Below, one piece after another: positions 1-32,190 of a stretch of DNA of 32,190 nt. Made by a program: the position numbers and the translations under genes. A model generated the notes under the pieces. That model was given only the letters and a program-made list of their open reading frames with translations, made no database searches and was not told the origin of the DNA. Position 1 is the stretch's first letter. Every line of letters begins with the position of its first letter. The stretch is from Chloroflexota bacterium (GTDB lineage Bacteria > Chloroflexota > Dormibacteria > CF-121): NCBI GenBank assembly GCA_005889225.1, contig VBEW01000041.1, positions 1 through 32,190 of the forward strand, in the 5' to 3' direction.

Positions 1-1278
1 ATGGGAGGCAATGGGGTTCGTCCCGAGCACCGCGTGGTCGTCACCGGCATGGGCGTGCTGGCACCGAACGGGAACAACCTTGCCGAGTTCTGGGACAGCT
101 TGATCGAGGGGCGGTCCGGGTTGGGGATTGCGACCTCGTTCGACGTCTCGGACCTGCCGGTGAAGACGGTCGCGGAGCTGAAGAACTTCGATCCGCGCCG
201 CTACATGGATTTCAAAGAGGCCAAGCGGATGGCCCGCTTCAGCCAGGTGGGCGTGGCCGCGGCCAAGATGGCGATCGACCAGTCGGGTCTGGAGCTGGCG
301 AAAGAGGACCGGACTCGCATCGGCTGCGAGCTGGGCACCGGGATTGGCGGCTTCAAGGAGATCTCGGAAGAGATCGAAGCCTTCGCGCTCCGCGGGGAGC
401 GCGGCCCGGACCGCATTTCACCCTTCTTCGTGCCGCGAGTAATCCCCAACATGGCGTCCTGCCAGATCGCGATCCAATTTGGTCTCGAAGGCCCGAACAA
501 CACCGATACCACTGCCTGCGCGGCGTCGACCCAGGCACTGGGCAACGCCTTCCGCGTCCTGCAACGCGGCGATGCCGACGTCATGCTCGCCGGCGGCGCC
601 GAAGCCAATCTCTGCCGGTTCGGGCTGGCCTCATTCGCCGCCATGAAGGTGCTGTCGACCTACACCGAGGATCCCACCAAGGCCAGCCGGCCCTTCGATG
701 CCCATCGTGACGGCTTCGTCCCTGGCGAGGGCGGGGGCATGCTCGTGCTGGAGACGCTCGAGCACGCCCACGGTCGCAGGGCGGAGATCTACGGCGAGAT
801 CATCGGTTTCGCGGTGACCGACGATGCCTTTCACATCGTGATGCCGGAAGAGGACGGGGATGGTCCGGCCCGAGCCATGGCGAAAGCGCTCGAGGATGCC
901 CACATCGGCCCGCAGGACGTCGACTACATCAATGCCCATGGGACCTCGACCCAACTCAATGACAAATCCGAAACGGCGGCCATCAAACGGGTCATGGGCG
1001 ATCGCGCGAAGCAGATTCCAATCTCGAGCACGAAGTCGATGATTGGGCACCTCCTGGGCGCCGCCGGAGCCGTCGAAGCGATCGCGTCCATCCTCAGCAT
1101 CAACCACGGGATCGTCCACCCGACCATCAACCTGGAGCACCCGGACCCGGAGTGCGACCTGGACTACGTGCCGAATGAACCGCGCCGCCATGAGATCAAG
1201 GTCGCCATGTCCAATTCGTTCGGTTTCGGTGGCCAGAACGCCTGCATCGTCCTCAAACGCTTTGACAACAACAACTAG
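1..1278 (+). CDS. fabF: 3-oxoacyl-ACP synthase II (FabF-type ketosynthase), copy 1
   Basis: A FabF/KAS II condensing enzyme, which extends acyl-ACP by two carbons using malonyl-ACP in cytosolic type II fatty-acid synthesis. The 425-residue product has the complete thiolase-fold catalytic set: nucleophile Cys173 in TACAAST, His313 in NAHGTST, Lys345 in SSTKSM and His350 in IGHLLGAAG, plus the C-terminal SNSFGFGG gate loop. The active-site context ACAAST differs from the more usual ACATG/ACASG of the other two FabF copies in this window. The reading frame opens with ATG at the first base of the window, so a start further upstream cannot be excluded, although the start fits the family (RVVVTGMG begins at residue 11). 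gyrA follows 28 bases downstream on the same strand, so co-transcription is likely. Family assignment is very secure. Its precise role relative to the paralogues is unknown. Confidence 0.95.
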   Translation: MGGNGVRPEHRVVVTGMGVLAPNGNNLAEFWDSLIEGRSGLGIATSFDVSDLPVKTVAELKNFDPRRYMDFKEAKRMARFSQVGVAAAKMAIDQSGLELAKEDRTRIGCELGTGIGGFKEISEEIEAFALRGERGPDRISPFFVPRVIPNMASCQIAIQFGLEGPNNTDTTACAASTQALGNAFRVLQRGDADVMLAGGAEANLCRFGLASFAAMKVLSTYTEDPTKASRPFDAHRDGFVPGEGGGMLVLETLEHAHGRRAEIYGEIIGFAVTDDAFHIVMPEEDGDGPARAMAKALEDAHIGPQDVDYINAHGTSTQLNDKSETAAIKRVMGDRAKQIPISSTKSMIGHLLGAAGAVEAIASILSINHGIVHPTINLEHPDPECDLDYVPNEPRRHEIKVAMSNSFGFGGQNACIVLKRFDNNN

Positions 1279-1306
1279 AACCAACTCCTTCCGCGTCGAG
1301 GTCTAA

Positions 1307-3757
1307 ATGGAACCACTGAACATCGGTACCGTCTTGCCGCTGCAGCTCGAGAACGAGATGCGCTCGAGCTACATGGACTATGCGATGAGCGTCATCGTCA
1401 GCCGGGCACTGCCAGACGTCCGCGATGGCCTCAAGCCCGTCCATCGCCGCATCCTCTATGCGATGCAGGAGCAGGGGATGACCCCGGGCGCCCGCTACCA
1501 GAAGTGTGCCGCGATCATCGGCGAGGTCCTGAAGCATTACCACCCGCACGGCGATATGTCCGTCTACGACAGCCTGGTCCGACTGGCCCAGGATTTCTCG
1601 CTGCGATACCCACTTGTCGATGGCCAGGGCAACTTCGGATCAATCGACGGTGACTCGGCGGCGGCCTACCGGTATACCGAAGCGCGGCTCGCCCCGATCG
1701 CTGCTGAGTTGCTGGTCGACCTCGAGAAGGACACCGTCAACTTCGGCGACAACTACTCGGCGACACGGCAGGAGCCGCTCGTGCTGCCGGCCCGCCTGCC
1801 CAACCTCATGATCAACGGCTCGTCAGGGATCGCGGTTGGCATGACAACCAACATCCCGCCACACAATCTCGGCGAGGTCTGCGACGCTGAGATCTACCTG
1901 ATCGAGCACCCGGACGCGACCACCGAAGACCTTATGAAAATTGTCAAAGGGCCGGACTTCCCCACCGGCGGCATCATCATTGGGCGTGAGGGGATCGCTG
2001 CCGCCTATGGCACCGGGCATGGCCGGCTGATCGTTCGGGCGCGCCACACCTTCGAGGAGGCCAAGAACGGCCGCGAGCGGATCATCATCACCGAGATCCC
2101 CTACATGGTCAACAAGGCCACCCTCGTCACCCGGATCGCGGACCTGGTCGGGGAGCGAAAGCTCGAAGGAATCGCCGACCTCAACGACGAATCAGACCGG
2201 CACGGCATGCGGATCGTGATTGAGCTCAAGAAGGACGCGCGCGCTCTGACCGTGCTCAACAACCTGTACAAGCACACGGCGCTGCAGACGACCTTCGGCG
2301 TGATCTCACTGGCCCTGGTGGACGGCCGCCCGGTTGTGCTCAACCTCAAAGCGCTGCTCCAGCACCACATCGACCACCGCCGCGAGGTCCTCACTCGCCG
2401 GACCCGATACGAGCTGGACCGTGCCCGCGAACGCGCCCACCTCCTCGAAGGCCTCAAAATCGCACTCGACAACCTCGATGCCGTGATCAAGACGATCCGC
2501 GAGTCGCAGGACGAGAAGACCGCCCAAGAACGGTTGCAGGAGCGCTTCAAGCTCTCCGAGCGGCAATCGAAGGCAATCGTCGACATGCGGTTGGGCCGCC
2601 TGACCCGCCTCGAGCGCAACAAGGTCATGGAGGACTACGAGGAAACCATCAAGCGGATCGCCTACCTCGAGGACCTGTTGCAGCACGAACCCAAGATCAT
2701 GTTGCTGATCAAGGACGAGCTGGGCGACCTGAAGAAGAAATACGGGGATCCCCGCCGGACGACCCTCGACTTCCAGGGCTCGGTCGAGCTCAACGAAGAG
2801 GACCTGGTCCCCAAGGAAGATGTCGTAGTTACTCTCACGCATCGCGGCTATGTCAAGCGGGTCCCGGCGACCACCTACCGGCCGCAACGTCGCGGCGGCA
2901 AGGGCATCCTCGGAGCGGCTCGCGTCGAGTCCGACTTCGTGGAGCACCTGGCCATCGCCTCCACGCACTCCGACATGCTGTTCTTCACCAACCACGGCTC
3001 GGTCTTTCGGTTAAGGGTTCACGAGATCCCCGATGTCAACCGTCAGGCCAAGGGGCTTCCGGCGGCAAACCTGATCGACATCGATCCCAAGGACAAGATC
3101 ACGGCCGTGATCGGCATCACCGACTGGGCGGAAGACCGCTATCTCGTGATGGTGACCAAGCAGGGGACGATCAAGAAAACGCCGGCGCGCCTCTACAGCC
3201 AGGTCCGGCGCAACGGCCTGATCGCCATCAACCTGGCTGAGGGCGATGAGCTGAACTGGGTGAAGCTGAGCTCAGGATCGGATGAGCTGATCATCGCCAC
3301 TACGGACGGCAAGGCGATCCGGTTCAGTGAAAAGCAGGTCCGCCCGATGGGTCGCGATACGACCGGGGTGCGCGGGATCACGCTGCGCAAGGACGCCCTG
3401 GTTGCCGGCTTCGACATCGTCCGAAAGGGCGCTCACCTGCTGGTCGTCTCGGCCCGGGGCTACGGCAAGTTGACGCCGCTCGAAGACTATCCCTCTCATT
3501 CCCGCGGTGGGCAGGGCGTCTACACCATGGCGATTACCGAGCGCACCGGCCCGCTGGTCGGGATGCGGGTGGTGGTCAATCCCGAAGAAGAGCAACTGAT
3601 CGTGATCTCGGAGGGTGGCCAGGTGATTCGCACCCCGATCGAGAACATTCGGGTGGCCGGCCGGCAGACCCAGGGCGTGATCATCATGCGGTTGGATGAA
3701 GGGGATACTGTGGCGACCATCGCCGGGGTCGGGGGAGCGGAGGAGGCCGAAGAGTAA
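1307..3757 (+). CDS. gyrA: DNA gyrase subunit A
   Basis: The 816-residue catalytic subunit of DNA gyrase, which cuts and rejoins double-stranded DNA to introduce negative supercoils together with GyrB (not in this window). The N-terminal breakage-reunion domain contains the active-site pair Arg122-Tyr123 in YRYTEARL. The C-terminal beta-pinwheel domain carries the GyrA box QRRGGKG, which distinguishes it from topoisomerase IV ParC. The ATG has a GAGGT ribosome-binding site. In the quinolone-resistance region the motif reads [10 protein letters not shown], so the position equivalent to E. coli Ser83 is Met84, while the acidic position (Asp88) is kept. Residue 121, before the Arg-Tyr pair, is Tyr where Met is common. 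The C-terminal tail is acidic (ends GAEEAEE). The gene is linked to fabF upstream and overlaps a small membrane-protein frame downstream. Confidence 0.97.
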
Positions 3758-4074
3758 CCCTCCCAGTCGTCGGCATTGCGTGCGCCAGTGCCGGCCTGGT
3801 CCTCCTGCTCTACGCGATCCAGCGCGCCTGGCGTGCCTACCGAAGGGCGGCCCGGCGCGCCAGGGAGCTGGCGATTTACGCCGGCGAGGAGGCCGTGTCG
3901 CTGGAACGGCTGGCGACCCAATTGAACGAGCATGGCTTCGCGCTCGAACACTCGGCCTCCGAGCTCTTCCCCAAGCTTGCGCAGGTCATGGCGTTCCTGG
4001 AGCAACCGCTCGTGGCGGTCACCATTCCCTGGCTACTCAGGCGGGCGATGCGCCGGCCCTACCGGCGCCGCTGA
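3754..4074 (+). CDS. Small membrane-anchored protein after gyrA, start codon lost or non-canonical
   Basis: An open frame of 106 codons begins at a GTA overlapping the gyrA stop (G-TAA) and ends one base before the stop of the convergent diguanylate cyclase. The predicted product has an N-terminal hydrophobic segment (GIACASAGLVLLLYAI), then a strongly basic stretch (RAWRAYRRAARRARE), then an amphipathic helical region, and a basic tail ending RRPYRRR. It is thus a probable single-pass membrane protein. A strong Shine-Dalgarno run GGAGGAGG (3739-3746) sits seven bases before the GTA, exactly where a GTGA stop/start overlap would be expected. No ATG, GTG or TTG occurs in frame before codon 48 (GTG at 3895). 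I do not recognise the family. It is either translated from a non-standard start or a recent loss of start codon. Confidence 0.55.
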   Translation, partial: VTLPVVGIACASAGLVLLLYAIQRAWRAYRRAARRARELAIYAGEEAVSLERLATQLNEHGFALEHSASELFPKLAQVMAFLEQPLVAVTIPWLLRRAMRRPYRRR

Positions 4075-4075
4075 T

Positions 4076-5569
4076 CTACTCGCCGACGACCCGGTCTTTC
4101 CCGGTGCGCTTGGCGCTCAGGAGGTTCTCGTCGGCTCGCTTGAAGAAGGAGAACGCGTTGTCTTCCTCGGGGCGGTACGACGTGACACCGGCGCTGACCG
4201 TCAGCGCCTGGGGCGCTACGCCGTGCGCCTCGTCACCGTAGGGGCTGTTCCGGATCTCGGCGAGCACCCGCTCGGCCACGGCGCGCGCGGTGTCCAGGTC
4301 CCCTTCCGGGACGATGATGCAGAACTCATCGCCGCCGTAGCGGACCACGACGTTGGCCTTACGGCTGTGGCGCTGGATGAGGTCGGCGAGATGTCGGAGC
4401 ACGCGGTCACCGACGCCATGGCCGTAGTTGTCGTTGATCACCTTGAAGTTGTCGAGGTCGAGCACGATCAGGGAAAGCGGTGCCTTGCTGCGGGAGGCGC
4501 GGCTCAACTCGCGCTGCAGGCTCTCCTGGAAGAACCGGTAGTTGTAGAGGCCGGTGAGACTGTCGGTCAGGGCCTGCTCCTCGCTGGCCACCAACCGTTC
4601 GAGCATCACAAGACTGTTGACAGCCTGGGCGGCGAGCATAGATAGCAGGTGAAGGTCCGACTCCGGATCACGACTTGGCTCGGCGGCGTAAATGCCGAGC
4701 GTGCCGCGGATCCGCTCCTGCTGGAGAAGCGGCGTAATCGTGATCGAGCCCTGCACATCCTGCCGGTTGAGCAAATACTGGGTCCAGGGGCTCTGCGACG
4801 CATCGGGAACCGAGAGCGGCCGTTTCGACTGCAACACGAAATCACTCATCTCGACGAGCAGCCGCCGGAGGTCCCCGGTACCGTTGGGCTCCGGTCCCGC
4901 ATAGGCTTCCTCGCGTTGTCCCTGGTCGCTGGCGATGAAGAGCAACGATGCCTGGCCCCGAAGCAGCCGGGTGCCGAGGTTAAGGATCATGTCGCTCAGC
5001 ACTTCATAGCTAAGGTTGGTCATGATGCTGTCGAAGGCCCGCAGCACGGTCAGCTCGTCCATGTGCTTGTAGTTCTGGGCCACGACGTGCTGCACCAGGG
5101 TGTGAACGAGGTTGGCCGCCTCCATGATGTTCGTCTGCGAGACCACCGGCACCGATTGGGTGGCTCGCATCAAGTTGTCGGGGTGCACCGGCAGCGCGCG
5201 GGCCAGCTCGTAAACGGTCGCAAAGTCAGGCCTGGCAACCGCGAAGGGCTCACTCACCAGGCGGCCCAGCAGATGGCGGCCATCGCAGATTGGGATGATC
5301 AGGTGCCCTATCTGGGCGCCGTCGTAGCGGAGCTGGGGCTCGTCGGCGCTGGGTGGCGCCGACGAATTCGGAGCCATCTCGCACCGCCCGAAGTTCTGCA
5401 TCAGCAGGCAAAAATCATTCTGGGGCAGGCCCGGCGGAATCTGGTAGCCGTCCGTCGAATCGGCCGCCAGCGAGATGCCGGTTCGGGCCGAGAAATTCTG
5501 CATCGCGGCCCTCGTTACATCGTGATTAATGATGTAGGAGAGCCGGACGGTGGCTGTTTCAGCAGTCAA
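4076..5569 (-). CDS. Diguanylate cyclase with PocR-like and GAF sensor domains
   Basis: A 497-residue soluble GGDEF protein predicted to make cyclic di-GMP from two GTP. An N-terminal PocR-like ligand-binding region (about residues 9-160, with GRLVSEPF and two cysteines in the FCLLMQNFGRCE stretch) is followed by a GAF-like domain (about 180-325) and a GGDEF domain (336-497) with DSLTGLYNYRFF, DLDNFKVIND and an intact GGDEF at 412-416. The inhibitory I-site, normally RxxD five residues before GGDEF, reads RKAN (403-406), so the aspartate is missing and product inhibition may be weak. The start is a TTG at 5569. The first ATG (residue 23) has a better ribosome-binding site but would cut into the PocR-like fold, which appears to begin at SYIINHDVTR. 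No membrane segment is seen. It diverges from the histidine-kinase operon and ends tail to tail with the small gene after gyrA. Confidence 0.88.
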   Translation of the reverse strand: MTAETATVRLSYIINHDVTRAAMQNFSARTGISLAADSTDGYQIPPGLPQNDFCLLMQNFGRCEMAPNSSAPPSADEPQLRYDGAQIGHLIIPICDGRHLLGRLVSEPFAVARPDFATVYELARALPVHPDNLMRATQSVPVVSQTNIMEAANLVHTLVQHVVAQNYKHMDELTVLRAFDSIMTNLSYEVLSDMILNLGTRLLRGQASLLFIASDQGQREEAYAGPEPNGTGDLRRLLVEMSDFVLQSKRPLSVPDASQSPWTQYLLNRQDVQGSITITPLLQQERIRGTLGIYAAEPSRDPESDLHLLSMLAAQAVNSLVMLERLVASEEQALTDSLTGLYNYRFFQESLQRELSRASRSKAPLSLIVLDLDNFKVINDNYGHGVGDRVLRHLADLIQRHSRKANVVVRYGGDEFCIIVPEGDLDTARAVAERVLAEIRNSPYGDEAHGVAPQALTVSAGVTSYRPEEDNAFSFFKRADENLLSAKRTGKDRVVGE

Positions 5570-5606
5570 TAAAGATCACAGGTCCTGGGGAAGCCGCGAC
5601 TCGGTC

Positions 5607-5612
5607 ATTATA
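5607..5612 (-). promoter_or_regulatory. Probable -10 element for the diguanylate cyclase
   Basis: The minus strand reads a perfect TATAAT here, which would give a short leader of about 30 bases before the TTG start at 5569. No convincing -35 hexamer is seen at 16-18 bases, so the call rests on the -10 box and its position in the divergent intergenic region. Confidence 0.4.
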
Positions 5613-5676
5613 ACTATGGCTCCCGTAACATCTTTGTACACGTAGAAGCGCGCGCCTGACATCCGCCGAACTACCC

Positions 5677-5707
5677 TTGACAGGATTTGTTTTACGCGTT
5701 CAATAAT
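5677..5707 (+). promoter_or_regulatory. Probable sigma-70-type promoter of the histidine kinase operon
   Basis: A perfect TTGACA (-35) at 5677-5682 is followed by AATAAT at 5702-5707 (19-base spacer); CAATAA at 18 bases is an alternative. The kinase ATG lies 23 bases beyond. No Shine-Dalgarno sequence is visible before that ATG. This is the best -35 match noticed in the window. Confidence 0.5.
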
Positions 5708-5730
5708 TCAAAGTCTGGTCCTCACAACCC

Positions 5731-7362
5731 ATGCATGACGTTCTGGTCCACTATCTCGAGGTCAACTTTCCGGAAATCGCGGAGCAGTTGGCGCACGCCC
5801 GTGGCCGGGAGCCGAGTAAGGAAGAGCGGGCGGCTGCCGCCGAGCGGCTGCGGGAGCTGATCCGGCGGCTGCGGCGCGGCGCCGAAGGGGCGGGCGCGCC
5901 ACCCCACACGCCACGGACCTCCGCCGCCGAGATGATCGCCGGCGTCAACGGCGAGCTCAGCACTGACGAGCGGGCGGTCCTTGACCGCTTCTTCGAGCTC
6001 TTTGCCCGCTCGATGCAGCGCACACAGGCGGCCATGGCGTCAGAGCCGGCTCCGCCTGCGCCGGTGATGGAGCCTGCGACCGAGTCGGCTGGGTCTCCCG
6101 ACGAGGCAACGGTGGAGGAACCACCGATCGAGCCGGTCGCGCCGCCTCCCCTTGCTGAAATACCCGGTCCTCAGGCTCCCCCCGAACTCCCCACCCTCGC
6201 GCCCGAAGCGCCCCCTGCCGTCGCGACGGTGCCACCGGAGGCGCAGGCCGCTCGCCTGGTCCCCGAACAGATGGCCGGCGCCCTGCAGACAATCCTGCTG
6301 GCGGCGGCCCAGCAGGCGCTCGATCTGCTCCAGGTGGATGCCAGCCAGGTCTATACGCTTGACGAGCAGCGGCGATTCGTCCTGCGCGCCGGGGTCCCCA
6401 CCGATTCCCTGGCCGCGCCGGAGGGGGTCAGCGCCATCAGTAGCGGGCTGCTGCGCCGGGCGCTCGAGCATAACGAGGTCTTCACGGTAGAGGACCTGGC
6501 GGCTGAGGAGCTCACGGCGGACGAGACGGCCTGGCTCGACGCCGGCTACCGGGGCTTTGCAGCCATTGCGTTGTCACCACCTCTCGAGCGGCCGGTCGGG
6601 GTGCTCGCCTTGTTCCGCCGGACTCCGTGGCGGCTGGACCGGCGTGATGCCGTCCGGCTCGAAGACCTCGCCGTCGAGGCGGTGGCGGCCTTGCGAGCCC
6701 ATAGCCTCGCGATCAAGGTTGCCGAGGTCGCGGTTCTGCAGGAAAGGCTCAACCTGGCCAGGGAAATCCATGACGGGCTGGCCTCGGACCTGGCGGCCGT
6801 GGTGGCGCTGTTCAAGTACTACGAGCAGCGGCGCCAGCGAGATCCCGAGGATGCCGGTCAGCTGATCCCCCAACTGCGCTCGATGACCGAGGAGATCCTG
6901 GCGGGCGCCCGCAACATCCTGCAGTCGCTCCGACCGAAAACGATCCGCTCGGAAGGACTGATGGCCTCGGTATTGAAGCTGGTCGACCAGTTCGGCCGCG
7001 TGAACCTGGTCGAGACCAACGTCAATATCCGTGGGGAGGAGAACACCGTCTCCGCGGAGCAGAAGGAAGTCATTTTCCAGGTTCTACGGGAGAGCCTCTC
7101 GAACGTCCGCAAACACTCGCAGGCCCGCAACCTGTGGGTGGTCGTGGATCTGTCGTCGTCGCCCTGGGTGCTCACGGTTCGCGACGACGGCCGGGGCTTC
7201 GACGTCCGCCGGGTCGCCGAGGATCCGAAGAAAATCGGTTCCTACGGCCTGGTCGGAATGCGTGAACGCGCCGAGCTGATCGGAGGGGCGCTGGAGATCG
7301 TGAGCCAGTCGCTGGAAGGCACCCTGGTCACCCTGATCGGCCCGGCGGAACGTTCGGAATGA
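5731..7362 (+). CDS. NarL-type sensor histidine kinase with GAF domain (cytosolic)
   Basis: A 543-residue two-component sensor that should autophosphorylate and pass phosphate to the response regulator encoded immediately downstream. Residues 1-60 are helical and charged. Residues 60-190 form a Pro/Ala/Glu-rich linker. A GAF-like domain spans about 190-335. The HisKA_3 dimerisation helix holds the phospho-acceptor His347 in AREIHDGLASDL. The HATPase domain has RESLSNVRKH (N box), DDGRGFD (G1) and YGLVGMRERAELIGG (G2). There is no transmembrane segment, so the signal is probably intracellular. The stop overlaps the regulator ATG by four bases (ATGA), indicating translational coupling. The ligand is unknown. 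Divergence from a diguanylate cyclase suggests, but does not prove, a joint role. Confidence 0.92.
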   Translation: MHDVLVHYLEVNFPEIAEQLAHARGREPSKEERAAAAERLRELIRRLRRGAEGAGAPPHTPRTSAAEMIAGVNGELSTDERAVLDRFFELFARSMQRTQAAMASEPAPPAPVMEPATESAGSPDEATVEEPPIEPVAPPPLAEIPGPQAPPELPTLAPEAPPAVATVPPEAQAARLVPEQMAGALQTILLAAAQQALDLLQVDASQVYTLDEQRRFVLRAGVPTDSLAAPEGVSAISSGLLRRALEHNEVFTVEDLAAEELTADETAWLDAGYRGFAAIALSPPLERPVGVLALFRRTPWRLDRRDAVRLEDLAVEAVAALRAHSLAIKVAEVAVLQERLNLAREIHDGLASDLAAVVALFKYYEQRRQRDPEDAGQLIPQLRSMTEEILAGARNILQSLRPKTIRSEGLMASVLKLVDQFGRVNLVETNVNIRGEENTVSAEQKEVIFQVLRESLSNVRKHSQARNLWVVVDLSSSPWVLTVRDDGRGFDVRRVAEDPKKIGSYGLVGMRERAELIGGALEIVSQSLEGTLVTLIGPAERSE

Positions 7363-8030
7363 GCCGGGTACGGGTGCTCATTGCCGACGACCGTCCGATT
7401 TTCCGGGCGGGCGTGCAGGGGATGCTGCGCGACTTTCCGGAGATCGACATCGTTGGCGAGGCGGTAACCGGCCGCCAGGCGGTTGAGCAGTCACGCCGGC
7501 TCAAGCCCGATGTCGTCTTGATGGACCTGAACATGCCCGAGATGGGCGGGATTGCCGCGACGCGGGCGATCAAGGAGGAGGATCCGGAGCGGGTGATCCT
7601 CGCGCTTACCGTATCGGAGGCGGAGGAAGACATCGTCGAGATGGTGGCCGCGGGCGCATCGGGCTACGTTTTAAAGGACGTCGATCCGGTGACGCTGGCC
7701 CGCAGCATCCAGGAGGCGCACGCGGGCCGCTTCCAGCTGAACGACGCCCTAACCCGGCGGGTCATCATGCGCCTGGGTGCCACCCTCAAGCGGCCGCGCC
7801 GCCCGCCGGCCGAACCGCTGACCGAACGGGAGACCGAGATTCTGCGGTCGGTCGTCGAGGGCAAAAGCAACAAAGCGATTGCCAATCGCCTGGGCTTGAG
7901 CGAAGGCACCATCAAGTCACATCTGCGGAATATCTACCGCAAGTTGCGGGTGCAGACGCGGGCGGAGGCGGCAGCGCAGGCGGTTCAGCTCGATATCGAG
8001 CGAACAGACGTTCGCTATCACCAGGCCTAG
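7359..8030 (+). CDS. NarL/LuxR-family response regulator
   Basis: A 223-residue DNA-binding response regulator. The receiver domain (about 4-118) has the acidic pair in IADDRP, phospho-acceptor Asp56 in VLMDLNMPEMGG, the conserved Thr in ALTVSE and Lys in YVLKDVDP. The C-terminal GerE/LuxR helix-turn-helix starts at LTERETEIL (residue 154) and includes NKAIANRLGLSEGTIKSHL. A Pro/Arg-rich linker joins the two. It is the cognate partner of the kinase it overlaps. Its targets are not shown by the sequence; the divergent cyclase or its own operon are natural candidates. Residue pattern and length (usual about 210-225) make the family secure. Confidence 0.95.
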   Translation: MSRVRVLIADDRPIFRAGVQGMLRDFPEIDIVGEAVTGRQAVEQSRRLKPDVVLMDLNMPEMGGIAATRAIKEEDPERVILALTVSEAEEDIVEMVAAGASGYVLKDVDPVTLARSIQEAHAGRFQLNDALTRRVIMRLGATLKRPRRPPAEPLTERETEILRSVVEGKSNKAIANRLGLSEGTIKSHLRNIYRKLRVQTRAEAAAQAVQLDIERTDVRYHQA

Positions 8031-8137
8031 GCGAGCCACCTGTCGACAGATTTACGGGAATGGTCCAGGCCACTAGCGTTGAGGGACCAAGGGAGTCCTC
8101 TGCGCGGGTCCCGGGAATCTTAGTGGGGGTGGTCGCG

Positions 8138-8212
8138 ATGAAGAAACTGCTTGTGATTGTCGCTGGCCTGCTCGGGGCTATCTTGGCCGGCGGCGCTGGC
8201 TGGCAGGCTTAG
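8138..8212 (+). CDS. 24-residue hydrophobic microprotein (putative)
   Basis: A short frame starts at ATG with a G-rich ribosome-binding-like stretch (AGTGGGGGT) eight bases upstream. It encodes MKKLLVIVAGLLGAILA followed by GGAGWQA. The product is a two-lysine N terminus plus one hydrophobic helix with Gly-rich small-residue packing, typical of membrane microproteins. A strong intrinsic terminator begins 13 bases after its stop, so the transcript would be monocistronic or the tail of the kinase-regulator operon. It could also be a chance frame. It is far too short for family assignment and no function is proposed. Confidence 0.45.
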   Translation: MKKLLVIVAGLLGAILAGGAGWQA

Positions 8213-8225
8213 ATTGCTCTAAATA

Positions 8226-8258
8226 AGAGCCCGGGGTTACCCCGGGCTCTTTCTTTTT
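8226..8258 (+). terminator. Intrinsic terminator
   Basis: A perfect 11-bp inverted repeat (AGAGCCCGGGG / CCCCGGGCTCT, loop TTA) is followed directly by TTCTTTTT. It closes the kinase/regulator/microprotein unit and insulates it from the HD-GYP fusion gene. It is the clearest terminator on the plus strand. Confidence 0.9.
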
Positions 8259-8321
8259 AGCCTACCTAGCGGGAATCTGGAATAGCAGGAGTTATCCCTT
8301 AACATACTGGGGATTTTCCTG

Positions 8322-10847
8322 ATGTCGGGCAGTTCGCTGGCATCGCGTTACGCCTGGGGACTCGGAACGGTCGGTCTGGCTTTCTGGGTGCTGACGATTC
8401 AGCAGGAAGCCCCGTGGGCCAATTCCAATTCCCACGAGCTCAGCACCACGGTCATTCTCGTAATCCTGAGCCTGCTTTCCGCCTTCTCGCCTATCCCGAC
8501 TCGGGGGGGCGGAACGTTGACCGTGACACTGGCGCCCCTTTTCGGTGCCGTCGCCGTCCCGCTTGCGCCGTGGGCCGTTATGACGGTCGCGGCGATCGGA
8601 ACGATCGACTCGCGGATTCCTGGAAGGCAAATCAGCTGGGGACGATTCCTCATGAACCGCGGAATGTACATCTTCGCCGCGGGTCTGCCCGCATTCTTGA
8701 TCCGGGAAACGGGCCTTACCCCTTGGGGTTACGGCGCCACGCTCGCCCTGATGTTGGCACTGAACACCATTCTCATCGGGATATTCTTCGCCCTGCACGA
8801 GGGGAAGTCACTTGTCTCAACAATACGGGCAGCCTACGCTGGGAATGGCCTCACCTACGTCGCCCTTCCCCTAACGGGAATCCTGGTTGGTCATCTACTG
8901 AGGGCGCCGGCGCTGGTCGATCAACTGATCGTGTTCCTCCTCTTTATGCCGCTATTGATTTACCGAGCCAGTATTCAGAAACAGCGTCGTCTGGACACGT
9001 GGCTCCGTGATTCTTACATCATGCAAAGCCGCGTGGTGGACAAGCGGGACGGCCAGACGTTTGGCCATTCCCAGAGGGTCGGTGAGCTCTGCGAAAGCGT
9101 GGCCCGCCTACTTCGCCTGCCCGACGAGGAATGCAACACGATCAGGGTGGGGGGGATTTTGCACGATCTGGGGAAGATTGCGATTCCCGATTCGATTCTC
9201 CTCAAGCCTGGAAAGCTGACCCCCGAGGAATACGAGATCATCAAGACGCACCCGGTTGAAGGCGCTCAAATTCTTGCCGAGCACCCGGAACAAAGAGAAG
9301 TTTCCGAGATTGTTCATCATCACCACGAACGGTGGGACGGCGCTGGCTATCCCGACAGATTGAAAGGGGAAATGATTCCGGTCGGATCGCGGATCGTGAA
9401 TGCATGCGATGCCTTCGACACGATCACCCAGGCCCGCGTATTCCGGCCGACCGTCAAGACGCCGGCCGAGGCGATTCGCGAACTCCGGGAGCTCGCCGGT
9501 AGCTGGTATGACCCGCAGGTAATCGGCGCCCTCGAAAAGATCGTCGCAGAGCGATGGGGCGTCGAGATTGCAGCGCGACCTGGTGAGGAACTCGAGGTGT
9601 CGCCCACGTACCAGGAGGCGCTCGCGGTTCGCCCTTTCCGTTTACTCTGGGTCGGCCAGGCGGTGTCGTATTTCGGCGACACGATGAACACGGCCGGACT
9701 CGTCATCATGCTCTTCGTCTTGACCCGGTCGGCGTCGATTGTCGCCCTCGGGCTGATCGCGAAGGCGATCCCAACCATTCTCTTCGGGCTGATCGCCGGG
9801 CCGCTCGTCGATCGGGTCAATCGACAGCGACTGATGATTCTTGCCGACCTGACGCGAGCGATTCTCACAGTTTCGATCCCCTTCTTTGGCACCTACTGGT
9901 TGCCGGGCGTCTTTATTGCCGTGTTCCTCATCGCATCGGCAAGCGCTTTCTTCAATCCAGCCAAACAGGCGATCCTTCCCAACCTGGTCCCAGGCCGCCT
10001 GCTGGTCCGAGCCAATGGTCTGGTCTCGTCCTCTGAAAAGACCATGGAACTGCTCGGATACTCGCTGGCCGGCTTGATCGTGGCCGCCGTCAGCTGGCTT
10101 CCCCTGTTTCTCATCGATGCTGGGACCTACCTCTTTTCCGCCGTCAGCCTGCTTGGCGTTCCAGACTTGGCGGTCCGTGCCAAAGGCGCCAGCTTCCGGC
10201 TCGCAAGCGATGTGGTTGAGGGTCTTCGGTTCGTGCTTCGAAACGCGGTGCTGCGCTCGACGATGACGCTAACTCTGGTGGTCGCCGTCTTCTTCGGCCT
10301 GACCACGACAATTCTTGTCGTGATGGCGTACGAGACGCTCAAGGGCGGGGCGAGTGCTTACGGATTCATCGAAGCGGCGATTGGCGCCGGCGCGATCGTG
10401 GGTGCCTTGATCGCCGCGGAGCTCGTGAATCGTACCCGCGCTGGCACGCTCCTCCTCTTGGGAGCTGGTGGTGTGGGTCTGGCCAATGTGTTTGTGGGAT
10501 TCTCCACGAATCTGAGCGCGACGATTGTTTTCCTGCTACTCGGCGGAATCCTCAACATGGTTTACTACGTGCCGCTCATTTCGGTCACGCAGCGGGAATC
10601 ACCTGACAGCGTTCGGGGTCGGGTCATGGCCACACGGTTCCTCCTGGTTCAGGGTGGATACCTTGCCGGCATGGCCCTCGCTGGTCCCATGAGTGACCGC
10701 TTTGGCGCGCCGATGGTATTTGTGGTTGGCGGCCTATTCCTCGTCGTGGCCGCCCTCTTAGGATTTGCCTTTCGAAGCATTCGGATGGCCACGTTACGCG
10801 ATGATTCACCCGCTGTCGCTGTCCTGAAAGCAACAGCCTCAGGGTAG
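8322..10847 (+). CDS. Membrane sensor / HD-GYP c-di-GMP phosphodiesterase / MFS transporter fusion
   Basis: One uninterrupted 841-codon frame joins three modules. Residues 1-225 have about eight hydrophobic segments, a membrane sensor region I do not recognise. Residues about 235-415 are an HD-GYP domain with the full signature: His281-Asp282 in LHDLGKIAIPDS, HHHHERWDGAGYP with GYP at 342-344, and ACDAFD. HD-GYP domains hydrolyse cyclic di-GMP. Residues about 437-830 are a 12-helix major facilitator of the MFS_3/drug-exporter type, starting PFRLLWVGQAVSYFGDTM and including AGPLVDRVNRQRLM. An in-frame GTG at 9597 (residue 426) could restart translation to make a free transporter. GC is visibly lower than in its neighbours (two counted 60-base lines gave 57%). 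The DUF5317 gene overlaps its stop by one base. The modules are secure; the working of the fusion is unknown. Confidence 0.9.
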   Translation: MSGSSLASRYAWGLGTVGLAFWVLTIQQEAPWANSNSHELSTTVILVILSLLSAFSPIPTRGGGTLTVTLAPLFGAVAVPLAPWAVMTVAAIGTIDSRIPGRQISWGRFLMNRGMYIFAAGLPAFLIRETGLTPWGYGATLALMLALNTILIGIFFALHEGKSLVSTIRAAYAGNGLTYVALPLTGILVGHLLRAPALVDQLIVFLLFMPLLIYRASIQKQRRLDTWLRDSYIMQSRVVDKRDGQTFGHSQRVGELCESVARLLRLPDEECNTIRVGGILHDLGKIAIPDSILLKPGKLTPEEYEIIKTHPVEGAQILAEHPEQREVSEIVHHHHERWDGAGYPDRLKGEMIPVGSRIVNACDAFDTITQARVFRPTVKTPAEAIRELRELAGSWYDPQVIGALEKIVAERWGVEIAARPGEELEVSPTYQEALAVRPFRLLWVGQAVSYFGDTMNTAGLVIMLFVLTRSASIVALGLIAKAIPTILFGLIAGPLVDRVNRQRLMILADLTRAILTVSIPFFGTYWLPGVFIAVFLIASASAFFNPAKQAILPNLVPGRLLVRANGLVSSSEKTMELLGYSLAGLIVAAVSWLPLFLIDAGTYLFSAVSLLGVPDLAVRAKGASFRLASDVVEGLRFVLRNAVLRSTMTLTLVVAVFFGLTTTILVVMAYETLKGGASAYGFIEAAIGAGAIVGALIAAELVNRTRAGTLLLLGAGGVGLANVFVGFSTNLSATIVFLLLGGILNMVYYVPLISVTQRESPDSVRGRVMATRFLLVQGGYLAGMALAGPMSDRFGAPMVFVVGGLFLVVAALLGFAFRSIRMATLRDDSPAVAVLKATASG

Positions 10848-11434
10848 TGTTCCTCTTTTTCGCTGTCATCGCCGCGGCGCTGGCCATCGCCGTGCTGATT
10901 GGCGGTGACGTCCGCCGGCTCAGCCACCTGCGCCTCCGCCACCTGGAGCTGCTCCTCGCCGCGTTTGCCGTCAAGATCTCGGTGGCTCTGCTGGGAACGA
11001 CCCATGCCCCGGCGGCGATCAACGCCGCCCGGCCGCTGAACGTGATCGGCGCGGTCTTGCTGCTCGCGGTGGTCTGGTTCAACTGGCGGATACCGGGGGC
11101 GATCGTGTTCGGCGCCGGCCTGCTGCTGAACTTGATCGTGATCGTCGCCTTTGGTGGACGGATGCCGGTGCTCCTGCCCCGCGATATCGACCCCAACTCG
11201 CCGGTGCTCGCCGCGCTCAAGGGGGGTCTCGATCCGCTGCACGTGGCGTTGCAGCAGCCACAGGGTCTGTGGTTCCTCGGCGATGTCTTTGCCATCCCCG
11301 GCATCGGCGGGCATGCCTCGCTGGTCAGCATCGGCGACCTGCTGATGGCGGCAGGCGTCGCCTGGCTGATCATCCGATGCAGCCAGCGAGAGCCGGCCCT
11401 ACGGGCGGCCTACGGTCCCAGCCCCTCCCGCTAG
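10847..11434 (+). CDS. DUF5317 family membrane protein
   Basis: A 195-residue integral membrane protein of the DUF5317 type. It starts at a GTG that shares its first base with the TAG stop of the HD-GYP/MFS gene. About five hydrophobic segments are seen (residues 1-17, 33-50, 63-78, 85-102 and one near 160-182). Recognition rests on GGDVRRLSHLRLRH near the N terminus, AFGGRMPVLLP in the middle and the C-terminal LVSIGDLLMAAG. The family has no established function as far as I know. The one-base overlap indicates translational coupling with the signalling fusion, so the two may act together in the membrane. GC returns to about 68% here, unlike the upstream gene. Confidence 0.75.
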   Translation: MFLFFAVIAAALAIAVLIGGDVRRLSHLRLRHLELLLAAFAVKISVALLGTTHAPAAINAARPLNVIGAVLLLAVVWFNWRIPGAIVFGAGLLLNLIVIVAFGGRMPVLLPRDIDPNSPVLAALKGGLDPLHVALQQPQGLWFLGDVFAIPGIGGHASLVSIGDLLMAAGVAWLIIRCSQREPALRAAYGPSPSR

Positions 11435-11490
11435 CCCCGGGCCCACATTTGAAGCGCATGCCCGGACTCGAATTTCTCGTTTGAACAGGC

Positions 11491-11496
11491 GATAAT
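11491..11496 (+). promoter_or_regulatory. -10 element (GATAAT) of a probable leaderless AI-2E permease transcript
   Basis: GATAAT ends six bases before the ATG at 11503, so transcription would start at or within a base or two of the start codon. No Shine-Dalgarno sequence is present. No clear -35 is seen. Confidence 0.45.
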
Positions 11497-11502
11497 GCCG
11501 CG

Positions 11503-12561
11503 ATGATTCAGCGTCGCCGCGTCGAGGAGCTATGGCGAAGCCGCGATTTCCGCGCTCTGATCTTCCTTGGCGTCCTGGCGGTGCTGACGCTGATCCTGGC
11601 GGTCGCGATTCGGGGCATCCTCGGCCCCTTCTTGCTGGCCGCGATCCTGGCCCTGATCGTGAATCCGGCTGTAAACGCGGCGGAGCGCCGCCGCGTTCCC
11701 CGGGCGGTTGCCATCCTGGTCCTGTACGGCGTCCTCGCTGGGATTCTGGCCGCGGGCATTTTCTACCTGGTGCCTGTCGTCCGACAGGAGGTTGACGCCC
11801 TCGTGGCCCAGGGGCCGGCGATCGCGAGCTACTTCCAGAACCTGGCGGAGAAGCAGCACGTTGTCTCGGTGCTGGGCATCCCGATCGACCTGCGGCAGGC
11901 CTACACCGACTCTGTCCGAAACCTGCCAGCCTTGCTGGCCGGACACCTGTCGTCCGTGGTCGAGAACGTCTTCATGCTGGTGAACTGGCTCTTTCAAACC
12001 GTCCTCATCCTGTTGGTGGCGTTCTTCCTGGTTAAGGATTCCCACGCCATTCGCCGCTTCTTCGAGGGACTCATTCCACACGGTTATCGAACCGACGCCC
12101 GTGATCTCGCGGCCGAGATCTATCGCATGCTTGGCGCCTACATGCGCGGCCAGCTGCTCATCTGCGCCCTGGTCGGCCTGGTGACTGGCGTTGCGCTCTG
12201 GCTAGTCGGTGTCCCGTATTCGCTCGTCCTCGGCATCGTCGCCGGGGTCACCGCCTTCATCCCGTTTATCGGGCCGTTTCTCGGCGCGCTGCCGGCGATT
12301 GCCGTGGCGGCCTTCGTCTCGCAGTCTTCGGGCAAGGTGGTCGTCGTGCTGATCGTCTACTTCGTGATCTCGAACGTGATCTACAACTTCGTGTCACCCA
12401 AGGTGTTTGGCAACGCCGTGCACCTCAGCCCCATGTTGGTCATCATCGCGTTCGTTGTCGGTGGGTACCTGGGTGGCATCCTTGGCCTCTTCATCGCCGT
12501 ACCGGTGGCGGCCGCGCTTCGCATCCTGTTCCTCTACGCTCACGAGCGCGTCTACGCCTGA
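11503..12561 (+). CDS. AI-2E family transporter (permease), copy 1
   Basis: A 352-residue polytopic membrane protein of the AI-2E/UPF0118 (PerM-like) family. Members have been linked to export of autoinducer-2 or to ion exchange, so the substrate cannot be named. Two N-terminal helices (FLGVLAVLTLILAVAI and GPFLLAAILALIVNPAVNA) carry the family's early signature. A soluble region with SYFQNLAEKQ follows, then four or five C-terminal helices including VTAFIPFIGPFLGALPAI and SPKVFGNAVHLSPMLVI, both diagnostic. The ATG start lacks a ribosome-binding site and may be leaderless. A second copy lies at 28565-29698. A metallophosphoesterase frame follows with no room for a normal start. Confidence 0.9.
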   Translation: MIQRRRVEELWRSRDFRALIFLGVLAVLTLILAVAIRGILGPFLLAAILALIVNPAVNAAERRRVPRAVAILVLYGVLAGILAAGIFYLVPVVRQEVDALVAQGPAIASYFQNLAEKQHVVSVLGIPIDLRQAYTDSVRNLPALLAGHLSSVVENVFMLVNWLFQTVLILLVAFFLVKDSHAIRRFFEGLIPHGYRTDARDLAAEIYRMLGAYMRGQLLICALVGLVTGVALWLVGVPYSLVLGIVAGVTAFIPFIGPFLGALPAIAVAAFVSQSSGKVVVVLIVYFVISNVIYNFVSPKVFGNAVHLSPMLVIIAFVVGGYLGGILGLFIAVPVAAALRILFLYAHERVYA

Positions 12562-13285
12562 ACCGGCTCGGGGGCCAACACTAGGGCTCCTTTCCGACGT
12601 GCACAGCAATCTCGAAGCGCTCGAGGCGGTGCTGGAGGCGATGCCGAGAGTGGACCGGATCCTGGTCCTGGGCGACATCGTCGGCTACGGGCCTGACCCG
12701 AACGCCGTCATCGCTCGGCTGCAGTCGCTGCGGGCCCGGGCCGTGATGGGAAATCATGACCAGGCGATGCTCGATCCGTCACTCCTCGACTGGTTCAACC
12801 CGCACGCCGCCGCCGCCGCTCGCTGGACCCAGACGGTGCTCACCCCCCAGAGCCGCCGCTACCTGGCATCGTTACCGAAGTACGGACGGCTCGGCCGTGA
12901 CCGCTACGTCCACGGCAGTCCCCGAAAGCCATACATCTGGGAATACATCCTCGACGAGCTGCAGGCGCTCGAGATCCTGATGAGGCTGGGTGACCGGTTG
13001 TGCTTCTTCGGGCACACCCACCTGCCGCGCATCTTCACGGTCGAGGGCGAACAGGTTCCGCAGGCCGGTGACTGGATGGCGCTCCCGCCCGCCGCCCTCG
13101 TCAACCCGGGGAGCGTTGGCCAGCCTCGCGACGGGAACCCCGATGCCGCCTACGCGGTCGTCGACCTGGCGGCCCGGGCGGTGCGGTTCGGCCGCGTCCC
13201 GTACGATCTCGTCACGACCCAGGCGAAGATCCGGCGGGCCGGGCTGCCGGAGGTGGAAGCGCTCCGGCTGGCGCTGGGCCAGTAG
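12482..13285 (+). CDS. Calcineurin-like metallophosphoesterase, start uncertain
   Basis: A predicted phosphodiesterase of the YfcE/MJ0936-like type with all five metal-site motifs: SDVHSN, GDIVGYGPDP, GNHDQA, VHGSP and GHTH. These bind two metal ions for phosphoester hydrolysis; the substrate is unknown. The start is a problem. The first motif lies at about 12593-12610, but no ATG, GTG or TTG occurs between TTG 12482 and the GTG inside the motif (12599). TTG 12482 would overlap the AI-2E gene by 80 bases and add a basic, serine-rich stretch unlike the family. Starts at GTG 12599 or ATG 12641 would delete metal ligands. The coordinates use the nearest upstream start that keeps all motifs. A non-standard start near 12578 is possible. 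Confidence 0.85.
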   Translation: MASSSPYRWRPRFASCSSTLTSASTPEPARGPTLGLLSDVHSNLEALEAVLEAMPRVDRILVLGDIVGYGPDPNAVIARLQSLRARAVMGNHDQAMLDPSLLDWFNPHAAAAARWTQTVLTPQSRRYLASLPKYGRLGRDRYVHGSPRKPYIWEYILDELQALEILMRLGDRLCFFGHTHLPRIFTVEGEQVPQAGDWMALPPAALVNPGSVGQPRDGNPDAAYAVVDLAARAVRFGRVPYDLVTTQAKIRRAGLPEVEALRLALGQ

Positions 13286-13342
13286 CCGAGCCGCTCGCAA
13301 GCTGCGAGGGCGCGGCCTGACCTAGAATTGGGTCTCGATTCA

Positions 13343-13741
13343 ATGAAGCTGGTGATTGTCGGCTGCGGCCGCGTCGGTGCCATGGCGGCCGTGGCCCTGT
13401 CGAAGGCGGGTCACCAGGTGACCGTCGTTGATGTCAATCGCCGCGCGTTCGACCGGCTGGGGAGCGATTTCACCGGAGAGATGATTCTCGGCAACGGGAT
13501 CGATGAGGACGTCCTGCGGCAGGCCGGCATCGAGACCGCCGATGGCTTCGCCTCCCTGACCAACGGCGACAATCGAAACATCATGGCGGCCCAGATCGCC
13601 CGCGAGATCTTCAAGGTCCCCAGGGTGATCACCCGGATCTACGACCCGATACGCGAGGATGTCTACCGTGAGCTCGGCCTCGACACTGTCTGCCCGACGC
13701 TTTCCGGTGCCAAGGCGATCCATGCCATGCTGAAGGAATGA
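13343..13741 (+). CDS. TrkA-N (RCK) domain protein, first of a pair
   Basis: A 132-residue single RCK_N/TrkA-N domain. This Rossmann fold binds NAD(H) or ATP and gates potassium transporters. The nucleotide loop is VIVGCGRVGAMAA, the acidic residue after strand two lies in VVDVNRRAF, and later elements GNGIDEDVL and ADGFASLTNGDNRN are typical. Canonical TrkA has two such domains, each with an RCK_C part; here only one N domain is present. The ATG at 13343 was preferred over the TTG at 13328 because it puts the first strand (MKLVIVG) in the usual place. A TAGAAT box at 13323-13328 suggests a very short leader. The stop overlaps the next gene by four bases (ATGA). Confidence 0.88.
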   Translation: MKLVIVGCGRVGAMAAVALSKAGHQVTVVDVNRRAFDRLGSDFTGEMILGNGIDEDVLRQAGIETADGFASLTNGDNRNIMAAQIAREIFKVPRVITRIYDPIREDVYRELGLDTVCPTLSGAKAIHAMLKE

Positions 13742-14184
13742 GCGAGCCAATGTACGTCATCGTGATCGGTGGCGGGAAGGTGGGGTATTACCTGAGCAAG
13801 CACCTGCTCGATCGAGGCTACGAGGTCACGCTGATCGAGAAGGACCCCCGCAGGGCCGAGGTCCTGAACTCCGTATTAGGTGAGATCGTGATGGTGGGCG
13901 ACGGCGATGAGATGGCATTCCTCGCCACCACCGGTATGGAGCGGGCCGACGTCGTGGTGGCGGTCACCGGGGATGACGAGGACAACCTGGTGTCGTGCCA
14001 GCTGGCCAAGCGGAAATTCCACGTCCCCAAAACGGTGGCCCGCGTCAACAACCCGGCCAACGTGCGGATCTTCAAGACGCTGGGGGTCGACGTGGCGCTG
14101 AGCGCCACCGAGGTGCTGCTCGACCTGATCGAGTCGGAGCTGGCCAATAAGGAGCCAGTCCGCCACTCAGCCGCCCAGCCCTAA
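13738..14184 (+). CDS. TrkA-N (RCK) domain protein, second of a pair
   Basis: A 148-residue single TrkA-N domain with nucleotide loop VIGGGKVGYYLSKHL, the acidic turn IEKDPRRAE, and GDGDEMAFLATTGMERADVVVAVTGDDEDN, all typical of potassium-uptake regulators. It starts four bases inside the preceding TrkA-N gene, so the two are made together and probably form a hetero-oligomeric ring subunit equivalent to one split TrkA. No TrkH/KtrB-type channel gene lies nearby. The last 15 residues are low-complexity. No plus-strand intrinsic terminator follows; the hairpin at 14223-14241 is oriented for the opposite strand. Confidence 0.9.
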   Translation: MSEPMYVIVIGGGKVGYYLSKHLLDRGYEVTLIEKDPRRAEVLNSVLGEIVMVGDGDEMAFLATTGMERADVVVAVTGDDEDNLVSCQLAKRKFHVPKTVARVNNPANVRIFKTLGVDVALSATEVLLDLIESELANKEPVRHSAAQP

Positions 14185-14210
14185 ACCCCAGCCCGGGGGA
14201 GGGCACTGCA

Positions 14211-14241
14211 ACAAAAGAAAAAAGCCGGCTCTTCACCGGCT
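14211..14241 (-). terminator. Intrinsic terminator for the minus-strand zinc-ribbon gene
   Basis: Read on the minus strand, AGCCGG, a seven-base loop and CCGGCT (14241-14223) are followed by TTTTTCTTTTG. It lies 23 bases after the TAA of the DUF5679 gene. Confidence 0.85.
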
Positions 14242-14263
14242 GTCCACTTGATCTAACGCTCCG

Positions 14264-14410
14264 TTATGCTTTACCGATCTTGTAGATCTTCGTGCCGCAG
14301 GTCGGGCAGGTTCCCGTGGTCGCGGGCTTGCCGTTCTTCATCGTGATGTGTTGCGGGTTCGAGATGTCGACTTTTTTCTTGCACTTCAAGCAGTATCCGG
14401 TAACCGCCAT
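14264..14410 (-). CDS. DUF5679 zinc-ribbon protein
   Basis: A 48-residue protein with two CxxC pairs (Cys7/Cys10 in YCLKCKKK and Cys35/Cys38 in TCPTCGTKIYKIG), expected to bind one Zn2+. The pattern MAVTGYCLKC, then MKNGKPATTGTCPTCGTK, then a short basic tail matches DUF5679, a family of tiny proteins I know mainly from Chloroflexota-like and candidate-phylum genomes; its function is unknown. The ATG has a good ribosome-binding site (AAGGAG, about seven bases upstream), and an intrinsic terminator follows the stop, so this is a stand-alone gene. A possible -10 (TATCAT on the minus strand, 14465-14470) lies upstream, after the fabF stop. Confidence 0.88.
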   Translation of the reverse strand: MAVTGYCLKCKKKVDISNPQHITMKNGKPATTGTCPTCGTKIYKIGKA

Positions 14411-14526
14411 GACACTCTCCTTTGCTGGCTACTGAACGCCCACGGCGCCCCCAAAATCCGCCTGATGATAGCACAACCCTCCAATTCGCTTTGTATTCAA
14501 AAAAATCGGCCAAAAACAGCGAGCGG

Positions 14527-15762
14527 TCACGCCTTCTCCTGGAAGCGAGCCAGGATCACGCTGGCGTTGTGCCCGCCGAGCCCGAAGGAGTTGGAAAGGA
14601 CGACGCCGACGTCGGCATGACGGGCCTCACCTGGAACGTAATCCAGATCGCACTCAGGATCCGGGGTCTGCAGGTTGATCGTTGGCGCGATCACCTGGTC
14701 GCGAATCGTCAGCGCGCACACCACGGCCTCAACCGCGCCCGACGCCCCCATCATGTGGCCCGTCATCGACTTGGTGCTGCTCACGGCCAGCTTTTCGGCG
14801 TGCTTGCCGAATACGCGGTGAATCGCGTCGGTCTCGAATTTGTCGTTCAGCGGGGTGCCCGTGCCGTGCGCGTTGATGTAGTCGACCCGCTCCGGCTCGA
14901 TCACGGCTTTGCGTAGCGCCCGTCGCATGGTCAGAACCGCCCCCTCGCCCTCGGCCGGCGCCGCCATGTCGAAGGCGTCGTTACTCGACCCATAGCCGAT
15001 CACTTCGGCGTAGATGTGGGCCTGGCGGCGGCGGGCGTGCTCGAGCTCTTCCAGCAGCAGGGCGCCCGCCCCCTCGGAGATCACAAAGCCATTGCGATCT
15101 CGATCGAAAGGCCGCGACGCCTGCGCCGGATCCTCGTGCTGCGCGAGTGCCCGCATGGCACAGAACCCGGCGTAGACGACCGGGATCAGGCAAGCCTCCG
15201 CGCCGCCGGTCACGACAGCATCGGCATCCCCCCGGCGGATGGTCTCGAAGGCTTCGCCGACCGCTCCACTTCCGGTGGCGCAGGCGGACACCACCGCCAT
15301 ATTTGGCCCGCGCAGGCCGAGGGCGATCGCGATGTGCCCTGAGGCAGTATCCGTGAGCATGTTCTGGATAAACGTGGGGCTGACTCGCTTAAGGCCGCGC
15401 TCCTGAAGGATTCGTTGCTGCTCCAGCAGGACGCTGAGTCCGCCGGCCGCGCTGCCGAACACGACGCCGATCTCGTCCAAGAGGCCATTCCTGACGAGCC
15501 CGGCATCCATGAATGCCTCCTGGGCCGCCGCCACACCAAGTTGCGCATAGCGGTCCATCCGGCGAAGCTCCTTGGGTTCAATCCGGCCGGTGGCGTCGAA
15601 TCCCTTGACCTCGCCGGCGATCTGAACCGGATACTCGCTGGCGTCGAACACGGTGACCCGTCCGACCCCTGACTGACCTTCCAGCATGGCTGCCCAGGTA
15701 CTGGGCGCATCGAGACCGACGGGGGTCACAGCCCCAACCCCGGTCACAACGACGCGCTTCAT
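14527..15762 (-). CDS. fabF: 3-oxoacyl-ACP synthase II (FabF), copy 2, in the acpP-fabD-fabF operon
   Basis: A 411-residue KAS II with complete active site: Cys161 in VSACATGSG, His299 in NAHGTGTP, Lys331 in SSTKSM and His336 in TGHMMGASG. It elongates acyl-ACP in type II fatty-acid synthesis. Its ATG overlaps the fabD stop (ATGA), and acpP precedes fabD, so this is the copy with standard housekeeping neighbours. The C-terminal gate loop reads SNSFGLGG rather than SNSFGFGG, replacing the usual gating phenylalanine with leucine, which could change chain-length preference (inference). The ATG start puts VVVTGVG at residues 4-10, as usual. Confidence 0.96.
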   Translation of the reverse strand: MKRVVVTGVGAVTPVGLDAPSTWAAMLEGQSGVGRVTVFDASEYPVQIAGEVKGFDATGRIEPKELRRMDRYAQLGVAAAQEAFMDAGLVRNGLLDEIGVVFGSAAGGLSVLLEQQRILQERGLKRVSPTFIQNMLTDTASGHIAIALGLRGPNMAVVSACATGSGAVGEAFETIRRGDADAVVTGGAEACLIPVVYAGFCAMRALAQHEDPAQASRPFDRDRNGFVISEGAGALLLEELEHARRRQAHIYAEVIGYGSSNDAFDMAAPAEGEGAVLTMRRALRKAVIEPERVDYINAHGTGTPLNDKFETDAIHRVFGKHAEKLAVSSTKSMTGHMMGASGAVEAVVCALTIRDQVIAPTINLQTPDPECDLDYVPGEARHADVGVVLSNSFGLGGHNASVILARFQEKA

Positions 15763-16730
15763 GCCTGCGGGAACGGGCTGAGAGCGCGCGCGACTTCGCG
15801 GTCGTTCAGGGTCACGACGTGCGCCTCCCGGCTGGTTCGCCGGATCAGGCCGGACAGCACCTGTCCAGGGCCGATTTCAAGGAACTCGGCGCTGCCCCGA
15901 GTGATCATCTCGAGGACCGATGCCGTCCATTGAACTGGCTTGAGAATGTGATCGGCCAGCTCCTTGCGGATGTCGTCGGCGCTGGTCAAGATCTGGCCGG
16001 TGATGTTCGCCACCACCGGGACGCGCGGCTGGCGCAGCGGCAGGCGGGCCACGATCTCAGCGAACTGGGCGGCGGCCCGTGCCATTAACGGCGAGTGCGA
16101 GGCGATGCTGATCGGCAGCCGGACGACGCGAGCGGCGCCCCGGGCGCGAGCGAGCTCAGCCGCGCGATCCAGCGCCGCAGCCTCGCCCGAGAGCACGATT
16201 TGCCCGGGCGAGTTGGCATTCGCCACGGTTATGACGCCGCTGGCGGCGGCCTCAGCGACCACGGCCTCGACGGCCTCCCGCTCCAGGCCCAGTACGGCGA
16301 GCATTCCACCGGGGCGCTCATTCCCGTTCTCTTTCATCAAGCGGCCGCGCTCGCGGACCAGCACAAGCGCGCTGTCGAAGTCCATGACATCCGCGGCGAC
16401 CAGGGCGGTGAACTCGCCGAGGCTGTGCCCGGCGACGTAGCGGGGGGCGATCACCTGGCCCATCGCCTGCCAGCGTTCGCGCATCGCGTTCAGGCAGGCG
16501 ATGCTCACGGTCAGGATCGCGGGCTGGGCGTTGATGGTGTCGTTCAGCTCCTGCTCGGGGCCCTCGAAGCAGAGCCGGCTCAGCCCGAAGCCGAGGATGT
16601 CGTCGGCCCCCTTGAAGACCCGGCGGGCAGTCTCGGACACCTCGTACAAGGCCTTGCCCATGCCGACGTATTGCGACCCCTGGCCGGGGAAGACAAAGGC
16701 CATGGGCCGGGCACCGTATGGCGCGATCAT
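15759..16730 (-). CDS. fabD: Malonyl-CoA:ACP transacylase
   Basis: A 323-residue enzyme that loads malonate from CoA onto ACP for fatty-acid elongation. It has the N-terminal GQGSQ loop (residues 16-20), nucleophile Ser103 in GHSLGE, the substrate arginine in RERGRLM, and catalytic His212 in ASHSPLM. The frame is open to 16817, but that extension would run through the acpP stop region. The ATG at 16730 lies 13 bases after the acpP stop and gives the usual length, so it is preferred; a second ATG is at 16703. The operon order acpP-fabD-fabF is compact, with a four-base overlap with fabF. Ribosome-binding signal before the ATG is weak, suggesting dependence on upstream translation. Confidence 0.95.
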   Translation of the reverse strand: MIAPYGARPMAFVFPGQGSQYVGMGKALYEVSETARRVFKGADDILGFGLSRLCFEGPEQELNDTINAQPAILTVSIACLNAMRERWQAMGQVIAPRYVAGHSLGEFTALVAADVMDFDSALVLVRERGRLMKENGNERPGGMLAVLGLEREAVEAVVAEAAASGVITVANANSPGQIVLSGEAAALDRAAELARARGAARVVRLPISIASHSPLMARAAAQFAEIVARLPLRQPRVPVVANITGQILTSADDIRKELADHILKPVQWTASVLEMITRGSAEFLEIGPGQVLSGLIRRTSREAHVVTLNDREVARALSPFPQA

Positions 16731-16743
16731 TCCGGCTTGGGGA

Positions 16744-16989
16744 TCAGGCGACGGATACCTTCCCCTTGACGTAATTCCAGGCCTCGCCGACGGTGCGAAG
16801 CTTCTGGGCGTCTTCATCCGAGATCTCCATCCCGTATTCCTCCTCGAAGGCCATGATCAGCTCGACGAGGTCGAGGGAATCGGCCTGTAGGTCCTCGGTA
16901 AAAGAGGCTTCCGGGGTTACCTTCTCGACATCGACGCCAAGTTGCTCCGCGATGATGCTCCGGAACTTGTCGAAATTCGCTTCGGCCAT
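16744..16989 (-). CDS. acpP: Acyl carrier protein
   Basis: An 81-residue acidic helical carrier. The 4'-phosphopantetheine attachment site is Ser38 in the motif [18 protein letters not shown], which is diagnostic. It carries growing acyl chains between FabD, the FabF enzymes and the rest of the fatty-acid synthase. The ATG at 16989 is preferred over the longer open frame because it has a very strong ribosome-binding site (AGGAGGAGGG) and matches the family length of about 80. It is the first gene of the acpP-fabD-fabF operon. The 203 bases upstream separate it from the divergent FabH-like gene and should hold promoters for both. The minus strand has a palindromic TGTATACA near 17040-17047 that could be part of a -10 or an operator. 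Confidence 0.97.
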
Positions 16990-17181
16990 CCTACCCTCCT
17001 CCTGGTTGGAGTCCGGGCGCGGGGTCGCGCCCAAATTTGGTGTATACAATAGCGAACTGCAGCGTGCCGCAGCGAATACCGGGGCGAGCTCGTAAAGATC
17101 TATCCCAATTGGCCGCTATTGGTTACGGCCGGATTTGCTGACCTTAACCAACTTTGCGTAACCGCGCCGAATACCTCGACT

Positions 17182-17187
17182 TAGAAT
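17182..17187 (+). promoter_or_regulatory. -10 element (TAGAAT) of a probable leaderless FabH-like operon transcript
   Basis: TAGAAT ends five bases before the GTG at 17193, so the transcript should begin at the start codon itself. No ribosome-binding site is present. No clear -35 is found at 16-18 bases. Confidence 0.5.
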
Positions 17188-17192
17188 GAGGC

Positions 17193-18131
17193 GTGACTTC
17201 TGTCCCTATGCCGTCTGTCGTTCAAGCGCGCCGCGCCTTAGCCCTCAGCGCCATCGCCGGATTGGGCGTCAACCGCCCCCCCGCCAGCGCCCCATCGGCC
17301 AAACGGCTGACCGGCCCCGACATCACCGGGGTCTCGTATCGTGTACGGGCTGAGAACGGGCTGACGACGCCCTCGCTGGCCGCAGGCGCGGCTCGTGCGG
17401 CGCTTCGGGCGGCGGGGATCGACGCTTCGGATCTCGAGATGGTCATCGTCGGAACCACGACCCCGGATGTGCTGTGGCCCACGACCGCCTGCCTTGTTCA
17501 GACTGACCTGCAGCTGCCGATGGTTGCCAGCTTCGATCTCTATGCCGCGGAGACCAGCCTGCTCGCCGCGCTCGACGTGGCGACCCGCTACGTGGCGGCC
17601 GGCGCAGCGGCCGTCTTATTGATCGGCGCGGAGTCCGACAACCAGCTGGTGGACCTGCCCGGGCAGGGCAGCGCGATGCGTGGCCGCGCCGCGTCCGCCG
17701 CGGTGTTGACGCAGGCGGGCGGGGAAGGCGGCGTGCTCGCCACCATGACCGGGGGCTCGGCCCGATCAGACGCCAACGGTGACCTGGCGGACCGGACTTT
17801 GCTCCGGGGACTGACGGACGGTGTCGGCGAATGCTTGGGGAAAGCGAACCTGACGCTGCCCGACATCGACCTCGTGATCGCCGAGCAATCGGCACCCGAG
17901 ATCATGCAGGCCTGGTGCAAGACCAGTGGCGTCTCCTCCAGCCGGCTTGTCCTCAACCCTGCTCGCTACGGGTCGCTGCTTGCGGCGGCCCCGCTGATGG
18001 CCTTGCACGATACGGTCGTGGAGGGCCGGCTGCATAACGGGATGACTGCGCTGCTCCTCGGTTGTGGCAGCGGGCCGTCCTGGGCCGTCACCTGTGTCCG
18101 CTGGGGCGGTGGGGGGATTGCCGAATGGTGA
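17193..18131 (+). CDS. FabH-like (KAS III fold) protein lacking the catalytic triad
   Basis: A 312-residue thiolase-fold protein whose layout follows 3-oxoacyl-ACP synthase III: MVIVGTTTPDVLWPTTA, then the nucleophile region, then LNPARYGSLLAAAPLMAL and a C-terminal LLLGCGSGPSWA. The three FabH catalytic residues all appear changed. The Cys position in FDLYAAETSLL is Glu120, the His position in the HQAN-equivalent AEQSA is Glu231, and the Asn position in RYGS is Ser261. The FGDGAGA loop is replaced by MRGRAASA. Condensing activity is therefore unlikely; a structural, decarboxylating or regulatory role is possible. The GTG start has a -10 box five bases upstream, and the stop overlaps the next FabF gene by seven bases (ATGGTGA), implying coupled expression and perhaps a heteromeric complex. 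Confidence 0.8.
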   Translation: MTSVPMPSVVQARRALALSAIAGLGVNRPPASAPSAKRLTGPDITGVSYRVRAENGLTTPSLAAGAARAALRAAGIDASDLEMVIVGTTTPDVLWPTTACLVQTDLQLPMVASFDLYAAETSLLAALDVATRYVAAGAAAVLLIGAESDNQLVDLPGQGSAMRGRAASAAVLTQAGGEGGVLATMTGGSARSDANGDLADRTLLRGLTDGVGECLGKANLTLPDIDLVIAEQSAPEIMQAWCKTSGVSSSRLVLNPARYGSLLAAAPLMALHDTVVEGRLHNGMTALLLGCGSGPSWAVTCVRWGGGGIAEW

Positions 18132-19372
18132 ATGGTACCCGGGTGGTCGTCACTGGTACCGGCGCCATCACCTCGCTCGGACACACCACGCGTGAGACCT
18201 GGGAATCCGTGAAGGCTGGCCGGTCGGGGATTCGCCGGGTGCAGGCTTTCGATCCATCCGCGACGCCCAGCCAGGTGGCCAGCGAAGTGGTTGACTTCAA
18301 GCCCGAGACGCGTCTCGATCGCAAGGAAGCGCGCCGCATGTCGCGGTTCGTGCAATTCGCGATGGTGGCCACCAAGGAGGCGCTCCAGGAGTCCGGGCTT
18401 CACATCACAGAGGCGAATCGCGACCAGGTGGGGGTGCTGGTGGGCAGTGCGATCGGAGGCTTGGAGCAGATCGAGGAGGCGCACACCATCCTCAAAGAGC
18501 GAGGCCCATCCCGGGTGAGCCCGTTTACCGTGCCGATGATGATCGCCGACATGGGCGCCGGCCAGATCTCGATCTCGCTCGGGGCGCGTGGACCGAATTA
18601 CTGCACCGTATCTGCATGCGCGTCGGGCGCGCACGCGATCGGCGAGGCTTTCGAGATCATCCGGCGTGGTGACGCGACGGCGATGATCGCCGGCGGCAGT
18701 GAAGCCTGCGTCACGCCGCTCGCGCTGGCGGCGTTTTGTGCGGTCCGGGCGGTCTCGACCCGCGACATCGAGCCGAGCCGCGCCAGCCGCCCGTTCGACC
18801 TGGAACGCGACGGCTTCGTGATGGGGGAGGGCGCCGGCATCCTGGTGCTCGAAGAGCTGGAATCGGCGGTCAAGCGCGGAGCGCCAATTCTCGCCGAAGT
18901 GGTGGGCTACGCCGCGACCGCCGACGCCAGCCATATCACGGCGCCAGACCCGGTGGGTGCCGGTGCCGCCCAGGCCATGAAGCGGACCCTGGAAAAAGCG
19001 CGGGTCGCGCCGGCGGAGGTCAGCTACATCAACGCTCACGGCACCGCGACCCAGCTGGGCGACGTGGCCGAGACGCTCGCCGTCAAAGATATCTTCGGGG
19101 AGGCCGCCTACCGGATCCCGATCAGCTCGACGAAGTCGATGCTCGGCCATTTGCTCGGGGCAGCGGGCTCGGTGGAGGCCGTGATCTCGGTCAAGGCGGT
19201 CGAGGAAGGGGTGGCGCCGCCCACCATCAACCTGGAGCACCCGGACCCGCAATGCGACCTCGACTACGTGCCGGAAGGTGCCCGCGAGCTTGACATCAGA
19301 TTGGCGCTGTCCAACTCGTTCGGCTTCGGCGGCCATAACGCCTCGTTGCTGTTCAAGCAATTTCGAGGCTAA
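18125..19372 (+). CDS. fabF: 3-oxoacyl-ACP synthase II (FabF), copy 3, coupled to the FabH-like gene
   Basis: A 415-residue KAS II with all catalytic residues: Cys165 in VSACASGAH, His305 in NAHGTATQ, Lys337 in SSTKSM and His342 in LGHLLGAAG, and the gate loop SNSFGFGG. The open frame extends upstream to 18062, but the ATG at 18125 (or GTG 18128, giving a four-base overlap) puts VVVTGTGAI in the usual position and overlaps the stop of the FabH-like gene. The C-terminal stretch TINLEHPDP.CDLDYVP is almost the same as in copy 1, so these two seem closer to each other than to copy 2 (by eye). A TTG-starting Mg2+-sensor gene follows after three bases. Confidence 0.95.
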   Translation: MVNGTRVVVTGTGAITSLGHTTRETWESVKAGRSGIRRVQAFDPSATPSQVASEVVDFKPETRLDRKEARRMSRFVQFAMVATKEALQESGLHITEANRDQVGVLVGSAIGGLEQIEEAHTILKERGPSRVSPFTVPMMIADMGAGQISISLGARGPNYCTVSACASGAHAIGEAFEIIRRGDATAMIAGGSEACVTPLALAAFCAVRAVSTRDIEPSRASRPFDLERDGFVMGEGAGILVLEELESAVKRGAPILAEVVGYAATADASHITAPDPVGAGAAQAMKRTLEKARVAPAEVSYINAHGTATQLGDVAETLAVKDIFGEAAYRIPISSTKSMLGHLLGAAGSVEAVISVKAVEEGVAPPTINLEHPDPQCDLDYVPEGARELDIRLALSNSFGFGGHNASLLFKQFRG

Positions 19373-19375
19373 CGT

Positions 19376-20629
19376 TTGATCTTTCTCAGCGACTTCCTCA
19401 ACGCTGAGGTGGTCGACGTTCGGCAGCATCGGGTTGGCCGGGTTCGAGACTTGGTGGTCGTGATGACCGAGCCCTTCCCTCGCGTCACCGGGGTCATCCT
19501 GAAGAACAACCGAAAGGTGCGGTCGCTCGATTGGTCGGTGGTCAGAAGCTGGGATAACAAGGAGCTCAGCCTGAAAGTCGATGAATCGAGCGTCCAGTCG
19601 CACGCACGGGCCGACAGCGAGCTCTGGCTATCCCGGCAAATCCTGGACAAGCAGATCGTTGATATGGACGGCCGGCGGGTGGTGCGCGTTAACGACCTGC
19701 AACTCTCGCAGGTCGATGGGTCGATGCTGCTGGTTGGCGTGGACATTGGCGGGCGCGGTCTGGCCCGCCGCATCGGGCTCGAGGGGATCGGGCGGCGGCT
19801 GGCGTCGATGATTGGCATCGACTGGCCGCAAAAGCTCATCTCCTGGGAGGCGGTCGACCCGGTCAAGAGCGACGTGAGCTCGGTCAAGCTGCGGATCGCG
19901 CATACCAAGCTCGCGAAGTTGCATCCGGCGGACATCGCGGATATCGTCAACGAGCTGAGCCCGGAGGACCGGAATGCGGTGTTCGCGGCCCTGGACGACG
20001 AGAAGGCCGCCGATACGCTGGAAGAGATCGATGAACCGCAGACGCAGGCCTCAATCCTCGAGCGGCTCGACGTCGAGCGCGCATCGGACATCCTGGAAGC
20101 GATGGCGCCCGATGAAGTTGCCGACCTGCTGGCGGACATGCCGCGCGAGCGGGCCCAGCTCTTGCTGCAGAAGATGGAAGAAGACGAGGCGGAGGATGTC
20201 GAGGAACTGCTCGCCTATCGCGAGGACACCGCCGGTGGCCTGATGACGACCGAATACGTCGCCGTGCTGCACACGCTGATGGCCGCCCAGGCGATCGATC
20301 GTTTGCGTCAGCTGGAACCGAATGCGGAGTCGGTCTATTACGTCTACGTCGTGGACGAAGAAGAGCACCTGCTTGGCGTGCTCTCCCTGCGCGATCTGAT
20401 CGTGGCGAAGCCGGATACGAAGATCCGCGACTTCATGATCAAGAACGTCATCTCAGTCGGCGTCGATGCCGGTCCACGCGAGGTGGCCGAGGTGACCTCC
20501 AAGTACAACCTCCTGGCGGTGCCGGTGGTGGATCAGCACAACCGGATCCAGGGGATTGTCACGGTCGATGACGTGATGGAGCGGGTGATGCCGGGACGGG
20601 CGGGCGGTCGCCGCCGCCGGATCTTCTAA
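19376..20629 (+). CDS. Soluble MgtE-type protein: PRC-barrel-like, MgtE_N and CBS domains
   Basis: A 417-residue cytosolic protein without membrane helices. Residues 1-160 look like PRC-barrel-type repeats (DVRQHRVGRVRDLVVV and DMDGRRVVRVNDLQL). Residues about 175-280 are an MgtE_N superhelix (LAKLHPADIADIVNELSPED and the signature AGGLMTTEYVAV). Residues 285-405 form a CBS pair (GVLSLRDLIV and GIVTVDDVMERV). In the MgtE channel these cytosolic parts sense Mg2+ and gate the pore; here the pore is absent. The TTG start is supported by GAGGCT seven bases upstream; it lies three bases after the FabF stop. A variant NRAMP permease begins seven bases downstream, the obvious partner. Function as a regulatory subunit is inferred. 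Confidence 0.88.
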   Translation: MIFLSDFLNAEVVDVRQHRVGRVRDLVVVMTEPFPRVTGVILKNNRKVRSLDWSVVRSWDNKELSLKVDESSVQSHARADSELWLSRQILDKQIVDMDGRRVVRVNDLQLSQVDGSMLLVGVDIGGRGLARRIGLEGIGRRLASMIGIDWPQKLISWEAVDPVKSDVSSVKLRIAHTKLAKLHPADIADIVNELSPEDRNAVFAALDDEKAADTLEEIDEPQTQASILERLDVERASDILEAMAPDEVADLLADMPRERAQLLLQKMEEDEAEDVEELLAYREDTAGGLMTTEYVAVLHTLMAAQAIDRLRQLEPNAESVYYVYVVDEEEHLLGVLSLRDLIVAKPDTKIRDFMIKNVISVGVDAGPREVAEVTSKYNLLAVPVVDQHNRIQGIVTVDDVMERVMPGRAGGRRRRIF

Positions 20630-20635
20630 GGGGCG

Positions 20636-21940
20636 GTGGTGCGGCCGAAGGCCCTGGATCGGCCGCTCGGCCTGCTGCGAAGCCGGCGGGCCCGGTTATT
20701 CGTATTGCTCTCGGTGGTCGGCCCCGGGATCATCACCGGCACCGTCGACAATGACGCCACCGGCATCACCGGCTACGCGCTGGCCGGTTCGCAGTTTGGC
20801 TACGACCTTCTCTGGCTGCTGATTGTGACGGCGATCTGCCTTGCCGTGATCCAGGAGATGGTCGCGCGCATGGGGACGATCACCGGCAAGGGGCTGTCCG
20901 ACTTGATCCGTGAACGCTTCGGCGTGGCGCCGACGGTGTGGGTGATGATCCTGCTCTTCATCGCGAACGCCGCGACCACCGTGGCAGAGTTCGCAGGCAT
21001 CGCCGGAGCGTCACAGCTCCTATTCGGTGAGTTCGCTCGCTACATCGCCATTCCGATCTCCGCGTTCTTCGTCTGGTTTCTGGTCCTGCGCGGCTCCTTT
21101 CGCGTCGTCGAACGGATCCTCCTCACGCTCGCCCTTGTCTTCATCAGCTACATCGTGTCGGCATTCCTGGCTCATCCGAAGTGGGGTGACGTGATTCATC
21201 ACGCGGTCGTCCCGACGTTTCACGCCACCGCGCCGTTCCTGCTGATCTTCATCACCATCATCGGCACCACGATCACCCCCTGGATGGCGTTCTTCCAGCA
21301 GTCGAACGTGGCCGATAAGGGCTTGAATCCGAAGGATCTGTGGTTCGAGCGCATCGATACCTACACGGGGATTCTCGCGCTGAACGTGATCGCCTTCTTC
21401 ATCATCGTTGCGACCGGCGCGACCATCTTCGTGCACCATATCCAGGTCGACCCTTCGGACCCGTCGGCTTTCGCCAAAATCGCCCTGGGTCTCAGGCCGC
21501 TCGCCGGGCAGTTCGCTGAGCAACTGTTCGCCATCGGGCTTCTCACCGCTTCCCTGATGGGGGCATCCGTGCTTCCGCTGTCAACGACATACGCGATTAC
21601 CGAGGCATTCGGATTCGAGCGTGGGATCGACAAATCGTTCGGGGAAGCGCCGGCTTTTCTGACGATCTATACGACGATGATCGTGCTCGGCGCCGGCATC
21701 GCCTTGTTCCCCGATGCCCCGCTTGCCCTGATCACCAACCTTCCCAACATCGTCAACGGGATGCTGCTGCCGCTCCTCTTGCCGATCCTGGTCGTGCTGG
21801 CCAGTGATAAACGGATCATGGGTCGCTACGCCAACACTCGGCTGTTCAACGTCGCCAGCGGGGCGGTCTTTACCTTCCTGACCCTGGTGACGCTCGCCTT
21901 CCTGGCCTCGGTTTTCTTCCCCGGCCTATTTCGCGGTTAG
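20636..21940 (+). CDS. NRAMP-family transporter with non-canonical metal site (possible Mg2+ transporter)
   Basis: A 434-residue protein with about eleven membrane helices of the SLC11/NRAMP fold, recognised by GPGIITGTVDNDATGI in helix 1, IQEMVARMG in helix 2, and SVLPLSTTYAITEAFG in the helix 8 region. The canonical metal-binding motifs differ: helix 1 has DNDA (38-41) instead of DPGN, and helix 6 reads ITPW (Thr214-Pro-Trp) where Mn/Fe transporters have MPH. Loss of that methionine is a feature of NRAMP-related magnesium transporters. With an MgtE-type sensor gene directly upstream, Mg2+ is a reasonable substrate guess (inference). The start is one of two adjacent GTG codons; the second (20639) has better spacing from AAGGGG. 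The 3' end overlaps the macrodomain gene tail to tail by 15 bases. Confidence 0.88.
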   Translation: MVRPKALDRPLGLLRSRRARLFVLLSVVGPGIITGTVDNDATGITGYALAGSQFGYDLLWLLIVTAICLAVIQEMVARMGTITGKGLSDLIRERFGVAPTVWVMILLFIANAATTVAEFAGIAGASQLLFGEFARYIAIPISAFFVWFLVLRGSFRVVERILLTLALVFISYIVSAFLAHPKWGDVIHHAVVPTFHATAPFLLIFITIIGTTITPWMAFFQQSNVADKGLNPKDLWFERIDTYTGILALNVIAFFIIVATGATIFVHHIQVDPSDPSAFAKIALGLRPLAGQFAEQLFAIGLLTASLMGASVLPLSTTYAITEAFGFERGIDKSFGEAPAFLTIYTTMIVLGAGIALFPDAPLALITNLPNIVNGMLLPLLLPILVVLASDKRIMGRYANTRLFNVASGAVFTFLTLVTLAFLASVFFPGLFRG

Positions 21941-22459
21941 CTGGCGCTCAGCCTCCGCCCGAAACGCCGACACGGCATCGTCCCCGAAGAGAATGAATCG
22001 CACGTCGCGCATCGACCTGGCGGTTGGTGCCAGCGCGACGACCTCCTCCAGCATGATCCGGGCGCAGTCTTCCATGGGGAAACGCGCAATGCCGGTGCCG
22101 ATTGCCGGAAAGGCGATGGAGCGGAGGCCGCGCTCCTCCGCGATGGCGAGGCTTCGGCGGGTCGACCGGCGCAGGCTCTCGGCAGTGGTGCGGCCGCCCA
22201 GCCTCATGCTGGCCGCGTGGATCACGTGACGGGCTTTGAGCCTGCCGCCGCCCGTGATCGCCGCGTCACCGACCTCGATCGGGCCGATGGTCCGGCACTC
22301 GGCCTGGATCGCCGGGCCGCCCGCCCGGGCGATGGCGCCGGCCACTCCACCTCCCAGCTCGAGGTCGTTGTTCGCGGCGTTGACGATGGCATCGACATCC
22401 TGGATGGTGAGATCGCCCTGCTGGACCTCAACGGTCAGGCCGTCGACGCGCCAGCTCAT
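21926..22459 (-). CDS. Macrodomain protein (ADP-ribose binding/hydrolysis)
   Basis: A 177-residue single macrodomain. It has the ADP-ribose pocket IVNAANND (Asn27-Asn30), the glycine loop ELGGGVAGAIARAGG, the motif ARHVIHAAS and the diphosphate-binding GTGIARFP. Members remove ADP-ribose from proteins or nucleic acids, deacetylate O-acetyl-ADP-ribose, or only bind. The GGGV(A/D)xAI loop places it near the Af1521/MacroD side, but the exact activity is open. Its ATG overlaps the stop of the PfkB kinase gene (ATGA), and its 3' end overlaps the NRAMP gene on the other strand. A divergent NUDIX hydrolase of the ADP-ribose pyrophosphatase type lies 2 kb away, making ADP-ribose turnover a plausible shared theme. 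Confidence 0.93.
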   Translation of the reverse strand: MSWRVDGLTVEVQQGDLTIQDVDAIVNAANNDLELGGGVAGAIARAGGPAIQAECRTIGPIEVGDAAITGGGRLKARHVIHAASMRLGGRTTAESLRRSTRRSLAIAEERGLRSIAFPAIGTGIARFPMEDCARIMLEEVVALAPTARSMRDVRFILFGDDAVSAFRAEAERQLTAK

Positions 22460-23385
22460 GCGGTCGGCTGGACCTGCCAGGCCATCGCCGCCATTCGCGC
22501 CTCGACATCGGCCCGAGTAATGGGCAGCAAACCATGGACGCTGAAATGCTGGATGGTGAATGAGGCCATCACCATGGCGTAGCCAAGCGCCAAACGCACG
22601 GTCTCCTCGTTTTCCACCTGCTGCTCCGCGAGGCAGCCCAGGAAGCCGGCGGCCACTGCGTCGCCCGCCCCGGTGGGATCGGTCGGCGGATCCACCGGTA
22701 ACGCCGGCAGATGGATGTCCTCGCCGTGGCGATAGAGCGTGGCGCCCTTCGGCCCCTCCTTGATGACGAGGCCCCGCAGGCGGAAACGGTGTCGCAACTG
22801 CACCGACGCCGCCTCGATGCTGTCGACCTTCGCGAGGGCCATCGCCTCGGACGCGTTCAGGAAGAGGTAATCGAGGCGCTGCAGGACGGGCTCGAGGGCC
22901 TCCGGTTGCTCCCGAATATAGAGCTTCATCGTGTCGCCGGCGACCAGCCAGGGATGCTCCAGTTGCTCGAGGACGCGCAGCTGGTGACGCGGTTCCATGC
23001 TTCCCAGGAACACGATCGGAATCCGGCGCTGGTCGGGGGTCAGGGTTGGCGTGAATCCCCGATAGGCCCCCTGGTCGGATCGCTCGTTCCGCGTGGTCCC
23101 GGTCTCGTAGTCGTGTTCGGCAAACCAGCGATAGGTGGGTAAATCCGACGCGACCACGCTGCGGAGATCGGTTCGTGTGCCACGCTGGGCTTCCTGGAAC
23201 GCGGGCATGAAGTCGGGGCCGGCTGTGGCGACGATAGAGACCGGGGCAAACAGGCGAGCCGCCAGGCTGAAGTAGGTTGCTGATCCGCCAAGGCCGTCGG
23301 TGTTGACGCCCATCGGCGTGCGGACATCGTCACGGGTGATGGTGCCGGCGACGAGCAGGCGCCACGGCTGCTGGGATGGCGTCAC
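22456..23385 (-). CDS. PfkB-family carbohydrate/nucleoside kinase
   Basis: A 309-residue ribokinase-like kinase transferring phosphate from ATP to a sugar or nucleoside. It shows the N-terminal substrate loop GLGGSATYFSLAARLF, the oxyanion/catalytic motif DPTGAGDAVAAGFLG near residues 238-252 with the conserved catalytic Asp, and FLNASEAMAL before it. The substrate cannot be read from sequence. The neighbouring macrodomain and NUDIX genes hint at ribose or adenosine salvage, but this is inference. The start is a GTG (23385) with weak ribosome-binding signal. The stop overlaps the macrodomain start by four bases. Confidence 0.93.
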   Translation of the reverse strand: MTPSQQPWRLLVAGTITRDDVRTPMGVNTDGLGGSATYFSLAARLFAPVSIVATAGPDFMPAFQEAQRGTRTDLRSVVASDLPTYRWFAEHDYETGTTRNERSDQGAYRGFTPTLTPDQRRIPIVFLGSMEPRHQLRVLEQLEHPWLVAGDTMKLYIREQPEALEPVLQRLDYLFLNASEAMALAKVDSIEAASVQLRHRFRLRGLVIKEGPKGATLYRHGEDIHLPALPVDPPTDPTGAGDAVAAGFLGCLAEQQVENEETVRLALGYAMVMASFTIQHFSVHGLLPITRADVEARMAAMAWQVQPTA

Positions 23386-23448
23386 GAAGTCCCAATTCTC
23401 TCGAATTTCACTTCGCCTCGTGCGGGAGATCAGGACGGGGTCGAGTGG

Positions 23449-23910
23449 CTACACGGCCAGGCGTTGCGGATCCGGGCGCGCGAGCTCACCTTCGACGGCG
23501 GCGATGAAGCGCCGAACCGCCGTCGGGTTGGTGACCAGCCACGCTTCCTCTGGTTGATCGACGTCGGGCCGGCAGATCAGCGCCATGGCCGTGTCATCGC
23601 CGACGACCGCGCTGAACCACAGGCGCGCCAGCCAGCCCATCCCCGGATCGCGCCGGTCCGCCTCCTGCGGCAATGGCGTGGTATCCGGCGTCGTGACCAC
23701 GGCCCGCCGGGCGCTGCGGACCAGGGCGACTTCGGTCTCCCACTCCCCGCGTACAGCGGCAGGATCCGGGCGGCCGAGGTAGACCGTATAGCGGCCGGGA
23801 CGCATCGTGGCCAGGCTCTCGACCACTCGCCGAAGCAGAGGGACCGTCGAAACGTCGGCAACCGGCCGGCTCCCCGGGGTACCTTCGATAAGCGTTGCCA
23901 TCTCGCCCAT
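23449..23910 (-). CDS. Hypothetical protein (153 residues)
   Basis: An unrecognised soluble protein between another unknown gene and the PfkB kinase. The frame has clear coding character, with ordered alpha/beta-like segments (YTVYLGRPD, EVALVRSARRAVVTT, WLARLWFSAVVGDDTAMALICRP, WLVTNPTAVRRFIAAVEGEL). There is no signal peptide or membrane helix. The C-terminal pattern (a strand, then an aspartate-rich turn, then a helix) resembles small sensory modules, but I cannot name one. The ATG at 23910 is preceded by TAGCCT six bases upstream, possibly a leaderless -10; an internal ATG is at residue 4. A 63-base gap separates it from the PfkB gene. Confidence 0.7.
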   Translation of the reverse strand: MGEMATLIEGTPGSRPVADVSTVPLLRRVVESLATMRPGRYTVYLGRPDPAAVRGEWETEVALVRSARRAVVTTPDTTPLPQEADRRDPGMGWLARLWFSAVVGDDTAMALICRPDVDQPEEAWLVTNPTAVRRFIAAVEGELARPDPQRLAV

Positions 23911-23969
23911 GAGCGCAGGCTAGCACAAACAGGGGCAGAATGCAAACATTTGTTCGTAGGCAACAGCGG

Positions 23970-24314
23970 CTAGGGACGGAAGAGGGGAATGACGTTCCCC
24001 CCGCGAGCGCGCCGGTGGGAGCGGGCGGCCACCATCAGGTCCTCCTGGGCCTCGAACAGGACCTCGGCGGTCCGCTCAACGGAGCGATCGATGCCGAGCT
24101 TCTCGGTGTAGCCACCGTCCAGCTGACCGAGCAGATGCACAATGCGCCGCCAGATATTCGTGGGAATCAGCTTGACCTCGCGTAGCCGGCACTCTTCAAC
24201 AGCATCGAGCAATTGGTCAGTCTCGCGCAGTTGATTGCGCGGAGTGCGAGCGGTGCGGCGTTGCCAGGCCCAGAAGCGTTGCTGGGCAATTTCCAGAACG
24301 GTGCGCTCGATCAT
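23970..24314 (-). CDS. Hypothetical helical protein (114 residues)
   Basis: An unrecognised, mostly helical, charged protein: ERTVLEIAQQRFWAWQRR, then DQLLDAVEECRLREVKLIP, then WRRIVHLLGQLDGGY, then VERTAEVLFEAQEDLMVAA, ending in a basic Gly/Arg segment and VIPLFRP. It has no membrane helix or signal peptide and could be a small DNA- or protein-binding helical bundle. It is the first gene of the minus-strand group leading to PfkB and the macrodomain protein, and is divergent from the NUDIX hydrolase with 39 bases between starts. A TATCAT (minus strand, 24333-24328) 13 bases before its ATG may be its -10. Confidence 0.65.
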   Translation of the reverse strand: MIERTVLEIAQQRFWAWQRRTARTPRNQLRETDQLLDAVEECRLREVKLIPTNIWRRIVHLLGQLDGGYTEKLGIDRSVERTAEVLFEAQEDLMVAARSHRRARGGNVIPLFRP

Positions 24315-24353
24315 GACCTAAGCAGCCATGATAGTCCGTGAAAGGAGTGCTGG

Positions 24354-24902
24354 ATGGAAGACCGCATCGAGAGTCAACCGGTATACAGCGGAAAACTGTT
24401 TCAGGTGTTCAAGGACAGGGTGCGCCTGCCGAACGGAAATACCACGACCCGAGAAATCGTCCGCCATCCCGGTTCCGTCGCCATCGTCCCGCGCCATAAG
24501 GACGGTCGGGTGGTACTCGTTCGCCAGTATCGCTACGTCACCGGCCGCGAACTGTGGGAGATCCCGGCCGGGACCCTGGATAAGCCGGGTGAGGGGATTG
24601 TCGAGGGAGCGCGTCGCGAACTGGCGGAGGAGGCGCGCTTGAAAGCCGGCATCTGGACCACGCTGGGCAGCGCATACTTGATGCCGGGCTACTGCGACGA
24701 GCGCATGACGTTCTACCTCGCCGAGGACCTGTCGCCCACCGAAGGACACGCGGAGCTCGATGAGTCCTTCAGCGTAAATCCTTTCGACGTGCACGACCTG
24801 CAGGTCTTGCGATCGACCGGTGAGCTGCAAGATGCCAAGACCCTGTTAGGGCTGGCCTGGGCAGGCGTTCCGCTCTGGGACGAGCCCCAGCCCCGGCGCT
24901 AA
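24354..24902 (+). CDS. NUDIX hydrolase, ADP-ribose pyrophosphatase type
   Basis: A 182-residue NUDIX enzyme expected to split a nucleoside diphosphate linked to another moiety, most likely ADP-ribose to AMP and ribose 5-phosphate. It has the N-terminal strand typical of ADPRases (VYSGKLFQVFKDRVRLPNG), VRQYRYVTGRELWEIPAGTLD, and the Nudix helix ARRELAEEARL with the metal-binding glutamates. The spacing from the box glycine to its first glutamate is six residues (GTLDKPGE) rather than five, and the conserved late Gly is replaced. The ATG has a good ribosome-binding site (AAGGAG). It diverges from an unknown gene and converges on the EF-G gene with a 12-base gap. Confidence 0.92.
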   Translation: MEDRIESQPVYSGKLFQVFKDRVRLPNGNTTTREIVRHPGSVAIVPRHKDGRVVLVRQYRYVTGRELWEIPAGTLDKPGEGIVEGARRELAEEARLKAGIWTTLGSAYLMPGYCDERMTFYLAEDLSPTEGHAELDESFSVNPFDVHDLQVLRSTGELQDAKTLLGLAWAGVPLWDEPQPRR

Positions 24903-24914
24903 CGGCGCCGCCCG

Positions 24915-26945
24915 CTACTCTTCCTCCTCGCCGCCTTTCGACTTCTGGTATGCCGCGATCACGGTCTGCGCGGCGTGCGCCGGCACCTCTTCATAGTGCG
25001 AAAACTTCATGGTGTAGCGCCCGCGTCCCTGCGTGATCGAGCGCAGGTCGATCGGAAACCGGTACATCGAAGAGAGCGGGACCTGAGCCTTGACCTTCTC
25101 CATGTGATCGGCCGAGGGTTCCATGCCGGCGATCTTGCCGCGCTTGCCGTTGAGGTCGCTGATCACATCACCCATGTTGCGCTCGGGCACCAACACTTCG
25201 ACGTCCATGATGGGCTCGAGGAGCACCGGCTTCGCATCCATCACCGCCTGGCGCATGGCCATCGCGCCCGCCAGCTTGAAGGCGATGTCCTTCCCGTCCA
25301 CCTGATGGGTTGATCCGTCCAGCAGGCGGACCTTGATGTCGACCAGGGGGTTGCCGGTCAGCACTCCTTGCTCCATCGTTTCCCGGACACCCCGCTCGAC
25401 CGACGGTCGGAAATTTTGCGGGATCGAGCCACCGAAGATCTTGTCTTCCCAGATGAAGCCTGTGCCGCGCGGAACCGGGGCAATGTCGATCACGCAGTGA
25501 CCGTAGAGGCCGGCGCCGCCGGACTGCTTCTTGTACTTCTTCTCAGCTTTGGCGCTGCTGGTGATCGTTTCCTGGTACGGGACCCGAGGCACCGCCAGGG
25601 TGCCCTCGACGCCGTACTTGCGCTTCATTTTCTCGAGCACAACGTCGAGGTGGATGTCGCCCATGCCGTGCACGATCGACTCCTTCGTGATCGGCTCGTG
25701 TTCCAGCGTCAGCGTCGGGTCTTCGTCAACAAGCTTGACGAGCGCCGCGTTTACCTTTTCCTCATCGGCTTTGTTCTTGGCGCTGACGGCGGCGCTGTAG
25801 GTCTGCTCGGGATACTCGATCGGCGGCAGTCGCAGTGGATGGTCGCGGCTGGCGAGCGTGTCGCCGGTCGCCGTCACCTGCAGCTTGCTGATACCCGCAA
25901 TATCACCGGCCACCACTTCCGTGGCGGGTTCCAATGACTTGCCTTTGGGAAATCCGATCGTGCCGGCCCGCTCCGGCTGGTCCTTGGCGGCGTTCAGGAG
26001 CGGAGTGCCGGTTGTCAGCACCCCTGAAACCACCTTGACGTAGCTGATCCGGCCCACGAACGGATCGGCGGTCGTCTTGAAAACGATGGCGCCCAATGGT
26101 CCGGCCGGCTCTCGGGTCAGGGTCTCGGCTTGCTCGGTGCGCGGATTCACCGCCTCGACTGGCGGGGCGTGCTTCGGCGAGGGGAGCAGCGCCACGATGG
26201 CATCCAGCAGGGTGCCGATACCGATCGACTTGACGGCGGCAGCGCAGAGAACCGGCACAATCGTTCCGGCGGCCACGCCCTTGGCGACAGCCCCGGTGAT
26301 CTCAGCATCGCTCAGCTCACCGCTCTCGAGATATTTCTCCAGGAGGGCGTCATCCGTTTCGGCGGCCGCTTCCACCAGCGGCGATCGGCGCGACTCGACT
26401 TCGGCAGCGAGGTCCTTCGGTAAGGCGATCTCCTTTGGCCGCCCTTGCTGGTCGAACTCATAAGCCTTACGAGTCAGCAGGTCGACCACACCCGTGAAGT
26501 TGGCCTCGTGGCCGATGGGCGCCTGGATCGCAACCGGGCGCGGCGAGAACTCCCTGAAGGCATCAACCGTTTTCCAGTAGTCAGCGTTTTCCTTGTCCAT
26601 CTTGTTGACGACGACCAGCGTGGGAAGGCTGCGAGCCCGCAGCTGTTGCCAGGCGAGCTCCGTGCCAACGATGACGCCGGTGCTCGCCCCGACCACCAGC
26701 AGGGACCCTTCGGCTGCCCGCAGCGCGCCGTAGACATCACCCGCGAAGTCCTGGAACCCGGGCGTGTCGAGCAGGTTGATCTTGTGGTCGCGCCAGCTCA
26801 GGTGCGCGATGGCGGTGCTGATCGAGATTTTTCGCTTGATCTCTTCGGGCTCGAAGTCCATCGCTTCCCCCAGGCTCGTCTTGCCGTCGTGGCTATGTCC
26901 GAGCAGGGCAACGTTTCGAATCTTGTCGGGATCGATTCTGGCCAC
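24915..26945 (-). CDS. Elongation factor G-like translational GTPase with shortened switch I region
   Basis: A 676-residue EF-G paralogue. GTPase motifs are G1 GHSHDGKTS (16-24), DTPG (60-63) and NKMD (114-117), followed by domains II-V including LEHEPITKESIVHGMGDIHL and RGRYTMKFSHYEEVP. It probably acts on the ribosome in translocation or recycling. The motif DFEPEEIKRKISIST and the MoeA neighbourhood suggest an accessory paralogue rather than the main fusA. Compared with E. coli EF-G, the stretch between G1 Lys (22) and the DTPG Asp (60) is about 25 residues shorter. The sequence jumps from GEAM straight to DFEPEE, omitting most of the region before switch I. The GTG start has GAGGG upstream. 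The C terminus is acidic (GGEEEE). Confidence 0.9.
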   Translation of the reverse strand: MARIDPDKIRNVALLGHSHDGKTSLGEAMDFEPEEIKRKISISTAIAHLSWRDHKINLLDTPGFQDFAGDVYGALRAAEGSLLVVGASTGVIVGTELAWQQLRARSLPTLVVVNKMDKENADYWKTVDAFREFSPRPVAIQAPIGHEANFTGVVDLLTRKAYEFDQQGRPKEIALPKDLAAEVESRRSPLVEAAAETDDALLEKYLESGELSDAEITGAVAKGVAAGTIVPVLCAAAVKSIGIGTLLDAIVALLPSPKHAPPVEAVNPRTEQAETLTREPAGPLGAIVFKTTADPFVGRISYVKVVSGVLTTGTPLLNAAKDQPERAGTIGFPKGKSLEPATEVVAGDIAGISKLQVTATGDTLASRDHPLRLPPIEYPEQTYSAAVSAKNKADEEKVNAALVKLVDEDPTLTLEHEPITKESIVHGMGDIHLDVVLEKMKRKYGVEGTLAVPRVPYQETITSSAKAEKKYKKQSGGAGLYGHCVIDIAPVPRGTGFIWEDKIFGGSIPQNFRPSVERGVRETMEQGVLTGNPLVDIKVRLLDGSTHQVDGKDIAFKLAGAMAMRQAVMDAKPVLLEPIMDVEVLVPERNMGDVISDLNGKRGKIAGMEPSADHMEKVKAQVPLSSMYRFPIDLRSITQGRGRYTMKFSHYEEVPAHAAQTVIAAYQKSKGGEEEE

Positions 26946-26995
26946 CGCTTATCCCTCGCCAAGAAGATAGTAAATCGGAGGGGTGCTTCTGTTGG

Positions 26996-28207
26996 TCAGT
27001 CGATCGGCGCCAGCGGCATGATCTCGACGGGACTGCCCGCTGCTACCTCACGGGTGCCTTGCGGCACGACGATCAGGCAGTTGGCGTCGGCCATGGAACG
27101 CAGCACGTGCGAGCCCTGGTCGCCGGTCAACCGAACCGCGATCCGGCTGCCATCCCGGCGGGCGATGCCCCGGAAATACTGCTCCAGATGCGGTGGATTG
27201 ACCAGCGGAACTTCGGTGATCGCCGTTAAGCGCGGACGCTCGAGATCGGCACGGCCCTGCATCTTCAACAGCGCCGGCCTGACGAAGAGTTCGAACCCGA
27301 CCAGCGTCGAGACCGGGTTGCCGGGCAGCCCGATCAGCGGCACGCCGCTGACGGCGGCGAACAGCAGCGGCTTGCCTGGTCGCAGTGCCACCTGCCAGAA
27401 GTCGACGGCCTCCTCCTCCTCGAGCAGCCCGCGGACCAGGTCGTAGGCCCCCATCGATACGCCCCCGGTGCTGACGACCAGCTGCGCCTCACGAACGTTT
27501 CGAAGCCGGTCCAGCAGATCCTGCCGCTCGTCGCGGGCGACACCGGCATCGATGACGACACCGCCGGCGTCCTCGATGGCGGCGAGCAAGGTGTATCGAT
27601 TGGTGTTCGTGATCTGGCCGGGCGCGAGTGACTCACCGGGCTCACGCAGCTCGTCGCCAGTCGTCAGCACGAGCACCCGCGGGCGGCCCACGCAACGAAC
27701 GCTCGTCCGACCGGCGGAGGCGAGCACGCCGATCAACCCCGGGGTGATGACGCGACCCGTCGTGGCGACCAGATCGCCGCGATGGAGGTCGCTTCCGGCG
27801 GCCCGCAGGCTCGTGCCGCTGTCGACGGCGACGCGGACTTCGACCGCGCCGTCACGCTCGGCGGTGTCTTCGACGCGCACCACGGCATCCGATCCCTCGG
27901 GCACCATCGCCCCGGTCATGATCCGCAGCGCCGTGTTCGGCTGGACGGCCGTCGTGGGCGCGGCGCCAGCACGGACTTCGCCCAGCAAGCGGAGCCGCAC
28001 AGGCTGCGACGCTGAGGCCCCTCTGACGTCGACTGCCCGAATCGCGTAGCCGTCCATGGCGGAGTTGGTGAAGGGTGGGACATCGCGCTCCGCATGAACC
28101 TCCTCGGCCAGGACGCGGCCGCGGGCCTGCGTCAGGGGGACGTCCTCAGCGGCGAGCGGGGTAATCCGCTCGAGGATTCGATCACGCGCCTGCGCAACCG
28201 TCAGCAC
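26996..28207 (-). CDS. moeA: Molybdopterin molybdenumtransferase MoeA
   Basis: A 403-residue MoeA, which inserts molybdate into adenylylated molybdopterin to complete molybdenum cofactor. Diagnostic stretches are PPFTNSAMDGYAI, the TTGDEL turn in the central MoCF-biosynthesis domain, NTNRYTL, STGGVSMGAYD and GLPGNPVSTLVGFELFVRPAL. The open frame extends to 28327, but that part overlaps the preceding gene in another frame. The GTG at 28207 (MLTVAQARDRIL) lies 13 bases after the upstream stop and gives the family's normal length, so it is chosen. No other molybdenum cofactor gene lies in the window. EF-G follows on the same strand after 50 bases. Confidence 0.94.
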   Translation of the reverse strand: MLTVAQARDRILERITPLAAEDVPLTQARGRVLAEEVHAERDVPPFTNSAMDGYAIRAVDVRGASASQPVRLRLLGEVRAGAAPTTAVQPNTALRIMTGAMVPEGSDAVVRVEDTAERDGAVEVRVAVDSGTSLRAAGSDLHRGDLVATTGRVITPGLIGVLASAGRTSVRCVGRPRVLVLTTGDELREPGESLAPGQITNTNRYTLLAAIEDAGGVVIDAGVARDERQDLLDRLRNVREAQLVVSTGGVSMGAYDLVRGLLEEEEAVDFWQVALRPGKPLLFAAVSGVPLIGLPGNPVSTLVGFELFVRPALLKMQGRADLERPRLTAITEVPLVNPPHLEQYFRGIARRDGSRIAVRLTGDQGSHVLRSMADANCLIVVPQGTREVAAGSPVEIMPLAPID

Positions 28208-28220
28208 GGGCGCCGGTGGC

Positions 28221-28532
28221 CTATCTATCGTTCCAGTGGCTGTTTTCGAACTCGGGCGTGCCGCCCTCGCCATCGGTGACCACGTTCTGGTGGAACCGGG
28301 CGGCGACCATCTGGTACGCCATCGCACGCGGAATCCCCAGCTTGGTGAGGCCCTTGACCTCGTCGGCCATAACCTTATCGCGGGCGGCTTCGATGGCCGC
28401 GATTACGTCATCGATCGCCGTGCGGGCTTTAGGCCCACCGCCACCGTTTTCAGCAGCGGCCGCCTCGGATGGGACCTCGGCCTGAGGTTCCTTGGGAGCT
28501 TTCGTCTTGCCGTCTTTCGTCTCTTTCGCCAT
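28221..28532 (-). CDS. Hypothetical small charged protein (103 residues)
   Basis: An unrecognised protein with two parts. Residues 1-45 are lysine/glutamate/alanine/proline-rich and probably disordered (MAKETKDGKTKAPKE). The C-terminal 58 residues are helical (AIDDVIAAIEAARDKVMADE, then GIPRAMAYQMVAARFHQN). The ATG at 28532 is chosen over the upstream ATG at 28559 because AAGGTGA lies eight bases before it. The frame lies between the second AI-2E permease and moeA on the same strand, with short gaps (32 and 13 bases), so it is probably co-transcribed. There is no membrane segment. The helical region could be a dimerisation or DNA-binding module, but nothing more can be said. Confidence 0.7.
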   Translation of the reverse strand: MAKETKDGKTKAPKEPQAEVPSEAAAAENGGGGPKARTAIDDVIAAIEAARDKVMADEVKGLTKLGIPRAMAYQMVAARFHQNVVTDGEGGTPEFENSHWNDR

Positions 28533-28564
28533 GGAATGCTTCACCTTAACACTGGACATCGAGC

Positions 28565-29698
28565 TCAGGCAGAGACCGTCAGGGTTGCTGCCCCGCGTCT
28601 AGCTTGTACCCGTTCCATCACGAAGAGAAACGTTTCCTTGGCTACGGCCGTCACCGGAGCCGCCAGGAACATGCCGATCAGACCGAACAGCGACGCGCCC
28701 AGCAGCGTGCTGAAGATCAAGAGCAGCGGGTGCACTTTCGTGAAGCGTCCGAGGATCAACGGTGCGACCAGATGGCTGTCGACTTGCTGGGCGACCAGCG
28801 CGAAAATGGCGACGATCAAGGGCAGCGGGCTGCCGGCGGGACTTTGTGCGAGTGCCAGCAGGACGGCCAACGTGCCCCAGATCAGCGGTCCGAAAAATGG
28901 AATGGCCTCGATGAAGAACGCGATCGTTCCCACCAGCAGTGCCGCCTTCAGTCCCATCACCCGCAGGCCGATCGTGACCACCACGCCGATGAACAGGCTG
29001 ATGATCAGCTGACCGCGGACATATTCGCTGAGGACCCGGTCCCAACGACGCATCAAATCCGCCGCAGGGTGCTGTTGTGCGGGTGGAAGGAACGACCGAA
29101 TCTCGCGCATCAGACGCGGTCCGTCGAGGAGCATGTAAAAGGTGAGCAATGGCACCGCGATCAGCTCGAGCAGCTTGGGAAAGAACGTCAAGGATGCGCT
29201 GACGGCGGCGGCTGCGGCGTCGCCCAGGCCACTGACGAAGTCACGAGCTTCCTGGTCCAGCGACTGCTGAACACTGGGCGGAAAGACACCGGCACCGTAG
29301 ATCGTGTTGCGCCAGTCCTGGAAGGTGGCGCTCAAGCGGTGGGCGATCTGCGGCTCCTGGCCACCCGTGCCAAAGAGGACCCGACCGAGGCGGTTTGCCT
29401 CTCCTGCCAGCAAGGGAGCCAGGACGAGGATCGCCACCACCAATACCCCCACAAAGGCGGCGAGGGCGAGGAATGCGGCCAGCACCCGAGGCGTGCGGCG
29501 GCCGCCCGGGCCGGGTTCGGTCATGGCGTTGACGAGCGGTAGCAGCAGGTAGGTCAGGAAGATCGCCAACAGGAACGGCAGAATGATCTGGCGGGCGAGA
29601 AAGATGATCAACAGCAGAAGGAGGAGCCCACCGCCGGCCCAGATTGCGCCGGGTAGGCGGCTTTTCAATCGCCGCGGCTCGCCGCTGCCGGTGCTCAT
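28565..29698 (-). CDS. AI-2E family transporter (permease), copy 2
   Basis: A 377-residue polytopic membrane protein of the AI-2E/UPF0118 family with about eight helices. N-terminal helices (GGLLLLLLIIFLARQIILPF and FLTYLLLPLVNAM) are followed by a large loop and C-terminal signatures EAIPFFGPLIWGTLAVLL and SHLVAPLILGRFTKVHPLLLI. The open frame extends far upstream to 30139, but that part is the antisense of the HTH gene. The ATG at 29698 puts the first helix at residue 18 and has a TACAAT box six bases upstream, so a leaderless start is likely. The substrate is unknown. It differs clearly from copy 1 at 11503, so this is an old paralogue rather than a recent duplication. Confidence 0.9.
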   Translation of the reverse strand: MSTGSGEPRRLKSRLPGAIWAGGGLLLLLLIIFLARQIILPFLLAIFLTYLLLPLVNAMTEPGPGGRRTPRVLAAFLALAAFVGVLVVAILVLAPLLAGEANRLGRVLFGTGGQEPQIAHRLSATFQDWRNTIYGAGVFPPSVQQSLDQEARDFVSGLGDAAAAAVSASLTFFPKLLELIAVPLLTFYMLLDGPRLMREIRSFLPPAQQHPAADLMRRWDRVLSEYVRGQLIISLFIGVVVTIGLRVMGLKAALLVGTIAFFIEAIPFFGPLIWGTLAVLLALAQSPAGSPLPLIVAIFALVAQQVDSHLVAPLILGRFTKVHPLLLIFSTLLGASLFGLIGMFLAAPVTAVAKETFLFVMERVQARRGAATLTVSA

Positions 29699-29704
29699 AG
29701 GGCG

Positions 29705-29710
29705 ATTGTA
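29705..29710 (-). promoter_or_regulatory. -10 element (TACAAT) of a probable leaderless AI-2E copy 2 transcript
   Basis: On the minus strand TACAAT ends six bases before the ATG at 29698. No ribosome-binding site is seen. The divergent HTH gene has its own -10-like box 39 bases away. Confidence 0.5.
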
Positions 29711-29748
29711 GGAAGGGTCGTTGAATTGCAGACCCATGAAGGCAGTGC

Positions 29749-29754
29749 TACGTT
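29749..29754 (+). promoter_or_regulatory. -10-like element (TACGTT) before the HTH regulator
   Basis: TACGTT fits TANNNT and ends seven bases before the GTG at 29762, suggesting a leaderless start there. The match is weaker than the other examples. Confidence 0.3.
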
Positions 29755-29761
29755 CAGCAAC

Positions 29762-30145
29762 GTGAATCGCGCGGCACGCTTGCATCGCCTGCTGGTCATC
29801 CTGTCGATGGCGACGGCGCGGCCGGGGATCCGGGCGGTCGACCTGGCGAAGACGCTCAAGGTCAGCACCCGAACGGTGTTTCGGGACCTCGCCGAGCTGC
29901 AGCGGCTCGGCTTCCCGGTCACCTTCGGCAACGGTTACCCCGCCCAGCAAGAGCTCTTCCGTCGCCGTCGCCGCCAGGAGATGTCGCAGATCATGGCTGA
30001 CCTGGTCGATCAGCAGCTGGACGTGGTTCGCCGCAAACTCCCACCCGAGGAGGCTGAGCGGGTGGTGGCGGAGGCGGTTCAGTACTTGCCAATGGAGGCC
30101 GCTGAGGCGGTCACCCGGGCCCTGGCGAAAGCCGTCCACGGGTAG
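29762..30145 (+). CDS. Stand-alone DeoR/WYL-type HTH regulator
   Basis: A 127-residue protein with an N-terminal winged helix of the HTH_11 type (RLHRLLVILSMATARPGIRAVDLAKTLKVSTRTVFRDLAELQRLGFPV). In full-length WYL or DeoR-like regulators a large ligand-binding domain follows. Here only a short basic linker (FRRRRRQEM) and a helical tail (ADLVDQQLDVVRRKLPPEE) remain, so it is a minimal regulator. The frame can start at TTG 29726, but GTG 29762 (MNRAARLH) fits the family N terminus. It diverges from AI-2E copy 2 with 63 bases between starts, so autoregulation and control of that permease are likely. tRNA-Val follows 18 bases later. Confidence 0.82.
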   Translation: MNRAARLHRLLVILSMATARPGIRAVDLAKTLKVSTRTVFRDLAELQRLGFPVTFGNGYPAQQELFRRRRRQEMSQIMADLVDQQLDVVRRKLPPEEAERVVAEAVQYLPMEAAEAVTRALAKAVHG

Positions 30146-30149
30146 GTCT

Positions 30150-30155
30150 TACAAT
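30150..30155 (+). promoter_or_regulatory. -10 element (TACAAT) of tRNA-Val
   Basis: TACAAT ends eight bases before the first base of the mature tRNA, a normal distance for a tRNA promoter with a very short 5' leader. The upstream half would lie in the end of the HTH gene; no clear -35 is seen. Confidence 0.45.
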
Positions 30156-30163
30156 GGCCGCAC

Positions 30164-30237
30164 GGTCGGCTAGCTCAGTTGGTTAGAGCGCTTGGTTCAC
30201 ATCCAAGAGGTCGAGGGTTCGAGTCCCCCGCCGACCA
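30164..30237 (+). tRNA. tRNA-Val (anticodon CAC)
   Basis: A complete cloverleaf of 74 bases. The acceptor stem GGTCGGC pairs with GCCGACC, followed by discriminator A. The D arm has TAGCTCAGTTGGTTAGAGC. The anticodon stem CTTGG/CCAAG encloses loop TTCACAT with anticodon CAC, reading GUG (valine). The T arm has GAGGGTTCGAGTCCCCC. No 3' CCA is encoded (the next bases are TGT), so CCA must be added by nucleotidyltransferase. Confidence 0.97.
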
Positions 30238-30277
30238 TGTGCCCACCGATGGGTGAAAGTGAGCGGGGTCGCCCGGA

Positions 30278-30298
30278 ACCGGTCAGATACAGACCGGT
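30278..30298. repeat. Inverted repeat overlapping the P450 stop codon
   Basis: A perfect 7-bp inverted repeat (ACCGGTC / GACCGGT, seven-base loop) spans the convergent junction of tRNA-Val and the P450 gene and includes the P450 TGA. Neither side has a T tract, so it is not a classical intrinsic terminator, but it may fold at the transcript ends. Confidence 0.4.
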
Positions 30299-31476
30299 AG
30301 CGACTTCAGGCCGCGAAAGACGGGTATGGACTTCCACTCAAGGTCCTCGCTGGCGAGCGCCAGGCGAGGGCGCCGCGCCAACAGAGAGTTGATCGCGATC
30401 TGAGATTCGGCTCGAGCGAGCGCCGCTCCCAGACAGAAGTGGATGCCGTGGCCGAACTCAAGGTGGCGATTGGGGGATCGCTCAATATCGACGCGGTCGG
30501 GCTCCGGGAATTGAGCGAGGTCGCGATTCGCCGCACCGATCACCATGAACACCGTCTGCTCGGCGCCGATCAATGCACCGCCGATCTCTAGCTCGCGGGT
30601 TGAGCGCACCCCACGAAGCTGCACCGCTCCGTCGTAGCGCATCAGTTCCTCGACGGCGCCCGCGACCAGGCCGGGGCGCGTCCGCAGCTTCTCCAGCTGG
30701 TCCGGATTTTGGAGCAGCGCCAATAAGCCGTTCGCGATGGTGTCGGTGGTGGTCTCGTGCCCATTCATGAGCAAGAGGATCGCGTTGGCCAGCAGTTCCT
30801 CGGCGTTAAGCCGAGTGCCTTCGCTCTCGGCCTCGACCAGCCCGCTCATGATGGTGTCATCGGGATTGCGCCGCAGTCGCGCCGCGATCTCCCGAAAATA
30901 TTCCAGCAAAGTTTGCACGCTGTCGCGCGCTCTGGCTTCCGTTTCGGTCGCGCCCGCGGAGTATGCGATCACGTCGTCTGACCACCGCTTGAACTGGTCC
31001 CGATCTGCACGGGGCAGGCTCAACAACTCCATGACCACCATCACCGGTAGGGGATAGGCAAGGTCCGCGATGACGTCGATGTCGCGGTGGCCATCGATCG
31101 CGTCGAGTAGCTCGTCCACGATGGCCTGGATCCGGGGCCGCATGGCCTCGACGCGACGCGGCGTAAAGGCGCGATTGGCCAGTGCCCGTAGCCGGGTGTG
31201 CCGGGGCGGCTCTGAGAAGAGCATCATCTGTGACAGAACACGGCGGAGGGGATCCTCCACCTCGACCTTGAGGTCTCCCGCACCGCGCGCCAGTCGTGGA
31301 TCAGCGAGTGACGCCGCGACATCGGCGTACCGAGTTAGAACCCAGACCTGGTGCTCCTCATCCCAGTGCACCGGATCGCGCTCGCGCAGCGCAGCGTAAA
31401 CAGGATACGGATCTCGGTAGAACTCGGCGCTGAACAAGGAGGGCAGCGGGTCGAGGAATTCCGTGGTAGCGTCCAC
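30283..31476 (-). CDS. Cytochrome P450
   Basis: A 397-residue soluble bacterial P450 monooxygenase. It has the I-helix oxygen-activation motif NGHETTTD, the K-helix ExxR in EELMR, and the haem-binding loop FGHGIHFCLGAALARAE with Cys348 as the axial ligand. An N-terminal DPYPVYAALRERDPVHW and FSEPPRHTRLRALANRAFTPRRV are typical of class I actinobacterial-type enzymes. No ferredoxin, reductase or biosynthetic genes lie nearby, so the substrate is unknown and redox partners must be encoded elsewhere. The start is a GTG (31476) without a recognisable ribosome-binding site. It diverges from rpsF. Confidence 0.96.
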   Translation of the reverse strand: MDATTEFLDPLPSLFSAEFYRDPYPVYAALRERDPVHWDEEHQVWVLTRYADVAASLADPRLARGAGDLKVEVEDPLRRVLSQMMLFSEPPRHTRLRALANRAFTPRRVEAMRPRIQAIVDELLDAIDGHRDIDVIADLAYPLPVMVVMELLSLPRADRDQFKRWSDDVIAYSAGATETEARARDSVQTLLEYFREIAARLRRNPDDTIMSGLVEAESEGTRLNAEELLANAILLLMNGHETTTDTIANGLLALLQNPDQLEKLRTRPGLVAGAVEELMRYDGAVQLRGVRSTRELEIGGALIGAEQTVFMVIGAANRDLAQFPEPDRVDIERSPNRHLEFGHGIHFCLGAALARAESQIAINSLLARRPRLALASEDLEWKSIPVFRGLKSLPVCI

Positions 31477-31585
31477 GCTTCAATCGTGAGACCCTCAGGC
31501 ACGGGTTGCAAGGCGCCTTCGGGCGGCCGCTCTTTTTGATCTCGGGCGGCTGGCCATTCTTTGCTAAACTTACGAACGCTTTCCT

Positions 31586-31618
31586 GCTCCGCTGCCGCCC
31601 ACGGGCTATAACCGGAGC
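31586..31618 (+). promoter_or_regulatory. Hairpin in the rpsF leader (possible S6:S18 autoregulatory element)
   Basis: GCTCCG (31586-31591) pairs with CGGAGC (31613-31618) around an interior that can form a smaller CCG-CCCA-CGG hairpin. It lies 26 bases before the rpsF start. Many bacteria have an S6:S18-binding structure in this place. The match to that motif was judged by position and CCG content only, not by a covariance search. A TAAACT (31565-31570) just upstream may be the -10. Confidence 0.35.
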
Positions 31619-31644
31619 AAATCCCGTAGGAAAGGAGGTCCCGA

Positions 31645-31941
31645 TTGTCAGCGTATGAGTTGATGTATATCGTCAAGCCGGAGCTTGATGACCAGGCGGT
31701 CCAGCAGGAGATCGATAAGGTCGGCCAGCTGATCCAGACGAATGGGGGCCAGGTCAAGAAGGTCACCCCCTGGGGAAAGCGCCGACTCGCGTACAGCGTC
31801 AAGGATCAGCGGCAAAGGCATTACGTCGTCGAGGAGTTCGACCTCGTCCAGGCCAAAGTCCAGGAGGTCGAGCGCGTCTTGAGGATTTCGGACAGCGTGT
31901 TCCGTCATTTACTGGTTCGACAAGAAGAGGGCAAGAAATGA
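31645..31941 (+). CDS. rpsF: 30S ribosomal protein S6
   Basis: A 98-residue S6, which binds 16S rRNA together with S18 in the small-subunit platform. The family pattern is clear: AYELMYIVKPELDD, then GGQVKKVTPWGKRRLAYSV, then HYVVEEFD and VLRISDSVFRHLLVR. The start codon is TTG, supported by a very strong ribosome-binding site AAGGAGGT five bases upstream. The stop overlaps the ssb ATG by four bases (AATGA), the usual rpsF-ssb(-rpsR) operon. The length is normal for the family. Confidence 0.97.
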   Translation: MSAYELMYIVKPELDDQAVQQEIDKVGQLIQTNGGQVKKVTPWGKRRLAYSVKDQRQRHYVVEEFDLVQAKVQEVERVLRISDSVFRHLLVRQEEGKK

Positions 31942-32190
31942 ACCTGAACAAAGTGATGCTCATCGGCCGGCTTACCCGTGATCCCGAGATGCGCTATACG
32001 CCGAGCGGCTCGCCGGTGACGACCTTCTCACTGGCTACCAATCGCTATGGGCAGGGGCCGGACGGCGAGAAGAAGGAATACACCGACTACCACAACATCG
32101 TCGTGTGGAACATCGGCAAGCGCAACCTGGCTGAGATCTCCGGTCAGTATCTGCACAAAGGCAGCCTGGTTTATATCGAGGGCCGGCTGC
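31938..32190 (+). CDS. ssb: Single-stranded DNA-binding protein (partial, cut by window end)
   Basis: The first 84 codons of SSB, which coats single-stranded DNA in replication, repair and recombination. The OB-fold start MNLNKVMLIGRLTRDPEMRY, then FSLATNR, then DYHNIVVWNIGKRNLAE and GSLVYIEGRL are diagnostic. It begins inside the end of rpsF (ATGA). The acidic C-terminal tip is beyond the window. Confidence 0.96.
   Translation, partial: MNLNKVMLIGRLTRDPEMRYTPSGSPVTTFSLATNRYGQGPDGEKKEYTDYHNIVVWNIGKRNLAEISGQYLHKGSLVYIEGRL

Follow-up and report, generated by a model that had tools for sequence, protein, structure and literature searches.

The HD-GYP enzymes PmGH (PDB 4MCW) and V-cGAP3 (PDB 5Z7C), the MFS_3 and drug:H+ antiporter exporters (EntS, Mef, Tap, and TIGR00900), and the SLC5-STAC histidine kinase transceptors CbrA and CrbS are the closest described systems to a gene that we analyzed in a 32,190-nucleotide stretch of Chloroflexota DNA, hereafter called the window. 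Its product shares the HD diad and the HHExxDGxGYP motif with both enzymes but carries Gln or Tyr at the position of PmGH Glu185 and a full transporter on the C-terminal side. With the exporters it has in common the MFS_3 Pfam family, 12 helices, and the MFS fold; it differs from them in scoring below every curated NCBIfam transporter cutoff and in being joined to an HD-GYP domain. The SLC5-STAC histidine kinases, such as CbrA, couple transport to phosphorylation (PMC13022988, PMC7096432). They likewise combine transporter and signaling domains in one chain and have a small partner in the complex (CbrX in the CbrA system), whereas the window protein belongs to another transporter family, contains a phosphodiesterase instead of a kinase, and bears its transporter C-terminally. 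Transporter-signaling fusions are already known as a kind, and the HD-GYP-MFS fusion is a variant of that kind. Our search of the open-access literature found no description of HD-GYP/MFS fusions. It also found no mention of the DUF5317 family (PF17248) and no published function for it; a member of this family, here bound up with HD-GYP and MFS, is encoded next to the fusion.

Layout of the fusion gene

The preliminary description had read the locus as a single gene carrying all three modules. An uninterrupted frame of 841 amino acids, from ATG at 8322 to TAG at 10847 and devoid of internal stops, bears this out, as do its Pfam matches to HD_5 (residues 235 to 400; E = 3.3e-44), MFS_3 (435 to 820; 1.7e-35), and MFS_1 (442 to 783). 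The features of the locus are as follows.

8225..8251, + strand: intrinsic-terminator-like hairpin between the upstream kinase/regulator genes and the fusion gene (12-pair stem, T-rich tail)
8322..10847, + strand: fusion gene, membrane domain plus HD-GYP plus MFS_3 transporter (open frame, Pfam, homologues)
8322..8996, + strand: N-terminal membrane domain, residues 1 to 225, remotely MASE9-like (model helices, MASE9 matches of relatives)
9024..9554, + strand: HD-GYP domain, residues 235 to 411, catalytic residues kept (Pfam HD_5, residue check)
9630..10778, + strand: MFS_3 module of the drug-exporter type, residues 437 to 819, 12 helices (Pfam, fold match to VMAT1/MdfA)
10847..11434, + strand: DUF5317 membrane protein (PF17248, E = 2.9e-28), starting on the last base of the fusion stop codon
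11503..12561, + strand: AI-2E family permease, the next gene (PF01594, E = 2.4e-63; synteny in two families)

The hairpin was the strongest terminator-like match of the region, in which the total number of such matches did not exceed that of shuffled sequences. The minus strand of the window carries, at 28565 to 30139, another AI-2E permease-like frame, which is longer at its N terminus by about 165 residues.

An AlphaFold model of the fusion protein, built on 26 homologues, was of moderate quality (pLDDT 75, pTM 0.52). Its N-terminal part contained eight helical elements (two of which were short), in agreement with the roughly eight sensor helices described earlier, and was followed by a 12-helix MFS part. 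Residues 1 to 227 had no Pfam match at an E value of 10 or less and did not reach the gathering score of MASE9 (PF20972). Relatives of this domain in neighboring signaling proteins matched MASE9 weakly (E values of 1e-5 to 5e-4), and one of the 26 fusion proteins did so at 0.0065.

The HD domain match, together with the HD diad and the HHExxDGxGYP motif, places the central module in the HD-GYP phosphodiesterase family, and His281-Asp282 and GYP 342-344 sit where they had been placed before. Catalytic residues were located by alignment with PmGH in 12 fused and 35 trio proteins (trio denoting HD-GYP, DUF5317, and MFS). The PmGH ligands H189, H221, D222, H250, H276, H277, and D305 correspond to H249, H281, D282, H310, H334, H335, and D363 of the fusion, and D183 and K225 to D243 and K285. 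All metal-ligand and catalytic positions except that of Glu185 were kept in 12/12 fused proteins. The Glu185 position is occupied by Gln245 in the window protein and by Gln or Tyr across the fused proteins, leaving seven of the eight ligands of PmGH. A full eight-ligand trinuclear site is a trait of PmGH that is not universal among HD-GYP proteins, and the substitution is compatible with a binuclear active enzyme. In PmGH, the E185A exchange reduced activity without abolishing it (PMC4159591); with Gln or Tyr as the ligand, activity of the fusion may therefore be lower. From these residues we infer an active and probably binuclear enzyme. Its substrate is assumed to be c-di-GMP, probably correctly; among solved structures, the relative that matches best in sequence (5Z7C) is a 3'3'-cGAMP enzyme.

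The transporter module had been described as a 12-helix MFS of the drug-exporter type, which agrees with the modeled helices and with its score of 122.9 bits against the MFS_3 (PF05977) cutoff of 27. The transporter half of the model resembles the solved MFS structures VMAT1 and MdfA, with a TM-score of 0.82 to VMAT1 (normalized by target). The module lies outside the TIGR00900 H+ antiporter subfamily, scoring 199.6 bits against a curated cutoff of 319.6. An internal GTG at 9597 had been suggested as the start of a separate transporter. It is preceded by a Shine-Dalgarno-like GAGGA, yet we rejected it because the codon is not conserved, its Val being present in just 2 of 26 homologues.

Relative to a homologue of 92% identity, dN/dS values were 0.07 for the N-terminal domain, 0.03 for HD-GYP, and 0.085 for the MFS. 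Purifying selection acts on all three domains, most strongly on HD-GYP, and the 24-residue linker is relaxed (0.61 in the same comparison).

The one-base overlap of the DUF5317 gene with the fusion stop codon was confirmed. Its product belongs to PF17248 (99.2 bits versus a gathering score of 25) and contains residues invariant among 76 sequences: G91, N95, M106, P107, D146, S161, G163, and D164. The model was confident (pLDDT 92.9), with five long helices and a strand-rich loop at 106 to 161, and gave no fold match in the PDB.

Distribution and origin of the fusion

Close copies of the fusion protein, with 97, 92, and 65% identity, derive from soil genomes labeled "Chloroflexi." Within the order of the window, 12 full-length copies were found in 11 of 18 genomes (family f1). 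A second family of the class, f4, contributes about 22 genomes with near-full-length fusions of 31 to 35% identity; no copy appeared in families f2 and f3 of the class. A search of 400 genomes of the phylum confined the HD-GYP-MFS fusion to f1 and f4, and none was found among the best three or four candidates per genome for query P0001 in 247 Actinomycetota and 200 Bacillota genomes. No plasmid record covered 80% of the protein. One apparent Bacillota fusion (L369:1459-4089) is in fact two adjacent genes, a PAS-GGDEF-HD-GYP-like gene and, 42 bases beyond its end, a separate MFS gene.

An assembly artefact joining two genes is practically ruled out, because independent, unbroken full-length copies occur in more than 30 genomes. 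The recurrence of the full-length fusion in f1 and f4 also means that its homologues are not always two separate genes. Three fusion genes of f1 are interrupted: two run into contig ends (G005 and G012) and so were discarded as split genes, and one carries a deletion (G004). Small deletions at about the same place, with loss of the HD motif and a broken frame, were seen in two loci of different families (L110 in G004 and L111 in G108).

The fusion proteins group together as a single clade in both the MFS tree (support 98/89), where the clade also encloses three MFS-only genes of f4, and the HD tree (SH-aLRT 94), which indicates that the fusion has a single origin across both families. Gene order at the locus is conserved between f1 and f4 (response regulator, fusion, AI-2E permease, metallophosphoesterase, and two TrkA genes). 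The permease lies directly 3' of the fusion, or of its DUF5317 gene, in the window, L109, L111 to L120, L122, and L123. One clade and a syntenic locus suggest that either the fusion is older than the split of both families' orders or the neighborhood moved together.

Association of HD-GYP, DUF5317, and MFS modules

DUF5317 was sought in the 400 Chloroflexota genomes, and 120 neighborhoods were scored with purpose-built profiles; the loci examined were the best-scoring DUF5317 matches, and the flanks differed among sets. The order HD-GYP-MFS then DUF5317 characterizes f1, the family of the window. In f4, the HD-GYP-MFS gene has no adjoining DUF5317 gene, which sits elsewhere in those genomes. 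In another class, the same modules are rearranged so that a DUF5317-MFS fusion gene follows the HD-GYP gene, an arrangement found in families f21, f11, and f32. Three separate overlapping genes in the order HD-GYP, DUF5317, and MFS also occur in f32 (examples of the three-gene trio are L258, L260, L267, and L269), and HD-GYP with DUF5317 but without MFS completes the Chloroflexota arrangements. Thus, the transporter has different fusion partners in different lineages, HD-GYP in one and DUF5317 in another. MFS fusions made up 33 of 123 DUF5317 loci, with HD-GYP at most 500 bases away in 32 of the 33; at unfused loci, HD-GYP was adjacent in 30 of 90.

Among the top-scoring loci of Bacillota, HD-GYP adjoined DUF5317 in 29/31, often with an overlap of 4 to 14 bases, and when the N-terminal plus HD-GYP part was used as query, most of its top Bacillota matches adjoined the surveyed DUF5317 genes. 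Actinomycetota loci had an adjacent HD-GYP in 4/30 and DUF5317-MFS fusions in 3/30. As a control, 40 HD-GYP loci chosen independently of DUF5317 showed no MFS or DUF5317 neighbor (0/40). The preliminary description had offered the DUF5317 protein as a possible third membrane partner; its pairing with HD-GYP in three phyla and its fusion to MFS elsewhere make a stronger case than was proposed.

Other Actinomycetota DUF5317 genes have MASE9-like kinases or GGDEF proteins in their vicinity, and seven loci (L314, L317, L318, L320, L333, L206, and L242) place DUF5317 near MASE9-like membrane domains with histidine kinase or GGDEF outputs. The partner of DUF5317 may therefore be the membrane domain and not HD-GYP itself. 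For the Actinomycetota DUF5317-MFS fusions, support for a separate origin was marginal in a comparison with long branches (p-AU 0.047), and monophyly of all Chloroflexota trio MFS modules was not rejected (p = 0.38).

It could be argued that the genes were simply cotranscribed and fused while their modules stayed functionally independent. The freely evolving linker (dN/dS 0.61) and the remote DUF5317 gene of f4 are consistent with this, but at least two distinct fusion patterns bring the transporter into the same set and the HD-GYP/MFS fusion has been maintained across two orders, and we regard such neutral tethering as unlikely.

A candidate signaling-transport complex

Established Rosetta-stone reasoning predicts joint action for modules that travel together and are fused in alternating combinations. 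Set-wise exchange and alternate fusion partners make it most likely, from gene arrangement, that HD-GYP, DUF5317, and MFS act in one physical complex.

In the mechanism that we propose, the fusion would be one subunit of a membrane signaling-transport complex. The membrane sensor domain would control the HD-GYP domain, a phosphodiesterase probably acting on c-di-GMP and covalently joined to the putative exporter, and DUF5317 would serve as membrane partner. The older unit would be HD-GYP plus DUF5317, which in Bacillota is complete with no transporter. An MFS_3 exporter would have been added to it in Chloroflexota, with later fusion to HD-GYP in this class and to DUF5317 in others. Transport would then be gated by the HD-GYP domain through bound nucleotide or its turnover, a presumed direction of control. 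The location of DUF5317 away from the fusion in f4 and the Gln or Tyr at the Glu185 ligand count against this mechanism. The case for a sensor-controlled complex with gated transport is about evenly balanced.

Two MFS_3 transporters (L121:881-2731 and L343:1438-3270) carry a C-terminal cyclic-nucleotide-binding domain, recognized by Pfam in L343 and by eye in L121, and their MFS parts adjoin the trio MFS modules in the MFS tree. They resemble the fusion in that a related MFS module is paired with a cytoplasmic domain of nucleotide-related function and differ from it in that this domain is a C-terminal binding domain, with neither a catalytic domain nor DUF5317. Such fusions suggest nucleotide control of transport. 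We favor the exporter as the output because of these nearby proteins, because HD-GYP plus DUF5317 exists alone with the MFS as an addition, and because the N-terminal domain already fills the sensor slot.

The last point and the nucleotide-binding relatives both speak against the converse, in which the MFS would be the sensor, substrate binding or passage would alter HD-GYP activity, and transport would set local c-di-GMP. HD-GYP is, however, the most constrained module, as fits an output, and CbrA-type transporter-signaling fusions provide a precedent (PMC13022988, PMC7096432), although the window protein falls outside the SLC5-STAC-kinase group, its Pfam matches being solely to the HD, HD_5, and MFS families. 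We consider this transceptor reading possible and would rank it just below the exporter as output, as nearly as likely. Alternatively, the MFS might export what the phosphodiesterase consumes or releases (c-di-GMP or pGpG), coupling hydrolysis to disposal. In Listeria, secretion of c-di-AMP is linked to the MFS pumps MdrM/MdrT (PMC3933815), but the sequence of the fusion lends no support as to substrate and most HD-GYP proteins work without an exporter, making this account very improbable.

The fusion is real and conserved, and it stands within a broader association of which our open-access literature search found no description. A so far undescribed DUF5317/HD-GYP/MFS_3 complex would directly couple cyclic-dinucleotide turnover to solute transport, and DUF5317 would be a general membrane partner of a large HD-GYP branch in Bacillota, Chloroflexota, and some Actinomycetota; that both parts hold together is as much as an even call. 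The phosphodiesterase could act on the transporter directly instead of via diffusing c-di-GMP, and the trio predicts a physical three-part complex. The natural arrangements, namely three genes, two kinds of fusion, and the phosphodiesterase-DUF5317 pair alone, form a ready comparison set. DUF5317, a family for which we found no published role in the open-access literature, thereby gains a first functional context.

Follow-up and report, generated by a model that had tools for sequence, protein, structure and literature searches.

An MgtE-like fragment adjoins most NrmT genes, and Shin et al. (2014, PMC4072509) put forward feedback regulation by this fragment as a speculation, without settling its role. 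Both the pair and the feedback idea were thus already in print; a preliminary description of the locus studied here had proposed a Mg2+ transporter with a gate borrowed from an unrelated channel family. In Clostridium acetobutylicum, CA_C0685 and CA_C3329 are NRAMP-related Mg2+ permeases, and the CA_C0685 operon contains a neighbour homologous to the N-terminal cytoplasmic domain of MgtE (PMC4072509). The NrmT of this organism is functional without its partner (PMC4072509). In Acidobacterium capsulatum, the fragment is encoded directly upstream of the NrmT gene (ACP2976-ACP2977), and there the permease alone fully rescued Mn2+ uptake, whereas rescue of Mg2+ uptake by the pair was confined to low millimolar Mg2+, and co-expression of the MgtE-like partner, the single such experiment in print, made the Mg2+ rescue no better (PMC4072509). 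This experiment looked for improvement, and rescue at low Mg2+ is not the assay in which an inhibitor would show. A literature search that was thin on subscription journals found no later answer on the role of the fragment; it also found nothing that links MgtE to a PRC barrel, nothing on NRMT together with MgtE and a CBS domain or on a PRC barrel together with CBS and magnesium, and nothing on an operon of Nramp and MgtE in Chloroflexi. The text of Shin et al. has no mention of PRC (PMC4072509).

The window, i.e. the whole stretch of 32,190 nucleotides that was analysed, holds a stand-alone gene for the cytoplasmic part of MgtE (the sensor) beside an NrmT-type permease gene (Table 1). The NRAMP-related permease and the MgtE-like neighbour are as in C. 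acetobutylicum, but there the fragment consists of two genes in an operon with a magnesium riboswitch (M-box), whereas the window has a single gene for it and gave no M-box match. The A. capsulatum pair, which in assays mainly showed Mn2+ rescue, has the same gene order as the window pair, from a soil bacterium, and likewise no M-box. The two genes lie in one frame and are separated by six bases (20630-20635), and both were confirmed at the coordinates first given for them. Chance is excluded as an explanation for this observation because of the matches to Nramp (E 7.5e-88) and MgtE_N (E 8.5e-27) and the adjacency of the two genes in 77 of the 80 best among 166 relatives. No promoter-like site was found in 16800-22500, and there were no repeats of note in 19200-22000.

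Table 1. Features of the sensor-permease locus (positions in the window)
Feature	Position	Strand	Basis
Soluble sensor gene, 417 aa, TTG start	19376..20629	+	ORF, Pfam, sequence
Tandem PRC-barrel region, about residues 1-165	19376..19870	+	Pfam, structure model, alignment
MgtE_N domain, residues 182-284, with D213, D246, D250	19919..20227	+	Pfam 94 bits, E 8.5e-27
CBS pair, about residues 300-404, with N378, D399, E402	20273..20587	+	Pfam 63 bits, two stretches
Basic C-terminal tail MPGRAGGRRRRIF, at the position of the MgtE plug helix/pore	20588..20626	+	sequence
NRMT-type NRAMP-fold permease gene, 434 aa, GTG start	20636..21940	+	ORF, Pfam, similarity search, Foldseek, tree
Helix-1 metal-site motif D40-A-T-G43 (EleNRMT D55, G58)	20753..20764	+	alignment
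E118, helix 3 (EleNRMT E133)	20987..20989	+	alignment
Helix-6 metal-site motif T211-T-I-T214-P-W216 (EleNRMT T224, A227; canonical A-x-x-M-P-H)	21266..21283	+	alignment
N371, helix 10 (at EleNRMT Q379)	21746..21748	+	alignment

The permease and its metal site

The permease matches Pfam Nramp with 295 bits, and its nearest solved relative is EleNRMT of Eggerthella lenta (PDB 7qia; 336 bits, E 2.2e-99, about 42-43% identity, Foldseek TM 0.91), whereas the best canonical Mn/Fe NRAMP reaches only 72 bits. The published NRMT signature, DxxG in helix 1 and TxxA/T in helix 6 (PMC8806188), is present as DATG and TTIT, and in the places of the canonical DPGN and MPH the protein has DATG and TPW, with the canonical Met replaced by Thr at 214 and the His by Trp at 216. 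Helix 1 had been described as reading DNDA for DPGN, a register that was off by two, as the metal-binding Asp is D40; the reading of TPW for MPH in helix 6 stands, and so does the claim that the NRAMP selectivity methionine is missing, since T214 aligns to this position in EleNRMT and in canonical NRAMPs. The fold, the D/G/T residues of the metal site and the Trp in place of His are common to EleNRMT and the window permease, which differ in that A227 and Q379 of the former are T214 and N371 in the latter. Mutation of T224 to Ala in EleNRMT abolishes detectable Mg2+ transport but not Mn2+ transport (PMC8806188), and this residue is retained as T211. Mutation of Q379 strongly compromises EleNRMT (PMC8806188); the change to N371 is common to the close relatives of the window, and as Asn, Ser or Tyr take this position elsewhere in the 63-row set too, the helix-10 Gln was treated as variable and not as NRMT-defining.

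In a tree made by one method with a short search and only two canonical NRAMP rows, an SH-aLRT of 100 stands on the branch that leads to BfraNramp and DraNramp and one of 88 on the 53-row set with the window permease and EleNRMT; one member labelled as sensor-less in this tree (L163) lies near its contig end. Placement among the Mn/Fe transporters was looked for in the tree and not seen, in agreement with the earlier grouping with Mg2+-type NRMTs. By score, metal site and tree, the predicted protein is an NRMT (NRAMP-related Mg2+ transporter), and an identity as canonical Mn/Fe NRAMP was rejected on the same three lines. The window permease would thus be expected to carry Mg2+ in the cell.

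Linkage of the two genes and their control

A neighbourhood survey shows the linkage of the two genes to be conserved: among the best 80 of 166 relatives, a set biased to close kin for this reason, the sensor is present at 77 of the 80 permease loci and upstream on the same strand in 72, with gap lengths measured up to where the match begins and not to a proven start codon; an absence of conserved linkage, which would have spoken against the earlier description, was not seen. In 151 genomes of the phylum, a sensor lies within 3 kb of 37 of 60 strong but only 1 of 28 weak permease relatives, and for 23 of the 60 strong ones none was found within this distance. This count rests on 116 permease rows (at least 157 bits) and 89 sensor rows, one of which (G015) is a full PRC-MgtE channel; sensor rows below about 124 bits, second pieces of single genes and most rows matching only the MgtE_N-CBS half (ordinary channels) were dropped, and by eye none of the omitted whole-gene sensor rows lies within 3 kb of a counted permease.

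A free Mg2+ sensor that acts elsewhere, e.g. on a second NRMT, on CorA or on a membrane process, and that owes its position to operon history, is an improbable explanation of the pair. It would fit a genome of the same family (G103) in which a sensor with 86% identity stands behind fabF without an adjacent permease and is followed by unrelated genes, while the best NRMT relative, with 42% identity, is encoded on another contig. It would also fit L017 and L018, in whose Ktedonobacterales genomes the sensor gene is located elsewhere, the position of the window pair three bases after fabF, and the occurrence of PRC barrels in many unrelated proteins. However, the linkage recurs in several phyla, whereas fabF was detected as a neighbour in no others than the close relatives of the window, and an unlinked sensor could act on an NRMT in trans anyway.

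A scan for M-boxes took in 74 of the 80 loci, without L004, L006, L009, L010, L011 and L016, and four of these 74, L017, L018, L069 and L077, have one directly upstream, as has L117, the single case among 13 additional loci. The permeases of L017 and L018 are the nearest to the group of the window. In the window itself the Rfam scan gave no family over threshold except one tRNA, and no M-box was found in the window genome; control of the window pair by a riboswitch was therefore rejected. These M-boxes in relatives speak against the pair being mainly an Mn2+ importer or a mixed Mn2+/Mg2+ importer whose sensor reads Mn2+ by the same carboxylates, and so does the missing selectivity methionine, as an Mn2+ importer would then be without the residue that counter-selects Ca2+ (PMC8806188). 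Such a role in Mn2+ import is unlikely, though it has several points in its favour: EleNRMT carries Mn2+ too (PMC8806188), no canonical NRAMP was found in the window genome, both NRAMP-fold genes of which lack DPGN and MPH, and the A. capsulatum pair was effective mainly with Mn2+. Acidobacterial L069 and L077 have DxxG-TxxA like EleNRMT, and the signature may therefore not guarantee high-affinity Mg2+ uptake.

The sensor and its Mg2+ residues

The sensor consists of two PRC barrels, MgtE_N, two CBS domains and a basic C-terminal tail (11 residues after the core), without pore and plug helix. Pfam thus confirms the description of MgtE_N and CBS without a pore: the MgtE pore domain PF01769 has no match in the protein, nor was it found in the window genome, which is 90.6% complete. 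PRC-barrel-like repeats had also been described, and repeat 1 (PF05239, residues 2-49) is recognized by Pfam with 23.0 bits against a cut-off of 21.2; the second repeat scores below the cut-off, but a structure model of residues 1-175 (pLDDT 86.0, pTM 0.82) aligns over 133 residues with CdpB, a tandem PRC protein (Z 13.8, rmsd 2.6), and this match covers both. The tandem PRC fold is common to the sensor and CdpB1/CdpB2 of Archaeoglobus fulgidus (PDB 8qzo), but CdpB is a chain of 150-170 residues and therefore without MgtE_N and CBS, and a common fold is no proof of a common function. In a 37-row alignment of the PRC region, G21, D25, D91, Q93, D96, R104, N106, D107, R131, R132 and W157 are invariant.

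MgtE_N and the CBS pair can be compared residue by residue with TtMgtE of Thermus thermophilus (PDB 2zy9), whose E59, D91 and D95 correspond to D213, D246 and D250 of the sensor, and whose D226, D247 and D250 in the CBS pair correspond to N378, D399 and E402. Of the Mg2+ residues between the N domain and CBS, those of Mg4 (D91, D247), Mg6 (D95) and Mg7 (E59, as Asp) are kept, whereas the Mg5 pair D226 and D250 is not. In the 109 stand-alone sensors counted after removal of duplicates and 13 repeat loci, D91 is Asp in 104, D95 in 106 and D247 in 108, while the position of D226 is Asn in 90 (an earlier residue count took 69 of 78 sensor rows, those longer than 380 residues). Mg4 and Mg6 are required for closure of the MgtE channel, D226N/D250A prevents closure, and the plug helix carries E258 and D259 for Mg2 and Mg3 (PMC5882242). 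This helix is absent from the sensor, and the basic tail follows the CBS domains instead. The sensor thus keeps the residues that bridge MgtE_N and CBS, with those linked to the plug helix missing or relaxed and Mg5 impaired; it would be expected to bind Mg2+. As the plug helix is the route of MgtE to pore closure, any coupling of the sensor to the permease must differ from that in MgtE. Loss of ATP regulation was considered as a trait that sets the detached sensor apart, since F227 of TtMgtE stacks on ATP and 103 of the 109 stand-alone sensors have Leu at this position. It was rejected because Leu stands there also in 18 of the 19 rows with a pore in this alignment.

The missing plug helix would also be compatible with a sensor that does not gate the permease but helps to assemble it, or serves it as a chaperone or buffer of Mg2+, and chaperone activity was named as an alternative by Shin et al. 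(PMC4072509). This is very unlikely: the bridging residues between the N domain and CBS, which in MgtE are tied to the shape change on Mg2+ binding, are retained, and a switch thus fits better than a buffer.

PRC-MgtE fusions and the proposed mechanism

At 7 related loci, PRC-MgtE_N-CBS and an MgtE pore are joined in one protein (the pore being confirmed by Pfam in all 4 that were scanned), which bears out the origin of the module in the MgtE family that had been proposed before; one of the pore-bearing rows, L137, was so grouped by length, as a simple helix rule saw only two helices. One fusion, the full PRC-MgtE channel of G015 (L106), is encoded directly upstream of an NRMT gene. In a core tree in which most of the loci L020-L082 were thinned out, the fusions form one clade (100/98) separate from ordinary MgtE, yet forcing all pore-bearing rows together costs only 0.81 log units (AU p 0.47). 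This fusion to the MgtE pore appears to be the new part of the finding.

The window pair is, with somewhat better than even confidence, a uniporter for Mg2+ together with a detachable subunit for Mg2+ feedback, the sensor being docked on the permease. The permease would be a LeuT-fold uniporter through which partly hydrated Mg2+ (and Mn2+) enters without a proton, and the sensor would be the cytosolic Mg2+-sensing half of the MgtE channel, freed from the pore and provided with a tandem PRC barrel at the N-terminus. On a rise in cytosolic Mg2+, the ion would bridge MgtE_N to the CBS pair, and the compacted sensor on the cytosolic face would then hold the permease in a non-transporting state, i.e. 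a feedback inhibition. The contact of sensor and permease is thus presumed, the effect of the sensor would probably be inhibitory, and docking by the PRC barrels, the weakest step, may be suggested. A single-chain model of both proteins has a pLDDT of 86.2 and a pTM of 0.69, with the linker 408-435 below 50, and gives no interface score. Counted against the feedback reading were the A. capsulatum results, the C. acetobutylicum NrmT that works without its partner, the Mg5 change, the absent plug helix, N371, the M-box not found, G103 and the 23 of 60 strong permease relatives with no sensor within 3 kb.

It is conceivable, albeit doubtful, that PRC-PRC-MgtE_N-CBS serves as an exchangeable cassette for gating by Mg2+ in two transporters of unrelated structure, acting on the MgtE channel in cis by the plug helix and on the LeuT-fold NRMT in trans by the PRC barrels; the G015 arrangement would then be an intermediate and the window sensor a detachable feedback subunit. 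The kept and lost Mg2+ residues indicate which mutations should matter, and for the role of the module, nature offers a positive control in the channel fusion. Gating of the permease by the sensor would mean that one feedback domain serves both a carrier and a channel, whose folds are unrelated.

The gene pair and its setting

The pair of genes that had been noticed in the preliminary description, a soluble sensor of the MgtE type followed by an NRAMP-fold permease, is confirmed with both genes, their domains and the absence of a pore: in the sensor, Pfam recognises PRC, MgtE_N and a CBS domain in two stretches but does not detect the pore of MgtE, and an Nramp domain covers nearly the whole permease. 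The window is contig C175 of the host draft genome, which has 2.9 Mb and is 90.6% complete, and the nearest named relatives of this genome are Chloroflexi metagenome bins. The genes just ahead of the pair are fatty-acid genes. A same-strand fabF is also present in 13 of the 14 close relatives L003-L016 and in genomes G017 and G103; the one locus of L003-L016 without it is L011, the contig of which begins inside the sensor. Of other Mg2+ uptake genes, the host genome has one copy of CorA and a second NRAMP-fold gene (L002), and neither an MgtE pore nor an MgtA-type ATPase over the cut-off was found in the draft; as the genome is incomplete, these absences are provisional.

Coordinates of the gene pair, of its neighbours and of two related loci
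Feature	Position	Strand	Remarks
ACP-like ORF, acyltransferase-like ORF, second FabF-like gene	14527-17049	-	ACP and acyltransferase named by eye
FabH-like and FabF genes	17193-19372	+	directly 5' of sensor
fabF	end at 19372	+	stop three bases ahead of sensor start
Sensor gene	19376-20629	+	TTG start, 417 residues
Permease gene	20636-21940	+	GTG start, 434 residues
Macro-domain gene	21926-22459	-	overlaps final 15 bases of permease gene
PfkB-family gene	22456-23385		overlapped by Macro-domain gene
Second NRAMP-fold gene (L002)	G000:C201:8460-9716	-	no sensor nearby
Locus L125	G092:C1:1002000-1006500		M-box, two tandem NRMT permeases, then sensor

The permease and its likely cargo

The nearest solved structure to the window permease is EleNRMT, the NRAMP-related Mg2+ transporter (NRMT) of Eggerthella lenta (E 2.2e-99, 336 bits), and the best canonical NRAMP match, from Bacteroides fragilis, reaches 72 bits. 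A quick tree of 63 permeases splits the window permease from the canonical rows BfraNramp and DraNramp with an SH-aLRT of 100, and the set of 53 rows that holds both this permease and EleNRMT has a value of 88. In the alignment, D55, G58, E133 and T224 of EleNRMT are all kept as D40, G43, E118 and T211, and A227 corresponds to T214. The DNDA motif that had been read in helix 1 was two residues out of register, as the metal-binding Asp is the second one, and with the corrected register the aligned residues give a DxxG-TxxT metal site, which falls within the NRMT signature DxxG-TxxA/T (Ramanadane et al. 2022, PMC8806188). We have hardly any doubt that the window permease is an NRMT. The second NRAMP-fold gene of the host, the product of which is 30% identical to the window permease, carries the motifs DDDPSG (helix 1) and TTISPY (helix 6), and EleNRMT is its best solved relative as well (166 bits).

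Mg2+ is probably the main cargo of the window permease. The best single argument from the sequence is the retained Thr (T211), because the T224A exchange in EleNRMT abolished detectable Mg2+ transport while Mn2+ transport was retained (PMC8806188). Caution is advised by the position of Q379, which is Asn (N371) in the window permease and Ser, Asn or Tyr in other members, since a Q379 mutation strongly compromised EleNRMT (PMC8806188). M-box magnesium riboswitches (RF00380) were detected at 4 of the 74 loci from named genomes that were scanned, and at 1 of 13 further loci, directly 5' of the permease in the Ktedonobacterales loci L017 and L018 (132 and 134 bits), 5' of sensor and permease in the Acidobacteriota loci L069 and L077 (60 and 124 bits), and 5' of a permease-permease-sensor run in genome G092 (L117 with L125, 131 bits). 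In the 63-permease tree, no permeases lie closer to the group of the window than those of L017 and L018, and Mg2+ is therefore the better guess for the window, although a scan of its own genome, at 90.6% completeness, gave no M-box.

The sensor and its fused relatives

The predicted structure of sensor residues 1-175 (pLDDT 86.0, pTM 0.82) matches the tandem PRC protein CdpB (8qzo) over 133 residues (Z 13.8, rmsd 2.6), followed by further folds of the PRC and RimM types with Z values of at most 9.3; reaction-centre H subunits match at Z 8.0 and below, a likeness that we do not press. The PRC barrels might tentatively be regarded as the docking part of the sensor.

In the MgtE of Thermus thermophilus, Mg2+ sites involve D91/D247 (Mg4), D226/D250 (Mg5), D95 (Mg6) and E59 (Mg7), and E258 (Mg2) and D259 (Mg3) lie beyond the CBS pair at the plug helix (Maruyama et al. 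2018, PMC5882242). Mapped onto this protein, the window sensor has D246 for D91, D399 for D247, N378 for D226, E402 for D250, D250 for D95 and D213 for E59, and it has no plug helix. Among 109 stand-alone sensors, Asp is found at the position of D247 in 108, of D95 in 106 and of D91 in 104, Glu or Asp at that of E59 in 106, and Asn at that of D226 in 90. The alignment also has 19 pore-bearing rows, made up of 7 PRC fusions and 12 ordinary MgtE; 18 of them have Asp at position 214 and all 19 have Glu at position 216, versus 47 and 28, respectively, of the 109 stand-alone sensors. Both positions presumably bind Mg2+ near the plug helix in MgtE. Such a residue pattern would be expected if the N-CBS switch was kept and the plug-helix part was released. 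Loss of F227, which stacks on ATP in MgtE (PMC5529423), was rejected as a mark of the stand-alone form, as Leu is found there also in 18 of the 19 pore-bearing rows.

In family f19 genomes, PRC, MgtE_N, CBS and MgtE pore occur in one protein, with all domains over the Pfam cut-off in L119, L120 and L121 and the same fusion judged by length and hydrophobicity in L149 and L150, and L135, which comes from the same Ktedonobacterales genome as L017, likewise encodes PRC-MgtE_N-CBS and an MgtE pore in one protein. In genome G015 (L106, G015:C307), a 623-residue PRC-MgtE_N-CBS-MgtE channel is encoded directly 5' of an NRMT gene, with the open frame of which it overlaps; this may be an intermediate form that links the channel and the detached sensor. 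All fusions fall into one clade (support 100/98, core tree), but the trees are compatible with either direction of change between fused and stand-alone forms (AU p 0.47).

Linkage of sensor and permease

Among the best 80 of 166 permease relatives in named genomes, the sensor lies upstream on the same strand in 72 loci, in 42 of which the permease match starts within the sensor reading frame or at its stop, and downstream on the opposite strand in 5. The 3 loci with no nearby sensor are one that is cut at a contig end and two from Ktedonobacterales, the genomes of which each encode a stand-alone sensor at another place and, in addition, a protein of fusion length. Across 151 genomes from the phylum of the window, a sensor is encoded within 3 kb of 37/60 permease relatives of at least 270 bits, of 15/28 with 200-270 bits, and of 1/28 with 150-200 bits, this single case being a tandem neighbour of a strong relative. 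The linkage goes with the NRMTs within the family rather than with NRAMP-fold genes at large, but it is not universal. In G103, a genome of the window's family (L087/L124, G103:C204), an 86% identical sensor sits behind fabF and is followed by two genes assigned by eye, one for a MarR/GbsR-like regulator and one for a small membrane protein, the permease being absent there; the best NRMT relative in G103, 42% identical, is on a different contig, and the sensor can therefore persist when its neighbour is lost, or work on a different NRMT.

The earlier reading as a split Mg2+ system is thus partly upheld, with respect to the NRMT-type permease and the linkage, but the pairing itself is not new: a gene homologous to the cytoplasmic domain of MgtE has been described in most NrmT loci, with feedback regulation or a chaperone function as proposed roles (Shin et al. 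2014, PMC4072509), and the window pair belongs to this kind. In the single pair tested, that of A. capsulatum, NrmT fully rescued a Mn2+ mutant; rescue of a Mg2+-transport mutant required low millimolar Mg2+ and was not improved by the partner (PMC4072509). That text does not mention PRC, and no paper joining PRC barrel and MgtE was found in the literature, which was covered in part; three features may therefore be new to the literature, namely the tandem of PRC barrels, the PRC-MgtE fusions and the split in conserved sites. For the pair as such, we lean slightly towards a feedback regulation of the permease by the sensor.
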